A stretch of DNA of 64,000 nucleotides from Gemmataceae bacterium. GTDB taxonomy: Bacteria; Planctomycetota; Planctomycetia; Gemmatales; Gemmataceae. Below, in pieces: positions 1 through 64,000 of the stretch. Within the stretch, counting starts at the first letter, position 1. Every line of letters begins with the position of its first letter. A program made the translations under genes and the position numbers. A model generated the notes under the pieces. It was given only the letters and a program-made list of their open reading frames with translations. It ran no database searches and was not told where the DNA came from. The stretch is from the NCBI GenBank assembly GCA_009692065.1, contig SHZY01000003.1, forward strand, positions 1 to 64,000, in the 5' to 3' direction.

Positions 1-57
1 CTCAGTGGTGGCGATCCACAGCCCTTGCTCTTCGCGTTTTCGTTTGCCCAGAGCCAT
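1..57 (-). mobile_element. 5' end of a transposase CDS running off the left edge (IS5/IS1182-like, tentative)
   Basis: Minus-strand ATG at 57 gives MALGKRKREEQGLWIATTE..., resembling the N-terminus of planctomycete IS1182/IS5-type transposases from memory; only 19 codons visible. Confidence 0.45.
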
Positions 58-145
58 CGTGACTCCTTGGTCTTCGGTACGTTGATATCCCCAACATCTG
101 GGCAACAGCATACCATGCCTGTCAAGAGGCGTTTTTCAACGGGCT

Positions 146-201
146 GTTAGCGACGCTTCGAAGAATCGTTGCTTGGGACGCTTCTTCGAAGCGTCGCTAA
201 C
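146..201. repeat. Perfect 20-bp inverted repeat, GTTAGC...GCTAAC ends
   Basis: gttagcgacgcttcgaagaa (146-165) and ttcttcgaagcgtcgctaac (182-201) are exact reverse complements. Confidence 0.95.
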
Positions 202-232
202 CTACAGCCGCAATTCATCTTGCCGAGCCGCT

Positions 233-535
233 TCAGCTTGCCTCGAAATCGAAAGCAACCACGCCTTCCAGGTCCGGCAGGAAAGCCTGCTTGAGCTTCT
301 CGTGATCGGGATCCGTCAGGTAGTGATCGCGCGCGGCGGCGTCGGCGAAGGTCATGATGAAGCCGTGAGTGTAGCCCTGGTTCAGTCCTTCCGGGCTCGA
401 GTAAGCGCCCCCCTGAATCGCAAGGAAGCCGGGCATTTTCTTGCGCAGCCCTTCAAGGGCCGAGGCAAGGTCGGCCATGCGGTGCGCTTTGTGGGCAGGG
501 AATTTCACCAGGACGATGTGCTGGATTTTCTTCAT
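233..535 (-). CDS. Dabb (stress-responsive alpha/beta barrel) domain protein
   Basis: MKKIQHIVLVKFPAHKAHRMADLASALEGLRKKMPGF...YTHGFIMTFADAAARDHYLTDPDHEKL; start reassigned to internal ATG at 535. Confidence 0.8.
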   Translation of the reverse strand: MKKIQHIVLVKFPAHKAHRMADLASALEGLRKKMPGFLAIQGGAYSSPEGLNQGYTHGFIMTFADAAARDHYLTDPDHEKLKQAFLPDLEGVVAFDFEAS

Positions 536-652
536 GGCAAGGGCTCCCAATCGAACGATCTCACCCGGCTTGACACTCAAGCGCGAAGCATGATACAAGG
601 CGAGCATACCGAAAGTGGGCCGCGGCGGAAAGGTCCCAGGGATGGGGACGGT

Positions 653-2047
653 ATGATCCACAAGAAAAGCCAACTCCTGTGTGCCTGGTTCTTATTTGCC
701 GACCTGGTCATGACGGCGCTCGCCTGGATTGCCGCCTACCATCTGCGCTTTGATTCCGGCTGGTTTCCGGTTGTCAAGCACACGCCGGACGTTTCGCTTT
801 GCTACAACAATATTCCGCTGGTCGTTCTGGTCGCCTTGCTGGCGTATCAGTTCACCGGTCAGTACATGATCAACCGCTTTCGCCGGCTGCGCGAGGATTT
901 CGCCAGTGTCTTCATGGGAACGGCCTTGATGGGCCTCCTGGTGGTCGCCGTCACCTTCGGCCTGCACAGCGCTTACGAATCGCGCGGCGCCATCGTCCTT
1001 TTTGTGCTGCTGACAATGCTCCTCATCCTGTTTTTCCGCCGCCTGAGCTGGGTCGGCGTCCATTGGCTGCGCAAGCGAGGCTACAATCAGACGCAAACCT
1101 TGATCGTCGGCACCGGCCGCGTCGCACGCAAGACGGCCCGGTCGCTGCGCCAAACCACCTGGCTCGGATTCAAGAACGTTGGCTTCATTGAAGACGAGCC
1201 GTCGCACTGGGCCAGCGATCTGGACATCCTCGGCAGCGTCGCCGACTTGCCGAAGCTCGTCGAAAAGTACCAGGTCTCGCACGTATTCATCTGTTTGCCG
1301 ATGGGGCGCTATGATGAGGCCCGGCGCGTCTTTGATGTGCTCTCCCAGACGCTGGTCGATGTGCGGCTGGTCGCCGACGTCCCTGCCTTGGCCGGCGTGA
1401 CCTTCACCACCACCCACTTCGACGGCATGCCGATGATCGGCCTTCGCGAAAGCCCGCACTTTGGCCTGAACATCGTGGTCAAACGGGTCATGGATGTTGT
1501 GCTATCCCTGCTCGCCCTCATCGTCCTGTCGCCCTTGCTGGCGCTGATCGGGGTGCTGATCAAGCTCACCAGCCCCGGCCCGATCTTCTACAGCCAGGAG
1601 CGCTGCGGCCTCAATGGCCGGACGTTCAAGATGCTCAAGTTTCGCAGCATGCGCGCCGATGCCGAGCAGAAATCCGGCGCCGTCTGGGCCGTCAAGGATG
1701 ACCCGCGCAAGACCAAGATCGGCGATTTTCTGCGCAAGACGAGCCTCGACGAGTTGCCGCAGTTCATCAACGTGCTGTTGGGCGATATGAGCATCGTCGG
1801 CCCGCGTCCGGAACGGCCGATATTCATCAACAAGTTCACCAAGACGATTCCCAACTATCACGCACGCCACGCGGTCAAGGCCGGCATCACCGGCTGGGCC
1901 CAAGTCAACGGCTGGCGCGGCAACACGTCCTTGCGCAAACGCATTCAATTCGACCTCTACTACATCACGCACTGGACGCCCTGGCTCGACATTCGCATCC
2001 TTTGGCTGACCATCTGGCACGGGTTTGTGAATCGGAATGCATACTGA
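653..2047 (+). CDS. Undecaprenyl-phosphate glucose phosphotransferase / bacterial sugar transferase
   Basis: N-terminal TM helices plus C-terminal signature [57 protein letters not shown]...[24 protein letters not shown]; start at ATG 653. Confidence 0.9.
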
Positions 2048-2054
2048 ATCGTCT

Positions 2055-2113
2055 TCGTTTAGCGCCCGTAAAGAACCTTCCGTTACCGAGCACGCCACGC
2101 GGGCGCTAAACGA
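2055..2113. repeat. Palindromic element, TCGTTTAGCGCCCG...CGGGCGCTAAACGA
   Basis: 14-bp perfect terminal inverted repeat starting 8 nt after the preceding stop. Confidence 0.9.
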
Positions 2114-2141
2114 GGATCGGCCCAGATGATACAATAACCCG

Positions 2142-3134
2142 ATGTTTGTCGATCGAGTAACCATATTTGTCAAGGGCGGTGACGGCGGCAGGGGCTGCTC
2201 CAGCTTCCGGCGTGAGAAATATGTACCCAAGGGCGGTCCCGACGGCGGCGACGGCGGCGACGGCGCCAACATCATCATCCGCGCCGTCGCAGGCACCGAT
2301 AGCCTCGCCGATATCGTCAACCGCAAGCACTGGCGAGCCCCCGGCGGCAGCCCCGGCACCGGCGCCCAGAAGACCGGACGCACTGCCAAGGACATCGTCA
2401 TCGCCGTGCCGCCGGGAACCATCATCTATGATCGCGAACGTGGCAACATCCTGCGCGACTTGACGACAGCGGGCGATGAAGTCGTCGTCAGCAAAGGGGG
2501 CCGTGGCGGGCGAGGCAACAAGTATTTCGCCACTTCCACCAATCGCACTCCTCGCGAATTCGAACCGGGCGAGCCGGGCGAGGAACGCTGGCTGGTTCTC
2601 GAACTCAAGGTCATCGCGGATGCCGGCCTTGTGGGGCTGCCCAACGCCGGCAAGTCCACGCTCTTGAGCCGACTGTCGCAGGCGCATCCGGAGATCGCCG
2701 ACTATCCCTTCACGACCAAGCACCCGAACCTCGGCGTCGTCCACTCCGGCGGCGAGCGTGTGTTCGTTCTCGCCGACTTGCCGGGCCTGATCGAAGGGGC
2801 CCACAGCGGCGTCGGCCTGGGCCACGAGTTCCTACGCCACGTCGAACGCACGCGGGTTCTCGTTCACTTGATCGAGCCGATGCCGCTCGATGGCAGTGAT
2901 CCCGTCCACAACTTCCGCATGGTGCAGCGCGAACTCGAACTCTACCGCCATGAGCTGACCGACAAGCCTGAAGTCGTCGCCATGAGCAAGTGCGAGCTGA
3001 CTGACAGCGACGAGGTCCGCGCCCGCCTGGAGCGTGAACTCGGCCGTGAGGTGCTGGCGATCTCCGCCGTAACAGGGCAGGGCCTCGCCCAACTCGTCGG
3101 CCGCGTTGCCCAACTGTTACTGCAACCCGTCTGA
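2142..3134 (+). CDS. obgE: GTPase Obg/CgtA
   Basis: Gly-rich Obg fold (MFVDRVTIFVKGGDGGRGCSSFRREKYVPKGGPDGGDGG) and GTPase motifs GLPNAGKST, DLPG. Confidence 0.97.
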   Translation: MFVDRVTIFVKGGDGGRGCSSFRREKYVPKGGPDGGDGGDGANIIIRAVAGTDSLADIVNRKHWRAPGGSPGTGAQKTGRTAKDIVIAVPPGTIIYDRERGNILRDLTTAGDEVVVSKGGRGGRGNKYFATSTNRTPREFEPGEPGEERWLVLELKVIADAGLVGLPNAGKSTLLSRLSQAHPEIADYPFTTKHPNLGVVHSGGERVFVLADLPGLIEGAHSGVGLGHEFLRHVERTRVLVHLIEPMPLDGSDPVHNFRMVQRELELYRHELTDKPEVVAMSKCELTDSDEVRARLERELGREVLAISAVTGQGLAQLVGRVAQLLLQPV

Positions 3135-3154
3135 GCCGCACGCGTCAAGAGGAC

Positions 3155-3288
3155 TAACCACAGAGACACAGTGGCACAGAGAAGAAAGAGAGAGAGAGAG
3201 TGGGGTTTCGCGTGGCACGCGGAAATCGGTGTTGAGAAAATACTGTAACTCTCCCCCCTGATTTCTCTTCTCTGTGTCTCTGCGGTTA
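3155..3288. repeat. Imperfect inverted repeat (taaccacagagacacag... / ...ctgtgtctctgcggtta)
   Basis: Ends at 3155 and 3288 are near-complementary; intergenic between obgE and coaX. Confidence 0.85.
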
Positions 3289-3313
3289 GAATCCTGCGAT
3301 AAGAGGGCGGTCC

Positions 3314-4051
3314 GTGAGCGGTCCAATCGTCGTCGATGTCGGCAATACTCGCATCAAGTGGGGGCTGTGCAGTTCCGCGCAGGTTTGGAGCATCGCCTCG
3401 TTGCCGCCCGACGATCTGGGCGCCTTGCTCAAGCAATGGCAGGAATGGAAGCTGCAGCGCGACCAGGTATGGATCGTCAGCGGCGTGCACCCGCGTCGGC
3501 GCGACACGCTGGTCGCCTGGCTGAAAGAACGCAGTGATTCGGTCGAAGTCCTCGATTCGTGCAAGCAACTGCCGCTGCAGATCGAAGTTGACCATCCTGA
3601 AAAAGTCGGCATCGACCGCCTGCTCAACGCGGTGGCCGCCAATCGGCGCCGCCAGGAGAATGTCGCGGCGATTCTGATCGATGCGGGCACTGCGGTCACC
3701 GTCGATTATCTCGACGGCGCCGGCGTCTTCCGCGGCGGCGCGATCTTCCCGGGCTTCGGCTTGATGGCAAGCGCCCTGCACGATTACACGGCACTCCTAC
3801 CGATCGTGGCGATGGACGAGGCCGTCTTGCCTCCCGGCGCCTCGACCGTGCACGCGATTCAGGCGGGCGTGTTTCATGCAGTCGTCGGGGGCATCGAGCG
3901 CTTGATCTTTGAATACCAGCGCCGCTATCCCACGGCGTTCGAGATTTTTCTGACGGGAGGCGACGCGAAGCGTGTGTCGACCAGGCTGCATCATCCCGTG
4001 CATGTCTGGCCGGAGATGACGCTCGAAGGGATACTTCACTCACGCGGCTAA
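3314..4051 (+). CDS. coaX: Type III pantothenate kinase
   Basis: IVVDVGNTRIKWGL, VGIDRLLNAVAA, ILIDAGTAVTVDYLD, GGAIFPGFGLMASALHDYTALLP, FLTGGDA motifs. Confidence 0.93.
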   Translation: MSGPIVVDVGNTRIKWGLCSSAQVWSIASLPPDDLGALLKQWQEWKLQRDQVWIVSGVHPRRRDTLVAWLKERSDSVEVLDSCKQLPLQIEVDHPEKVGIDRLLNAVAANRRRQENVAAILIDAGTAVTVDYLDGAGVFRGGAIFPGFGLMASALHDYTALLPIVAMDEAVLPPGASTVHAIQAGVFHAVVGGIERLIFEYQRRYPTAFEIFLTGGDAKRVSTRLHHPVHVWPEMTLEGILHSRG

Positions 4052-4069
4052 ACATGATCCGGTAATTCG

Positions 4070-5092
4070 ATGCAAACTACCATCGCCTGCCTGACCGCGC
4101 CCGGCAAAGCCGCCATCGCCACGCTGGCAGTGCGCGGGCCCCAGGCATGGGCGATTACGCTTGCGCACTTTATGCCCCGCAAGGGAAGCCTGCCCGACAC
4201 TCCGGACGCGGGACAATACTGGTACGGCAGGCTCGGCAACGAACTGGCCGACGACGTCGTCCTTGCGGTCAAGCAAGGCTTGCCGACGATCGCACTGGAA
4301 GTGCACTGCCACGGCGGCGTCGAAGTCGTGCGCATGATTCAGGAACTCTACCTGGAGCACGGAGCCATCCTGTCTCCCTGGCAAGATGAGACGAACGGCC
4401 TTTTCGAAACGCTCGCACACGCTTCGACAGTGCGCACCGCCAACATTCTGCTCGACCAGGTCAGCGGGGCCTGGCAAGTTTGCATGAGGGAACTGGCAGA
4501 CCCAGATCCGGTTCGCGGCACGCAGGTTCGCCAACGGCTCGCGGAGCTGATTCCGCTTGGCCAGCACCTCGTCGAGCCGTGGCAGGTGGTGATCGCCGGC
4601 GCGCCCAACGTTGGCAAGAGCAGCTTGATGAACGCGCTCGCCGGCTACACGCGCAGCGTCGTCTCGCCGAGCGCGGGGACGACGCGCGATACCGTCGCGC
4701 TGCGGCTCGCGATCGACGGGTGGCCCGTGGAAATCACCGACACGGCAGGCATTCGCGCAGCGACGAACGACCTGGAATTACAAGGCATCGAACGCGCTCA
4801 GAGCGTGGCACGCGATGCCGACCTGCGCCTATGGTTGCTGGATGGTTCGACGGGGCCAATATTTCCCGATGACCCGGTCGGCTGGCATTTTCTCATCAAC
4901 AAGATTGATCTGCCCGCGGCCTGGGATTGGCAAAGTCTACCGGAGGCGCTGCGCATCTCGGCACGCACACAGACGGGATTGACGGAGCTCTGCGAGATGA
5001 TTTCGCGTCAATTGGTGCCGCAGCCACCGTTGCCAGGCGAAGCGGTGCCAGTTACAGCGGAGCAGGCTGCCCTGGTGGGTAAAAAACGTTAG
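4070..5092 (+). CDS. MnmE/TrmE-like GTPase, short form
   Basis: TrmE-like N-terminus (TIACLTAPGKAAIATLAVRGPQAW) and GAPNVGKSSLMNAL, TTRDT, ITDTAGIR, NKID motifs; 340 aa, no terminal C-x-G-K. Confidence 0.85.
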   Translation: MQTTIACLTAPGKAAIATLAVRGPQAWAITLAHFMPRKGSLPDTPDAGQYWYGRLGNELADDVVLAVKQGLPTIALEVHCHGGVEVVRMIQELYLEHGAILSPWQDETNGLFETLAHASTVRTANILLDQVSGAWQVCMRELADPDPVRGTQVRQRLAELIPLGQHLVEPWQVVIAGAPNVGKSSLMNALAGYTRSVVSPSAGTTRDTVALRLAIDGWPVEITDTAGIRAATNDLELQGIERAQSVARDADLRLWLLDGSTGPIFPDDPVGWHFLINKIDLPAAWDWQSLPEALRISARTQTGLTELCEMISRQLVPQPPLPGEAVPVTAEQAALVGKKR

Positions 5093-5389
5093 CCAGACAC
5101 GCAAGTTTTGAAGCTGCGATTTTCTTGCCCCGAAGGGGCCTAACAAACCAGCCCAGGGCAACGCCCTGGGAAAGCGGGCAAAAACGAATCTAGCCCTGTA
5201 AGGGCGGCACAACCGTATGCGACATATGTAATGCCCTTTCAGGGCAACTACACCTTGGGCCTGACGCGAACCCAGGGCGTTGCCCTGGGCTGGTTTGTTG
5301 TCGCACCTTCGGTGCTCCCAATAAATCGCAACTTCAAAACGCGCAAGTGACGGACTAATGAGTCCGTCGCTTGCGCGTCCGGCTAACGA
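5087..5389. mobile_element. Fold-back (MITE-like) element without an ORF
   Basis: Nested inverted repeats: cgttagccagacacgcaag / cttgcgcgtccggctaacg; ttttgaagctgcgattt / aaatcgcaacttcaaaa; aacaaaccagcccagggcaacgccctggg / cccagggcgttgccctgggctggtttgtt. Confidence 0.85.
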
Positions 5390-5400
5390 GCGAGCGGGCG

Positions 5401-5883
5401 TCAATGTGCGTCGTGCCCGCCCATTTGTTCGGTCAGGTAATTCTGTAGGCCGACCGCTTCGATCAGGGCAAGCTGCGTTTCCAGCCAATCGACATGCTCT
5501 TCCGATTCGACCAGGATCGGCGCCAGCAGCTCGCGCGAGCCGTTGTCTTTCACCTTCACGCACAACTCGATGGCGGCGTTGTAAGTATTCACCCCCCCCA
5601 TCTCCAGCTTGAGATCGTTCTCGAATTGCTCTTTCACATTGGTGCCGACGCGGATCACGTCGTAGCGGGCAATCTCCGGCGTGCCGTCCAGGAACAGGAT
5701 GCGATCGATCAGCTTCTCGGCATGCTTCATTTCGCCCATGGATTCTTCGTAGTGCTTCTTGCCGAGCAGCTTGTAGCCCCAGTTCATGCACATCTTGGCC
5801 TGGCAGAAATATTGGTTGATCGCGGTCAATTCGATGGTGAGCGCGCGATTCAATGCGTCAATGACTTGCGGGTCGCCTTTCAT
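5401..5883 (-). CDS. bfr: Bacterioferritin
   Basis: MKGDPQVIDALNRALTIELTAINQYFCQAKMCMNWGYKLLGKKHYEESMGEMKHAEKLIDRILFLDGTP; ferroxidase-type residues. Confidence 0.96.
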   Translation of the reverse strand: MKGDPQVIDALNRALTIELTAINQYFCQAKMCMNWGYKLLGKKHYEESMGEMKHAEKLIDRILFLDGTPEIARYDVIRVGTNVKEQFENDLKLEMGGVNTYNAAIELCVKVKDNGSRELLAPILVESEEHVDWLETQLALIEAVGLQNYLTEQMGGHDAH

Positions 5884-6064
5884 GGGTCACTCCTTTTGTT
5901 AAGTTGGCTTACAGCGAATCGGACATCGGCAGGGGGCAAGTCGGCTGGCCCCCGTGGCGGGGTTCGTTCCCACCTCTGCATTATTAGGATTCCTGGAGAA
6001 GAGTTTCAAGGGCAAAATTGCCGCAACTTCTTATTTTCCAACGAGTTAATACTGATACTCAGTC

Positions 6065-7396
6065 TCATTTCGAGGCGGCGGAAGGAGCGTCGTTTTGGGC
6101 CGGCGGAATGCTCTTTCCGTGCGGATCCTTGGCAGGCTCCTGCAACGTGCTGGCAAGTTCGTCCTGAAGTTGCGGACCGATGAAGTGTTCGACGAGTGCC
6201 GCAGCTGCGTGAACGTGGTCTGGCGGAATCTCCAGGATGGCCCCGGCATAGGTTTCCCAAAGACGATGGGAACGCACCACGTACTGACCGAGCCGCCGAC
6301 CTTCCTCGGTCAGAACCGGCAATCCTGCCGCGCTCGTCGCCAGCAGCCCCAGCCGAACCAACTTGTGATGGGCCAACCAGACGACCCACGTTGACAGGCC
6401 GTGGTCCTTTAGCGCCAGAGAGTACGTCTTCACGCTTGCTTCCTCAGCGCGATACAGTGTCGCAAGAATGTCCTCCTGCGCGATTCTGAGGGACAGATGG
6501 AAGTTGCGCCACCCTTGGGCGGCCAAGCCGTGGCGAGGCGCGAACAGGACGGCGAGTACAAACTGCAAGCCAAGAATCACCGCCACCATCCCGGAGATGT
6601 CGAGCGAATAGCCGCCGATGTTGCGCAGCAGATAACCCAGGACCGATGCCGAAAAGGCCGACAGCGCTGCCCAGCCGAGCATGGGACCCAGTCGATCGGT
6701 GAGCAGATACGCCGTCGCTGCCGGTACGATCAGGACTGCCAACACGAGAATCAAGCCGACCGCCTCGAACGCCGACACAGTGCTCCCCGCCACCAGCGCA
6801 ATGAGCAGATAGTTCACCAGCCGCGGCGAAAAGCCCATCGACTGGGCCAGGGCCGGATCAAAGGCTACGATGGTCAACTCCTTCCAGAAAAACCCAAGGA
6901 ACGCAAGCGTGAGAAAGAGCATCAGCAGCATCGTCGGAATCGCCCGCGGAATTTCGAGGCCGAAGAAATCCGCCGTGTTGAGGGGCACGACTTCGAGCAG
7001 GCCCAGAAACACGCAGTCCAAATCGATGTGTGCGAACCGCAGGTACTTGGAGAGCAAGATGACGCCAACCGCAAAGAGCGAGGTGTACACGACGCCCAGG
7101 CTGGCGTCTTCCGTTACGCTAGTCGACGCTGACAGAGTCTCGGCGAGAATCGCGGTTACCAACCCGAATACCATGGCGCCGACAAGAATGTAGACGCTGG
7201 TGATCTGGCCGGTCAGGAGCACGGCGAGCACGATTCCCGGGAGTACGCCATGGCCGATCGCGTCGCCGAGCATGCTCATACGTTTGAGCAAGAGAAAGCA
7301 GCCAAGCAAGGCGCACGAAATGCTGCAGACGCTGGCCACGGCGATGGTCCAGAACGCCTGGTGAAGCTCCGTGCTGGTCGGCGCAATGAGCGTCAT
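6065..7396 (-). CDS. Metal (Zn/Mn) ABC transporter permease with DtxR/MntR-like C-terminal domain
   Basis: MntB/ZnuB-type TM domain, then a ~140-aa C-terminus (EEASVKTYSLALKDHGLSTWVVWLAHHKLVRLGLL...LTEEGRRLGQYVVRSHRLWETYAGAILEIPPDHVHAAAALVEHFIGPQLQDEL). Confidence 0.9.
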   Translation of the reverse strand: MTLIAPTSTELHQAFWTIAVASVCSISCALLGCFLLLKRMSMLGDAIGHGVLPGIVLAVLLTGQITSVYILVGAMVFGLVTAILAETLSASTSVTEDASLGVVYTSLFAVGVILLSKYLRFAHIDLDCVFLGLLEVVPLNTADFFGLEIPRAIPTMLLMLFLTLAFLGFFWKELTIVAFDPALAQSMGFSPRLVNYLLIALVAGSTVSAFEAVGLILVLAVLIVPAATAYLLTDRLGPMLGWAALSAFSASVLGYLLRNIGGYSLDISGMVAVILGLQFVLAVLFAPRHGLAAQGWRNFHLSLRIAQEDILATLYRAEEASVKTYSLALKDHGLSTWVVWLAHHKLVRLGLLATSAAGLPVLTEEGRRLGQYVVRSHRLWETYAGAILEIPPDHVHAAAALVEHFIGPQLQDELASTLQEPAKDPHGKSIPPAQNDAPSAASK

Positions 7397-8301
7397 GGCG
7401 CTGGCTCCTCTCCGGCGCCCAGCGGCGTCTCAAGGCGGAACCGGTCCCGGCGTCTCGCCAGCTGCTGCGCGATGACGCCTCGCTTTGGAGCGAAGCCGAG
7501 CGAAAGGAGAAATAGTCCCGCGGCAACGAGAATGATGCACGGGCCGGTTGCCACGCCTTGAGTGGCGCTGAGGTAGGTTCCAACGATTCCGGACGCCATA
7601 CCGATGCCGGCCGAGATGAGGAGCATCCAGGCGAGCCGGCGCGTCCAGAAGCGTGCGGCTGCCGCCGGGATGATGAGCATGGCCGCCATCAGCAGGATGC
7701 CGACCGCGGGCAAGCCGATCACGACCGCGCCCAACAGAAGGAGCATCAGGGCGAAATCCAGCAGCCGCGCCGGCCAACCTTGAACCTGGGCGAATTCGGG
7801 ATCAAAAGCCACCAGCTTGAATTCCTTGTAGCACAGGGCCACGATTGCCAGCGTCCCGGCCGACAAGGCGGTGATGAGGTGAACGTCCTCCTCGATCATG
7901 CCCGCCGTTTGGCCAAAAATGAACGAATCGAGCCCAGACCGCCCGCTCAAAGGCATTTGTTGAATGAGGCTCCGCAGCACGACGCCGGCGCCGAAGAACG
8001 TGCTGAGAATGATGGCGATCGAGGCATCCTCTTTTATGCGCGTCCAGCGTTTCAGCGCCGCCATGATGCCCAGACCGATCAGGCCGGCTAGAAATGCCCC
8101 GAGCAACATGGCCCAGAAGTGCTTTTCCCCGACGAGCAGGAACGCGAGGCAAACGCCCGGCAACGAGGAGTGCGCAAGGGCATCGCCGACGAGCGAGCGC
8201 CGACGCAAGACCGCAAAGCAGCCAATCACGCCCGAGCAAGCGCCCAGAAGCGTGACGCCTTGCAGGACGATTAGACTATTGTAGGTAAGCCATTCGCTCA
8301 T
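7393..8301 (-). CDS. Metal ABC transporter permease
   Basis: [59 protein letters not shown]-3 permease family. Confidence 0.92.
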
Positions 8302-9119
8302 GGCGTGCGTACCTGCGCCTCAACGGCTTGACCGAGCGTGTCGAGCACCGCGAGCCGCCCGCCGTACGTCTTACGGAGGTTTTCCTCGGTGAACACGCTG
8401 CGTGTAGCCCCGGCCGCGATGAGACGCACGTTGAGCAGGGCGAGTTGATCGAAGTAGACCGGCACGGTGCGCAGGTCGTGGTGGACCACCAGCACGGTCT
8501 TGCCTTGCTCGCGCAATTGCACCAGCAGTGCCAGGATGGCGCCCTCCGTGGCCGCATCCACGCCTGCAAATGGCTCATCCATGAAGTAGAGATCGGCCTG
8601 CTGAGCGATGGCGCGGGCCAGGAAAGTCCGCTGCTGCTGTCCGCCGGAAAGTTGGCCGATCTGGCGACCTTCAAGGTCGCGCAGACCCACCATATCAAGG
8701 CATTGCCGGGCCCAGGCCTTTTCGCCGGCGCCGGGCCTGCGGAACCAGCCGAGGCTCCCGTAAGTCCCCATCAGCACCACGTCGAGCACGCTCACCGGGA
8801 AATCCCAATCGACACTCTCACGCTGAGGCACGTAGCCAATTCGCTTACGCTCGCTGGCAACCGACTGACCGAAGATTCGCACCGACCCACTCACGAGCGG
8901 AACCAGGCCGAGCATGGCCTTGATCAGCGTGCTTTTCCCCGCTCCATTCGGCCCGATGATGCCAAGCAGGCACGGCTCCGTCAGCGTGAGATCGACATCC
9001 CAGAGCACCGGCTTGCGATGGTAGGCGACCGTGACGTCGTGAACGTCGAGAATCGGCGCTTTGACGGCTAGCTTGGACCCCAGGTCGGGGGTCGCTGGGG
9101 TAGGGTGCATTAAGTTCAT
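8298..9119 (-). CDS. Metal ABC transporter ATP-binding protein
   Basis: Walker [10 protein letters not shown], signature LSGGQQQR, Walker [14 protein letters not shown]; start at internal ATG 9119. Confidence 0.95.
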
Positions 9120-9191
9120 CGAAATATCCGTCCGTTTAGTCACAACATCAAAGGCGTGTGCACACATCTTCAGTGTTACGGCCAAACCACC

Positions 9192-10175
9192 CTATTTGAG
9201 CGCCGCGACGATGGTGTCGACATTGTGCCGAATCATGCCGATGTACGTGCCCTCCGGCGTGCCTTCCTTGCCCATGGCGTCGGAGAACAACTCGCCCCCC
9301 TGAATTGCCTCATGGCCGCGCGCCTTGCAGCCTTCCAGAAGCGACTTCATGTTGCGTTGATTAACGCTGGTCTCGACGAACACGGCCTTCACCTTGCGCG
9401 CGACCATGAACTCGACGATCTGGTTGATGTCGCGCAAGCTCGCTTGCTGGTCGGTGCTGATGCCCTGGATGCCCTTGACCTCAATAACGTAGGCACGGCC
9501 AAAATAGCGGAAGGCGTCGTGAGACGTAATCAGGACGCGTTTTTCCTTGGGCTCAATCGAGGCGATTTTATTGATAGACTCCTCGTGAAGCTTGGCCAGC
9601 TCCGCGCGGTAGGCCTCGGTTCGCTTCTTGTAGGCGGCCGCGTTGGTCGGATCGTAGAGCGCGAGCGCATCACCGACGACGCCGGCGACCTGGCTCCACA
9701 GAGATACGTCAAACCACACGTGCGGATCGGGATGTTTGTCTTCATCTCGGAGAATGGATTTTGCCGGCAGATACTCGGCCACGGGAAACGCGGGCTTCTT
9801 GCGGGATACTTGTTCCAGCGTGTCGGTCATTTTTCCTTCCAGGTGCAGGCCTGAGTAGAAGATGACGTCGGACTCATTCATTTTCGCCACGTCGGCGGAT
9901 GTCACCTTGTAGAGGTGCGGATCGACGTCTTCGCCCATCAACTGCTCGACCTTTACGAATTCGCCGCCGATGTTGCGGACGATATCCCCGACCATGCCGA
10001 TCGTGCAAACGACCTTGATGGGCATGGCCCCCTTGTGCGTGAACGGTACCGTGACCTTCTTATCAGCGTGTGTGTGTAAGCCATCGCCGTTGTTGGCGAC
10101 CGGATCGCGCGTGCAGCCAAGAAGTGAAATCGATACCAGGCAGCTAAAACCGAAAAGTAGTATCAGTCGTTTCAT
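9192..10175 (-). CDS. Metal ABC transporter substrate-binding lipoprotein (ZnuA/TroA family)
   Basis: Lipobox LLGC; VVCTIGMVGDIVRNIGGEFVKVEQLMGEDVDPHLYK...DPHVWFDVSLW. Confidence 0.94.
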   Translation of the reverse strand: MKRLILLFGFSCLVSISLLGCTRDPVANNGDGLHTHADKKVTVPFTHKGAMPIKVVCTIGMVGDIVRNIGGEFVKVEQLMGEDVDPHLYKVTSADVAKMNESDVIFYSGLHLEGKMTDTLEQVSRKKPAFPVAEYLPAKSILRDEDKHPDPHVWFDVSLWSQVAGVVGDALALYDPTNAAAYKKRTEAYRAELAKLHEESINKIASIEPKEKRVLITSHDAFRYFGRAYVIEVKGIQGISTDQQASLRDINQIVEFMVARKVKAVFVETSVNQRNMKSLLEGCKARGHEAIQGGELFSDAMGKEGTPEGTYIGMIRHNVDTIVAALK

Positions 10176-10216
10176 GGGACCAGACACCTTTGAATTAGCG
10201 GCAGCTTATCAAACAA

Positions 10217-10230
10217 TAAGGTACGCCTAA
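10217..10230. promoter_or_regulatory. Candidate DtxR/MntR-type operator upstream of the metal ABC operon
   Basis: taaggtacgcctaa: half sites TAAGG/CCTAA around a 4-nt centre, 42 nt upstream of the lipoprotein start. Confidence 0.35.
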
Positions 10231-10336
10231 ATCGCCACGGTGTCAAGGTCCGGTTAGCGATAGTTTTTGACCCATCGCGGCGATGCGCGCTCCGCCTTCA
10301 CCGCCGGGTCCGTGTGACTTGCAGTTGTTGATTCTC

Positions 10337-11140
10337 CTACCAGCCGTTCCTCTGAATCTGCTGCCACAGCCGATCGATCGCTTGCCGCAGCTCCGGCGTC
10401 GCGCGCTCGCGCTGCTCCATCAGGTAATCGCGGGCCGACAGACCCATGATGAGCAGGTCCTGCTCGACAATGCGCCGCACGAGCGGATCGGCGTCGAGCA
10501 GCTTGGTGGCCTGGCAGATCGGCCGTGGACCGGGGCGGATGGCCGCTTTCTCGGTAGCTTTTGCAAGCTTGCCCTCTTTATCGATCAGCAGCTCGGCGCT
10601 CACCTGCCCGTTGCCTCCCTGCATGACGGTCGCTCGGCCGGTGGCCTTGTTGTCTTCGTACGCGAACTCCTTCGCCATCACCTCGAACTTGAACATGCCG
10701 TCCTGGTGAAACTCCGGCGTCAACGTCAACCACGCTGCCAGCAGGGTCTTGGCTTCCTTGTCATTCTTCACGGCGGCATGATTGGCGCGGAAGAACTTTT
10801 CCAGCGTCTTGGCGTCTTTCAGGTGCTGCAACTTGCCTTCCTTGGTGACGGCGAAGATGTTGGAGGCGGACAGGCCTTCGGGCATGATCCTTGCCACCGG
10901 ATAGATCCGAAAGCGGACGATGACCATGTGATGCTCGGGGAACACCGCGTTGACGGCGGCGCCGGCCTGAAGCGTGACCTCGCCGGCTTCCTTGCCGAAT
11001 TCCATTTTGTCGATGTGCTCACGCACCAGTACGACTGACTTTGGCATCGGCTTGGGTTCCTCCTTGTCCTGTGCCCATAGCGGCGCGAGGACGCCGAGAC
11101 AGCAGATCATCGCCGCCGTGAACCATTGGTGTAGCTTCAT
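10337..11140 (-). CDS. Secreted hypothetical protein
   Basis: Signal peptide MKLHQWFTAAMICCLGVLAPLWAQD; start at ATG 11140. Confidence 0.75.
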   Translation of the reverse strand: MKLHQWFTAAMICCLGVLAPLWAQDKEEPKPMPKSVVLVREHIDKMEFGKEAGEVTLQAGAAVNAVFPEHHMVIVRFRIYPVARIMPEGLSASNIFAVTKEGKLQHLKDAKTLEKFFRANHAAVKNDKEAKTLLAAWLTLTPEFHQDGMFKFEVMAKEFAYEDNKATGRATVMQGGNGQVSAELLIDKEGKLAKATEKAAIRPGPRPICQATKLLDADPLVRRIVEQDLLIMGLSARDYLMEQRERATPELRQAIDRLWQQIQRNGW

Positions 11141-11270
11141 GACTCGCTCCTTTGAAGTAAAGACCGTTGCTTGAATGTCTGAATTGAATTGACCCCGTGG
11201 GCGTATTGGATTAGTTTTAATGTTATCCCTGCGGCGGCTTGCCGCACAATGATCTATTCGAGGTGACTCC

Positions 11271-12638
11271 ATGCTGCGACTGGATGCACAAAAACCGGCC
11301 CGCTTCTGCGACGGCCTGATCCGCCGTGATTTCCTGCATGCCGGCGCGATCTCGGTGCTCGGCCTGACGCTGGGCGATTACCTTGCCGCACAGCAGAGCG
11401 GCCAGGCCGATCGCGACGTGAATTGCATCATGCTGTTCCTGGTCGGCGGCCCCAGCCACATTGACACGTGGGACCCGAAGCCCGACGCGCCGGTCGAGGT
11501 GCGCGGACCATTCCAGCCGACGGCAACCAACGTGCCGGGCATGCGCATCAGCGAAACCTTTCCGCGCATGGCTCGTCATGCCGACAAGTTCTCGCTGGTT
11601 CGTTCCGTTTATCACACCGCCGCGGCTGTACATGACACCGGCCATCAGATGATGCAAACCGGGCGTCTATTCACTGGCGGCATCGAGCATCCCCATATCG
11701 GCTGTGCCCTGGGTTACGTCAAAGGCCAGCGAGCCGAGATGCCGGCCCACGTACTGTTGCCTCGCCCGATTGGCCGCACCGGTGGCAACCTGCCGCATGG
11801 GCACACGGCGGGTTATCTGGGCCGAGCGCACGATCCGTTCATCCTCAACGCAGATCCTGCCGTGCCCGACTTCCAGGTGCCGGACCTGCTGCCCCCGTCG
11901 TACATTTCGCCGATCCGCGCCGACCGACGCCAACGGATGCGTGACGCCGTCGATGCCTCTCTGGATGCCTTCGAACACAATCAACAGGCCCGCCAGCTCG
12001 ACGGCAACTTTCAACTCGCCTACCGGTTGATGTCCAGCCCGCGAGCGCGCGAGGCGTTCAACCTGAACCAGGAATCGCCGACAATGCGCGACCGCTATGG
12101 CCGCACACGCTTTGGACAGAGTTGTCTGCTGGCCCGCCGCCTGATCGAACGCGGCGTGCGCTTCGTCACCGTCAACATGTTCGAGACGGTCTTCGACGAA
12201 GTCACCTGGGACATCCATGGCTCGCGGCCCTTCACCGACATCGCCCAAATGTCGCGCGAGGTGGTGCCGAACTTCGACCGCGCCTACTCCGCGCTGCTCG
12301 AAGATCTGACCGACCGCGGCCTCTATTCCAACACGATGGTCACCGCGATGGGCGAGTTCGGCCGCACGCCGAAGATCAACCCCGCCGGCGGCCGCGATCA
12401 TCATCCGGGCGTCTGGACCATCTTAATGGGCGGCGGTCCAATTCGCGGCGGCCGCGTCATCGGCGAATCCGACGAACTCGGCTATCGCCCGAAGTCGCGC
12501 CCCGTCACCACCGGCGAAGTCGCGGCGACTCTGTACCGCGGCCTCGGCCTCGATGTACATCGCGAGCTGCCGGGACCGCAGGGGCGGCCGATCCCGCTCG
12601 TCGATTTTGGGGTGCAGGCGATTCGGGAGTTGTTCTGA
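11271..12638 (+). CDS. DUF1501 domain-containing protein
   Basis: IRRDFLHAGAISVLGLTLGDYLA...CIMLFLVGGPSHIDTWDPKPDAPVEVRGPFQP...GEFGRTPKINPAGGRDHHPGVWTILMGGG. Confidence 0.93.
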   Translation: MLRLDAQKPARFCDGLIRRDFLHAGAISVLGLTLGDYLAAQQSGQADRDVNCIMLFLVGGPSHIDTWDPKPDAPVEVRGPFQPTATNVPGMRISETFPRMARHADKFSLVRSVYHTAAAVHDTGHQMMQTGRLFTGGIEHPHIGCALGYVKGQRAEMPAHVLLPRPIGRTGGNLPHGHTAGYLGRAHDPFILNADPAVPDFQVPDLLPPSYISPIRADRRQRMRDAVDASLDAFEHNQQARQLDGNFQLAYRLMSSPRAREAFNLNQESPTMRDRYGRTRFGQSCLLARRLIERGVRFVTVNMFETVFDEVTWDIHGSRPFTDIAQMSREVVPNFDRAYSALLEDLTDRGLYSNTMVTAMGEFGRTPKINPAGGRDHHPGVWTILMGGGPIRGGRVIGESDELGYRPKSRPVTTGEVAATLYRGLGLDVHRELPGPQGRPIPLVDFGVQAIRELF

Positions 12639-12657
12639 CCGGCGCTTGCAAGTTGCC

Positions 12658-12699
12658 GGGGGGGCGAGGCTCCTGCCGAGCCGCGAAGTCCGTTGTAAC
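12658..12699 (+). repeat. REP-like copy R1 (left 42-nt arm of composite)
   Basis: gggggggcgaggctcctgccgagccgcgaagtccgttgtaac matches the reverse complement of 13948-13989 with 2 mismatches. Confidence 0.9.
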
Positions 12700-12760
12700 C
12701 CGTCGCATCTCGTGCTGGAGGAGCCCGAAATGAACGCCGCTGAGTTACGAGAAATTCCCC

Positions 12761-13402
12761 TTGCCTCGGACTTCAAAACTGGCTTGGGGGGAAATCAGCT
12801 CATACCTCGCCAGCATCATGCAGGAGCGGCCGATCATCAATCTACTTGCGAACTGCCTGTGGAAGCAGAAGCCCAAGTATGCGTATGCGCTTGAGAGGTA
12901 TGAACATCACGATTTGACGGTGAATGGCAAGCACCTCGAGTTCAAGTTTAATTACGACACGTGTGCTGAAAAATTGAAAAAAGAATTGGGCAAGCTTGGT
13001 GAGAGCCTCACTGGAAAACCCACTGTCGAAACGAAAGGAAATTGGGGCGTCGCGCCGAGGATCTGGAAGGATCTAAGCCAGAAAAAACCTCATTTGTTCG
13101 TTTGGATTATCTGCGAGCGTGATTTGGGATCGCTGAGTAGGGACGAGCTCGAAAGGATATGCTATTATGAACCGCTGCTGAAATACCGGCGCTCCAATCC
13201 GTACAAGACAGGTCGCGAATTTTTGGGGACAGTTGACGGGTTCCTGGGAATACTCCAGGGGCTCAGGCCGTTCTCTGTCTTGCCGGCGGAAATCAAAACG
13301 AACGGCGACTTTCCGTCAATCTATCACTTTAGAATCTGTGAATTCCTGCAACCTTTAGGCTCGGCGGGAGCCTCGCCCTCCCGATCCGCGTGCCAGGGAT
13401 AA
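12761..13402 (+). CDS. Hypothetical protein, possible PD-(D/E)XK nuclease fold; start uncertain
   Basis: HDLTVNGKHLEFKFNYD resembles a D...E-x-K core; frame open from 12734 without a clear ATG; tail LGSAGASPSRSACQG is encoded by REP R2. Confidence 0.6.
   Translation: MPRTSKLAWGEISSYLASIMQERPIINLLANCLWKQKPKYAYALERYEHHDLTVNGKHLEFKFNYDTCAEKLKKELGKLGESLTGKPTVETKGNWGVAPRIWKDLSQKKPHLFVWIICERDLGSLSRDELERICYYEPLLKYRRSNPYKTGREFLGTVDGFLGILQGLRPFSVLPAEIKTNGDFPSIYHFRICEFLQPLGSAGASPSRSACQG
13358..13383 (-). repeat. REP-like copy R2
   Basis: ggctcggcgggagcctcgccctcccg; internal hairpin ggctc-ggcgg-gagcc. Confidence 0.9.
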
Positions 13403-13406
13403 CGAC

Positions 13407-13889
13407 ATGAACAGCCAGGGCAAAGACCACGGCAATCTTGCGAACCGAAAACATCCCATGCATGGCGTCCTCTTCGTGGACGGCCAACCGATAATTATTT
13501 TTGACACTGTTTGTACCAAGGATCGATCACCGTGGTTGGCCAGCGATGCGGTGCATCAATTACTTCGGGAAATCTGGCAGGAGGCGAGCGCGTGGTGGAT
13601 GGGAAGGTATATGATCATGCCGGATCATATACACTTCTTCGCGGCCGCTACCGAGTCAACGATTGCTTTCGATAGTTGGGTCAAATACTGGAAATCCCAG
13701 TTTACGAAGCGCCACAAGGTGCCGGAACATCGTTGGCTGACCGACCACTGGGACGTTCGCATCAGAAACGAAACTGCGTACGAAGAGAAGTGGGATTACG
13801 TCTTGCAAAATCCTGAGCGCGCGGGTTTGGTCGCCAAACCCAAAGATTGGCAGTGGCAAGGTGTCATTCACGATTTGCCATGGAAATGA
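13407..13889 (+). mobile_element. REP-associated tyrosine transposase (RAYT, Y1 transposase)
   Basis: HUH motif MIMPDHIHFFAA, C-terminal KWDYVLQNPERAGLV; flanked by REP copies R2 and R3/R4. Confidence 0.88.
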
Positions 13890-13910
13890 TCCAGATTGCA
13901 CGAATTGGTC

Positions 13911-13989
13911 GGGAGGGCGAGGCTCCTGCCGAGCCACGGAACGCCAAGTTACAACGGGCTTCGCGGCTCGGCAGGAGCCTCGCCCTCCC
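13911..13989. repeat. Inverted REP pair R3/R4 (BIME-like)
   Basis: gggagggcgaggctcctgccgagcc (13911-13935) and ggctcggcaggagcctcgccctccc (ending 13989) are perfect reverse complements. Confidence 0.93.
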
Positions 13990-13998
13990 ATCCCAGAA

Positions 13999-16467
13999 AT
14001 GAATCGGAAACCCATGAACACAATACTTTTAACGGCCGCCTTACTTCTCCCTGGCCAACCATCGCTGCAAATCCAGCCGCCCGCCGTCACGCTCACCGGC
14101 CCCCAGGCGACGCAACGCTTGATCGTGCTACGGGCCGAGAACAACGAGATCGTCGGCGACATCACGCCACGCGCCGAATTCTTCTCCTCCAACCCGAAAG
14201 TCGCGACCGTTGACGAAACCGGCGTCGTCAAGGCGATCGGTGATGGCGAAACTAACATCTCCGCGGCCCATGATGACATGCGTGCTGTCGTGAGGGTCAA
14301 AGTCGAAAAGACGCGTGAAGCGTCCACCGTAAGCTTCGCCAACCACGTGATTCCGTTGCTGACAAAGGTCGGCTGCAACTCGGGCGCATGCCATGGCGCG
14401 CTGGCCGGCAAGGGAGGCATGAAGCTCTCGCTGCGCGGCTACGATCCGGACGCCGATCATTTCGTGCTGACCCGGCAAGCCGGCGCCCGCCGCGTCAATC
14501 GGCAGGAACCGGCGCGTAGCTTGATGCTCATGAAGCCGACGCTGGCGCTGCCGCACGGCGGCGGCTTGAAGCTGGACGTCAAGTCGCCCGAGTTTCGCGT
14601 GCTGGCCGACTGGATTGCCGAGGGGGCGCCGGGCGTTTCCAAAACCGAAGCGAAGATTGAACGCATCGAGGCGTTTCCGCCGCGCGCGACGTTGAAGCCG
14701 CAGGACCAACTGCAAGTCGTCGTTCGCGCCTGGTATTCCGACGGCCACTCCGAAGAAGTGACGCGCTGGGCCCGCTATGGTAGCACGGAGGACCTGGTCG
14801 CCGGTGTCGATGACTTGGGCCTCGTCAAGGTTGCGGGCCACGGTGAAGCTGCCATTTCGGTGATCTTTGCGAATCAGGTGGCGCTGGTGCGCGTTGCGTC
14901 GCCATTCGAAAACAACGTCAAGCCGAAGGTATACGCGCAGTCGCCTCGCCATAACTTCATCGACGATCTCGTCGTCAAGAAGCTCGCGGCGCTCAAGATT
15001 CCGCCATCGCCGCAATGCTCGGACAGCGAGTTCATTCGGCGTGCGTACCTGGATGCGATGGGAGTGCTGCCTTCGCCCGACGAAGTGCGCAAGTTCACGA
15101 GCGATCCGCGCAAGGATCGACGCGCCAAGTTAATCGACGCAATCGTGCAGCGACCGGAGTTCGTCGATTACTGGACCTACAGGTGGTCCGACCTGCTGTT
15201 GATTTCAAGCCGCAAGCTGCCGCAGCCTGCCATGCGGGCGTTCTATCAATTCGTGCGGCAAAGCGTGGCTGACGACAAGCCGTGGGACCGGTTCGCACGC
15301 GATATCCTCACGGTGCGCGGCAACACCTTGCAGAACGGCCAGGCGAATTACTTCATGCTCCACAAGGACATCAGCGTTTTAAGCGAGACGACGGCGTTGA
15401 CATTCATGGGCATGTCGATCATGTGTGCGCGGTGCCACAACCATCCGCTCGAGAAATGGACGCAGGATCAATACTGGGGCATGGCCAATCTGTTTTCGCA
15501 AATCGCGATCAAGAACGGCGAGCGCGCCGGTGAGTTCAGCATTCAATCGACTGGCGAAGGCGACGTCGCCCATCCGCGCCGCGGCATCGCCATGGCCCCA
15601 ACCCCGCTCGATGGTAAACCTCATGCCGGCGCAAAAGATCGCCGCGAGTACTTCGCTGATTGGCTCACGGCGCCCGACAATCCGTATTTCTCCAAGGCGC
15701 TCAGTAATCGCGTCTGGCGCAACTTCCTTGGGCGCGGACTGGTGGAAGCCGAGGACGACCTGCGGCAGACGAATCCCGCGTCGAACGAAGAGCTGCTGGA
15801 CGCGCTGGCACGTGATTTCGTCAAGAACAAATACGACATCAAGCATCTGATCCGCTCGATCATGAACTCGGCCGCGTATCAGCGTTCTGCTATGCCGCAA
15901 GCGGCGAACAAGGGGGATGATCGTTACTACTCACGGTATCTCATTCGTCGACTTCCCGCGGAAGTCGTGCTCGACGCCTACAGCGATTTCACCAAAGTGC
16001 CGACTGCGTTCACGAAAGTCGCCGTCGGCTCCTCCGGCGGCGATGCGGCGACCGCGGATTATCCGCTGGGTACCCGCGCTTTGCAACTGCCCGATACGCA
16101 GCTCGTCTCGCAATTCCTCGACGCCTTCGGCCGGCCCGAGCGCGGCCAAACCTGTTCATGCGAACGGCAGCAGGAATCGAGCGTCACGCAAGCGCTGCAC
16201 CTGAACAACGGCCAAACGCTGAATGATAAGCTGCGCAGCAAGAAGTCGCGCGTCGAAGAATGGCTCAACGAGAAGGTCGGCGACGATGAGGCGATCCTCC
16301 GCGTATTCAGCCTTGCCCTCTCGCGTGCCCCGAATGACGCAGAGCTGGCACGCTTCCGCAAGCTGATGGCCGAGTCGGCCCGCGATCCGCAAGTGGGGCG
16401 CCGCGAGGTGCTGGAGGACCTGTGCTGGTCCGTGCTGACGAGCCGGGAGTTTTTGTTCAATCGCTGA
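13999..16467 (+). CDS. DUF1549/DUF1553 (PSCyt2/PSD1) protein with Ig-like N-terminal region
   Basis: VIPLLTKVGCNSGACHG, FIRRAYLDAMGVLPSPDEVRKF, NHPLEKWTQDQYWGMANLFSQI, ALSNRVWRNFLGRGLVEAEDDLRQTNPASNEELLDALARDF; upstream ORF extension runs through the REP pair. Confidence 0.93.
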   Translation: MNRKPMNTILLTAALLLPGQPSLQIQPPAVTLTGPQATQRLIVLRAENNEIVGDITPRAEFFSSNPKVATVDETGVVKAIGDGETNISAAHDDMRAVVRVKVEKTREASTVSFANHVIPLLTKVGCNSGACHGALAGKGGMKLSLRGYDPDADHFVLTRQAGARRVNRQEPARSLMLMKPTLALPHGGGLKLDVKSPEFRVLADWIAEGAPGVSKTEAKIERIEAFPPRATLKPQDQLQVVVRAWYSDGHSEEVTRWARYGSTEDLVAGVDDLGLVKVAGHGEAAISVIFANQVALVRVASPFENNVKPKVYAQSPRHNFIDDLVVKKLAALKIPPSPQCSDSEFIRRAYLDAMGVLPSPDEVRKFTSDPRKDRRAKLIDAIVQRPEFVDYWTYRWSDLLLISSRKLPQPAMRAFYQFVRQSVADDKPWDRFARDILTVRGNTLQNGQANYFMLHKDISVLSETTALTFMGMSIMCARCHNHPLEKWTQDQYWGMANLFSQIAIKNGERAGEFSIQSTGEGDVAHPRRGIAMAPTPLDGKPHAGAKDRREYFADWLTAPDNPYFSKALSNRVWRNFLGRGLVEAEDDLRQTNPASNEELLDALARDFVKNKYDIKHLIRSIMNSAAYQRSAMPQAANKGDDRYYSRYLIRRLPAEVVLDAYSDFTKVPTAFTKVAVGSSGGDAATADYPLGTRALQLPDTQLVSQFLDAFGRPERGQTCSCERQQESSVTQALHLNNGQTLNDKLRSKKSRVEEWLNEKVGDDEAILRVFSLALSRAPNDAELARFRKLMAESARDPQVGRREVLEDLCWSVLTSREFLFNR

Positions 16468-16471
16468 GTTT

Positions 16472-16533
16472 CATATAGCCCGCCGTTTACGGCGGGTGTG
16501 TAGAAAGACCCGCCGTAAACGGCGGGCTATATG
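16472..16533. repeat. Perfect 26-bp inverted repeat
   Basis: catatagcccgccgtttacggcgggt / acccgccgtaaacggcgggctatatg, 10-nt loop, 5 nt after the stop at 16467. Confidence 0.95.
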
Positions 16534-16544
16534 GCGAGGGTTCT

Positions 16545-19500
16545 ATGCCACGTATTGTTACCGCGACCATGGCGATTTTTCTCACGTGCAGCGCGCTGTG
16601 CGCACAAACACCCAGCTACTCCAAGGACATCCGCCCCTTCCTCACGAAGTATTGCCTCGAATGCCACAACGCCAAGACATTGAAGGGCACGCTCAGCCTC
16701 GAAACCCACAAGGCGATGATGGACGGTTCCGACAGCGGCCCGGTGATCGTCGCGGGGCAGCCGGACAAAAGCAAGCTGGTGCTGCTGACGGAACACAAAG
16801 AAAAACCAACGATGCCGCCGCCGAAGGCGAAGTTCCAGCCGACGAAGGCCGAGATCAAGCAGCTTCGAGAGTGGGTGTTGGCGGGTGCGAAGGACGACGC
16901 GGTGAACGTCAAGGTCGAGCTACCGGTGATTAAGCCGAAAGTGCGTGGGTCGCAGCCCGTTACCGCTCTTTACTGTTCCAGGGCGCCCGACGAAGTCTTG
17001 GGCATCGCGCGAGAAAATACCGTGACCCACATCATATTGAGCCCCTCCAATTTTGGAGACCGGAGCAGGTACGACACGCAGGGGAAGGGTTCCGTTACGG
17101 CGTTGGCGGCAGTTCAAGGCACGATAATCGCGCAGCCCCGATTTGTGGCATTGAGCCGCCCAGGCGAGCACGGTAGCGTCCGCGTCGGATTTGGCGACAA
17201 CTTGAAGGGGGAACATCCAGCCCACACGAACACTATTCTCGATCTCGTTGTTGACAAGGCGGGGCGTTGGCTTGCATCGGCAAGTTATGACACGCGAATT
17301 CACGTGAAGGAATGGCAAGGCGAGAAATTCCACATCCTCAAAGAACACAGCGACGCCGTCTACGGTCTAGCGTTCAATCCCGACGGCACACTGCTCGCGT
17401 CCGTGTCTGCGGATCGGGCCATGAAGGTATTCGATGTCGAAAAAGGCAAGCTACTCTACACTCTCGGCGAAGCGACCGATTGGCTTTACACGGTCGCCTG
17501 GAGCCCGGACGGCAGATACCTCGTCTCCGGCGGCGTCGATAAGAGCCTTCGCGTCTACGAGGCCCTCCGGCCCCTTACGGGGACCGGCTCGCCATGGAAT
17601 TCCGGCGCAAAGCTGCGGCAATCGGTGTTCGCGCATGAGGGCGCAGTGCAGAAGGTCGTGTTCACCAGCGATTCAAAGACGCTCTATTCCGTCGGCCAGG
17701 ACCGCGTCGTCAAGGCGTGGGACATCGAGAAGATGGCCGAACGCAAGGTCTACGACAAGCAGCCCGAGACGGTCCTTTGTCTGGCGTTGCGCGAGGACGC
17801 GGGGCAGTTCATCGTTGGCCGCTATGACGGCATCGTGCAATTGATCGACATGAAGTCCGGCAAGGTCGTGCATGAGTTCGGCCAGGTGAAAGAAGGGGAG
17901 AAGGGGAGAAAGAAAGAAGGGGAGGAGAAACCGGCGCGAAACCCGCAGGCGAGCGCGGCGAGCCTGCGGGACCAAGTTCCGGCCATTACCAACATCGCCG
18001 GCACGCTCGACCGCGCCGGCGCCGTCCACGTTCACCGCATCGACGTCAAGAAAGACCAGCAGCTCGGCGTGCAGCTCATCAAGGCGAAGGACTCCAAGAT
18101 CGAACCCGTCCTCACGGTCACGGACAAGGCCGGCCGCATCATTGCCGATAGCTACGACGGCCATCTCGGCGTCATGTTTCCCGCTGAGGGCAACTACTCC
18201 ATAAGTGTGCGCGATCGCGAGTACCGTGGTGGGCCCGACTTCAAGTATCAGCTCAAGCTCGGCGAGATCCCGATCGTTATGTCGGTGTTCCCGATGGGCA
18301 TGCCGCGCGGCACGAAGGGGGACATCCATCTCGACGGCGTATTCTTACCGAAGAAAGTAATACCGCTGGCCGTCGCCAAGGACGCCGGATTCGCTCAGAT
18401 GTTGCCGCTTTCCATCGGCAACGGCGTCCTCGGCAAGGCGCAGATCGTAGTCGGCGAATACCCGGAGTTCATCGGCGGCGGCAAGATGTCGGTCAACAGC
18501 ACCGCCAACGGCCGCATCGAGAAAGATAACCAAAAAGATCTATGGAGCTTCAGCGCCAAGAAAGGCCAGCGGCTCATCGTCGAGGCCAACGCCCGCCGCA
18601 TCGGCAGCCGGCTCGACTCCGTCATCGAGATTCTCCACAAGAACGACCAGCCGGTGCCCCGCGCCGTTCTGCGTTGCCAGGCGAAGACGAATGTCACTTT
18701 TCGCGATCACGATTCGGCGCAAGGCGGCATCCGCATCGATGTCTGGAGCGAACTGGCAACCAACGATTTACTTTACGTCGGCAACGAGCTGATGAAGATC
18801 AAGGAATTGCCTACGCATCCCGACGCGGATTGCAATTTCTTCGCGACCGACGGCAAACGGCTCACGTACCTCGATACGACGCCAACGCATCATGCCAACA
18901 ACACGCCGATGTACAAGGTGTCGCTGCATCCGCCCGGCACCACGTTTCCGCCCAACGGGTTCCCCGTCTTCACGCTCTATTACAAGAACGACGACGGCGG
19001 GCCCGGTTATGGCCGTGATTCGCGCCTCATCTTCGATCCGCCCGCCGACGGCGAGTACAAGGTGCGCATCGCCGACGCGCGCGGCATGGGGGGCGTTAAC
19101 TTCGGCTATCGGCTAACCATCCGGCCCCCGCATGAGCATTTCACCTTGCGCGCGACGCCAACGGCACCCATCGTCTCACGCGGCGGCGCCGTGCCGATCA
19201 CTATCACCGCCGAGCGCATCGATGGGTTCGACGGCCCGATCCTGGTGAAACCGCAACTGCCGTCCGGCTTCCACATGCCGGCGACAACGATCGAAGCAGG
19301 GACCTACACGACCACCGTTGCGCTGTTCGCTGACGTTGACGCCAAGTTGCCGAAGAGAATTCTGACACTGATACTCGAAAGCAGCAGCACCCAGGCGACC
19401 GGCCTGCGGTTCCCCCCGACCTTGGCCATTCTCGACATGCCAAAGCTGATCGAGCCGGGCGACATCGTGACGACGACGGCGGAGTCGGAGGTGTCGATCA

Positions 19501-19778
19501 AGCCGGGCCAGCAAACGAAAATGCTCGTGAAGATCGAACGCAGGAATGGCTTCAAGGGCCGCGTGCCGCTCGACGTCAAGGGTTTGCCGCACGGCGTGCG
19601 CGTGCTCGACATTGGCCTGAACGGCATCCTGGTGAACGAGAACGAGACAACGCGCACGGTGGTCCTTTACGCCGAGCCGTGGGTGCAGACGCAGGAGCAT
19701 CCGTTCGTGGTGCTTGCGAAGCGTGAGGGGAAGAACACGGAGCACGCGGCGAAATCGGTGATGTTGAAGGTGAAATAA
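16545..19778 (+). CDS. c-type cytochrome (PSCyt1) and WD40 repeat protein with PPC-like C-terminal domains
   Basis: Signal peptide; PFLTKYCLECHNAKTLKGTLSLETH haem motif; WD40 blades (AVYGLAFNPDGTLLASVSADRAMKVFD). Confidence 0.92.
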   Translation: MPRIVTATMAIFLTCSALCAQTPSYSKDIRPFLTKYCLECHNAKTLKGTLSLETHKAMMDGSDSGPVIVAGQPDKSKLVLLTEHKEKPTMPPPKAKFQPTKAEIKQLREWVLAGAKDDAVNVKVELPVIKPKVRGSQPVTALYCSRAPDEVLGIARENTVTHIILSPSNFGDRSRYDTQGKGSVTALAAVQGTIIAQPRFVALSRPGEHGSVRVGFGDNLKGEHPAHTNTILDLVVDKAGRWLASASYDTRIHVKEWQGEKFHILKEHSDAVYGLAFNPDGTLLASVSADRAMKVFDVEKGKLLYTLGEATDWLYTVAWSPDGRYLVSGGVDKSLRVYEALRPLTGTGSPWNSGAKLRQSVFAHEGAVQKVVFTSDSKTLYSVGQDRVVKAWDIEKMAERKVYDKQPETVLCLALREDAGQFIVGRYDGIVQLIDMKSGKVVHEFGQVKEGEKGRKKEGEEKPARNPQASAASLRDQVPAITNIAGTLDRAGAVHVHRIDVKKDQQLGVQLIKAKDSKIEPVLTVTDKAGRIIADSYDGHLGVMFPAEGNYSISVRDREYRGGPDFKYQLKLGEIPIVMSVFPMGMPRGTKGDIHLDGVFLPKKVIPLAVAKDAGFAQMLPLSIGNGVLGKAQIVVGEYPEFIGGGKMSVNSTANGRIEKDNQKDLWSFSAKKGQRLIVEANARRIGSRLDSVIEILHKNDQPVPRAVLRCQAKTNVTFRDHDSAQGGIRIDVWSELATNDLLYVGNELMKIKELPTHPDADCNFFATDGKRLTYLDTTPTHHANNTPMYKVSLHPPGTTFPPNGFPVFTLYYKNDDGGPGYGRDSRLIFDPPADGEYKVRIADARGMGGVNFGYRLTIRPPHEHFTLRATPTAPIVSRGGAVPITITAERIDGFDGPILVKPQLPSGFHMPATTIEAGTYTTTVALFADVDAKLPKRILTLILESSSTQATGLRFPPTLAILDMPKLIEPGDIVTTTAESEVSIKPGQQTKMLVKIERRNGFKGRVPLDVKGLPHGVRVLDIGLNGILVNENETTRTVVLYAEPWVQTQEHPFVVLAKREGKNTEHAAKSVMLKVK

Positions 19779-19784
19779 TCGGTA

Positions 19785-19833
19785 TTCGTTTAGCGCCCGA
19801 GTCGCACGCCGCTTTGCGCGGGCGTTAAACGAA
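19785..19833. repeat. Palindromic element, TTCGTTTAGCGCCCG...CGGGCGTTAAACGAA
   Basis: 15-bp terminal inverted repeat with one mismatch, 7 nt after the stop at 19778. Confidence 0.9.
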
Positions 19834-19839
19834 GTGAGG

Positions 19840-21072
19840 TCACTCCAGCTTCGCCAACGGCCCCAGCGCCAGCACTGTCAACTCGTCGAACGGATACCGA
19901 TCCAGCACGCCGCGGATGTCCTTCAAGCTCACCGCGTCGAAGTTCACCAACTCTTCATCGACGCTGCGGTACGTCTTCAAATAGGTCCAGCCCATGCCGA
20001 GCGCTTGCATGCGGCCCATCGGGCGTTCGCTGCCGCGGACCACGCGCGAGAGGATCTTGCTCTTGGCGACGGCGAGTTCCTCGTCGCTGACGCCTTCGTG
20101 CTGCACCTCGCGCAGAATTTCCTGGATGAGCGCGAGGTTGTCCTGCGTGTTCTCTGGCTCGCAACTGAACGACGTGAAGTAGCTGCCGGTGCCTTCGTAA
20201 TCATGGAAGCTCATGTCTGCGGCCTCGGCACGGCCGGGATCGACGAGGGCCCAGTAGAACCGGCTGCCGGAATCGTCGCCGACGATCATCGCCAGCGTGT
20301 CGGCGGCATAGCGCTCGGGCGAATCGGCGGCGGGAGCCGGCGCGAGCATGAAGACCTGCTCCTGGTTCAGCTTCTCTTTCGTCATCACCTGCTGATACTT
20401 CCGTGGCTCAACCGGCTTGATGTTGCCGCGCGGAGCTGTGCCGGTCGGCCAACTGCCGCATTGCTTTTCGACCAGCTTCACTGCGTCGTCCCATTTGAAG
20501 TTGCCGGCGAGCGAAACCGTGATGTTCGGGGCGACGTAGCGGCGGTCATAGTACGCTTGCATCTGATCGCGAGAGAGGGCCGTGATGCTCTCCTTGGTGC
20601 CGAGAATGCTGTTGCCCAGCGGGTGCTCATTGAAGAATGCTTTTTTGGCGTTGTCGTAGGCACACCACATCGGTTGATCGTCGTACATGCCGATTTCTTC
20701 GATGATGACGTTTTTCTCCATGTCGAAGTCGTCGCCGCGCAGGGATGGCCGCAGGATGTCGGCAAGAATATCAACGGCTTGCGGCAAGTACTCCGGCAGG
20801 ATCGCCGCGTAAAAGACAGTGTTCTCCTCGCTGGTGAAGGCGTTGTAGCTGGCGCCGATGCGGTCGAAATCGTAGTTGACCTGGAGGGCAGTGCGGTGCG
20901 GCGTTCCCTTGAATACCATGTGTTCGAGGAAATGCGAGACACCAGAAACCTCGGGTGTCTCATCGCGTGAGCCGGTCTTGACGAAGAAGCCGATGGCGAC
21001 CGAGCGGGCCGACGGGCTGATCTCGCCGACGATGGTGAGGCCATTGTTGAGGACGTGTTTATGGAAGGACAT
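19840..21072 (-). CDS. M16 family zinc peptidase (catalytic type)
   Basis: VSHFLEHMVFKGT (HxxEH) and downstream conserved residues. Confidence 0.94.
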   Translation of the reverse strand: MSFHKHVLNNGLTIVGEISPSARSVAIGFFVKTGSRDETPEVSGVSHFLEHMVFKGTPHRTALQVNYDFDRIGASYNAFTSEENTVFYAAILPEYLPQAVDILADILRPSLRGDDFDMEKNVIIEEIGMYDDQPMWCAYDNAKKAFFNEHPLGNSILGTKESITALSRDQMQAYYDRRYVAPNITVSLAGNFKWDDAVKLVEKQCGSWPTGTAPRGNIKPVEPRKYQQVMTKEKLNQEQVFMLAPAPAADSPERYAADTLAMIVGDDSGSRFYWALVDPGRAEAADMSFHDYEGTGSYFTSFSCEPENTQDNLALIQEILREVQHEGVSDEELAVAKSKILSRVVRGSERPMGRMQALGMGWTYLKTYRSVDEELVNFDAVSLKDIRGVLDRYPFDELTVLALGPLAKLE

Positions 21073-21090
21073 ACGTAGGTTCCTGTATTT

Positions 21091-21144
21091 GTTTAACGGC
21101 CGCAGTGCGCCACGCGGACGCATGGCGCGCTGCGGCCGCTAAAC
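21091..21144. repeat. Palindromic element between the two M16 genes
   Basis: gtttaacggccgcagtgcgcca / tggcgcgctgcggccgctaaac; overlaps the stop of the 21139..22374 gene. Confidence 0.85.
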
Positions 21145-22374
21145 GGGGAGCGTCAACGGATTCTTGCCCAGCGTCACAATCGTGAAATCGCGCGGCGGAT
21201 ATTTCTTCACGTGTTCGAGAATGCTCGCTGGGGCCAGCGCGTCGACCGCTTGCTGAATTTCCTCCGTCGGACGGACTCGGCCCAGGTAGTACCAATCGGA
21301 TGCCAGCGCGCCGGCGCGCGATGACGTCGATTCTTCCTGCATGATGACAGATGACTTCAGGCCAGCGCGGACACGTTGCACTTCTTCTTCACTCACGCCT
21401 TCGATCATGCGTTTGAGTTCGCCGATGGTGACGTCGAGCGTCTCCTGGGCACGCTCGGTGGTCGTGCCTGCATAGCAGAGAACTCCCGCGACCTGCTTGA
21501 ACGTTTGATAGTTGGCGCTGACGGAGTAGCACAGGCCTCGCTTTTCGCGTACCTCGGTGAAGAGACGAGCGCCCATGCCGCCCGACAGGACCTGCACGGC
21601 GCCGAGGGCGGTGTAATATTCAGGATGGCCGAAGGGGACGCTCGCATAGCCGATGACGATTTGCGTCTGCGTCGTGTCCTTTTCCAGGTGGGCGTTGCCC
21701 TTGATGGGCGGCGTCAATTCCGGTGGCGGCGTGGCGGCGCCCTTCCAGTCGCCGAACAGCTTCTCGACTTGATCTCGCAGCGGCTGCCATTCCATGTTGC
21801 CGGCGACCGACAGAATGATTCCCTTCGGCCCGAACCTCGCGGCATGGAATGCGCGAAGGCTCTCCGGCGTGATGCGTGAGATTGTCTCCTCGGTGCCGCG
21901 GCGATCTTGACCGAGCGGCGCCGGCCAGAAGCGGCGGCGCATCTCGACCATCACCTTGGCGCGAGGTTCATCTTCGAGTGATTGCAAGTCTTGCAGCGCC
22001 AGCGACTTGACGGAATCAAGTTCTTCCGCCGGCAGATGCGGCCGCAGCAGCACATCGGCGAACAGTTCCAGCGAAGGGGGGATGTTTCGGGCCAGCGTCG
22101 AGCCCCAGAGTCGCAGGTGCAACTGGCCGACGCTTTCGGAGTGATCGAGGCCCAGGCTGTCCATCGCCAGGCTGAGCGCCCGGCTATCGCGATCGCCGGC
22201 GCCGCGGGTGATCATGTCCGAGAAGATCGACACCAGCCCGATCTGCCCCGGCGGATCGTAAGCACAGCCCGCCGGCACCAGGAAGTTGACCGCGGCCGAA
22301 CGCACGTGATCCATGCGTTCCAAGAGCAACGTCAGGCCATTGGAGAGCGTATGTTGAAAGACTTGTTGGGCCAC
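21139..22374 (-). CDS. M16 family peptidase-like protein lacking HxxEH
   Basis: M16 fold (LSNGLTLLLERMDHVRSAAVNFLVPAG) but GLVSIFSDMITRG where HxxEH is expected. Confidence 0.9.
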   Translation of the reverse strand: MAQQVFQHTLSNGLTLLLERMDHVRSAAVNFLVPAGCAYDPPGQIGLVSIFSDMITRGAGDRDSRALSLAMDSLGLDHSESVGQLHLRLWGSTLARNIPPSLELFADVLLRPHLPAEELDSVKSLALQDLQSLEDEPRAKVMVEMRRRFWPAPLGQDRRGTEETISRITPESLRAFHAARFGPKGIILSVAGNMEWQPLRDQVEKLFGDWKGAATPPPELTPPIKGNAHLEKDTTQTQIVIGYASVPFGHPEYYTALGAVQVLSGGMGARLFTEVREKRGLCYSVSANYQTFKQVAGVLCYAGTTTERAQETLDVTIGELKRMIEGVSEEEVQRVRAGLKSSVIMQEESTSSRAGALASDWYYLGRVRPTEEIQQAVDALAPASILEHVKKYPPRDFTIVTLGKNPLTLPV

Positions 22375-22392
22375 GATGGTTTACCATAGTTT

Positions 22393-22436
22393 GTTTAGCC
22401 GGCGAGCTTGCTCGCCGCGTTGCCTGTGCGCTAAAC
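22393..22436. repeat. Degenerate palindromic element GTTTAGC...GCTAAAC
   Basis: gtttagccggcgagcttgctcgccg...gcgctaaac with internal hairpin ggcgagc-ttg-ctcgcc. Confidence 0.7.
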
Positions 22437-22458
22437 CTATTCTACGGAGAAGGTCAAA

Positions 22459-23067
22459 TCACAGCGTCCAGTCCGGACTGAAAAGCGGCTCAAGGCGATA
22501 GGTGGATGGCTCGACCATGCGGTAAAAAGTCTTGCGGAAGCGAAAGCCGATCTGACGATACATGCGCACAGCGGCATCGTTCTGTGCGGTCACCTCCAGA
22601 GTCGCCTTGCCCAAGCCGTGACGGCGAAACCCATGCAACGCTTGCAAGAGCAGCGCCATGCCGAGACCGCGGCCTCTATGGGCGGGGATGACGCCAAGAT
22701 TCTGGATGCTCCCCAGGCCCGTGCGGTCCGAGACTCCTTGCACCGTGGCGACATGGGTTTCTCCCTGCGCGATCAGCCAGGTCGAGTCGGGGCGGAAGCC
22801 GATCCGCAAGGCGATTTCACGCATGAGCCGAGTGCAACCGGCGCGATTGCTGAGATTTGGAAAGACGACGCCGTCGAGTTCATCCCGGAAGCACTGGTAC
22901 TTCACCTCGGCATGCGCTTCGAGCAGCCGAGCTTCCCAGGGAATCCAGGCATAGCCTTCGGGGAGAGTCGCCACCGGCGGCAACGGAGCGACCAAATCCA
23001 GCTCCATGCGGTAGCGCTTGAAGTACTTGACGTCAGTCGGTTCGAGCGCGGCGGCCATCGGCGGCAC
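22459..23067 (-). CDS. GNAT family N-acetyltransferase
   Basis: IQNLGVIPAHRGRGLGMALLLQALHGFRRHGLGKATLEVTAQNDAAVRMYRQIGFRFRKTFYRMV. Confidence 0.92.
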   Translation of the reverse strand: MPPMAAALEPTDVKYFKRYRMELDLVAPLPPVATLPEGYAWIPWEARLLEAHAEVKYQCFRDELDGVVFPNLSNRAGCTRLMREIALRIGFRPDSTWLIAQGETHVATVQGVSDRTGLGSIQNLGVIPAHRGRGLGMALLLQALHGFRRHGLGKATLEVTAQNDAAVRMYRQIGFRFRKTFYRMVEPSTYRLEPLFSPDWTL

Positions 23068-23269
23068 CGAAAACTATGTCGATGGTTCAGACGGAAAGCG
23101 GGTATCATACCATGCCGCCAGGGCTTGTCAAAAGAAAGCGGGAGCAACTTTTCGAGATTTACGCCCGAATCACCCGCACCGGCGAATCGCGTTCCTTGCT
23201 AGCGCTTCGGGCTCAACGGCCATATAATCCCTCCGTCGTTCGATTCGCGTCATCGTCAAGGAACCTGCC

Positions 23270-24250
23270 ATGAAAACTGTCCGTATGGGCCGCACCGGCT
23301 TGAAGGTCTCCGAGATTTGTCTGGGCACCATGACGTTTGGCTATCAGTGTGACGAGAAGACATCGTTCGCCATCATGAACAAGGCGACGGACGGCGGCGT
23401 TTACTTCATCGACACGGCCGACGTCTATCCGGTGCCCCCTACGGTCGAAACGGCAGGACGCACCGAGGAAATCGTCGGCCGCTGGCTGAAAGGGCAGCGC
23501 GATCGCTTCGTACTGGCCACCAAATGTCGGATGAAGGTTGGACCAAGCAGCAACGACGAAGGACTTTCGCGCCGGCACATTATTCAGGCAGTGGATGACA
23601 GTCTGCGCCGGCTGCAAACCGATTACATCGATCTCTACCAGCCCCACAGCTTTGATGCCGAGACGCCGATCGAAGAAACCTTGCGGGCGCTCGACGATGT
23701 CGTTCGGCAAGGCAAGGTCCGCTATCTCGGCTGCTCCAACTATCCGGCGTGGCAAGTCGCCCTCGCGCTCGGCGTCAGCGCTGCCCACGACTGGGCCCGC
23801 TTCGACTGTGTGCAGCCACGCTACAATCTCCTTTTTCGCGATCCGGAAGCCGAGCTACTGCCGCTCTGCCGCGATCAGGGTGTGGGCGTCATTGCGTATA
23901 ATCCCTTGGCGGGCGGATTTCTGACTGGCAAGTATCAGACACTCGATGCACCGCCGGAAAAGACCCGATTCAGCCTTGGCAAGACCGGCGATCTCTACCG
24001 CGAGCGCTACTGGCAGCAAGCCCAGCTCGAGGCAGTGAACGAGTTGCAGAAGTATTTTCAGCCTCGCGGCAAATCGATCTTGCAGGTGGCCATTGCCTGG
24101 GTGCTGGCACAGTCGGGGATCACCTCGGCGATCGTTGGCGCGAGCAAACCGGAGCAGATGGACGCCAGCCTTGCCTCGGTCAATGTGACGCTCGATGCGG
24201 AGGAAAAGGAAGTCTGCAATCGGGCGTGGTATCATTTGCCGCGGAGATAG
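23270..24250 (+). CDS. Aldo/keto reductase
   Basis: MKTVRMGRTGLKVSEICLGTMTFG...GVYFIDTADVYP...DYIDLYQPHSFD...PQ-type barrel. Confidence 0.95.
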   Translation: MKTVRMGRTGLKVSEICLGTMTFGYQCDEKTSFAIMNKATDGGVYFIDTADVYPVPPTVETAGRTEEIVGRWLKGQRDRFVLATKCRMKVGPSSNDEGLSRRHIIQAVDDSLRRLQTDYIDLYQPHSFDAETPIEETLRALDDVVRQGKVRYLGCSNYPAWQVALALGVSAAHDWARFDCVQPRYNLLFRDPEAELLPLCRDQGVGVIAYNPLAGGFLTGKYQTLDAPPEKTRFSLGKTGDLYRERYWQQAQLEAVNELQKYFQPRGKSILQVAIAWVLAQSGITSAIVGASKPEQMDASLASVNVTLDAEEKEVCNRAWYHLPRR

Positions 24251-24252
24251 CG

Positions 24253-24284
24253 GAAAGCCCAGGGACGGCCGTCCCTGGGCTTTC
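24253..24284. repeat. Perfect 32-bp palindrome, possible terminator/REP
   Basis: gaaagcccagggacggccgtccctgggctttc, 3 nt after the AKR stop. Confidence 0.9.
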
Positions 24285-24298
24285 TCGAGGATTCAATC

Positions 24299-24682
24299 AT
24301 GTGGATCTGTCCAACATGCGGCGAGCCGCACCAGGACCAGTTCAAGGAATGCTGGAGGTGCATTGGCGCAGAGATGCACCAGCACTTCACCGAGGTCCAG
24401 CCGCCACCGGTGCCGGCGAAACCCGAGCGACCGTTGCGCCCCTTGAGCTCGATTCTCTTTCGCATGGTGGCTGGGTTTGCCATCACAATGCTACTTGCGA
24501 TTGCAATCCTCCAAGGCCGGGGCCTCCCGCTCTTCGAGGTAGCCATGGCGGGAGCAACCATCGGTGCGGGGTTCAGCCTGCTGGTAGGCTTTACCTTGTG
24601 GGTGTTGTTTCCTTTCCAATCGGGCGCGGCGCCAACTGAATTAACGGATCGGGAGCAGCCGGAGGAAGACGCATTTCATTGA
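24299..24682 (+). CDS. Zinc-ribbon membrane protein of unknown function
   Basis: MWICPTCGEPHQDQFKECWRCIGAE plus two hydrophobic helices. Confidence 0.7.
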   Translation: MWICPTCGEPHQDQFKECWRCIGAEMHQHFTEVQPPPVPAKPERPLRPLSSILFRMVAGFAITMLLAIAILQGRGLPLFEVAMAGATIGAGFSLLVGFTLWVLFPFQSGAAPTELTDREQPEEDAFH

Positions 24683-24857
24683 CATTGTGCCGAAACCGCC
24701 CACTACTGTGCGGATCCATTGCGAATCAACTCGTGAAGATTGTTTTTTGCGGTGAAAATCGCCGAAGTCTCACAAAGTCTCATTGACGATCGTTGGCATG
24801 CGTTTTGCTTTCTCCTTGCAGTGCCTGGAAAATCCACCACTTCGAAGAAGGTGCCGC

Positions 24858-25391
24858 ATGAACCAGCACACCAAGTCACTGATGAGTCTGTGCGCGGCCG
24901 ACATCATGTCGGCGCATGTCGTGATGGTCCCGCGTGAGATGTCGCTGCAAGGGGCCGCCCGCATGCTGGCCCGCGCCGGCGTCACCGGCGCTCCCGTCGT
25001 GGATAGCCACGGCCGCTGCATCGGCGTGCTCTCGGCAACCGACTTCATGCACTGGGTTGAAAAAGATCGCGTCGTCGGTGCCGCCAAAGGGCCGCGTGAG
25101 TCGATGTGCAGCGCCTGGCAGATTCCCACCGATTCCATCGAACCGACTTGCCGGGTCGAGGACTTCATGACCAAGGATCCCGTCATCGTGGTGGGAGGCA
25201 CCAGGATCGGCGAACTAGCGCGCATGATGATGGACGCGCACATCCACCGCTTGATCGTCATCGATGGCGCGTCGCAGCGGCCGATCGGTATCGTGTCCAC
25301 CATGGATATCCTGGCCGCCGTCGCGCGGGCGGACAAGAAGCAACCTGCCGCCGCCGCCACAGCCTACGCCATGGCCGGCGCAGATCGTTAA
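24858..25391 (+). CDS. CBS-domain pair protein
   Basis: MSAHVVMVPREMSLQGAARMLARAGVTGAPVVDSHGRCIGVLSATDF...; start at ATG 24858. Confidence 0.93.
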   Translation: MNQHTKSLMSLCAADIMSAHVVMVPREMSLQGAARMLARAGVTGAPVVDSHGRCIGVLSATDFMHWVEKDRVVGAAKGPRESMCSAWQIPTDSIEPTCRVEDFMTKDPVIVVGGTRIGELARMMMDAHIHRLIVIDGASQRPIGIVSTMDILAAVARADKKQPAAAATAYAMAGADR

Positions 25392-25399
25392 CCGTTTTC

Positions 25400-25446
25400 G
25401 CCGCTCGCGGCGTAGCCAGGGACGCCGCTGCTACGCCGCAAGCGGC
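25400..25446. repeat. Inverted repeat between CBS genes
   Basis: gccgctcgcggcgtagc / gctacgccgcaagcggc, one mismatch. Confidence 0.85.
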
Positions 25447-25470
25447 AACACCAAGGGAAGGAGGTCAGCC

Positions 25471-25989
25471 ATGAACGCAACCCTAGCGAACCGAACGGCG
25501 ACGCCCTTGACGCTGCACGCCTTCACGGCAGCGGATCTGATGGTGCCGAACCCGATCTCGCTGCGTGCCGAGGCTAAAGTGGCTGAGGCGATCGCGCTGT
25601 TCACCGCTAAGCGGATCACCGCCGCTCCGGTGATCGATGAATCAGGCCGGCCCATCGGCGTCGTGAGCGGATCCGACTTGCTGATCCATCATCGCGAGAA
25701 TGACCGGGAGAAGGAAAGGGCCGCGGCGGGGAAGCCTGACTACTTCTTCGCGCCGACCTTCGAGATGGTAGATGCGTCGCGTGAATATCCGTCGGGCACG
25801 CGGCCAACCGTTGCCGACTTGATGACACCCGCCGTATTCGCCGTCACGCCGGATACGCCGGTGCGTCGCGTCGTCAGCGATATGCTCGGCCTGCACGTGC
25901 ATCGTCTGTTTGTCGTCGATGAAGCCGGCGTCCTCGTCGGCGTCATCAGCACGATGGATGTCCTCAAGCACCTGCGATCGGAAGATTGA
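25471..25989 (+). CDS. CBS-domain pair protein
   Basis: AADLMVPNPISLRAEAKVAEAIALFTAKRITAAPVIDESGRPIGVVSGSDLL...; start at ATG 25471. Confidence 0.93.
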   Translation: MNATLANRTATPLTLHAFTAADLMVPNPISLRAEAKVAEAIALFTAKRITAAPVIDESGRPIGVVSGSDLLIHHRENDREKERAAAGKPDYFFAPTFEMVDASREYPSGTRPTVADLMTPAVFAVTPDTPVRRVVSDMLGLHVHRLFVVDEAGVLVGVISTMDVLKHLRSED

Positions 25990-26015
25990 TTCTGTCAAGC
26001 ACGCAGGTCCATTTG

Positions 26016-26073
26016 GTTAGCCGAACGCGCAAGCGACGGAATTAATGACCCGTCGCTTGCGCGTCCGGCTAAC
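26016..26073. repeat. Palindromic element GTTAGCCG...CGGCTAAC
   Basis: gttagccgaacgcgcaagcgacgg / cgtcgcttgcgcgtccggctaac; matches the outer arms of the 5087-5389 fold-back. Confidence 0.9.
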
Positions 26074-26133
26074 GAGTTGTCTACAAATACAATAGGAGGA
26101 ACGATTTCAGGATGCACGACGGAGACCCGCACG

Positions 26134-28377
26134 ATGCCGGCAACGTTCGACGAGATTCTCGCCAGCTTGACCGAAAACCAGCGCGAGGCAGTCTTGCATG
26201 TGGATGGGCCGCTCCTGGTGCTCGCGGGGCCGGGCAGCGGCAAGACGCGCGTAATTACTTGCCGCATCGCCCATCTCATCCATCAGGGCATCAGGCCGCA
26301 GCAGATCCTTGCGATCACGTTCACCAACAAAGCCGCCGGCGAGATGAAGCAACGCGTCGAGGCGATGCTTCCCGGCCGGGGTATCTGGATCAGCACGTTC
26401 CATAGCCTCGGCGTGCGCCTGCTGCGTCAGTACGCGGATCGGCTAGGGCTCGATCGCAACTTCACGATCTACGACCAGTCCGACCGTGTCCGCCTGGTGA
26501 AGTCCGCACTGGAAGCCGCCGAGATCGACAACGTCCGCTTCACGCCCGATACCATCCAGGGCGCGATCAGCAAGGCGAAGAGCCAGCTGCTGCTCCCCGA
26601 TCAGTATGCGAAGCAGGCGAACGATTATTTCAAGCAAATCGTCGCGCAGGTCTACCCCGTTTACGAGAAGAAGATGCGCGACGCCAACGCGCTCGACTTC
26701 GACGACCTCTTGCTCTGGCCCGCGCTTGCCCTCAAGAACGATGCCGAGATGCGTGCCGAGCTGGACGCGCGCTTTCGCTACGTGCTGATCGACGAGTATC
26801 AGGACACGAACAAGGCGCAGTACGCGATCGCACGCGGCTTGACGGTGGATCATCCAAATCTTTGCGTGGTCGGCGATCCCGATCAATCGATCTACCGCTG
26901 GCGCGGCTCCGACTTGCGCAACATACTCGACTTCGAGCACGATTTCCCGCAAGCCCGCGTCATCACGCTGGGCGAAAACTTCCGCAGCACCAAGGCTATC
27001 CTGCGCGTCGCCGATCATCTCATCGCCAACAACCGCGAACGCAAGCCGAAGACGCTCTATACCGCGAACGTCGAGGGTTCAAAGGTCGGTTGCATCCTTT
27101 GCGAGACCGGGTTGGAAGAGGCCGATCTGGTCGTCAAGCGTATTCGCGAAGCTGTTGAATCAGGCGGCCGACACTACCGCGACTTCGCCATCCTGCTGCG
27201 GCTCAACGCCTTGTCGCGTGCTCTGGAAACCGCGTTCGTCCGCCAGCGGGTACCGTTTCAGATCGTGCGCGGCGTTGCCTTCTTTGAACGCAAGGAAAAC
27301 CGCGACATCCTCGCCTATCTGCGCTTGCTGCTCAACCCGAGGGACAACCTCTCGTTCCTGCGCGCCGTCAACGAACCGGCCCGCGGCATCGGCAAGACCT
27401 CGCTGGAGCATCTGCAAAATTACGCCGGTCCGCGCGAGATGAGCCTGCTGAGCGCTGCCGAGCAAGTCGAAAAGATTCCCGCCATCAAAGGCAAGGCCGC
27501 GACCGGGCTGAAGGCATTCGCAAAACTCATAGCTGAGCTGCGCGAAGTTCTGAGCGCCACGCCCGACGAGGTCATGCGCAAGGTGATCGAACGCTCCGGC
27601 TATAGCCGCATGCTGAAGGCATCGAGTGACAGCGAGGATCAGCAGCGGTTGGCTAACGTCGAAGAGCTCGTGACGGCGGCGCATCAGTTTCACGAGGAGG
27701 ATAATAGCCGAACCATCGCCGATTTCCTGGAGAACATCACCCTCGCCAGCGATGTCGATGCCTGGGACGAGAAGCAAGACTGCGTCGCGGTGATGACATT
27801 GCACGCAGCGAAGGGCCTGGAATTCCCAGTCGTCTACATGATGGCGATGGAGCAGGGCATCTTGCCGCACGAACGCAGTTTGAACAGCGACGCCGAAATC
27901 GAAGAGGAACGCCGGCTCGCCTTTGTCGGCATCACACGCGCGCAGGAGGAAGTGTACCTGTCCTATGCGCGCATGCGTGAATTTCGCGGGCAGACGAACT
28001 ACACGATCCCAAGCATGTTCCTGGAGGAATTGCCGCCCGGCGATATCGAAGAAATCGATCTCTCTTCCAGCGGCAGCAACCACGGCAACGCCGCCGAGTC
28101 GTGGCGCAACAGCACCGCGAAGGCCAGCCAGGGCTGGTACGACACCGGTTTCAAAGCGAGCGCCGGGCGCAAACCGCCGGACGAAGATCCCTTCCATGAA
28201 GCCCCCCCCACCGGCTACGAAGTCGGTGCCTTGGTGCATCACGATGCCTACGGAGTGGGCAAGATCACCGACGTCTCGGGGCAGGGGGCCCTGCGCAAGC
28301 TGACGATCCGGTTTTCGGGCGGCGAGCGCACCTTCCTCGCTGCCAAGGCGAAGCTGGCGGTGGTGCAGCCGGGGTGA
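26134..28377 (+). CDS. pcrA: UvrD/PcrA-family DNA helicase
   Basis: LVLAGPGSGKTRVITCRIAHLI, ITFTNKAAGEMKQRV, LIDEYQDTNKAQY, VVGDPDQSIYRWRGSD, VMTLHAAKGLEFPVVYM. Confidence 0.96.
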   Translation: MPATFDEILASLTENQREAVLHVDGPLLVLAGPGSGKTRVITCRIAHLIHQGIRPQQILAITFTNKAAGEMKQRVEAMLPGRGIWISTFHSLGVRLLRQYADRLGLDRNFTIYDQSDRVRLVKSALEAAEIDNVRFTPDTIQGAISKAKSQLLLPDQYAKQANDYFKQIVAQVYPVYEKKMRDANALDFDDLLLWPALALKNDAEMRAELDARFRYVLIDEYQDTNKAQYAIARGLTVDHPNLCVVGDPDQSIYRWRGSDLRNILDFEHDFPQARVITLGENFRSTKAILRVADHLIANNRERKPKTLYTANVEGSKVGCILCETGLEEADLVVKRIREAVESGGRHYRDFAILLRLNALSRALETAFVRQRVPFQIVRGVAFFERKENRDILAYLRLLLNPRDNLSFLRAVNEPARGIGKTSLEHLQNYAGPREMSLLSAAEQVEKIPAIKGKAATGLKAFAKLIAELREVLSATPDEVMRKVIERSGYSRMLKASSDSEDQQRLANVEELVTAAHQFHEEDNSRTIADFLENITLASDVDAWDEKQDCVAVMTLHAAKGLEFPVVYMMAMEQGILPHERSLNSDAEIEEERRLAFVGITRAQEEVYLSYARMREFRGQTNYTIPSMFLEELPPGDIEEIDLSSSGSNHGNAAESWRNSTAKASQGWYDTGFKASAGRKPPDEDPFHEAPPTGYEVGALVHHDAYGVGKITDVSGQGALRKLTIRFSGGERTFLAAKAKLAVVQPG

Positions 28378-28418
28378 ATTTGTAAAAAAAAAACACACTC
28401 ACAAAGGAGATCCCTACC

Positions 28419-28869
28419 ATGAGACTGCTTTTTGCAATCCTGGGTCTGCCTTCTCGGCATGTCGACCATTGCCACAGCCCAACCCGCCGCTCTGGGCCCG
28501 CCGTCGGCCTTCAAGATCGTCGTTAGCACCAAGCCGGAAAAAGGAGAGCTGACCTACATCGAGACCATCACGAAACTTGTGCCGGTACAGAAGGAAATTG
28601 CCGTCATGCAGAACGGCCAGATCGTCAAGAAGGTGGTAACCGAATACGTCAGGGAAATTGTCCAAGAATACAGGCTCATCGACATTGCCAAGAGCCGCGT
28701 CATCACGCCCGACGGCAAACAATTGCCAATCGACGAAGTATGGAAGCGATTGAAAGCCAACACGGCCTTCGCTCTGGCCGCCGATTCCAACACGCCGGCG
28801 CAGGCCTATATGCGGGCGTTGAATGCCGAGACGCTTGTGATCATTCAGGGGCCGCCGAAGAAGAACTAA
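28419..28869 (+). CDS. Secreted hypothetical protein with apparent frameshift in the signal peptide
   Basis: SD aaaggaga + ATG 28419 lies in a different frame from the body (QSWVCLLGMSTIATAQPAALG...QGPPKKN). Confidence 0.55.
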
Positions 28870-28873
28870 CCCT

Positions 28874-28917
28874 CTTCGTTTAGCGCCCGCATGGCGCCGC
28901 GCGGGCGCTAAACGAAG
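28874..28917. repeat. Perfect 17-bp inverted repeat CTTCGTTTAGCGCCCGC...GCGGGCGCTAAACGAAG
   Basis: Exact reverse complements, 5 nt after the stop at 28869. Confidence 0.95.
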
Positions 28918-28930
28918 ACCGGAGAACCTC

Positions 28931-29773
28931 ATGTTCACGATCAGCGCCTTCGCCGACGAAATCGATCCCGATCCGCTCAAGCAGATCGACATCCTGAAAT
29001 CGTGCAACGTTGGCCACATCGAGTTCCGCTCGATTCTCGGCACCAACGTGCTCAGCCTGACCGATCTGCAAATCCAGGAGTTCAAGTCGCTCCTGGACAA
29101 GCACGGCTTCAAGCTCAGCGCTATTGGTTCCCCGATCGGCAAGATCAAGATCGACGAGCCGTTCGAGCCGCACCTGGCGAAATTCAGACGTGCCATCGAT
29201 CTGTGCGGCGTCTTCGGCACGAAAAACATCCGCATCTTCAGCTATTACCCGCCCGATAACTTCGACGGCAACTGGACTAAATGGCGCCCGGAAATCATGA
29301 ACCGCATGACGCAGAAGTGCGAACTGGCAGCCAAGGCCGGCGTGCGGCTGATCCATGAGAACGAACACAGCATCTACGGCGATTCGCCGGAGCGCGTCGC
29401 CGATCTGATGGCAACCTTGCGCAAATCGTTCAGCGCGGAGGTGGTCGGCGCCGTCCACGATCCGGCCAACTTCGTTTTCTGTGGCTACGACCCGTGGCAA
29501 GGCTGGCTGGCGTCGAAGCCGTGGCTGGTGCATTTCCACATCAAGGATTGGATTGCCGACGCCAAGCATGGCAGCCTCGCCGGCGAAGGGCAGGGCCGCA
29601 TTCCTGAAGTGATTGCCGACGCCGTCAAGATGGGCTACGCCGGCTTCGCGACGATGGAGCCGCACTTGCTCGGCGGCGGCCCGACCGGCGGCGTCACGGG
29701 GCCGGAGTTGTTTCCGAAAGCGGTGGCGGCGTTCAAGGCGATTCTCGATAAAGCCTGCGCGAAGTATCAATGA
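28931..29773 (+). CDS. Sugar phosphate isomerase/epimerase (TIM barrel)
   Basis: FTISAFADEIDPDPLKQIDILKSCNVGHIEFRSI...NEHSIYGDSPERVADLM...VHFHIKDW...GYAGFATMEPHL. Confidence 0.88.
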   Translation: MFTISAFADEIDPDPLKQIDILKSCNVGHIEFRSILGTNVLSLTDLQIQEFKSLLDKHGFKLSAIGSPIGKIKIDEPFEPHLAKFRRAIDLCGVFGTKNIRIFSYYPPDNFDGNWTKWRPEIMNRMTQKCELAAKAGVRLIHENEHSIYGDSPERVADLMATLRKSFSAEVVGAVHDPANFVFCGYDPWQGWLASKPWLVHFHIKDWIADAKHGSLAGEGQGRIPEVIADAVKMGYAGFATMEPHLLGGGPTGGVTGPELFPKAVAAFKAILDKACAKYQ

Positions 29774-29780
29774 ACCGGCA

Positions 29781-29855
29781 AGCCGAGGGCCGTGAGGCCC
29801 CGGTTTGCGGACCCTCTCGCCGTGGCAATCAACCGGGGCCTTACGGCCCTCGGCT
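29781..29855. repeat. 25-bp inverted repeat at the 28931/29875 gene junction
   Basis: agccgagggccgtgaggccccggtt / aaccggggccttacggccctcggct, one mismatch. Confidence 0.93.
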
Positions 29856-29874
29856 CGCCAAGCTCGCCGAACCA

Positions 29875-31347
29875 ATGACCCTCCAGCAAATTCACCTGCG
29901 CATCAACGACGCCGCCACCGGCCAGCCGACGCCCGTGCGTTTGCGCATCACCGACGCCGCCGGAACCTACTACGCTCCGTATGGCCGACTGACCGACTTC
30001 GCGACCGGCGTCAATCAAGACGTCGGCGGCAACGTCCAGATCGGCGCCAAGAAATGGGCGTACATCGACGGCACCTGCGAAATCCTATTGCCGCCGGACA
30101 CGCTGCATATCGAAATCGCGAAAGGCCCCGAGTACAAGCCGATTGACGAGGACGTCACGCTCCTTGCCGGCAAGATGTCCATGCGTTTCACGATCGAACG
30201 CTGGAGCGACGTCCGCAAGCAAGGCTGGAATTCGGGCGATACGCGCGTGCATTTCATGTCGCCGGACGCGGCGCTCTTGGAGGGGCAGGCGGAGGATGTG
30301 GCGGTGGTGAATTTGCTGGCAGCAGAGACCGACGATCGGGCAATCCCCAACATTCTTTCCTTCAGCGGCCAATCGTTTGCTCGCTCGGTGCCAACCTGTG
30401 GCGTCGCCGTGAATACGTTCAACGATTCGTCTTACGTGGGCAGGCTCGCTTTGCTGCACTGCCATCGCATTGTCTACCCGCTGAGCTGGCGCAGCGCGGA
30501 ATGCGATACCGAGTGGACGTTGGCCGACTGGTGTGATCAATGCCATCGCAAGAAAGGGTTGGTCATTTGGGCCTGCCCGCGAGGCTCCTTGACGGCCGAC
30601 TGTGACTATGGCGAACCGTTGGCCGACCTGGTCCTCGGCAAAATTGATGCCTTCGAAATATCCCCCGACGACGCCGGTCCTCATAGTGCCTTGGCCGACT
30701 ATTTACAACTTTGTGACGCCGGTCTAATCGTCCCGCTGGTCGGGGCGAGCGTCAAGAGCAGTAACCATTCCGAGCTCGGGGTCATGCGGACCTACGCGTA
30801 CATTCCTCCGGGCCAGGACTGTACCTATTCCAATTGGATTCAGGCGGTGCGGGACGGCCGAACCTTCATCAGTAATGGCCCGGTCCTGCAATGGACGATC
30901 GACGGCGCTGTGATTGGCGCAAGGTTGGTCGTGTCGCCAGAAGGCAAGACTGTGCAAATCCGCGCTGGTGCGGAAAGCTTGCTTCCATTTGACCACCTTG
31001 AGTTGCTGTGGAATGGCCAGATTCTTGCAACGGCCGCGCCGACTGGACGATCACCTTATCGCGTTGAGCTAGAGCATGAATTGGTGGTGCGAGCGAGCGG
31101 TTGGCTGGCGGCTCGCTGCACGACCGACCGAACGCACGGAACCGACTCCTTGCCGCTCGCGCACACTTCCGCCGTCGAGGTGTGTGTCAGCGAATCGCCG
31201 AGGCGGGCCGAGCCGGATGCCGTGAAGCATTTTTTGAGCGAACTCGATGGCATGTTGCGATTTGCAAGCAAGATTCCTCTCGGCGGCCGCTTGCGACGCG
31301 TCGTCGAAGAAGCGCGAACCATCCTCGCAAAAAAACTGTCCCCCTGA
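29875..31347 (+). CDS. CehA/McbA-like metallohydrolase family protein (tentative)
   Basis: LRINDAATGQPTPVRLRITDAAGTYYAPYGR..., GWNSGDTRVHFMSPDAALLEGQAEDVAVVNLLA; true start probably ATG 29875 since the upstream ORF part is palindrome. Confidence 0.65.
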   Translation: MTLQQIHLRINDAATGQPTPVRLRITDAAGTYYAPYGRLTDFATGVNQDVGGNVQIGAKKWAYIDGTCEILLPPDTLHIEIAKGPEYKPIDEDVTLLAGKMSMRFTIERWSDVRKQGWNSGDTRVHFMSPDAALLEGQAEDVAVVNLLAAETDDRAIPNILSFSGQSFARSVPTCGVAVNTFNDSSYVGRLALLHCHRIVYPLSWRSAECDTEWTLADWCDQCHRKKGLVIWACPRGSLTADCDYGEPLADLVLGKIDAFEISPDDAGPHSALADYLQLCDAGLIVPLVGASVKSSNHSELGVMRTYAYIPPGQDCTYSNWIQAVRDGRTFISNGPVLQWTIDGAVIGARLVVSPEGKTVQIRAGAESLLPFDHLELLWNGQILATAAPTGRSPYRVELEHELVVRASGWLAARCTTDRTHGTDSLPLAHTSAVEVCVSESPRRAEPDAVKHFLSELDGMLRFASKIPLGGRLRRVVEEARTILAKKLSP

Positions 31348-31490
31348 CGCCGGTGTGCAGCCTCTCCGCACCTCCCCTCATGCATCGTAACCGATCGCAC
31401 GTCCGGATTCAAAGTCCGTTGCGGCGTTCGAGGGGAGTGTCCGCGTGTGTGTGTGAAACTTGCAAGCGCAAGGCAAGTCATCCTGGCGCA

Positions 31491-31506
31491 TGTTCCACGT
31501 GGAACA
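31491..31506. promoter_or_regulatory. parS-like centromere site (ParB binding)
   Basis: TGTTCCACGTGGAACA, a perfect 16-bp dyad matching the bacterial parS consensus TGTTNCACGTGNAACA. Confidence 0.75.
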
Positions 31507-31522
31507 TTCAGCGAGCTGCGAT

Positions 31523-31551
31523 TTGACAACCTGCGAGATTCGTCGTACTAT
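31523..31551 (+). promoter_or_regulatory. Near-consensus sigma70 promoter for cimA leader
   Basis: TTGACA (31523-31528), 17-nt spacer, TACTAT (31546-31551). Confidence 0.8.
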
Positions 31552-31557
31552 TTCACC

Positions 31558-31662
31558 ATGGCTAATTCAGTCCAGACTCTGATCCCGATCGCCATCAACG
31601 CCGCGCAGGGAGTGCGCGTTGCGGTAGAAGTGCGAGTTACGGTAGAAATCCTCCGGGGCTGA
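31558..31662 (+). CDS. Branched-chain amino-acid leader peptide (attenuator), apparently leaderless
   Basis: MANSVQTLIPIAINAAQGVRVAVEVRVTVEILRG*: 7 Val, 4 Ile, 2 Leu of 34; ATG 6 nt after the -10. Confidence 0.72.
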   Translation: MANSVQTLIPIAINAAQGVRVAVEVRVTVEILRG

Positions 31663-31692
31663 GGCGGCGCGTTCGTTGCCAGCGATATTCAG

Positions 31693-31719
31693 GCCCTGGA
31701 TTGATCTCCAGGGCTTTTT
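31693..31719 (+). terminator. Intrinsic terminator (attenuator) upstream of cimA
   Basis: gccctgga-ttgatc-tccagggc-ttttt: perfect 8-bp stem and U tract, ending 16 nt before the cimA ATG. Confidence 0.85.
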
Positions 31720-31734
31720 GTTTGGACCGATCCC

Positions 31735-33351
31735 ATGACACGCATCCAAATCTACGACACGACGCTGCGCGACGGCAGCCAGGGCGAGGGGATCAACTTC
31801 TCGCTCCAGGACAAGCTGCTCATCACCAGGCGGCTCGACGAGCTCGGCGTCGATTATATCGAGGGGGGCTATCCGCTCTCGAACCCCAAGGATTTCGAGT
31901 ACTTTCAAGAAGTCCGCAAGTTGCCGCTCAAGCATGCCAAGGTCGCCGCCTTCGGCATGACACGCCGCAAGAACTGCGATCCAGCGGCCGACGTGTGCCT
32001 GAAAGCGATCATCGATTCGCATGCGGCCGTCATCACCATCGTCGGCAAGACGTGGGACATGCACGTCACCGAGGTGCTCGGCGCGACGCTCGACGAGAAC
32101 CTGCGCATGATTGCCGATTCCGTGCGCTACTGCAAATCGCAGCCGCACGTCGAGGAGGTGCTGTACGATGCGGAGCATTTCTTCGACGGCTTCAAGGCGA
32201 ATCCGCAGTACGCGTTCAAGACCTTGCAAGCGGCCCTCGACGGGGGCGCCCAAATGTTGATCCTGTGCGACACCAATGGCGGCATCTTGCCCGAAGACAT
32301 CGCGGCAGGCGTCAACAAGGTGAAGCAAGCGTTGCCAGGCATCGCGCTCGGCATTCATTGCCACAACGACTCGGATGTTGCCACTGCGAATTCGCTGGCC
32401 GCCGTCTACCAGGGGGCAACTCAGGTGCAGGGCACGATCAACGGCATCGGCGAACGCTGCGGCAATGCGGACCTCGTTTGCATCATCGCGAACCTGACAC
32501 TCAAGCGAGGCTACGAAATGCTGCGTCCCGGAAGTCTGCCGCACCTGACCGAGCTGTCGCGCTATGTATACGAGATTGCGAACATGAATTTTCGCAATGG
32601 CCAGCCCTTCGTCGGCACGAGCGCCTTCGCTCACAAGGGGGGCATGCATGCTCACGGCGTCGCGCGTGTGTCGGCCAGCTACGAACACATCGATCCGGCA
32701 CTCGTCGGCAATGAACGCCGCATCTTGATCAGCGAATTGTCAGGCCAGGCGAACATTCTGGTGAAGACCGCCAAGTACGCGATCGACAACAACAAGGAAC
32801 TCGGCGTCAAGCTGCGAGACATGGTGCAGGACCTGGAGAACCAGGGCTACGAGTTCGAGGCCGCCGAGGCGTCGTTCGACATTCTCGTCAAAAAGGCGCT
32901 CGGCGTCTATCGGCCCAAGTTCGAAAGGCTCAGCTATCACGTCAACGTCGAAATGCCGACGAGCGGCGCCTTGACGACGGAAGCAACCGTGAAAGTGCGG
33001 ATCGGCAATTCTGTCCAGCACACGGTTGCCGAAGGCGACGGCCCCGTCAATGCACTCGACAGTGCGCTCCGCAAGGCGATGCAGCAAGCGTATCCACGGT
33101 TGGCCGAGATGCAGCTTGTCGATTACAAGGTGCGCGTCGTCAATTCACGCGCTGGCACGGCGGCACGGGTGCGCGTCGTTATCGAATCACGCGATCACAC
33201 TGATGTCTGGGGCACCGTCGGTGTCAGTGAAAACGTCATCGAAGCAAGCTGGCTGGCGTTGGCCGACAGCTTTGAGTACAAATTGTTCAAGGACGAAGAA
33301 AATGCGAATCACGAAAACACGAAAGTACGAAAACACGAAAAAGAAGATTGA
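31735..33351 (+). CDS. cimA: (R)-citramalate synthase
   Basis: IQIYDTTLRDGSQGEGINFSLQDKLLITRRLDELGVDYIEGGYPLSNPKDFEYF...GIHCHNDSDVATANSLAAVYQGATQVQGTINGIGERCGNADL. Confidence 0.93.
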   Translation: MTRIQIYDTTLRDGSQGEGINFSLQDKLLITRRLDELGVDYIEGGYPLSNPKDFEYFQEVRKLPLKHAKVAAFGMTRRKNCDPAADVCLKAIIDSHAAVITIVGKTWDMHVTEVLGATLDENLRMIADSVRYCKSQPHVEEVLYDAEHFFDGFKANPQYAFKTLQAALDGGAQMLILCDTNGGILPEDIAAGVNKVKQALPGIALGIHCHNDSDVATANSLAAVYQGATQVQGTINGIGERCGNADLVCIIANLTLKRGYEMLRPGSLPHLTELSRYVYEIANMNFRNGQPFVGTSAFAHKGGMHAHGVARVSASYEHIDPALVGNERRILISELSGQANILVKTAKYAIDNNKELGVKLRDMVQDLENQGYEFEAAEASFDILVKKALGVYRPKFERLSYHVNVEMPTSGALTTEATVKVRIGNSVQHTVAEGDGPVNALDSALRKAMQQAYPRLAEMQLVDYKVRVVNSRAGTAARVRVVIESRDHTDVWGTVGVSENVIEASWLALADSFEYKLFKDEENANHENTKVRKHEKED

Positions 33352-33405
33352 ACGTAGATGCGATTGGTGATTTTCGTGGTTTCGTACTTTCGTGTTTTCG
33401 TGATT
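33307..33405. repeat. 35-bp inverted repeat overlapping the cimA 3' end
   Basis: aatcacgaaaacacgaaagtacgaaaacacgaaaa / ttttcgtggtttcgtactttcgtgttttcgtgatt, one mismatch. Confidence 0.95.
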
Positions 33406-33422
33406 TGTATTTGGAGTTTACG

Positions 33423-36400
33423 ATGGAACTCGCCAAGGCCTACAACCCGCAGGAAGCGCAGGAGAAATGGCTCAAGTTCTGGAACGAGCAGGGTTACTTC
33501 CACTCGCGGCCCGATTCGCGCAAACCCTACACCATCGTCATTCCGCCGCCGAACGTGACTGGCGCCCTGCACATGGGGCACGCTCTCAATAACACACTGC
33601 AAGACGTGCTCATCCGCTGGCGACGCATGCAAGACTACAACGCCCTGTGGATGCCCGGCACTGATCACGCCGGCATCGCCACCCAGGCCGTGGTCGAACG
33701 GCTCATCATGCAGCAAGAAAAGAAGACTCGCCACGACATCGGCCGCGACAGACTGGTGAAACGCATCTGGGAGTGGAAGGACAAGTACGAAGCTCGCATC
33801 CTCGGCCAACTCCGGCAGCTCGGCGCAAGCTGTGACTGGGAGCGCACGCGATTCACGCTCGACCCGATCTGCGCCCGCGCCGTGCGCGAGACGTTCTTCA
33901 AGATGTTCAAGGACGGCCTGATCTTCCGCGGCAAACGCCTGGTGAACTGGGATACGCACCTGCAAACCTCCGTGGCAGACGACGAGACATACACCGAGGA
34001 CATCAAGGGCGGCTTCTGGACCTTCAAATACCAAGTGAAGCCCGATGGCGAGCAACGCGAGCCGTCGGAATATATTTCATTCAGCACAACCCGCCCCGAA
34101 ACCATGCTCGGCGACACCGCTATCTGCGTGCATCCGTCCGACGAGCGCTACAAGCACCTCATCGGCAAGTCGGTGACGATCCCGCTCGTGAACCGCGATA
34201 TTCCGATCATCGCCGACGGCTTGCTCGCCGACCCGACGCTCGGCACCGGCTGCGTGAAGGTGACGCCGGCCCACGATCCGAACGATTACGCCTGCTACCA
34301 GCGCAATCCGCAGATCGGCATCATCAACATCCTCAACCCCGACGGCACCATCAACGAGAACGGCGGCAAGTACCAGGGAATGGATCGCTACAAAGCGCGC
34401 GAAGCCGTGGTCGCCGACATGGAGGCGCTCGGCCTGTTCGAGGGCCGCGAGGATCGCATAATCCCGATGAAGTATAGCGACCGCTCGAAGACGCCGATCG
34501 AGCCGTACCTGTCGGACCAGTGGTTCGTGAAGATGGGTGATCCGCCGGCGAGCCTCCCGCGTGAGCGGGGGGAGGAAGCCGCCAAAACTCCCCCCGCTGA
34601 CGCGGGAGGCTCGCCAAAAGCTGGATTGGCGCGCATGGCAATGGAAGCCGTGGAGAACGGCCACGTGAAGTTCTTCCCGGAGCGTTACGCCAACTCGTAT
34701 CTCGATTGGCTCGCGGAAAAACGCGACTGGTGCATCAGCCGGCAACTCTGGTGGGGGCATCGCATTCCGGTGTGGAAGCTCTCGGAAGACGCCTTATTTC
34801 CTTTAGGACAGTCTCTCGGCGACCGCTTGAGTATCCTTGCAAGCTGGATTGCCGAAGGTCGTGTCGCTGCAAGTTGGGGGGGTACTCCGCTCAGGGTGAC
34901 GGATGATGCTTGGAGCCTTTTGATCGACGTCGCCTTCTCCGACGATGCAGAATTCGTGATTTGCGTCCGCGATTCAGAAGACAAAGAACTCATTGAACTT
35001 CTCGAATCTGCTGGCTTCGTGCAAGACCCCGACGTCCTCGACACCTGGTTTAGCTCCATGCTCTGGCCGCACTCGACGCTCGGTTGGCCGGAACCGACGG
35101 AGGAGTTGAAGTACTACTACCCGACCAGCGTGCTCGTGACGAGCCGCGATATCATCACACTGTGGGTGGCGCGCATGGTGATTGCGGGGTTGTACAACCT
35201 CCAGCAGGTGCCGTTCCATCAGGTGTACATTACCGTCAAGCTGATGGACGGCTTCGGCGAGACGATGTCGAAGTCGAAGGGCAACGGCGTCGATCCGCTC
35301 GACATCATCGAGCGCTACGGGGCCGACGCGCTGCGTTTCCTCGTCATGCAGATTTCGACGGAGACGCAGGACGCGCGGCTGCCGGTGGCGAATGCGTGCC
35401 CGCATTGCGATGCGCTGGTGCCGGTGAAGCAAGAGCACATGTATATGCGGACGAAGAAGCTGGCGTGCCCGAACTGCAAGCAGCCGTTTCGTCCCGGCGG
35501 ACCGTGGCCGAGCGATGATCCCGAGCTCAAGACGGCCAAGCAGGCGTCGGAGCGGTTCGAGATTGGCCGCAACTTCGCGAACAAAATCTGGAACGCGGCT
35601 CGCTTCATCCTGATGAACCTCGACGGCTACACGCCGCACGCCATCAAGCGTGAGGAATTGACGTTGGAGGACCGCTGGATCTTGAGCCGGCTGGCGGCTA
35701 CGACGCAAGCAGTGACGGAGCAGCTTGAAGGGTATCGCTTCAGCGACGCGGCACGATCTCTTTACGACTTCGTGTGGTCGGAGTTTTGCGATTGGTATTT
35801 GGAGATGACCAAGGGCCGGTTGCGTGCGGACGATCGCGAGACGGTACAGCGTGTCCTCATCGGCGTACTCGATGCCATCGTGCGGCTCGTGCATCCGGTG
35901 ATGCCTTTTGTCGCGGAGTCGATCTGGAGTGCTCTCAACGAGGTGGCATTCGAGCGTGGCTTGCCGAATCCCGAGCCGGCGACGGAAAGCGTGATGATCG
36001 CGCCGTGGCCCGAGTTTCCTTCCGATTGGCGTGACGCTGGCATAGAAACGAGCATTGTCCGCATGCAGGAGCTGGTGCGTTCAGTCCGCGAGGTGCGCAA
36101 TCGCTATAACATCGAGCCGAAGACGCCGCTCGATGCGTTTGTGAAGTGCGGCGAGTCGGTGGCGGGCGATTTTCGCACGCTGGCCCCGTTTATCACGCTA
36201 CTGGGCGGCATCGGCACGCTCGACTGCGGCTTGGCGGTGGCCAAGCCGTCGCAAGCCGCCAGCCACGTGACGCCGGAGTTCGAGGTTTACGTATCGCTCG
36301 CGGGCCTCATCGACCCGGTGGCCGAGACGAAGCGGCTCGAAAAACAGCTTGCGGACAAGCGCAAGGCGTTGCAAAGCGCTCATGCGAAATCGGAGAACCC

Positions 36401-36518
36401 GAATTTCGTGAAGAACGCGCCGCCGGAAATCGTGCAGCAACTGCGTGATCAGATTGCCGATTTGCAGAAGCAGATCGAGACGATTGAAGGGAATATCAAG
36501 GATTTGCAGCAGACTTAA
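33423..36518 (+). CDS. valS: Valyl-tRNA synthetase
   Basis: PPPNVTGALHMGHALNNTLQDVLIRW, GTDHAGIATQ, TRPETMLGDTAICVHP, DVLDTWFSSMLWP, MSKSKGNGVDPLD; start at ATG 33423. Confidence 0.97.
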   Translation: MELAKAYNPQEAQEKWLKFWNEQGYFHSRPDSRKPYTIVIPPPNVTGALHMGHALNNTLQDVLIRWRRMQDYNALWMPGTDHAGIATQAVVERLIMQQEKKTRHDIGRDRLVKRIWEWKDKYEARILGQLRQLGASCDWERTRFTLDPICARAVRETFFKMFKDGLIFRGKRLVNWDTHLQTSVADDETYTEDIKGGFWTFKYQVKPDGEQREPSEYISFSTTRPETMLGDTAICVHPSDERYKHLIGKSVTIPLVNRDIPIIADGLLADPTLGTGCVKVTPAHDPNDYACYQRNPQIGIINILNPDGTINENGGKYQGMDRYKAREAVVADMEALGLFEGREDRIIPMKYSDRSKTPIEPYLSDQWFVKMGDPPASLPRERGEEAAKTPPADAGGSPKAGLARMAMEAVENGHVKFFPERYANSYLDWLAEKRDWCISRQLWWGHRIPVWKLSEDALFPLGQSLGDRLSILASWIAEGRVAASWGGTPLRVTDDAWSLLIDVAFSDDAEFVICVRDSEDKELIELLESAGFVQDPDVLDTWFSSMLWPHSTLGWPEPTEELKYYYPTSVLVTSRDIITLWVARMVIAGLYNLQQVPFHQVYITVKLMDGFGETMSKSKGNGVDPLDIIERYGADALRFLVMQISTETQDARLPVANACPHCDALVPVKQEHMYMRTKKLACPNCKQPFRPGGPWPSDDPELKTAKQASERFEIGRNFANKIWNAARFILMNLDGYTPHAIKREELTLEDRWILSRLAATTQAVTEQLEGYRFSDAARSLYDFVWSEFCDWYLEMTKGRLRADDRETVQRVLIGVLDAIVRLVHPVMPFVAESIWSALNEVAFERGLPNPEPATESVMIAPWPEFPSDWRDAGIETSIVRMQELVRSVREVRNRYNIEPKTPLDAFVKCGESVAGDFRTLAPFITLLGGIGTLDCGLAVAKPSQAASHVTPEFEVYVSLAGLIDPVAETKRLEKQLADKRKALQSAHAKSENPNFVKNAPPEIVQQLRDQIADLQKQIETIEGNIKDLQQT
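34547..34615. repeat. 69-bp palindromic element inside valS
   Basis: ggcgagcctcccgcgtgagcggggggag (34547-34574) / ctccccccgctgacgcgggaggctcgcc (34588-34615), 28-bp arms with one mismatch, 13-nt loop. Confidence 0.95.
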
Positions 36519-37191
36519 TGTACTTGGATACGGAGCGACAAGGCATGTCTATGCCGACGGACAATCCGGATTCGATGCCTATACCGACGAACTCACGTGC
36601 AACATGGGGGTTCGGACTGGCTATCGTCGCGGTCTTGCTCGCATTACTGACGCTGCAAATCAATCGCGCAGTCCGAAATGAACAGGCCAGCTCCTTCGGC
36701 GGATATGTTTTGGTCATGGTATACGTTGTTCCAGGAGGCATGCTGCTTTCCATTCTAGTGGCATCTGCCTCGCTGATCGTCGGAAGGCTTCGCTGGTTCG
36801 TAGTTCTGGGCGTGGCAGTTTCATTCGTGTTCCAGGGGTTGTCACTGGCGTTTTTTTTTTCTGGCCCACAGACCAAACCCTCATTGACGCGGCACTCAAG
36901 GGCGATCTCGAATCCTCGCGCTGGAGCTTGCGACTCGGCGTCAATCCGAACGCATGTACTCATTGGGGCTGGGATCGCCCACGCAATCGTGGCGAAACGG
37001 TCCTTGTCATTGCCGCAAAAGGAGGTGATCTTGCCCTGACGCGACTTCTGGTTGAATACGTGGCAAATGTGAACCTGGCAGACGGACATCGGAATTACCC
37101 GATCTTGGCCGCCAGTGATTCTGGCAATCGTGAGTTGATTGAATTCCTGTTTGCGCGCGGAGCCGATCCGAAGGTGCGCGGCCCCGAGTGA
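36518..37191 (+). pseudogene. Membrane-anchored ankyrin-repeat protein interrupted by a frameshift at T10
   Basis: TM segment in the 36518 frame; ankyrin repeats (WPTDQTLIDAALKGDLESSRWSLRLGVNPNA...GETVLVIAAKGGDLALTRLLVEYVANVNLADG) continue in the -1 frame after T10 at 36851-36860. Confidence 0.6.
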
Positions 37192-37222
37192 GACCATCCG
37201 TCGAATCGCGAGGACCCAGACC

Positions 37223-37579
37223 ATGACCCCCGACGCCGCCATGGAGCGCATCAACTTCCTTACCGCTCATGCGTGGATGGTGCGTCAGTTCCTCAAGCAC
37301 GCGGAGGAAGTGCAGGAGGACGAGGAGATGCTTGACGTCCATCGCATGATCTACGACTACCTGCGTGCCGTCGAGCCGAGCTATCAGCGCAAGGACGCAG
37401 CCGAGTACCTCCATCGGGCGAAAGGGAAACTGTCGAAACTCAGAAAGGTCGCGGAGTTCTTCCACGAGAACTATCGCCGTGTGTCGGATCACGCCAATTT
37501 TCAAATGGCGGCCATCTCGCTCAAGTTCGTCGTGCAGCAGATTGAGGAAGTGATGGGGCAGGTCGAGAAGCCAGTGTAA
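37223..37579 (+). CDS. Conserved hypothetical helical protein
   Basis: MTPDAAMERINFLTAHAWMVRQFLKHAEEVQEDEEMLDVHRMIYDYLRAVEPS; internal ATG 37223. Confidence 0.7.
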   Translation: MTPDAAMERINFLTAHAWMVRQFLKHAEEVQEDEEMLDVHRMIYDYLRAVEPSYQRKDAAEYLHRAKGKLSKLRKVAEFFHENYRRVSDHANFQMAAISLKFVVQQIEEVMGQVEKPV

Positions 37580-37600
37580 TTGTCACCCACGGCGCGGCGA

Positions 37601-38686
37601 CTACACGATACCCGCCGTCGGCGTCTTGCCCGCGGGCTCAAAAGGGCGGTTCGAGACCATGCGATAGACGCATTTGTTTCGCCCGGTTTTCTTCGCATCC
37701 GAAAGCGCGGCCGCGGCAAGATGTTTGATCGTCTCGTAGTCCGCCTCGATTCCGGACGGAGCAATCGCAATGCCGATGCTGACTCGCACCGTGAAAGCAT
37801 GAACCTTGTATGCGAAGGGATTGGCCTCCACCATGGTGCGAATGCGTTCGCCCAGAACGACGGCGCCTTCCATGTTCGTCTCCGGCGCGATGACCATGAA
37901 CTCCTCACCGCCGATGCGCCCCAGAAAATCCACGTTGCGCACCGACCGATTGAGGCACTTCGCCAGGTCGATCAGCACCTGATCCCCACCCGGCAGAAGG
38001 TACTGATCGTTGATCTGCTTGAAATGATCGACGTCGATGAGCGCGATGGCCAGGTCGCCCAGATAGCGCTCGCGACGGCGTAGCTCACGCTCGGCCAGGC
38101 GGTCCATGGCTCGGCGGTTCGGCAAGTTGGTCAAGGGGTCGGTTAGCGCCAGCTTTTCGAGCATCTTGTTCTTGTGCTCGAGTTCATGACAGGCTTCTTC
38201 CAGAGCCTTGGTCCGATCGGCAACGCGATTTTCCAGTTCCAGGTTCATTTCGCGCAGGCGATCGTTCAGCAACTGCATTTCATACAGCATCTGCTCATGG
38301 CTCCGCTCCAGGAGAGACGCTCTGGAGGCGGTGCGCAGGGTCTCAACAAGGTGGTCCCCATTCCAGGGCTTCAGAATGAAGCGGAAAACCTGGCTCTTGT
38401 TGATCGCGCTCATGGTTTCTTCAAGGTCCGCGAATCCCGTCATCATGATACGTACGGTCTTCGGGGAGTGTTCCTTGACCCACTCCAGAAGCTGCACGCC
38501 GCTGGCGCGTGGCATTTTCTGATCGGAGAGGATGATGTCGATCTCACAGCCAGCGAAATGTTTTTGCGCAGCGTCCGCGCAATCCGCCGTGATGACGTCG
38601 AATTCCGGGCTGAGGAACATCTTCAGGGTCTCGAGAATGGACGGTTCGTCATCCACCACGAGTAGGGAACATTTGTGCCTTCTCAC
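37601..38686 (-). CDS. Response regulator with GGDEF diguanylate cyclase domain
   Basis: LLVVDDEPSILETLKMFL, ILSDQKMPRASGVQLLEW; GRIGGEEFMVIAPET. Confidence 0.95.
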   Translation of the reverse strand: MRRHKCSLLVVDDEPSILETLKMFLSPEFDVITADCADAAQKHFAGCEIDIILSDQKMPRASGVQLLEWVKEHSPKTVRIMMTGFADLEETMSAINKSQVFRFILKPWNGDHLVETLRTASRASLLERSHEQMLYEMQLLNDRLREMNLELENRVADRTKALEEACHELEHKNKMLEKLALTDPLTNLPNRRAMDRLAERELRRRERYLGDLAIALIDVDHFKQINDQYLLPGGDQVLIDLAKCLNRSVRNVDFLGRIGGEEFMVIAPETNMEGAVVLGERIRTMVEANPFAYKVHAFTVRVSIGIAIAPSGIEADYETIKHLAAAALSDAKKTGRNKCVYRMVSNRPFEPAGKTPTAGIV

Positions 38687-38876
38687 CTTGCAATCTCACT
38701 CCAAGGAGGCGAGCCACGGTCACTTTTCGCTATTCTAGACTACCTTACGAATGGTGGAAACGCGAGCGTCACATCCAAAATAATCGAGATAATCTGCACG
38801 CCTTGGGTGCTTTGCTCGAAAAGTGCCGATATCCTCCGAGAGCACTGCCGTAGGCTTGGAAAATACGAATGACGGC

Positions 38877-39836
38877 TCAGAACTCACGCGAGTCCTCAGG
38901 CCGTTTGGCCCAGCGCAATTTTGCAGAACGGGACCGCGGGTTCGACTGCCGTTCCCCCCAGGCGGCCCGCAGCGGATCAGCTGCGACTGATTCATAGGCG
39001 CCCGCTTCCTTACCGCTGCGGAAGCTTGACTTGACCAGCCGATCCTCGCCGCTGTGGAAGCTGATAATTGCGGCGCGGCCCATGGGTCGCAAGCAGTGGG
39101 GCAAGACTCGCAGCAGGTGTTCGAGGTTGGCCAGTTCGCGATTCACCAGGATGCGCAACGCCTGAAACGTTCGCGCAGCCGGGTGCAGGTTCCATTTCCC
39201 CGGCGCGGGATGCAGTCGCCAGGATGGCTGTTTGGTGGCGTCCTGTATGATCCGCGCAAGCTCCTTGGTTCGCGTGAATGGCGTTTGCGTACGCGCCGCC
39301 ACGATGGCTGCAGCGATGATTGCCGCCTGCGGCTCGTCGCCGAGTTCTTGCAAGGCTTCGGCCAGTTCGGCCTCAGGGATGGTCGCCAAGATCTCCGCAG
39401 CCGTGCGGCCGCGCGTGCGGTCCATGCGCATGTCGAGAGTGCCGTCGCGCGCATAGGAGAATCCTCGTTCCGCATCATCGACTTGCATGCTCGACATGCC
39501 GAGGTCGGCCAGGAGCGCATCGACGTGCGCCAGGCCATGCGCGGCAAGAACCTGCTGTAAGCCGGCGAAATTGGAGTGATGCAGGTGAAACGGATGGCCG
39601 ATCGCTTCCATCCGTTCACGCGCCTTCGCCAGGTTCTCGGCATCCATGTCGAGGCCGATGAGCAATCCGGTCGGGCCGATGCGTTTCAAGAGTTCGGCAC
39701 TATGCCCGGCCCAGCCGACGGTGCAATCGACGACGACCATGCCGGGCTGTGGATCCAGGACCTGCAGGATTTCCTGGAGGAGCACGGGGCGGTGTTCGCC
39801 CTGGGGGGTGCTTCGTGGATTTCGTTGATTAGGCAT
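38877..39836 (-). CDS. rsmH: 16S rRNA (cytosine(1402)-N(4))-methyltransferase
   Basis: HRPVLLQEILQVLDPQPGMVVVDCTVGWAGHSAELLKRIGPTGLLIGLDMD...DLGMSSMQVDDAERGFSYARDGTLDMRMD. Confidence 0.96.
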   Translation of the reverse strand: MPNQRNPRSTPQGEHRPVLLQEILQVLDPQPGMVVVDCTVGWAGHSAELLKRIGPTGLLIGLDMDAENLAKARERMEAIGHPFHLHHSNFAGLQQVLAAHGLAHVDALLADLGMSSMQVDDAERGFSYARDGTLDMRMDRTRGRTAAEILATIPEAELAEALQELGDEPQAAIIAAAIVAARTQTPFTRTKELARIIQDATKQPSWRLHPAPGKWNLHPAARTFQALRILVNRELANLEHLLRVLPHCLRPMGRAAIISFHSGEDRLVKSSFRSGKEAGAYESVAADPLRAAWGERQSNPRSRSAKLRWAKRPEDSREF

Positions 39837-39915
39837 GAGTCCATTCTACGCCCCAGCGATATGGTCCGGCGGCTTTGGCAAGCGGTGGGTGGCCGCCGCG
39901 TTTCGCCAAATCCAT

Positions 39916-39988
39916 GTGGCGAAACGGAAACAGCGTTTAACCCATTGTTGCTGATGAAGTTGTGATTCTCATTTTTCCGTTTCGCCAC
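39916..39988. repeat. 15-bp perfect inverted repeat upstream of rsmH
   Basis: gtggcgaaacggaaa / tttccgtttcgccac. Confidence 0.85.
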
Positions 39989-40112
39989 GAAGAGAGGGGG
40001 GTAGGCCCTGGTTCTGCATGCAGGTTGGCCACGCGATATTAGGACACTATTTGTCGAATCCGTCTTCGGTCGTCAAATGCACGGCGGCTGCGTTGACATG
40101 ATATCTTGCAAT

Positions 40113-41609
40113 CTACGAGAAATATGCCAGCGCCAGGCAGCTCGTCGAAATCACCAGTAGGACGCCGGGCCAGAAAACTCGAAACTGCATTTCGCCGCCT
40201 GCCAAGCGGAACTCTGGGCCTAGCTCAAAACGCGTACTGAGAACGCCGATGATCGAGGCCGTAACAAGCATACCTGCCAGGCCGCACACGCTGACGTGCA
40301 GCGCGAACCAGATGAGGGCGGTCAAAATGCTCGCCGATGACGTCGGTTTTCTTGCCGAATGGTAGAAGCCCACGGCGGCCGCGGCGCGCATCAGGACGCC
40401 CGCCGTCAGCCAGGCGATCGGCACGAAGACGCCCGCAACTGCAAACCGCTTGGAGGTCAGGATCGCCACGGCAGGCAGAATCGCCAGCCAGTAGACGAAC
40501 AGGCGTGGCAGGATCGCGCGCAGGGTTTGCTCCACATATTCGTCAGCGCGTATCATCGTTCCGCGCAGTGGGTCCCAGGTGCGCGACTCCCGCTCCGTGC
40601 TCACGGTGCTGGCACACATTACCAGAGCGGCGAGTGGAAAGGCGATCAGGATCAACACTGTCTCGCAAGAGGGCGTGCCGTCAGCCCAACTTGGTGACGA
40701 TGAAGACGCTGCGCAGGTTGCGATCACGAACAAGCCAACTCGTCCCCACGCCGGCATCCTCAGCAGCCACTTGAACATGAACCAATCGCTGGCATAGGAC
40801 TGCTTCCAGTAAATCGGCTGATCGTCAATCGGCGGCGGGGACCAAGTCCCTCGCGCGCGCGCACGACACTCTTGCTGGGATGAGAGCGTCGAACGTAGCC
40901 TCCAGATGGCCAGGATGAGACAAGGAATGCCGCATAGAAAAAAAACGATGAGCGCAACGGCTAACCAAAAGTCATCGCTTTGGCGGAGCCGTCTGTAGAA
41001 TAATTCTCTGCCGAAGCCATAAACGGCAAACGCCATCACCCACGCCGCCACCGGGCCAAGGTAGACGACGAGAATGGCGGAGGACGTACGGCGAAAATGG
41101 ATCGCGACCAACAAGGCCCAGGCTGCGATCGGCAAGGCCGGCAGCCAGCTGCAGACGATGAACGCCACGATTTCCCACCACGGCGTGCGGAATGCAACGT
41201 GTACCCAGACCAGCAGCGGAATTCCGGGCGACGTGACCACGACAACTTTGGCTATGGTAGCGAGCCAATAGCCACCGACGATTTCGAGCGAGTCCAGGCG
41301 TGAGGTAAGTAACAGCTCGATGACCCGCTGGTTTTTGGCTCGCATCACCTCGCCAACGGCCAGAATGGGTGTGAGCACAAGAATCGCTGCGACGTGACTT
41401 GCCCACAGCCCGTGCAGGTATCCGCCGGTAACCCAGAAGTCAATATCGCGGCGCAATGCACCAAACCACAGGCCGGCACGTGTGTGAATGTCAAACAGGT
41501 ACCACAGGAACCACAGCAGCACGATCAGGACATAGAGGCGCCGAACGTTGATGAACCACCGCTGCCGCAGGGCGTCGCGCAGCTCCCAGAGGAAGACCGG
41601 CGTGAACAT
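40113..41609 (-). CDS. ABC-2-like integral membrane protein (no ATPase adjacent)
   Basis: MFTPVFLWELRDALRQRWFINVRRLYVLIVLLWFLWYLF...VGEVMRAKNQRVIELLLTSRLDSLEIVGGYWLA; many TM segments. Confidence 0.7.
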   Translation of the reverse strand: MFTPVFLWELRDALRQRWFINVRRLYVLIVLLWFLWYLFDIHTRAGLWFGALRRDIDFWVTGGYLHGLWASHVAAILVLTPILAVGEVMRAKNQRVIELLLTSRLDSLEIVGGYWLATIAKVVVVTSPGIPLLVWVHVAFRTPWWEIVAFIVCSWLPALPIAAWALLVAIHFRRTSSAILVVYLGPVAAWVMAFAVYGFGRELFYRRLRQSDDFWLAVALIVFFLCGIPCLILAIWRLRSTLSSQQECRARARGTWSPPPIDDQPIYWKQSYASDWFMFKWLLRMPAWGRVGLFVIATCAASSSSPSWADGTPSCETVLILIAFPLAALVMCASTVSTERESRTWDPLRGTMIRADEYVEQTLRAILPRLFVYWLAILPAVAILTSKRFAVAGVFVPIAWLTAGVLMRAAAAVGFYHSARKPTSSASILTALIWFALHVSVCGLAGMLVTASIIGVLSTRFELGPEFRLAGGEMQFRVFWPGVLLVISTSCLALAYFS

Positions 41610-41630
41610 CGGTGCATCTCGCCTTGCAGG

Positions 41631-43592
41631 TTACCGGCTGGCTTGACTCAACCCTCGCACAATCGCATCGGTATCATACACGCACCCGCCCCAGGTGCCG
41701 CCGCCGACATGCTGCAGGGCGGCCCACAGGCGCGTATCGTCCGGCAAGTTCGGGTCCGGCGCTAGGTCGTCGCGAAGCTTGCGTTCGACGAGGATTCGTG
41801 TGCCGGCTTCTACGCTGTCGGTATCACCTAAAAGGTTGATCGAACCTTCCAGCTTGTTGCGATCGATGACAATCTGGATGCGGTCGCCGTCGCGCACCTT
41901 GCCGATGGGGCCTCCCGCGAGCGCCTCCGGCCCGATGTGGCCAATGCAGGCGCCGGTTGAAACGCCGGAGAAGCGGGCATCCGTGAGCACGGCGATCTGC
42001 TTGCCGAAACTCAGGTGCTTGAGCGCCGACGTAATCTGATAAATCTCCTCCATGCCGGCTCCCATCGGACCACGGCAAATCAAGACGAGAATGTCCCCCG
42101 GCTTCAGGCGATCCGCAGCCTGGCTCTTGATGGCGTGGATCGCAGCTCGCTCCGTCAGGAACACGCGGGCCGGACCGATCTTGCGATAGACGCCGTCCGC
42201 ATCGACGACACTTGGATCAATGGCGGTGCTCTTGATGACCGAACCCTCGGGCGCCAGGTTGCCGCGTGGGAACGTGACGGTCGATGTCAGCCCGCGCTCT
42301 CGCGCCCGCTTGGGCGTCATGATGACCTCATCGGGATCGACACGGTCGTGCTGCTGCAAGAGTTCACGCACGCGCTGGCGGCGTTCGGACTTCTGCCACC
42401 AATCGAGCGTGCGGCCCAGCGATTCGCCGGTCGCGGTCAAGACGGATTCGTCGAGCAGGCCAAGCTGGCGCAGGTGGAGCATCACTTCGGGCACGCCGCC
42501 GGCAAGAAAGACGCGCACGGTCGGATGCCCGCTCGGGCCATTGGGCAGTACATCGACGAGCCTTGGCACCTTGAGGTTGATGGCGTGCCAATCTTCAACA
42601 GTGGGCCGGCGCCGTCCAGCGCAATAGGCAATGGCCGGCGTGTGCAGGAGCAGATTGGTCGAGCCGCCGAACGCCGCATGGAGGGCCATTGCATTCTTGA
42701 ACGCGGCATCGGTAAGTATCTTGCCGATCGGGATGTTGTTCTTATGCAGGGCGACCAGGGCTCGCGCAGATCGGCGGGCCATGTCGAGCCAGATCGGTTG
42801 GCCGGACGGCGCAAGGGCCGAGTGCGGCAGCGTCAATCCAAGCGATTCCGCGACGACTTGCGACGTCGCCGCCGTGCCAAGGAACTGGCACCCGCCCCCT
42901 GGACTGCCGCAAGCCCGGCAGCCGAGTTCGGCGGCTTGTTGCAGCGTCAGTTCGCCGTGTGAAAAGCGAGCGCCGATCGATTGCACCTTGCCGGCATCCT
43001 CGCCCTCCGTTGGCGGCAGCGTCACGCCACCGGGCACCAGAATGCAGGGCAGATCCTTCATCGACGCCAGCGCCATCATCATGGCCGGCAATCCCTTGTC
43101 GCACGTTGCCACGCCCAGCACGCCTTTGCGAGTCGGCAGGGAGCGGATCAGCCGCCGCAGCACCATCGCCGCATCGTTGCGAAACGGCAAACTGTCCATC
43201 ATGCCGGTGGTGCCCTGCGTACGGCCATCGCAGGGATCGGTGACATAGCCGGCAAAGGGCACCGCGCGCAGCTTGCGCAACTCTTCCGCGGCCGCCTTCA
43301 TGAGCAAGCCGACTTCCCAGTGCCCGGTGTGATAGCCGAGCGCGATGGGCGACCCGTCGGGCGCGCGGATACCCCCCTGCGTGCTGAGGATCAGGAATTC
43401 CTGCCCGTTGAGCTCGTCCGGCTTCCAGCCCATGCCGACATCCTGCGTGAGTCCGAAGATGTCGCCCGAGGGCGCTTCACGCAGCATCTCCGGCGTCAGC
43501 GGCAAACTCCCCGCTGGGCCGGCGCCGTGGGTGTGCAACTGGTAAATGCTCGAATCGGTGGATTCGACTAATGATGTGAAATCGTTGGCCAT
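41631..43592 (-). CDS. YjhG/YagF-type dehydratase (IlvD/Edd family, probable D-xylonate dehydratase)
   Basis: [95 protein letters not shown]; start at ATG 43592. Confidence 0.88.
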
Positions 43593-43627
43593 CGGGTCAA
43601 TTCTCCATGAGCTGCGCGGCTTGTAGG

Positions 43628-43652
43628 GTGGGTCGAACGAAGTGAGACCCAC
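43628..43652. repeat. Short hairpin repeat gtgggtcgaacgaagtgagacccac
   Basis: 7-bp stem gtgggtc/gacccac. Confidence 0.7.
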
Positions 43653-43672
43653 GTCTTCTGGCAGAGCGGCTG

Positions 43673-44899
43673 TCAATCACCTTTGATACGGATCGCCTCC
43701 AACCGCAACACATACAGCGTCCCATCGCTGTTGCCAACCGCAAGATGCCGGCCGTCGGAGGAGAACGCCAGCGCTCGGGCTTCGTCCTTGAACTGCCATT
43801 CGCGAATTTTCTCGCCGCTTGCCACGTTCCACAGCCGAACGCGTTTGTCCTGCCCGCTGCTGGCTAAAACCTTGCCATCGGGTGAAAACGCCAGCGCCTT
43901 GACGATCGGCGGCAGTGCCTTGCCCGTGTGTCCCGCAAGCTTGCGAACGCGCTCGATCTTTTCGCCCAGGCTCCAGAGCTGGATTTCCCCATCGTCGCCG
44001 GCAAACGCAAACAGCGGCTCCGTCGGCGAGCAGGCCACCACGCGCGCCTTGGTCGGCGGAGGCGTGCGCTCATCGAGAAATGCCCCGCCGGCGTCCCAGA
44101 CTCGCAACGTCTCCTTGCCAAGGTGGCTGGCCGCGACCAAATACTTGCCGGTGTTGCTGAATGCAACCGATGACAGGCCCGCCGACGGCGTGTTTTCATT
44201 CGCCAGCGCGGCCCACGCCTCGGGATCGGGATCGTCGAGCTTCCACAATCGCAGCACCGGATCAAAGCTGCCGCTCGCCAGCATCTTGCCGGCCGGCGAA
44301 AACGCCAGCGAGAAGGGCCGATTCTTGTGACCTGCCAGGCTGTGCTTTTGCTTCAGCTTCGCACCGGTCAAATCCCACAGGAGAACGCGAGTGTCGCCGC
44401 AACCGGTTGCCAGCAATTTCCCGTCGGGGCTGAAAGCGATGCCGCTCAGGCTTCCTTCGAGTTTTGCCCACGACGTCAATTCCTTGTCGCCCAGTTTGTA
44501 GACATGAACGACGTTATCCCAGCCCGAGGAGGCGAGATAGGCGCCATCAAACGAGACGGTGACATGGGCGATCGCGCGCTGGTGCGGCTGTGCGTACGCC
44601 ACCAATTCCGGGATCGACAAAACCTTGCGGTCTTCCGCGTCGATGGCCGTCGCATCAAGGCGATCCAGCGGCGCCGGCGCGGATCGCAATGCCTCGATCG
44701 CTTTCGCATAAAGCGGCGTGCCGATCTGGTCGCGGCAGAACGCCAGCAACTCGCGGCGCAGCTTGTCGTCCTTGAACTCCTGCTTCGCGACGCGGGCTTG
44801 CAGTTCCTTGAGGCGGGCGCTGGCATTGTCGTCACCGGCCAAAGTGGGCAGCGTTGCAACCAGGATCGAGAGGACCGGCAAGACCTCGCGAAAATTCAT
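43673..44899 (-). CDS. Secreted WD40 repeat protein
   Basis: [32 protein letters not shown] and similar blades; signal peptide from ATG 44899. Confidence 0.9.
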
Positions 44900-44993
44900 A
44901 TAAACTCCGCAAGGTGGAGTCGAGAGGCTTCTGTTTTCCATCGTGTCATCCTATTCATTAATTGCGGAGGCGGAGTAGCAACGGCTCGGAGGA

Positions 44994-45683
44994 TTTTGCC
45001 CCGAAGGGGCCGCGACAAAACAGCCCAGGGCAGAGCGCAGCGGCGTTAGCCGCGCAGCGTCGCCCTGGGTTGGAACACCGCCAAACGCGAAGCCCTGAAA
45101 GGGCGAAACAAAATGCGAGGGGAGCATGTCACAATCCCTGGTCAAGAACTTGCTCCACCTCGTGTTCAGCACCAAAAGCCGCATGCCCTGGATTGTGCCC
45201 AACGTCCGCGAACGTCTCTACTCGTACCAGGCGGATATTCTCAAGGAGTGGGACAGTCCCGCGTTGGTGATCGGCGGTGTCGAGGACCATGTGCATGTTT
45301 TGTTCGCGCTGTCGAAGAATCATCCGTTGAAGAAGATCGTCGAGGAGGTCAAGAAGGGGAGTTCGAAATGGATGAAACGCGAGGGAACGGGCAACGCCGA
45401 TTTTTATTGGCAGAACGGATACGCGGCGTTTTCGGCAAGCGTGTCGAATGTGGACGCAGTCAAACAGTACATCCAGAATCAGGAGGAGCATCATCGTAAG
45501 ATGATGTTCCAGGATGAATTGCGGGTGTTATTTGAACGACATCAGGTCGTGTTTGATGAGCATCATGTTTGGGATTGACGATTTGTTTTGCCCTTTCAGG
45601 GCGTGGCGTTAACGACGCCAGAATACCCAGGGAGGCGCTGCGCTCTGCCCTGGGCTGATTTGTTTAGCCCCTTCGGGGCAAGG
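44994..45683. mobile_element. IS200-like transposon with ~100-bp imperfect inverted flanks
   Basis: ttgccccgaaggggc...acaaaacagcccagggcagagcgcagcg...gccctgaaagggcgaaacaaa at left is repeated inverted at right (...tttgttttgccctttcagggc...cgctgcgctctgccctgggctgatttgtttagccccttcggggcaa). Confidence 0.85.
45126..45578 (+). CDS. IS200/IS605-family Y1 transposase
   Basis: KNLLHLVFSTKSRMPWI, VEDHVHVLFAL (HUH), FYWQNGYAAFSASVSNVDAVKQYIQNQEEHHRKMMFQDE. Confidence 0.93.
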   Translation: MSQSLVKNLLHLVFSTKSRMPWIVPNVRERLYSYQADILKEWDSPALVIGGVEDHVHVLFALSKNHPLKKIVEEVKKGSSKWMKREGTGNADFYWQNGYAAFSASVSNVDAVKQYIQNQEEHHRKMMFQDELRVLFERHQVVFDEHHVWD

Positions 45684-45720
45684 ACCAAGGCAAGAATACT
45701 TTGAATAGGAGATCGAATAA

Positions 45721-47676
45721 ATGTCCACTCCCTCAACCAACATCACCAGCGTCCTCAAGGAAACGCGTACCTTCCCCCCCTCGGCGGCGTTCGTCGCGCA
45801 GGCCAATGTCAAGGGCGCGGCCGAGTACGAGAAGCTCCGGAAGCGTGCTGCCGAGGACCCCAACGGCTTCTGGGCCGAGCAGGCGGAGTCGCTGGCGTGG
45901 TTCAAGAAGTGGGACACCGTGCTCGAATGGAAGGAGCCGTTCTCGAAGTGGTTTGTCGGCGGCAAGATCAATGCCAGCTACAACTGCCTCGATCGGCATC
46001 TCGATGGGCCGCGCAAGAACAAGGCCGCTATCATCTGGGAAGGCGAACCAGGCGACACGCGCGTGCTGCGCTATCAGGACCTGTACCGCGAGACGTGCAA
46101 GTTCGCCAATGCGCTCAAGAAGCTCGGCATCAAGCCGGGCGATCGCGTGACCATCTACATGCCGATGATTCCGGAAGCGGCGATTGCGATGCTCGCCTGT
46201 GCCCGCATCGGCGCGACGCACTCGGTGATCTTCGGCGGCTTCAGCGACACCGCGGTTGCCGATCGCAACAATGATGCGAAGGCCAAACTCGTCATCACCG
46301 CCGACGGCAGCTGGCGGCGCGGCAAGATCGTTCCTCTAAAGCAGAACGTGGATGCCGCCCTCGATAAATCGCCGACGGTCGAGAAGTGCATCGTCTTCAA
46401 TCGCTGCAATCAGCAGGTCAACATGAAGGCGGGCCGCGATCTGTGGTGGCACGAGATCGTCGCCCACGAGTCGGCCGACTGCCCTGCGGAGCAACTCGAC
46501 AGCGAGCATCCGCTCTTCATCCTCTATACCAGCGGTTCAACGGGCAAGCCGAAGGGGGTGCTGCACACGACTGCCGGTTACCTCCTGGGCACAGCACTCA
46601 CGCATCGCTGGGTATTCGATCTCAAAGAGGACGACACCTACTGGTGTACCGCCGACGTCGGCTGGGTGACGGGGCACAGCTACATCGTTTATGGCCCGCT
46701 CGCCAACGGCGCCACCGTGATGATGTACGAAGGCGCCCCGAACCATCCGCGCGAGGATCGCTTCTGGGAGATCATCGAGAAGTATCGCGTTACCATTTTC
46801 TACACCGCGCCGACCGCGATTCGGGCTTTCGTCAAATGGGGCGATCAGCATCCCAATGGCCACGACCTTTCGAGCCTGCGCCTACTCGGCACCGTCGGCG
46901 AGCCGATCAATCCGGAGGCGTGGATGTGGTATCACAATGTCATCGGCAAGGGTAAATGCCCGATCGTCGATACGTGGTGGCAGACCGAAACGGGCGCGAT
47001 CATGATCGCGCCGTTGCCCGGTGCGATCGCGACCAAGCCGGGTAGCGCGACCAAGCCGTTGCCGGGGATCATTGCGGAGGTCGTCGATAAGCAAGGCAAT
47101 CCGGTGCCGGCGGGGCAGGGGGGCTTCCTCGTCATCAAGAAGCCGTGGCCCGCGATGATGCGCACTATCTTTGGCGACGACGAGCGCTACAAGCAGCAGT
47201 ACTGGAGCCAAATACCTGGTATGTACTTCACGGCCGACGGTTCGCGCAAGGACGAGGATGGCTACCTGTGGATCATGGGCCGCGTCGATGATGTGATCAA
47301 TGTTTCGGGGCATCGCCTGAGCACGATGGAGGTCGAAAGCGCCTTGGTGCAACATCCCAAAGTCGCGGAGGCGGCTGTCGTCGGCAAACCCGACGAAATC
47401 AAGGGGGAAGGCATCTCCTGCTTCGTCACCTTGAAAGCCGGTATCGCCGCGAGCGATGAGTTGAAGAAAGAATTGCAGGCCCACGTCGTCAAGGAGATCG
47501 GCGCCCTCGCTCGCCCCGATGAGATCCGCTTCACCGACTCCTTGCCGAAAACACGCTCCGGCAAGATCATGCGGCGGCTGTTGCGCGACATCGCCGGCGG
47601 CAAGGCGACCACAGGCGACACGACGACGCTGGAGGACCTGTCGATCCTTGCGAAGCTGCGTGAGGATGAGGAGTAG
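45721..47676 (+). CDS. acs: Acetyl-CoA synthetase
   Basis: [96 protein letters not shown]. Confidence 0.97.
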
Positions 47677-47687
47677 TCGAGTTCTTC

Positions 47688-47741
47688 GCCGCTTGCGGCT
47701 TAGCGCTCGTAGAGCGTGACGCAACCTAAGCCACAAGCGGC
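47688..47741. repeat. Inverted repeat gccgcttgcggcttag...ctaagccacaagcggc
   Basis: One-mismatch 16-bp arms after the acs stop. Confidence 0.8.
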
Positions 47742-47809
47742 AGACCGCAAGTCCGAAAAGCGAACAGCGGGGATAAGCCCCGCCGCTTGCTTTCTATTTC
47801 GCAATTCTA

Positions 47810-49513
47810 CTACTTCTTGTTATTGGCCGGCCGTGCCGGCGGACCGTTCACGCGTGTCTGAGGTTGCACGCGCGGCGCTGACGCATTAACCCGCTGCTGC
47901 GGTTGCACGGGTAGCGCCGACGCCTGAACGCGTGGGGCGGTCGTCGGAGCGGTTACCGTTCGTTGCGGCGCTGCTGCGCCCGCTTTCGTTACGAGCTTGG
48001 GCGGATCAACATCGAGTGACGCTTTCTTCGGCCGAGCAGGCGGAGGAGGCGTCGTCGTGCGTGGCGGCGTCACCGTCCGCGGTGGGGGTGGCGTCGTCGT
48101 GGTCCGTGGCGTTGTCGTCGTCTTCGGCCCCGACGAAGGCGTCGGTTGACTCCCCGTGACCGGAGTCGTCGTCGTCTTCGGCCCCGACGAAGGCGTCGGC
48201 TGACTCTTCGTGACCGGAGTCGTCGTCGTCTTCGGCCCCGACGAAGGCGTCTGAATCTTCGTAACTGGAGTCGTCACAGTCGATTTCGTGCTACTCGGCG
48301 ATGAGAACGAAGCTGTTGAATTCGGTCCTCCCGCCGTCGAAATCCGCAACGACCGACTGTCGGTGGTGCGTACGTTGCCGCCCTTGCTTGCGGCCGTGGT
48401 ATCGAACTGCTGGCGATTGACGGCCAGCTGGCGAGTCTGCTGTGCGGCACTACGCTGCGTTTGCAATTGTGTCGGCGTCGTCGCCACCAGTTTTACCTTG
48501 GTGCTGGTGAACTGGTTGAGTGGCGTGACGGCGACGCGCGGCGCTGTGGCTCGGCCGCCCGAGCGCGCTGCATAGGTCTGCTGAACGCCGCCAACCCAGT
48601 TTCGATTGTTGCGGTGATTCTGCCAACCGTGGTGAGCGAAGATCGGATCATATCGTCCATGCCCACCGTACCACGGGCGATAGCCGTTCCTGGCATAGAA
48701 GGGATCGTAGTAATTGCCGAAGTAGAAGCTCCCGCCGCAGACAAAAGCGGAATCGAAGAAGCCGCCGATGCCCAGGACGAAGTGTGGCCGATAACGCCAG
48801 CCCGCGTCGCGCCACAACGGCCGGCTGAAGTAAACGGGGGCGAAGACGATGCCGCGTTCTTCGAAAGGGAGATCCAAGAATCCATCGATGTACAACCAGC
48901 CGTTCGGCGTCCAGATGAAGCGTGACGGAGTCCAGACGCGACCAACGTGCACGAGGGAATAATAGCCGCCGCGCCAGATGAAACGCGTGTCGCGATAAAT
49001 CCAGTTACCGGGAACGTAGACGGAATTATCGTCGGGTTGCGGCATCGACGGGCCGATTTCGAGCGATGCGGGGGGCTCCGGCGAATAAGGAACGTCCGGT
49101 TGGTTCGCATTGGCCCAGAAACCATGGATCCAGCGCCAGCCTTCCGTGTTACGCTGCCAGTAGCCTGGGACGAATGTACGTCCGTCAGGAGGCACGCGAT
49201 GCACTCCGGTCACCCACAGGAACTCTTGCTTCTGAGCGTCCCACGCCCAGTAGCCTGAATGCCATTGGGAGTTTTCCGCCGCGGGTTTTTGCTCGGGCGG
49301 ATCTTCCGGGATCATCGGCGGCGGTTCTTTCGGAACAATGGGGCCCGGTGCTCCTTGCGCATCGATCGGCTGGGCAAAAGCCTCGTGCAAGGGGCCGCTG
49401 GTTTGTATCTGGATGGGGTCTTGGAGAACTGGGTCTTGGGATGTGCCCAGACTGGCCAATCCAAGGATGGTCAGCAGGCCCAGCACCCAACTGGCGATGT
49501 TGGCACGATTCAT
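47810..49513 (-). CDS. YXWGXW repeat-containing secreted protein with Thr/Pro-rich C-terminus
   Basis: GYWAWDAQKQEFLWVTGVHRVPPDGRTFVPGYWQRNTEGWRWIHGFW; start at ATG 49513. Confidence 0.85.
   Translation of the reverse strand: MNRANIASWVLGLLTILGLASLGTSQDPVLQDPIQIQTSGPLHEAFAQPIDAQGAPGPIVPKEPPPMIPEDPPEQKPAAENSQWHSGYWAWDAQKQEFLWVTGVHRVPPDGRTFVPGYWQRNTEGWRWIHGFWANANQPDVPYSPEPPASLEIGPSMPQPDDNSVYVPGNWIYRDTRFIWRGGYYSLVHVGRVWTPSRFIWTPNGWLYIDGFLDLPFEERGIVFAPVYFSRPLWRDAGWRYRPHFVLGIGGFFDSAFVCGGSFYFGNYYDPFYARNGYRPWYGGHGRYDPIFAHHGWQNHRNNRNWVGGVQQTYAARSGGRATAPRVAVTPLNQFTSTKVKLVATTPTQLQTQRSAAQQTRQLAVNRQQFDTTAASKGGNVRTTDSRSLRISTAGGPNSTASFSSPSSTKSTVTTPVTKIQTPSSGPKTTTTPVTKSQPTPSSGPKTTTTPVTGSQPTPSSGPKTTTTPRTTTTPPPPRTVTPPRTTTPPPPARPKKASLDVDPPKLVTKAGAAAPQRTVTAPTTAPRVQASALPVQPQQRVNASAPRVQPQTRVNGPPARPANNKK
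48110..48275 (-). repeat. Three tandem ~54-bp coding repeats (TPSSGPKTTTTPVTKSQP)
   Basis: cgtcgtcttcggccccgacgaaggcgtc... repeated three times in phase. Confidence 0.9.
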
Positions 49514-49665
49514 GATGGCCTCGCCGTAATAAAAGGTAGGATAGTGTGATTGTAGACGCAGAGGTTCGCTATTGCAACGTGGTTGCTGGGACGACTTGCG
49601 TGATTTCTGGCGATTTCGGTCCCTGCGTGCTCGCGCCTCGGCCCGAAAGGCCGGCGTCCGAGGCT

Positions 49666-49777
49666 CACGCAAAGGCGCAAAGACGCCAAGTGAGAGAGAT
49701 ACGGCGCCATATCAGGACGAATCGGCAACCGAGTGCGATTACTGCCCTTCCAACTTGATTCTTTGCACCTTTGCATG
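49666..49777. repeat. Imperfect inverted repeat cacgcaaaggcgcaaagacgccaag / cttgattctttgcacctttgcatg
   Basis: Arms near-complementary; related copy at 56800-56884. Confidence 0.7.
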
Positions 49778-50006
49778 AGGCTCTTGTATTCCGCCCGAGG
49801 CAGCAATCGGCGGGCCCCCCCCCAACTCGCGATTTCTCGCTTTTCGATTGCGAGAGTGCCGTTGCTTCTGATAAAGTAAACTGAAGATGAGGGACAAGCG
49901 GTGCGCTTGTCTCTCTTGTACGCTGGGGCCAGGCAACTCTGCTGATTCCTGTGCCAGATCTTGGTTCGAGAATGAATACCTAGGTATTTTGACGGAGGCC
50001 GCTCCC

Positions 50007-51713
50007 ATGGGCAAAGCCCGCGGTGAATTCACTGACATTCTCATAAGAAAAGGACTGCTCAGCGCCGATCAAATCGCTGAAGGGAAAGCCCTGCAGCAGC
50101 AGACCGGCGCCAAGCTCCTCGACGCGCTGGTCAAGCTCGAGTACGTCAGCCCTGAAGACGGCATGGCGGCGATGGCCGAGCATTCCGGCCTGAAGTCGAT
50201 CACGCTGACCGACATGACGATTCCACCGAGCATCCTCGAGTTGGTCCCCGAATCGGTCGCACGCGAAAACGTCGTGATTCCGCTTACGGAAGACGGCGGC
50301 ACGCTGCAAATCGTCATGAGCGACCCCTCCGATTATGAGACGGTTACCAAGCTGCAGTTCATCTTGAACAAGGAAATCCAGCCCGTCCTGGCACCCAAGG
50401 AGCAGATCGTCGAGGCGATCAACCGGCATTATGGTCAAACCGAAACGGAATCGGTTGACTCCATGCTGGCGGAATTCACCGACACTCGCATCGAATTCAC
50501 GGAAACGGAAGCGACCCAGGCCGGACACGGCGGCGACGAAAACGAAGCGCCGGTCGTCAAGCTGGTCAATCTCATCATTCAAGAGGCGATCAGCTTGCGT
50601 GCCAGCGATATTCACATCGAACCATTCGAGGATCGCGTGCGCGTACGCTATCGCATCGACGGCGTGCTGGTCGAACGCGATAGCCCGCCGCGGCGCCTCT
50701 TGGCCCCGATGATATCCCGCATCAAGATCATGGGCAACATCGATATCGCTGAGAAACGCCGGCCCCAGGACGGCCGTATCAAGCTGACTGTCAAGAACAA
50801 GCACTTCGACATGCGCGTGAGCGCCCTGCCGACGCACCATGGCCAATCCATCGTCATGCGCGTGCTCGACCGGGCCAACATCCAGGTTAGCGTCAAGGAA
50901 CTCGGCTTCATGGAAGACGACTACAAGCGATTTTTGAACATCATCAAGAAGCCCAACGGCATCTTCTTGGTCACGGGGCCGACGGGCTCGGGCAAGACCA
51001 CCACCCTCTATTCGGCCCTGAACGAATTGAACAGGCCTGATCGAAAGATCATTACTGCCGAGGATCCCGTAGAGTATTATCTACCAGGCATCAATCAATG
51101 CGAAGTGAAACATAAGATCGGCCTGGACTTTCAGCGCATCATTCGCTCGATGTTGAGGCAAGCGCCGAATATCATCTTGGTGGGAGAAATCCGCGACCAG
51201 GAGACAGCTGAGATCGCCGTACAGGCCTCCTTGACAGGACACTTGGTTTTTAGCACACTACATACAAACGATGCGCCTAGCGCTATCACGCGTTTGAACG
51301 ATATTGGGGTAGCCCCCTTCCTTACCGCGTCCAGCGTGATCGCGGTGATGGCACAGCGCTTGGTACGCATTATTTGTCCAAAATGCAAGGAGGCCGACAA
51401 GCCGCCGGCTCACGAAATCAAGGCTGCTGGACTGACCCCGGTGCAGGCCCAGCAGGCCAATTTTTCCCGCGGGCGCGGCTGTGCGAATTGCAACCACACG
51501 GGCTATCGGGGCCGCAAGGGAATCTTCGAAATGATGCGTCTGAGCAACGTGATTCGCGAGATGACTTTCAACCGCGAACCATCGCAGGCAATTCGCCGCC
51601 AAGCCCGCCTGGGCGGCATGCGGACTTTGCTGGAAGACGGTGTTATCAAGTCAGTTGCGGGGATTACCACGCTTGAGGAAGTGCTCAGCACCTGCCATCA
51701 CAACGATGATTAG
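50007..51713 (+). CDS. Type IV pilus/T2SS assembly ATPase (PilB/GspE family)
   Basis: FLVTGPTGSGKTTTLYSALNEL, MLRQAPNIILVGEIRDQETAEIAVQASLTGHLVFSTLHTNDA, CPKCKE...CANCNHTGY; start at ATG 50007. Confidence 0.96.
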   Translation: MGKARGEFTDILIRKGLLSADQIAEGKALQQQTGAKLLDALVKLEYVSPEDGMAAMAEHSGLKSITLTDMTIPPSILELVPESVARENVVIPLTEDGGTLQIVMSDPSDYETVTKLQFILNKEIQPVLAPKEQIVEAINRHYGQTETESVDSMLAEFTDTRIEFTETEATQAGHGGDENEAPVVKLVNLIIQEAISLRASDIHIEPFEDRVRVRYRIDGVLVERDSPPRRLLAPMISRIKIMGNIDIAEKRRPQDGRIKLTVKNKHFDMRVSALPTHHGQSIVMRVLDRANIQVSVKELGFMEDDYKRFLNIIKKPNGIFLVTGPTGSGKTTTLYSALNELNRPDRKIITAEDPVEYYLPGINQCEVKHKIGLDFQRIIRSMLRQAPNIILVGEIRDQETAEIAVQASLTGHLVFSTLHTNDAPSAITRLNDIGVAPFLTASSVIAVMAQRLVRIICPKCKEADKPPAHEIKAAGLTPVQAQQANFSRGRGCANCNHTGYRGRKGIFEMMRLSNVIREMTFNREPSQAIRRQARLGGMRTLLEDGVIKSVAGITTLEEVLSTCHHNDD

Positions 51714-52067
51714 AACCGGCCGCGCATGTGGGATTTGGTCTGTTCTATTGTGATCGGATTTGACTCGTCCGTGCCGCGCACGAATCAAGCGCCCCTCTAT
51801 TCTTCCAGTCGCTTACTTCGTCCGCGGTTCGGACGAAGGGGCTCGACCCCATCGCACGAGGCGAACGCCTCGGTTCCGTTGGACAGATCGGGGCAAGAAC
51901 CAAGCCAAGGAAACGGTAATGTTCGTGAAATTGTTTGGAAAATGCCAGATGGTGCGGGATAATGTGAGTGAGTCCAATCGCTTGGCAGGCGTGGCTGTTT
52001 TCCATTTCCAGCCGATCGCCAGCAGAGATACTAAACGAAAGTTCATCACGCTTAGGGGGGACCCGAC

Positions 52068-53279
52068 GTGTCCACTGCTGCAGCAAGTTCGGGCGTTCCT
52101 GGCGGCGGTACGCCGCAGATGGAAAAGCTACTCAATACCGTGATTCAGGTGAAAGCCTCGGATCTTTTCATCTCCGTTGGCCAAAAGCCAACCATCAAGA
52201 AAGGCGGGCACTATCGCACCCTCGAAACCAAGGTGCTGGACTCCGACGATACCGTCGCACTGATGAAATCGATCACGCCCGATCGCTGCCAGCAAGAGCT
52301 TCAGCAATGCGGCGGTGCCGACTTCGCCATCGAATATACCGGCGGCGTCCGCTTTCGCGTCGCCGTGTTTCGCCAGCGCGGCACGCTGGGCATCGTCATG
52401 CGGCGCATCCCAAGCGAATTCCTCAGCTTCGAACAGCTGCGCATGCCCGAGGCGATCAAGCGGCTCATCAATCGCCCGCGAGGCTTGCTCCTCGTCACAG
52501 GCCCCACCGGCTCGGGAAAAACCACTAGCCTGGCGAGCATGGTAAACTTTCTCAACAACAACTACGACAAGCACATCATCACGCTCGAAGATCCAATCGA
52601 GTATTACCACAAGCACAACAAGTGCCTGATCAACATGCGCGAAATCGGCGTTGATGTGCCCGACTTCAAGGAAGGCATTCGCCGCGCCTTGCGTATGGCC
52701 CCCGACATTATCATGGTCGGCGAAATGCGCGACCTGGCGACAATTCACGCGGCCATCGAGGCGGCGGAAACTGGCCACATCGTCTTCGGCACGCTGCACA
52801 CCAACAGCGCTTCGTCCACGATCAACCGCATCATCGACGTGTTCCCGAAGGACCAGCAGGATCAAATTCGCACGCAGCTTTCAGTCGCGCTGATCGGCGT
52901 TCTCTCGCAGACGTTGTTGCCCAGGAAACCGGAAGGGGTCGTCGCAGCCTATGAGATGCTGGTCATGACCCCGGCGGTTTCGAACCTGATCCGCGAGAAC
53001 AAAACGTACCGCATCGATTCGTCGATTCAGACGGGGTTGAAGGACGGCATGTTCCTGATGGACGAATCTCTCTTCAGGCTCTGGCGCGAAGGGGTCTGTG
53101 AAAAAGAAGAAGTGCTCTTGCGCAGTCAAAAGCCGATGGAGCTTGCCGACCGTATCCGCGCCGCCGAGGAGGGCACGATGGACGACGAGGATGAAGTAGA
53201 GGAAGATGACGATGACGACGATCGCCCGCGCCGCAAAAAAAACAAATCGCGCGACGATGACGATGATGATAATGATTAG
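52068..53279 (+). CDS. pilT: Twitching motility ATPase PilT
   Basis: LLVTGPTGSGKTTSLASMVNFLN, RALRMAPDIIMVGEMRDLATIHAAIEAAETGHIVFGTLHTNSASSTINRIID; highly acidic tail. Confidence 0.95.
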   Translation: MSTAAASSGVPGGGTPQMEKLLNTVIQVKASDLFISVGQKPTIKKGGHYRTLETKVLDSDDTVALMKSITPDRCQQELQQCGGADFAIEYTGGVRFRVAVFRQRGTLGIVMRRIPSEFLSFEQLRMPEAIKRLINRPRGLLLVTGPTGSGKTTSLASMVNFLNNNYDKHIITLEDPIEYYHKHNKCLINMREIGVDVPDFKEGIRRALRMAPDIIMVGEMRDLATIHAAIEAAETGHIVFGTLHTNSASSTINRIIDVFPKDQQDQIRTQLSVALIGVLSQTLLPRKPEGVVAAYEMLVMTPAVSNLIRENKTYRIDSSIQTGLKDGMFLMDESLFRLWREGVCEKEEVLLRSQKPMELADRIRAAEEGTMDDEDEVEEDDDDDDRPRRKKNKSRDDDDDDND

Positions 53280-53359
53280 ATTTATTAGTAATTTGCGACT
53301 TTGCGACCGCATGGCGACGCGCGAGCGCGAAGCCACAAGGGGCAAAACAAGAGCGCCTT

Positions 53360-55453
53360 ATGTCGAACCCGAACGAACCGAATCCGCCGAAGAAGCCTGG
53401 AACCCCGGAGGTGCCGCCGGCCGGAGCACCGAAGCCTCCGGTCCCACCTGGGGTAGCTGGCAAGATTCCAGTGGGCAAGCCGGCATCTGGCCTGCCCGCG
53501 CCGGGCAAGCCGCAGACGCCGCCTGCGAGTGGCCCGAGGCCTGGCATCCCGGTGTCGAAGCCGGGCGAGAAGCCGCCGGTCTCTCCCGCCGCCAAGCCCG
53601 GCGTGCCGGTATTGAAGTCCGCGGCTGCCGTGCCGGGAAAATCTGCGACTCCGCCGGCGAAGAAGCCTGGCGATAAGCCGGCCATTCCGGCCAGCAAGCA
53701 CAAGCCCGCTCCGGTCAGGGCAGGCACGGCCAACCGAACCACGGGCCGCCGCCTGGGCCAGGTCTTGATCGATCTTGGCTACATCGATGAAGACAAGCTG
53801 TGGGAAATCCTAGATGAAGCCAAGAACCTGGGTATGCAAATCGGCCAGGTCGCCCTCGCCAAGGGCCTGATCACCGAGACGCAGCTCATGCAGGCGCTTG
53901 CCGATCAGTTCGGCCTCAAGTATCTGGCTGCGGAGGAATTGAAGCCTACCTCAGAAGCGCTGGTGGCGATTCCCGAAACCATGGCCATCGTCTACAAGGT
54001 CCTCCCCTTGACGGTGTCGGACGGCACGGTGACCGTCGCAATCGGCGATCCGATGAGCTTGCCGGGCCTGGACGACTTGCGCAACATGCAAAGCTTGGCC
54101 GGCGTGACCGCATGCCTGGCCTCGCCCGCGGCGATTGCCGGGGTCATGACGCGCTGTTATCAAGGCAAGGAAGAATCGATTGTTGACCTTATCAACGCCC
54201 TTACCTCCGACGACGAGGACGGCGGCTCGAGCGGGCGCGAGACCAGCATCGACCTCGACAAGCTCATGGAAGAATCCGACGCCGCCCCGGTGCGCAAACT
54301 GCTCAACATGATCATGCTGTTGGCGATCAAGGACCGTGCCAGCGATATTCACTTCGAGCCGTTCGAGGACGAATACAAGCTCCGTTACCGCTGCGACGGC
54401 GTGATGTACGAAATGGTCCCGCCGCCGCGCCATCTGGCCAACGCCATCGCCACGCGCATCAAGGTCATGGCTAACCTTGACATCGCCGAACGGCGCCTAC
54501 CTCAGGACGGACGCATTGAGCTGAACGTCGGAGGCAACCGCGTCGATATGCGCGTCGCCGTTTTGCCGACCATGTTCGGTGAAAGCACCGTCATCCGCGT
54601 TCTCGATCGTGGTAACGTCGGCTTGGATCTCAATCGCGTCGGCATGGACCCGAAGCTGATCGCCGACTTCCGCGCCATGATCCACAAGCCCAACGGCATC
54701 GTTCTCGTCACCGGCCCCACCGGTTCGGGCAAGACCACCACACTCTACTCCGCCCTCAACGAGCTGAACGAGGTCACCGAAAAAATCATCACCTGCGAAG
54801 ACCCCATCGAGTACGACATCGACGGCATCATCCAGGTCCCGATCAACTCCGACATCGGCGTCACCTTTGCCGCCGCGCTGCGTTCAATTCTTCGCCAAGA
54901 TCCGGACATCATCCTGGTCGGCGAGGTGCGCGACCTGGAGACCGCCCAGATTGCGGTGCAAGCGTCACTCACCGGCCACATGGTGTTCAGCACGCTCCAC
55001 ACCAACGATGCCCCGAGCACGATCACGCGTTTGCGCGATATGGGGCTGGAGGCGTTCTTGCTGACGGCGACCATCGAAGGCATCCTCGCCCAGCGGCTGG
55101 TGCGCAAGATCTGCGAGGATTGCCGCACCGAGTTCGAGCCCAGCACCGAGATGCTCATGGAACTCGGCCTCACCCGCGCCACGGTGCCGGAGGGGAAGAA
55201 ATTCTACTACGGCCGCGGCTGCGATCGCTGTAACAACACGGGGCACAAGGGCCGCCAGGGGATCTTCGAGCTAATCATCATCAACGACGACCTGCGCGAC
55301 ATGATCAGCTCGGCCGCCTCGACGGATCAACTGCGTGAGACGTGCCGCAAGCACGGCATGCGCACCTTGAGAGAGGCGGGAATGGACGCCCTTTACAATG
55401 GTTTCACCACGATCGAGGAAATCGTGCGTGAGACCGGCGGGGATGACGACTAG
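53360..55453 (+). CDS. PilB/GspE-family ATPase with long Pro-rich N-terminus
   Basis: VLVTGPTGSGKTTTLYSALNEL, SILRQDPDIILVGEVRDLETAQIAVQASLTGHMVFSTLHTNDA, CEDC...CDRC zinc site. Confidence 0.96.
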   Translation: MSNPNEPNPPKKPGTPEVPPAGAPKPPVPPGVAGKIPVGKPASGLPAPGKPQTPPASGPRPGIPVSKPGEKPPVSPAAKPGVPVLKSAAAVPGKSATPPAKKPGDKPAIPASKHKPAPVRAGTANRTTGRRLGQVLIDLGYIDEDKLWEILDEAKNLGMQIGQVALAKGLITETQLMQALADQFGLKYLAAEELKPTSEALVAIPETMAIVYKVLPLTVSDGTVTVAIGDPMSLPGLDDLRNMQSLAGVTACLASPAAIAGVMTRCYQGKEESIVDLINALTSDDEDGGSSGRETSIDLDKLMEESDAAPVRKLLNMIMLLAIKDRASDIHFEPFEDEYKLRYRCDGVMYEMVPPPRHLANAIATRIKVMANLDIAERRLPQDGRIELNVGGNRVDMRVAVLPTMFGESTVIRVLDRGNVGLDLNRVGMDPKLIADFRAMIHKPNGIVLVTGPTGSGKTTTLYSALNELNEVTEKIITCEDPIEYDIDGIIQVPINSDIGVTFAAALRSILRQDPDIILVGEVRDLETAQIAVQASLTGHMVFSTLHTNDAPSTITRLRDMGLEAFLLTATIEGILAQRLVRKICEDCRTEFEPSTEMLMELGLTRATVPEGKKFYYGRGCDRCNNTGHKGRQGIFELIIINDDLRDMISSAASTDQLRETCRKHGMRTLREAGMDALYNGFTTIEEIVRETGGDDD

Positions 55454-55455
55454 GG

Positions 55456-55512
55456 GATTTGCAGATTTCAGATTGCAGATTGATCCGCAATCTGAAATCT
55501 GCAATCTGAAAT
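55456..55512. repeat. ATTTCAGATTGCAGATT-type palindromic repeat
   Basis: cagatttcagattgcagattgatccgcaatctgaaatctgcaatctgaaat between the ATPase and pilC genes. Confidence 0.85.
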
Positions 55513-55524
55513 GGGAGCTTTGGC

Positions 55525-56781
55525 ATGCCGACCTATCAGTACGAAGCCATGGACACCACCGGCGGCGAAGTGAAAGACACCATCGATGCGGGCAGCGAGG
55601 AAGAAGCGCAGCAAAAAATCCGCTCGCTCGGCTACTTCGTCACCCGCCTCACCGAGGTGGCAGGCAAGAAGAAGAAGGACAAGAAAAAAGGCCAGCCCGA
55701 GAAGCGCAAGAAGACCAAGGTCCTCACCCTGGGCGGCGTCAACTCCAAGCAGCTCGTGACTTTCACCCGGCAATTCTCAGTGCTGCAGGACGCCGGTCTG
55801 CCGGTGTTGCGCAGCTTGAAGATTCTCGAAGGGCAGATGAAGCCAGGCGTCTTGAAGAACGCCCTCGTCGACATCGTGGACGACGTCGAGTCGGGCAATA
55901 CGCTGTCCGAGGCGTTTGCCAAGCATCCACGCTGTTTCGATCGCCTCTACGTCAACATGCTGCGTGCCGGCGAGGCGGGTGGCGCCCTGGAAATCATCTT
56001 GCGCCGCCTGGCGGAATTCAAGGAAAAGGCCCAGAGCCTGGCGCGCCGGGTCAAGGGCGCCTTGGTTTATCCAATTGTCGTCATCTCGGTGGCCGTCTTG
56101 ATCGTCAGCTTCATCATGATTTTCATCATCCCGAAGTTCGAGAAGATCTTCCTCGATTTCAAGATGAAGCTGCCGTATCTCACCGAAGTTCTGATCGCCA
56201 CCTCGCGCTGGTTCGTCAAGTACTGGTACGTCATTCCCGTGATTCCGATCTTCCTTGTCGTCACGCTCAAGTTGATCCGCATGAATCGATCGGGGGCGTA
56301 CGTTCTGGACAAGATCAAGCTCAAGATCCCCGTGTCCGGCATGATCGTTGAGAAAACCATCGTCGCCCGCACCATGCGCACGCTGGGCACGCTCATCAGC
56401 TCCGGCGTGCCGATTCTGGAGGCACTCTCGATCGTGCGTGAGACGAGCATGAACGTCGTCTTCGAGGACATGTTCCAGCGCGTCTACGAATCGATCCGCG
56501 AAGGCGAAACGATCGCCAGCCCCCTGCGCGAGACCAGACTCGTTGACGACATGGTCGTCAACATGATCGACGTCGGCGAGGAGACCGGCGATCTCGACAC
56601 CATGCTCAACAAGATCGCCGATGTCTACGAGGAAGAAGTCGACGTGCTCGTCGAATCGTTGATCAGCTTGCTGGAGCCGATCATGATCGTCGTTCTCGGG
56701 CTCATCGTCGGCACCATCGTAATCGCGTTGTTCATGCCGTTGCTGGAACTGATCGACGGCCTGTCTGGCTCCAAGAAATAG
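55525..56781 (+). CDS. Type II secretion/pilus inner membrane protein (PilC/GspF)
   Basis: TRQFSVLQDAGLPVLRSLKILEGQM, LISSGVPILEALSIVRETSMNVVFEDM, MIDVGEETGDLDTMLNKIADVYEEEVD. Confidence 0.96.
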   Translation: MPTYQYEAMDTTGGEVKDTIDAGSEEEAQQKIRSLGYFVTRLTEVAGKKKKDKKKGQPEKRKKTKVLTLGGVNSKQLVTFTRQFSVLQDAGLPVLRSLKILEGQMKPGVLKNALVDIVDDVESGNTLSEAFAKHPRCFDRLYVNMLRAGEAGGALEIILRRLAEFKEKAQSLARRVKGALVYPIVVISVAVLIVSFIMIFIIPKFEKIFLDFKMKLPYLTEVLIATSRWFVKYWYVIPVIPIFLVVTLKLIRMNRSGAYVLDKIKLKIPVSGMIVEKTIVARTMRTLGTLISSGVPILEALSIVRETSMNVVFEDMFQRVYESIREGETIASPLRETRLVDDMVVNMIDVGEETGDLDTMLNKIADVYEEEVDVLVESLISLLEPIMIVVLGLIVGTIVIALFMPLLELIDGLSGSKK

Positions 56782-56799
56782 TCGCGGAACCAAGAATCT

Positions 56800-56884
56800 C
56801 ACGCAAAGGCGTAAAGAGAAACTCACCATGGTTGGAATTGAGCATTTGTGGCTATCGCTGTTTGCGTCTTAGTGCCTTTGCGTG
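56800..56884. repeat. Imperfect inverted repeat cacgcaaaggcgtaaag / cttagtgcctttgcgtg
   Basis: Same family as 49666-49777. Confidence 0.75.
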
Positions 56885-57012
56885 GGCTTGTTCCTCGTCT
56901 CCGAAGGCGAATCGGAATTGAGTGTAGTCTCCACGCTCCGCGTGAGGGAATTCAGGCGGTGGAAAACCCGGTTCGGCTCGACTCGCCGGACCTATCAACG
57001 AGGGAGCTTGCT

Positions 57013-57897
57013 GTGAAGCAGATTCATCTCATCTTGACGAAACGGCGCGAGGCGTTCACGCTCATCGAGTTGCTCGTCGTCATCGCCATCATCGCCATCC
57101 TGATCGGGTTGCTGCTGGGCGGCATCATGTATGTGCTGCGGCGCGGGCCGGAAGTGGTGGCCAAGAACGACATGTCGCAGCTTGCCATTGGCTTGCAGCG
57201 GTTCAAGGCCGAATACAAGGTCTACCCGCCCAACTCGATCAAGCTTTGCAGCAATTATGCGTCTTATGATCAAACACAATTGTTGGATCGGCGCTCGATC
57301 CGCTTCATTACCACGATATACCCGAGGCTCGACCCGGCGAACTGGACGGCCATCAACTGGGCCAATCGGTCCCCAGCGCCGACGGCCGGCAGTCCGATGA
57401 TCGATTTGCTCGACGGCGATCAATGTCTGGTGTTCTTCCTGGCCGGCCCGCCGCTGGTGGCCGGTCAGCCCGCCTTGATGGGCGGATTCTCCAACAATCC
57501 ACTTAATCCGGTGGACCCGACGAATCCTCCTTTCAAACGCTACTTTGATTTTGATGCCGGCCGACTGTTCAATCGCGCCGGCAACGCGTTCCCGTCCTTC
57601 GCCGATGCGTTCGGTACACCCACGCCGCAGCCCTACGTTTATTTCAGCTCGACGAATCAGAGCGACCGCGCGAACGGCTACGACACCGTGGCGAATGGGT
57701 TGCGTGTCACGCCTTATTACCTCACGGCCGCCCCGCCGACGTTTCATAAACCCGATTCGTTCCAGATTGTTTGTGCCGGTCCGGACGGCGCCTTCGGAGC
57801 GGGCGGCCTGTGGGTGCCGAAAAATGCCGGGCTCGTCCCTCCGCCAGGCCAGGACGATTACACCAGTTTCCATGACAAGATCATGGGCGCCCCTTGA
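57013..57897 (+). CDS. Prepilin-type N-methylation domain protein
   Basis: KRREAFTLIELLVVIAIIAILIGLLLGG; probable GTG start at 57013. Confidence 0.9.
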   Translation: MKQIHLILTKRREAFTLIELLVVIAIIAILIGLLLGGIMYVLRRGPEVVAKNDMSQLAIGLQRFKAEYKVYPPNSIKLCSNYASYDQTQLLDRRSIRFITTIYPRLDPANWTAINWANRSPAPTAGSPMIDLLDGDQCLVFFLAGPPLVAGQPALMGGFSNNPLNPVDPTNPPFKRYFDFDAGRLFNRAGNAFPSFADAFGTPTPQPYVYFSSTNQSDRANGYDTVANGLRVTPYYLTAAPPTFHKPDSFQIVCAGPDGAFGAGGLWVPKNAGLVPPPGQDDYTSFHDKIMGAP

Positions 57898-57906
57898 GGA
57901 TTTGCC

Positions 57907-58953
57907 ATGATGCACAACCAACGAACGACGCACGGCGCGCGGCCCGCATTCACCCTCGTGGAGCTCCTCGTGGTGATCGCCATCATCGCGGTGCTGGTGG
58001 GCCTGGGGGCGTGGGGCGCCTTCGCGGCCATCGGCGTCCGCCAGCGCAACACCACGCAGGGGACGATCCAGGTCGTCCAAAAGCTGCTGGCCGACCGCTG
58101 GAGCAAGGTGATCGCCGACGCCAAGAAGGAAGATATGTCGCCGGCGATGTACCCGAATATCTACTACCTCTCCGGTTATCCGACATATGATCCGCGCGGC
58201 GAGCGAGCCCGCATTATCTTGATCAAGGTCCGTCTGGCCGAGGCGTTTCCGCAAAGTTATGCCGAGATATACCCCGCCAGCATGAATCCCAATTCGATCG
58301 TGAACATCTATCTGCCGGCCGCTCGGCGCAAGCCGCACTTCGCCAGGTACCAGTCGCTAATTTTCCCCGCGGCTCCCGGCACCAGTCCCGTGCCGGGAAC
58401 GCCGGGCGAGTCGGCTGCGTGTTTGCTGATGGCGCTCAAGACGCTCAGCGGCGACGGAATGGGCGTGCAGGATCAACTGGGCTATGCGATCGCGACTTCC
58501 GACAATCCAAACAGCCAGGGCCCCGTCGCCGCCAACGGCATTCCTTGCTTCATCGACTCCTGGAGCAACCCGCTCGCCTTCCGCCGCTTTCCGTGGAACA
58601 ACAAGGACCTTCCTAAAGCGAATCCGGCGTGGCCTCACTGTCCGCAACTCCCGATTCCAATTCCGCCCTACTTCGACCCAATCGATGTCAACGGCGCTCT
58701 CCTGAACAAGAACTGGTACAACTTTGCGCAGGCTGGTTCGCCGCCCACGTTGCGCCAAATTTATGAGAGCCAGTTTCACGCGATTGGTCCTGCCCCTGTC
58801 GCCCCCAAGGTGACACCGGCATGGTCCCATTACGTCATTCCCGTCATTGCCTCGGCCGGCAAGGACGGCATCCTCGATCTCGGCGCGGACCTCTCCGCCA
58901 TCGGCCCGGGCGAGGCCGACAACATTTACAGCTTCCAACTGCGAGGGGATTGA
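57907..58953 (+). CDS. Prepilin-type protein
   Basis: ARPAFTLVELLVVIAIIAVLVGLGAWGAF. Confidence 0.92.
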   Translation: MMHNQRTTHGARPAFTLVELLVVIAIIAVLVGLGAWGAFAAIGVRQRNTTQGTIQVVQKLLADRWSKVIADAKKEDMSPAMYPNIYYLSGYPTYDPRGERARIILIKVRLAEAFPQSYAEIYPASMNPNSIVNIYLPAARRKPHFARYQSLIFPAAPGTSPVPGTPGESAACLLMALKTLSGDGMGVQDQLGYAIATSDNPNSQGPVAANGIPCFIDSWSNPLAFRRFPWNNKDLPKANPAWPHCPQLPIPIPPYFDPIDVNGALLNKNWYNFAQAGSPPTLRQIYESQFHAIGPAPVAPKVTPAWSHYVIPVIASAGKDGILDLGADLSAIGPGEADNIYSFQLRGD

Positions 58954-58954
58954 T

Positions 58955-60043
58955 ATGCACGTACCCAAGCAATCCCGTGCCGGCTTCACTCTGATCGAGT
59001 TGCTGGTCGTCATCGCGCTGATCGCGGTGCTGGCGGGGCTGACCATCGCGTTCCTGCCCGGCGCTGCGTCGTCGGCGCGTGAAAGCCGTGCCGCCGGCAT
59101 CTTGCAAGGCGCTCTCAACATCGCCAAGCAGCGCGCCCTGCGCGATCAGGGCCCGCGCGGCGTGCGGATTACCTACACCAATGCCAGCCTGTCGATCTCG
59201 CCGCCGAACTTGCCGGCGTGGAACAACGGCCAAGCCTACGCCCCGATGGACGGCGTCATCTACAACAACCTGAGCTTTATTTGCATGCAGGCCAACACCA
59301 ACGTCCCTCCGAACTACACTCCGCCTGGGGCGCCGGCCGACTCGGCAGTCTGGGTCCTGTGGCGAGTGGCTACCGAATTTCAGTACCTCGAAGCGCCCGA
59401 GCACTTCACCGGCGGCCTCATCAGCACGATCACGCCTGCTAATGACACGCTCCGGGTTGACTTCGGCCCCACAACCGGCGATCTGGTGAATGGCTACTAC
59501 TCGTTAGTGCCACCAATCTTGAACCCCGCAGAGACTCTGCTCTGGGCGGTGCAGCCGGGCGATTTTCTGGAAGTGCTGGGCACCGGCATGATGCATCAGA
59601 TCGTGGGCTTGGTCGATCCGTGGACGTTTGTCATTACGCCGCCGCTGCCGAGCGCCATCCTGCCGAACCCGATCACTGGAGTGGGAACCCCGAACTATCG
59701 AATCGTGCGTGCCCCGCGGCCGGTGGGGGACGAGAAGCTGTCGCTGCCGTCTGACACGATCGTCGATTTCGTCACCAACTATGCTTTTGGCAATCCGCTG
59801 CCGCTGATGGACGTGGCGGGCGTGGGTTATCTGGATGTGGTGTTCGGGCCATCGGGCGCTGTCATCACGCGCGGCGTGGCGACGCCGAACGTCCACCTGT
59901 GGGTCCGCTCCCCCGATGCAGGCGGCCCGACGAACTTTTACAAGGGCGACCCGACGATCGTGTCGATCTTCACGCGCACCGGTTTCGTCGGCGCGTATTC
60001 GCCGGACCAGCCGCCCCTGAGCCCGTATATGGCGATCCGGTAA
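58955..60043 (+). CDS. Prepilin-type protein
   Basis: SRAGFTLIELLVVIALIAVLAGLTIAFL; ATG 58955. Confidence 0.92.
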   Translation: MHVPKQSRAGFTLIELLVVIALIAVLAGLTIAFLPGAASSARESRAAGILQGALNIAKQRALRDQGPRGVRITYTNASLSISPPNLPAWNNGQAYAPMDGVIYNNLSFICMQANTNVPPNYTPPGAPADSAVWVLWRVATEFQYLEAPEHFTGGLISTITPANDTLRVDFGPTTGDLVNGYYSLVPPILNPAETLLWAVQPGDFLEVLGTGMMHQIVGLVDPWTFVITPPLPSAILPNPITGVGTPNYRIVRAPRPVGDEKLSLPSDTIVDFVTNYAFGNPLPLMDVAGVGYLDVVFGPSGAVITRGVATPNVHLWVRSPDAGGPTNFYKGDPTIVSIFTRTGFVGAYSPDQPPLSPYMAIR

Positions 60044-60045
60044 TT

Positions 60046-60117
60046 GTTTAGCCCTGCCTCGCAGAGGCGGGCGGACCTAAGGCCACGCCCGCCCGCCTCT
60101 GCGAGGCGGGGCTAAAC
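60046..60117. repeat. 29-bp inverted repeat GTTTAGCCC...GGGGCTAAAC
   Basis: gtttagccctgcctcgcagaggcgggcgg / ccgcccgcctctgcgaggcggggctaaac, one mismatch, 3 nt after the stop at 60043. Confidence 0.95.
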
Positions 60118-60133
60118 CAAGAGGAGTCATTCC

Positions 60134-61240
60134 ATGCCACGACGTTCCGGTGTCACCCTGGTGGAAGTTCTGGTGGCCATCTTCATCATGGGCATCGGCC
60201 TCATCGCGTTGTTGACCCTCTTTCCCTTGGGCATCCTGCGCATGGCCCAGGGCATTCGCGACGCCCGCACCGCGGAGTCCGCCTACAACGCCGACAAAAT
60301 CGCGATCATGCAGGATGTGCGCAACGATTTCATGGTGATCACCGATGGTGTGCTTCCGGACTTGTTCGCGAATCCCGGTATCTTCGATCCCGTTTCCGGG
60401 CTCCCCATCTGGACGGCCGATCCTTACGGAGAAAGCTACCCAATCTTTGTGGACCCGGTCGGCTGGTTTGCGGCTGTGAACTCGGATTGGGTCGGCGGCC
60501 CAGGCTATCAAGGCGTATTGCGCAGGCGCTCGGTTCAGTTTGTAGAAAACTACGGAATTGCCAATCGTGATCGAAACATCCGCCAGTTCTTCACGCTGCC
60601 CGACGAGTTCGCCTTCGAAGCCACCACCGATTTCATGCCTCCCTTCGCGCCGCCGGCGCCCCCGGCTACGCCGCAACGCTCCGGCGCCGCGGTATTGCGC
60701 AGCCAACGCGGCTATTCCTGGGCGTATTTGCTCAGAAGGCCGCAAACCAGCGATCGCTCCATCGTCGATTGCACGGTCGTGGTCTTCGACCGCCGCCCGA
60801 TGGCCCTAAAAACGTCGCAGTCACTGCAAGAATACGTCTACCCGAACATGGCATTTTTCAATCCGGACAACAACACGATCACCATCGAGTACACGTCGCC
60901 GACCGTCATCCCGCCGCCGGTGCGGCCCGGCGATTGGTTGCTCGACACGACCTGGTACGCCACCGGCCCGACCACCGGCTCCGCCAGCGCGTTCTTCTAC
61001 CGTGTCGTGGCGAGCGAAGATTTCGTCGATACCGCCGTCGTGCCGAACCGCAGGTTTACCCGCTATGAAATGCAGAACCCGATTCGCGGTCCTGCAGCGG
61101 CGCCGATTGCTCCCGGCGTCGGCAAGTATCCCGTCGTTGTGGACCCCCTGAACCCGCTCGGCTTCGTTTTCAACGGCACCATTGTGGTCATGGACGGCGT
61201 CGCGGAAGTTTACGAAAAAGGCCCAGCACGCTTGCCCTGA
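60134..61240 (+). CDS. Prepilin-like protein (PilV-type)
   Basis: MPRRSGVTLVEVLVAIFIMGIGLIALLTLFPLG. Confidence 0.9.
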   Translation: MPRRSGVTLVEVLVAIFIMGIGLIALLTLFPLGILRMAQGIRDARTAESAYNADKIAIMQDVRNDFMVITDGVLPDLFANPGIFDPVSGLPIWTADPYGESYPIFVDPVGWFAAVNSDWVGGPGYQGVLRRRSVQFVENYGIANRDRNIRQFFTLPDEFAFEATTDFMPPFAPPAPPATPQRSGAAVLRSQRGYSWAYLLRRPQTSDRSIVDCTVVVFDRRPMALKTSQSLQEYVYPNMAFFNPDNNTITIEYTSPTVIPPPVRPGDWLLDTTWYATGPTTGSASAFFYRVVASEDFVDTAVVPNRRFTRYEMQNPIRGPAAAPIAPGVGKYPVVVDPLNPLGFVFNGTIVVMDGVAEVYEKGPARLP

Positions 61241-61320
61241 AGGATACCCGCTCCGCGTTTAGCGCCCACATTGCCTGTCGCGTGCGCGCATCGCAGGCAG
61301 CAACCACGAGGAATCCCAAG

Positions 61321-62538
61321 ATGCAATCCCGCACACGCGCCGGCTTCACGCTGATCGAAATGATGGTTGCCATGGCGCTGACGCTTTTCATCATGGTGAT
61401 CCTGTCGCAAGCGTTCATCCTCTCGCTGGAAGCCTTCAGTCAGCTCAAGGGGATCGGTGACATGCAGATCAATCTGCGCGCCGCCGAGAACATGCTGCGG
61501 AACGACCTGGGCCAGGACCATTTCGAAGGCAAGCGCCGCCTGAGTGACCTGACGTTGACGGGCGGCCCGCAAATCGTCGCGCGGCCGCCGCAGGAAGGAT
61601 TTTTTGCCGTGGCGCGCTATTCTGCCTGCGACCTGACGGGAACGCCCGGCTTCCCTTATGTTTATGAAGGCCCCGACGTCAACGGCATGGGATCCTTCCT
61701 CGCGTTCAATCATGTGCTTTACATGACGGTGAAACGCAAGGGGAACCAGCAAGAGAACTATTTCAATGCCTCGCTGGTCGAAACGTCGGCGGCGCCGGGA
61801 GTGCTGGGGCCATTTTTTGGCCCAGCGAGCCTCACGGTTTACAATGTAAGTCCGGCCAACCTTGCGACTTCAACGTTGAGCGTACCCTATAGGGGCGGTT
61901 CCTACGCCTTTTATGGCAGCCAGTGGTCCGAGGTTCTCTACTACTTGGTGCGCACCGGTAGCACCGAAGAGCCGAGCAATCCCACCAGCGTGCAGGGCAC
62001 GCCGACGTTTTCGCTGATCCGCGCACAGTTTGTGATGGTGCCGAACGGAACCAACGTGAGCGACCTCTATGCGACGCCGGCCTACACGAGCGGCCAAATC
62101 TCCACACTCAGCCAAACGACCTTCCAGGGCATGTCGTGCAATCCGGTTACGTCGGGCGGTGTCACGTCGCTCAAGTTTTTTTCCCCGGCGGACGCCGCCA
62201 CCCAGGGCGCGCCGCAGCGTGTCATCCCAGATCTCACCAGGTTTGTGCCGGGCTGGGTGGATCCACCGGGGCCAGGCCGCCTGATCAACTCAGTCTTTGG
62301 AGTCCGCGAAACCCTGGTGCTCCCGAACGTCGTTTCGTTCCAGGTGCAAGTCATGCCGCTCGGCAGCTGGGCCTTCGACGACATGCAGCCCCTGGCGCCT
62401 GCTTCGATCAGTGCGCCTTATCTGTATGACACGGCGATGACGCCCAGCAGCGGCCTCAAAGGCATCCGCGTCACCTTGCGAGTCTGGGACAACAAGACGC
62501 GGCAGACCCGCCAGGCGTCAGTGGTGCAGGATTTGTAA
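61321..62538 (+). CDS. Prepilin-like protein (PilW-type)
   Basis: RTRAGFTLIEMMVAMALTLFIMVILSQAF; start at ATG 61321. Confidence 0.9.
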   Translation: MQSRTRAGFTLIEMMVAMALTLFIMVILSQAFILSLEAFSQLKGIGDMQINLRAAENMLRNDLGQDHFEGKRRLSDLTLTGGPQIVARPPQEGFFAVARYSACDLTGTPGFPYVYEGPDVNGMGSFLAFNHVLYMTVKRKGNQQENYFNASLVETSAAPGVLGPFFGPASLTVYNVSPANLATSTLSVPYRGGSYAFYGSQWSEVLYYLVRTGSTEEPSNPTSVQGTPTFSLIRAQFVMVPNGTNVSDLYATPAYTSGQISTLSQTTFQGMSCNPVTSGGVTSLKFFSPADAATQGAPQRVIPDLTRFVPGWVDPPGPGRLINSVFGVRETLVLPNVVSFQVQVMPLGSWAFDDMQPLAPASISAPYLYDTAMTPSSGLKGIRVTLRVWDNKTRQTRQASVVQDL

Positions 62539-62655
62539 GCGATTACTTAGTTGTGGCATGGTCAGGAAACCGTGCCGCAACGAGCACACCGGGCCACAAC
62601 GGGCACTGCCGCCCCAGCTCGCCAGAAGCGAGCGGTTCAACAGGGAGTCCATACA

Positions 62656-64000
62656 ATGCGTCACCTATCAGCCAATTCTCGCGACGTGCGCCGCCCCGGC
62701 ATGGTGCTCCTGGTCGTCATGGCACTCCTGGCGCTCTTCTCCAGCGTGGCGCTGGGCTTCGTCTTCTACGCTGATGCCGAGGCCGTTGCCGCCAGGGCCA
62801 ATAACGAGTCGATGGCCAAGGACCAGCCCGACATCGACACGGAGCTGCTCGCCGCGTACTTTCTCAACCAGCTCATGTACCCGACGGACAACATCTATTC
62901 GGCCATGCGCGGTTGGGACCTGGCCCGGTCGATGCATGGCTACAATCCGACCACGCTGAACTACACGCCCTACAACGGCACGGGCCGCATCAGCTTGATG
63001 TACCCGGACATCACCTTCCCCGTCGATAATTTCACGATGGTGAATTACACGACGTACTGGGACCGGACCTCGGCCAGCCCCGGCGTGAATTTCGTACGCA
63101 CGCCGGAATACACGGACAAGGTGCCGTTTCTGCCGGCCGGTGGGCCGCCGTCGCCGACCCATCTGGCAGCCGGTGGGCCAACCTACCGCTACGTCGGCGG
63201 CTCGAACCCGCCGTGGACTGCCTATGACACGAACAGCCTGTTCCTGGCGGAGATGACCGCGGATGGGTACGTTCGGCGGCCTTCCTTCATCCGTCCTTGG
63301 ATGCAAGGCAACATCCCGGGTTCCGACGCCAATAAATACATGTCGCTTCGCCCCGATGTCGGCTGGCACCCCGCCTTCGTCACGCCGGACAACGAATTTG
63401 TCCCCGGACCCGTGCCGGGAACGGGCTACCACCTAGATGTACGCAATAACGACGCCGGCCGCGGCGCGCTGATCAACGGCGTCCCCTACCAGAACGACAG
63501 CACCTTGATGGACCTCGGCTTCCCCGTGAAGACCGCCCCGAATGGCCGACGCTTCAAGCCGCTTTTCGCGCCGCTGATCGTGGACCTGAGCAACCGCCTG
63601 CACCTGTGGGCGCACCACAACCGCATCGGCGCCGGCGCTGCGCACGTCTCCAATCAGGGCCTGGGAGCGCCGGAAGTCAACCTCGGCAAGCTGCCCGGCG
63701 CAGTTGCAGCCGAGTTGCAAGCGCTGCTCAATCTGCGTTACGGCGGCGTCGTCGGCGGACCTGGCTCGTTGCCGGCGGGATCGCCGACACGCTTTCCGAA
63801 CGCTGCCAACGTCTCCTGGTTCGCCAATCTCGACGCCGATGGCCGCAATTCCGCTACCGGTGGCTATAGCAACAGGCCGCTCACTGCCTGGGCGATCGTC
63901 GTCGGCATGAGTCTCGTCATCGACGCGGGCAGCGCCAGCCAGGAAACCGTCGGCGTGACCGGGGTAGGCCCAGGCAACACCTTCACCGCGAATTTCGCCA
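62656..64000 (+). CDS. PilX-like pilus-associated protein, truncated by window edge
   Basis: MRHLSANSRDVRRPGMVLLVVMALLALFSSVALGFVFYADAEAVAAR...; open to 64000. Confidence 0.75.
   Translation, partial: MRHLSANSRDVRRPGMVLLVVMALLALFSSVALGFVFYADAEAVAARANNESMAKDQPDIDTELLAAYFLNQLMYPTDNIYSAMRGWDLARSMHGYNPTTLNYTPYNGTGRISLMYPDITFPVDNFTMVNYTTYWDRTSASPGVNFVRTPEYTDKVPFLPAGGPPSPTHLAAGGPTYRYVGGSNPPWTAYDTNSLFLAEMTADGYVRRPSFIRPWMQGNIPGSDANKYMSLRPDVGWHPAFVTPDNEFVPGPVPGTGYHLDVRNNDAGRGALINGVPYQNDSTLMDLGFPVKTAPNGRRFKPLFAPLIVDLSNRLHLWAHHNRIGAGAAHVSNQGLGAPEVNLGKLPGAVAAELQALLNLRYGGVVGGPGSLPAGSPTRFPNAANVSWFANLDADGRNSATGGYSNRPLTAWAIVVGMSLVIDAGSASQETVGVTGVGPGNTFTANFA

Follow-up and report, generated by a model that had tools for sequence, protein, structure and literature searches.

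REPtrons and their REPINs make up the RAYT, or TnpA-REP, system (Bertels and Rainey, 2011, PMC3116915; PMC2817692; PMC6006769), in which a single, vertically kept Y1 gene is flanked by inverted hairpins, short gene-less inverted pairs of these hairpins are dispersed in large numbers, and gene copies that move by themselves are missing. Hairpin feet other than GT[AG]G exist and are subclass-specific, and TnpA-Y1 proteins of subclass 1.2 are low-copy and generally lack terminal hairpins (PMC6006769). Work on TIRtrons, or TIRYT genes (Di Nocera et al., 2013, PMC3733652), describes a Y1 gene enclosed by long inverted repeats, which are partly self-complementary and make up repeat families, and reports that the planctomycete R. 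baltica has many tyrosine transposase genes with repeats at their flanks. IS4 subgroups generate target duplications of 7-13 bp (PMC2266710), and the IS4-family element ISRm22 is confined to REPs, which it enters at a fixed point (Tobes and Pareja, 2006, PMC1525189).

Here we analysed positions 5087-5389 of a window, the whole 64,000-nucleotide stretch of DNA under study, from a Gemmataceae bacterium (contig SHZY01000003.1). An earlier note on the window had described these 303 bp as ORF-less nested inverted repeats, and our analysis agrees: no gene or ORF was found inside 5087-5389, five inverted-repeat pairs lie nested one in another so that nearly all of the stretch is palindromic, and the single-stranded fold reaches -112 kcal/mol compared with -53 +/- 4 in shuffles (z = -13.7). 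The resemblance to the arms of an IS200-like element at 45 kb, on which the note had based a single non-autonomous derivative, is colinear for about 5121-5320 and stops there; nothing at 45 kb corresponds to 5087-5120 or 5323-5389, which belong to two other repeat families, so the 303 bp do not mark the boundary of one element. They consist of three distinct, separable repeat families stacked in one another, with a REP hairpin enclosing a MITE and the MITE enclosing Y1-type hairpin arms (Table 1). The locus is very probably best explained as a composite of three repeat elements: the REP hairpin, a MITE with DDE-type ends and a REPIN-like inner element.

Table 1. Coordinates of the three layers of the locus and of the related features elsewhere in the window.
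Feature	Positions	Strand	Basis or remark
Left piece of interrupted REP hairpin (CGTTAGCCAGACACGCAAG)	5087-5105		Joined to 5348-5390 rebuilds a 57-60 bp hairpin
Left 8-bp target duplication, CACGCAAG	5098-5105		7/8 bases identical to 5340-5347
Middle unit, MITE, 17-bp terminal inverted repeats TTTTGAAGCTGCGATTT / AAATCGCAACTTCAAAA	5106-5339		Same ends in G016 IS4-like element
Inner unit, two mirrored three-hairpin arms, gene-less	5127-5315		Colinear with 45-kb arms
Hairpin A, GCCCC-GAA-GGGGC	5127-5139		Local stem kept by compensatory change, 36 copies
Hairpin B, GCCCAGGGCAACGCCCTGGG	5151-5170		Inverted-repeat search and alignment
Hairpin C, GCCCTGTAAGGGC	5193-5205		Alignment and copy comparison
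Hairpin C', GCCCTTTCAGGGC	5233-5245		Alignment and copy comparison
Hairpin B', CCCAGGGCGTTGCCCTGGGC	5271-5290		Inverted-repeat search and alignment
Hairpin A', GCACC-TTC-GGTGC	5303-5315		Stem unlike A, yet fully paired
Right 8-bp target duplication, CGCGCAAG	5340-5347		Pairs with 5098-5105
Remainder of interrupted REP hairpin	5348-5389		Joins with 5087-5105
Solo uninterrupted REP hairpin (L103)	26016-26074		Match to rebuilt hairpin
Left three-hairpin arm of Y1 element	44998-45113		Alignment
Y1 HuH transposase gene, 150 aa, RAYT-like in behaviour	45126-45578	+	PF01797, E 1.6e-23; NF033573
Right three-hairpin arm of Y1 element	45590-45679		Alignment

The modules of the inner unit follow one another in the order A, spacer, B, C and then C', B', spacer, A', as they do in the two arms at 45 kb, and the loops and spacer (ACAAAYCA/TGRTTTGT) also match those of both arms. 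Local alignment with the 45-kb arms gave a score of 94 (mean 18.9, sd 2.8, max 36 in 300 shuffles), indicating colinear homology rather than shared hairpins alone. About 26 gene-less copies of the inner unit were counted in the window's genome (G000), several of them cut at contig ends, a lower bound given that 40 of 71 candidates were scored in the DNA search and that the genomes are drafts. Across 36 copies, transposase arms included, 352 of 360 positions in the A and A' stems are locally paired, even though A and A' are unlike each other in 22 of the 36; the stem types vary (GCCCC, GCACC, GGCCC, AGCCT) around a constant GAA loop. Each small hairpin is therefore maintained on its own, as would be expected if a single-strand-binding protein reads the hairpins. 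Preservation of the fold-back through long-range pairing of one arm with the other was rejected, since A and A' often differ and each is paired locally.

The inner unit also stands without the middle unit (L009, L020, L022, L184), and the inner-only copies L148, L175, L176 and L184, which retain no trace of the MITE ends, group as one clade close to the arms of the transposase. A tree of inner parts, with weak deep support, implies at least four changes of the middle layer. No site missing the inner unit alone was found, so that a jump of its own is not directly visible.

The protein encoded at 45126 carries the motifs DHVH, W-Q and YIQNQEEHH (Y---Q--HH), the signature of TnpA-Y1 subclass 1.2, whereas RAYTs have Y---NP, and we therefore refer to the inner unit as REPIN-like and not as a RAYT REPIN. 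Instead of a multi-copy insertion sequence, 45126 proved to be a single, vertically kept gene: the window's genome contains one close copy, and in sister species the gene lies upstream of the same downstream gene (synteny at genus level). Two remote Y1 proteins in the window's genome are flanked by other hairpins, each gene lying within long hairpins of its own (L033, G000:C183, GCGAGCCTCCCGCGTAAGCGGGGGGAGG; L034, G000:C239, AGCCCAGGGGTGAGGTACTCCGAACCCCTGGG). The orthologue of 45126 is intact in G000 and G003, has stop codons between two retained arms in G006, is reduced to a C-terminal fragment in G004 and to a right-arm relic in G002, and has left nothing at the syntenic site in G001. Matches to a 17-base arm motif follow this decay from intact to erased (G000, 43; G003, 11; G006, 11; G004, 4; G002 and G001, 0), a natural series in which repeat number tracks the state of the gene. 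The motif had one further match in G005, an incomplete genome, and one mismatched match in G027, where a related arm of that genome itself carries the sequence; elsewhere among the 41 genomes there was none, and the reversed control gave 0. The arm motif is thus found almost only in genomes with a gene of the 45126 lineage or its remains. AATGTTAAAGCCCAGGGC, a motif of another transposase lineage, has a different and sparser distribution.

Mirrored hairpin arms, lineage-specific in sequence, flank nearly all planctomycete relatives of the 45126 gene in many genera, so that subclass-1.2 Y1 proteins, described as generally without hairpins, gain a clear repeat partner across Planctomycetes. By analogy, the 45126 gene and the inner copies behave like a REPtron with its REPINs, in a Y1 type reported without such structures. 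Unlike REPINs of about 100 bp, the inner unit has three stacked hairpins per arm and spans about 190 bp, and no GTAG or GTGG foot was noticed beside A, B or C in an unsystematic reading of the copies. TIRtrons share with the 45-kb element a Y1 gene within long, partly self-complementary inverted repeats, but nesting in a DDE MITE within a REP is not part of their description in the TIRYT sections of the source (PMC3733652). Non-autonomous elements of IS200/IS605 are likewise gene-less relatives of a Y1 HuH gene that has hairpins at its ends; in IS200/IS605, however, the subterminal hairpins are unlike each other, whereas the arms here are symmetrical and mirrored, and 45126 is present as a single copy that shows no sign of moving. 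To our knowledge, typical IS200/IS605 elements have neither terminal inverted repeats nor target duplications, a rule that may not hold for Y1 subclass 1.2, and the whole 303 bp has both. A 71% identical transposase, with gene-less elements on both sides, was seen on a contig labelled as a Pedosphaera parvula MAG (Verrucomicrobia; L065), either through lateral transfer or in a mislabelled bin.

Adjoining the inner arms on the outside are TTTTGAAGCTGCGATTT and AAATCGCAACTTCAAAA, within the 234-bp unit whose ends read TTTTGAAGTTGCG/CGCAACTTCAAAA (also given as TTTTGAAG...CTTCAAAA); neither these repeats nor the REP pieces occur in the 45-kb element or in its orthologues. Eight is the sole direct-repeat length that stands out at the flanks of 34 MITE copies, 10 of which have exact 8-bp repeats and 19 at least 7 matches, compared with a mean of 6.1 copies when flanks were re-paired (19 was reached in 0 of 20000 trials); the 34 copies are not fully independent, as they include orthologues or near-duplicates (L146/L147, L154/L159, L223/L226). 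The remaining 15 have no clear duplication, several of these showing inverted instead of direct flanks, and the duplication around 5106-5339 itself carries one mismatch. L010 and L016 have near-identical inner parts within different exact duplications (AGCGCAAG and CTTGCGCT), which indicates that the composite can move as one unit.

In G016, a related genome, ends identical to those of the MITE enclose an element of about 1 kb, seen at about 20 places; at least 17 of these copies contain an IS4-like DDE gene (PF01609, E 6e-11; spacing Y-2-R-3-E-6-K; element ends TTTTGAAGTTGCGC). The middle unit thus shares terminal inverted repeats with a DDE element and has target duplications of a fixed length, 8 bp, as an IS4-family MITE would. 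This candidate autonomous partner is known from G016 alone, and the window's own genome, 94% complete, yielded no IS4-like gene with MITE ends. Like ISRm22, the system pairs an IS4-like transposase of YREK spacing with insertion at a fixed point of a REP; its ends, however, begin TTTTGAAG and not CA or CT as in IS4-family elements that insert in REPs, and here the element is a MITE whose cargo belongs to another repeat family. Most of the inspected G016 copies (L222-L227 and L240-L258, with TTTTGAAGTTGCGCTTTTT ends) lie beside or in REP-like hairpins; two of the inspected copies are flanked by long, perfect inverted sequences and not by direct repeats. The MITE ends also enclose other interiors (L116, L182, L190, L228-L239), comprising AT-rich fold-backs and unrelated DNA in G004, G006 and G017 and, at L116, L182 and L190 (G000:C42, C11, C148), a second inner family with GCCAGGGGCGCAAGCCCCTGG arms. 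At L236 (G006:C33) and L237 (G004:C69) the ends of the IS4-like carrier lie beside a coding stretch resembling an IS630-type transposase (SPNLNLIERVWKFVKAE), so that the carrier may also hold other transposons. We rejected the idea that the middle layer is merely a target palindrome of the inner element, as the copies show 8-bp duplications and a search of the window's own genome at one mismatch turned up no middle palindrome standing alone.

The MITE sits at a fixed point of the REP stem. Joining the flanks at 5087-5389 restores an intact REP hairpin (GTTAGCCGGACGCGCAAGCGACGG-loop-CCGTCGCTTGCGCGTCCGGCTAAC), a short palindrome that occurs uninterrupted and extragenic at 13 other loci of the genome, all inspected, one of them in the window; the joined flanks of other copies in G004 likewise align over the junction to solo hairpins. 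The only polymorphic site found is L153 in G006, for which the orthologous site L321 in the close relative G004 is without the entire stack, in a spacer too changed to show a single clean step. The insertion into the REP stem is of DDE type.

From these sequence comparisons we infer two mobilisation steps and the enzymes behind them. A REP hairpin would first have been located between two convergent genes, and a MITE with IS4-like DDE ends would then have entered its stem, duplicating 8 bp of it, with the REPIN-like inner element either already aboard or received later. By analogy with RAYTs and REPINs, the 45126 protein or an ancestor may recognise and move the inner hairpin arms as single-stranded DNA. 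For the 234-bp unit, the latest move would have been in double-stranded form, catalysed by a DDE enzyme at the terminal repeats of the unit, with the inner element travelling inside it. Mobilisation in trans by 45126, as proposed in the earlier note, is plausible for the inner part, given the co-occurrence of gene and repeat and the REPtron-like behaviour, and the reading of that part as a gene-less relative of the 45126 element is supported; neither extends to the whole unit, whose latest jump bears the marks of a DDE transposase. Tentatively, and with somewhat less than even confidence, we suggest a two-engine unit, in which a HuH REPIN-like element uses its own single-strand route and also travels inside an IS4-like MITE with a preference for REP stems as its target, several REPIN families having settled independently in the same carrier.

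It is rather unlikely that the hairpin arms are simply the interior of a DDE MITE and resemble the Y1 arms because a Y1 gene was once captured in such a fold-back, with no role of the Y1 protein in its spread. The joint movement of the composite seen at L010 and L016 would fit, and the inner-only copies could be remnants whose ends were lost; yet these end-less copies group near the transposase arms, Y1 genes of many other planctomycete genera have mirrored three-hairpin arms of lineage-specific sequence, and conservation acts on local hairpins and not on long-range pairing.

Two genes converge on the composite: an mnmE-like GTPase gene (4070-5092), whose stop codon (5090-5092) is supplied by the first bases of the REP arm, and, on the minus strand, a ferritin-family gene (5401-5883). 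The GTPase gene is short, at 340 aa, and apparently near the usual length for the genus. Truncation by the insertion is not supported: homologues in sister species stop at nearly the same point, with differences that range from a few to about 27 residues, so that the gene was at most trimmed. Retention of the structure for a function as an RNA or DNA signal, for instance as a bidirectional terminator of the two genes, with its mobility a matter of history, appears quite improbable: the position and the strong fold would suit such a role, and REPs often lie downstream of genes (PMC3733652), but an Rfam scan of the 64-kb window returned zero family matches, the inner unit occurs at about 26 unrelated places, and at one of the G006 places the whole stack is missing from a close relative. 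A single fold-back MITE of the 45-kb IS200-like element, mobilised whole in trans by the 45126 transposase, is very improbable, for although the arms are colinear and co-occur with the transposase lineage, the inner part is surrounded by 8-bp duplications and by DDE-type ends identical to those of the IS4-like element, and the 45-kb element and its orthologues have neither MITE ends nor REP pieces.

The composite of REP hairpin, MITE and REPIN-like element shows how deep bacterial palindromes can form stepwise, each new element inserting into a hairpin stem that is already there. It also calls for caution, as what looks like one fold-back can consist of several elements, each with an engine of another kind. 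At L172 (G006:C18), L231 (G004:C15), L146, L147, L154 and L159, REP and MITE lie inside a larger palindrome with GTGCTTTATCAACGCTTAATTTTCGGG ends and TA flanks, giving four or five nested levels, and this outermost palindrome looks like an IS630/Tc1-type MITE.

Follow-up and report, generated by a model that had tools for sequence, protein, structure and literature searches.

What does it mean when a protein-coding gene lies between the inverted repeats that belong to a REP-associated tyrosine transposase (RAYT)? The question is raised by positions 12658-13989 of a 64,000-nt stretch of DNA from a Gemmataceae bacterium, here called the window, in which a 26-nt repeat occurs in four copies (R1 to R4) alongside a RAYT gene and a second open reading frame, referred to below as the passenger (Table 1). 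The original prediction, made from the window alone, had taken this segment for a composite element bounded by extended repeat arms. We find that a RAYT accompanied by REP hairpins is a known kind of locus and that its unusual part is a rare nuclease-like gene within a REPIN, that is, within an inverted pair of REPs.

Table 1. Features of the RAYT-passenger locus and its two neighbours (window coordinates)
Feature	Position	Strand	Remarks
DUF1501 gene, left neighbour	11271-12638	+	
R1	12658-12699	+	REP and 16 nt of REPIN loop; left arm of the REPIN upstream of the RAYT
Passenger 5' end, other frame (MNAAELREIPLASDFKTGLG)	12730-12792	+	Matches homologue N-termini, e.g. MTAADLTEIFTPSGFKIGLEEIS
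Passenger ORF, 213 aa, putative PD-(D/E)XK-like nuclease	12761-13402	+	Orphan family
R2	13358-13383	-	REP; right arm of upstream REPIN, 49 nt before RAYT start
RAYT (REP-associated Y1/HUH tyrosine transposase), 160 aa	13407-13889	+	Single copy in genome
R3	13911-13938	+	REP; left arm of downstream REPIN
R4	13962-13989	-	REP; right arm of downstream REPIN
PSCyt2/PSD1 gene, right neighbour	14014-16467	+	

The proposed identity of the transposase is borne out. Its DHIH motif (residues 73-76) and the tyrosine Y131 within YVLQNP are sequence motifs conserved across the aligned relatives, and the protein matches both the NCBIfam model REP_Tyr_transpos (E 1.5e-19, 70.3 bits, under the cut-off of 80) and the TnpAREP structure 4er8 of the PDB (E 7.5e-6). 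The score marks it as a divergent RAYT; the cut-off of 80 serves naming and is no biological feature. REPs in inverted orientation flank the gene, in the order R2(-) RAYT R3(+), and most of its relatives also have inverted REPs next to them. Its relatives, which are 48-82% identical to the query from the congener G001, belong to scattered members of the class and mostly give one match per genome, the exceptions being G099 with two and G105 with a split gene. In the latter (G105:C40:57847-58295) the RAYT lies in two adjacent pieces, possibly through a frameshift or as a pseudogene; the REP is present there in about 253 copies.

The repeat itself (GGGAGGGCGAGGCTCCTGCCGAGCC) departs from the canonical REP definition (PMC6006769), as its foot reads GGGAG and contains no GT[AG]G. 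A lone REP forms a 5-bp hairpin that folds weakly (z of -0.6 and -0.3), and the R3-R4 pair gives a single long hairpin (z = -10.8). In the three closest RAYTs, W-L stands at the position of the W-Q motif, which has been tied to GTAG recognition (PMC6006769). However, more distant members of the clade retain W-Q together with the same REP, and the W-L substitution alone therefore does not explain the missing GTAG. All four sites of the 21-nt REP core in the window fall at the locus, with 0 expected from 100 shuffles. The whole genome, a 255-contig assembly, holds about 120 copies (60+60, at most 2 mismatches; reversed control 0), and the census of sites listed or fetched, which covers about 110 of the 120, has 53 inward pairs. 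These repeats are thus dispersed inverted REP pairs with a long hairpin, as REPINs are.

The association of repeat and transposase holds far beyond this genome. Each of the 13 genomes with a RAYT sharing 49% identity or more with the G001 query had the REP, at 5-440 copies (at most 1 mismatch). Among the 96 sampled genomes that have no close RAYT, 12 had it (p = 2e-10); with more distant RAYTs (below 49%) a REP was found in one genome of eight, in 4 copies. The repeat is hence the REP cognate to a clade of planctomycete RAYTs, and the case in which REPs would be unrelated to the distribution of RAYTs, named in advance as counter-evidence, is itself refuted. One assembly, G002 (92% complete), contains 161 REP copies and yielded no close RAYT, which may reflect loss of the gene or an assembly gap at the repeats. 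Eleven of the 12 RAYT loci inspected have a REP next to the gene. Most often the clade shows the arrangement (+ -) RAYT (+ -), with the outer upstream arm at about -100 to -176 and the inner one at about -50 to -74; an inner arm equivalent to R2 lies at -51 to -74 in G001, G009, G266 and G106, and in G009 both REPINs are empty.

The four repeats and the inverted pairing of R1 with R4 over 42 nt (12658-12699 and 13948-13989; 95%, 2 mismatches) were found as the original prediction had placed them, with the R3/R4 pairing extending over 28 nt. The significance attached to the 42-nt arms did not hold up, since passenger-free RAYTs of the clade are also flanked by long inverted arms, of 38 nt (L118) and 63 nt (L120). 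Such arms arise because the repeats on either side of a RAYT are mutual inverted copies; they are no proof of a composite transposon, and we have dropped an argument for one that is built on them alone.

What does set the locus apart is the spacing of its upstream repeats. The own-genome REPs that could be placed form inward pairs 28-58 nt apart at 53 sites, the only exceptions being R1, R2, C12:65840 and C221:17161. R1 and R2 are separated by 696 nt instead of the usual 50-100 or so and enclose the passenger, and seen from the RAYT the inner arm is at its usual distance (-49) and the outer one at -745 rather than at about -100. Moreover, R1 keeps 16 nt of the R3/R4 REPIN loop, a stretch absent from the 30 other own-genome REPINs read, and the loop half GCGAAG(T/C)CCGTTGTAAC is common to R1 and R4. 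R1 and R2 thus resemble the separated halves of a single REPIN, and the gap between them, the retained loop and the displaced outer arm place the passenger within the upstream REPIN. R2 at the same time encodes the C-terminal tail of the passenger. The exception at C221:17161 is of another kind: a single in-frame REP within an NtrC-type response regulator gene, where it encodes AREGEAPAEP in the receiver-ATPase linker.

The passenger ORF is open and belongs to a family conserved in five copies, in all of which D59 and E77-x-K79 (numbering of the copy on contig C12 of the same genome) are invariant; the nuclease-like motif first suspected here is therefore upheld, with the start of the protein corrected to about 12 residues upstream. 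The homologues begin at that earlier point, and in the window the corresponding N-terminal stretch, with its ATG at 12730, lies in another frame, the break being at or near the G6 run at 12786-12791. This indicates a frameshift near the start of the gene. As it may be real or a sequencing error, the present function of the window copy is uncertain; the D/ExK core stays open in the 213-aa ORF. A structure model built from the five sequences (pLDDT 77) has the element order alpha-beta-beta-beta-alpha-beta, with D59 opening one strand and E77-x-K79 in the next. This is the strand placement seen in PD-(D/E)XK enzymes. The passenger may accordingly be modelled as a putative PD-(D/E)XK-like nuclease, an identity that rests on motif and predicted topology, given that the structure search returned no fold match at E <= 0.001. 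Attempts to name it by family or fold through Pfam, NCBIfam, PADLOC, PHROGs, PDB, BFVD and Foldseek gave no usable match, and none was found among plasmid and phage records. Uma2 and other PD-(D/E)XK restriction-like proteins share the D...ExK motif and the predicted element order, but the passenger has no detectable sequence or fold match to any named family.

The family is very rare. Searches of 95 genomes of the family and 398 of the class, together with a pattern scan across 84,980 species, yielded five copies: the own genome has two, and three further genomes have one each. In G001 the RAYT (82% identical to that of the window) lies between cysD and cysN, and the passenger homologue (44% identical) is located inside the downstream REPIN of this RAYT, with arms at +495 and +559 and at +1297 and +1355 in a nested + + ... 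- - arrangement. All five REPs of this genome (at most 1 mismatch) are at this locus. The passenger precedes the RAYT in the window and follows it in G001, and these two are the only RAYT-passenger loci known. The second own-genome passenger (56%), on contig C12, is situated between cysD-Uma2 (the Uma2 gene, PF05685, being its neighbour) and cysN, without a RAYT; one REP adjoins its 3' end, with the same codon spacing as for R2. As REPs are common at gene 3' ends, this lone REP could be incidental. The passengers of G026 and G049 have stop codons of their own and neither a REP of the R1-R4 type nor a RAYT beside them; their neighbours are a phage-type integrase and a GIY-YIG protein in G026 and a HEPN protein in G049. 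An inverted pair, TGCCATGCTTGCGGGG...CCCCGCAAGCATGCCA (L070:857-921), begins 18 nt past the G049 passenger stop and possibly represents a second REPIN-like family. A passenger conserved apart from REPs and RAYT had been named as what would speak against the original prediction, and this is half the case, as the G026 and G049 homologues lack both and the C12 copy lacks the RAYT. We have rejected the notion that the passenger is a fixed partner of the RAYT, since it occurs without one and most RAYTs occur without a passenger.

Orthologues of the DUF1501 gene are 82-90% identical in the genus and in G009, and the orthologous DUF1501/PSD1 junctions lack the insert and are short, with 82 nt in G003, about 170 nt in G004 and a similar length in G009; other relatives carry unrelated inserts there. 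A different palindrome, of the CCGCTTGCGGCTTAGCGCTCGC type, follows the DUF1501 gene in G004, G006 and G003 (L041, L042 and L044), which indicates that this junction repeatedly acquires palindromic repeats. The cysD/cysN junction in turn looks like an insertion hot spot. Uma2-family genes are found there in the own genome and in G005 (L006, L062) and are 49% identical to each other as compared to about 87% for the flanks. Within the cysN coding sequence of G005 lies yet another long palindrome, GTGGGGACAGGCGGCTCGCCTGTCCC...GGGACAGGCGAGCCGCCTGTCCCCAC (L087, G005:C26).

Passenger and RAYT have a GC content of 0.50-0.52 as opposed to 0.61-0.65 in their neighbours. At fourfold sites the comparison of the window with G001 gives 0.29 for the RAYT and 0.26 for the passenger, both saturated, whereas cysD, cysN and DUF1501 keep 0.54-0.60. 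By this sequence comparison vertical inheritance of the RAYTs within the genus is improbable. The window and C12 passengers, at 0.54 (39 sites), appear to have diverged at about genus depth. The data are consistent with lateral arrival of the REPtron, whether or not the passenger moved with it. Because both genes are saturated, we dropped the unequal identity of RAYT (82%) and passenger (44%) as a disproof of co-transfer; the similarity of the REP-to-ATG stretches of window and G001 is too short for use.

We consider it probable, at roughly 60%, that we are dealing with a REPtron at the DUF1501/PSD1 junction in which a REPIN has captured a gene. A single-copy domesticated Y1 transposase with a REPIN of cognate REPs on each side would have inserted into this junction, and a separate accessory gene, the putative PD-(D/E)XK-like nuclease, would have been captured within the upstream REPIN, whose two arms, R1 and R2, it would have parted. 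Cleavage and rejoining of REP hairpins in single-stranded DNA by the RAYT, or recombination from REP to REP, could put genes between REP arms, and the passenger would then be bounded by RAYT-recognised ends and in principle be movable with them. Direct support comes from the anatomy of the locus, the REP-RAYT linkage, the split-REPIN position, the recurrence in a second genome, the short junctions of relatives and the atypical GC content; the capture route, any mobility and the nuclease activity are what we infer. Then again, there are only two RAYT-passenger loci and their gene order differs, the G026 and G049 homologues do without RAYT and this REP, and ordinary recombination could also yield the observed position.

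Would the RAYT instead move the whole R1-R4 segment, or R1-R2, as a unit, so that a composite mobile element arrived at the DUF1501/PSD1 junction? The short junctions without insert and the foreign GC common to both genes would fit such an arrival, as would the second locus at another site, in a genome with hardly any other REPs and with the passenger within nested arms; the saturation of both genes at fourfold sites leaves room for co-transfer. Against a unit that moves intact stand the unlike gene orders in window and G001, the differing identities of its two genes and the one RAYT copy per genome, and extended arms occur without a passenger too; we regard this as unlikely. We are equally doubtful that the arrangement is a coincidence at a hot spot, where an ordinary accessory gene landed by the RAYT through unrelated recombination and the REPs merely fill intergenic gaps. 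It is true that in relatives both junctions host further genes and a different palindrome family, and that the G026 and G049 homologues reside in other accessory contexts. However, for a family of five copies it would be surprising that two of the three in the genus are found no more than 1 kb from the sole RAYT of the clade in their genome, that REPs are present in 4 of 4 passenger-positive genomes compared to 15 of 99 overall (p = 4e-4), and that R1 and R2 resemble the halves of one REPIN. Finally, we think it quite improbable that the passenger is a homing-like nuclease that enters REPIN loops by opening REPIN hairpins or cruciforms, with strand cleavage and joining provided by the RAYT, or that REPINs are gene cassettes carrying protein-coding cargo.

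How does a REPtron with a captured gene compare with described systems? With the REPtron/RAYT (TnpAREP) systems and their REPINs (PMC6006769, PMC8266576, PMC3116915, PMC2817692) the locus shares a single-copy HUH/Y1 protein with HUH and YxxxNP motifs, inverted flanking REPs, genome-wide dispersed inverted pairs and a RAYT that predicts the presence of the REP. It differs from them in the GGGAG foot in place of GT[AG]G, in the 5-bp hairpin of the lone REP, in the W-L of the three closest RAYTs, and in the protein-coding gene inside one REPIN. In the Marinomonas MWYL1 REPtrons Ma and Mb the REPs are clustered beside the transposase gene, which was read as recent arrival (PMC8266576); the G001 locus likewise has its REPs concentrated at the RAYT but contains a passenger gene inside the cluster. 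The TIRtron/TIRYT (PMC3733652) also combines a tyrosine transposase with long flanking inverted repeats that can form genome-wide dimers, and is not known to hold any gene but the transposase within the repeats; here, by contrast, the inverted repeats are REPIN copies, do not fit GGGGWSAS and occur in many genomes. A literature search that covered few subscription papers found no account of a RAYT with a gene lying within a neighbouring REPIN.

Within the clade, RAYT identity falls to as little as 49% while the REP, which lacks GTAG, hardly changes, and this makes the clade useful for the question of how RAYTs recognise DNA. In the prevailing view REPINs are tiny non-coding passengers of a domesticated transposase. 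Our analysis suggests that such repeats are able to acquire genes and perhaps to carry them: a gene between REPIN halves, twice, by the cognate RAYT, would mean that REP ends can enclose genes and possibly move them, a proposition that lends itself to direct testing.
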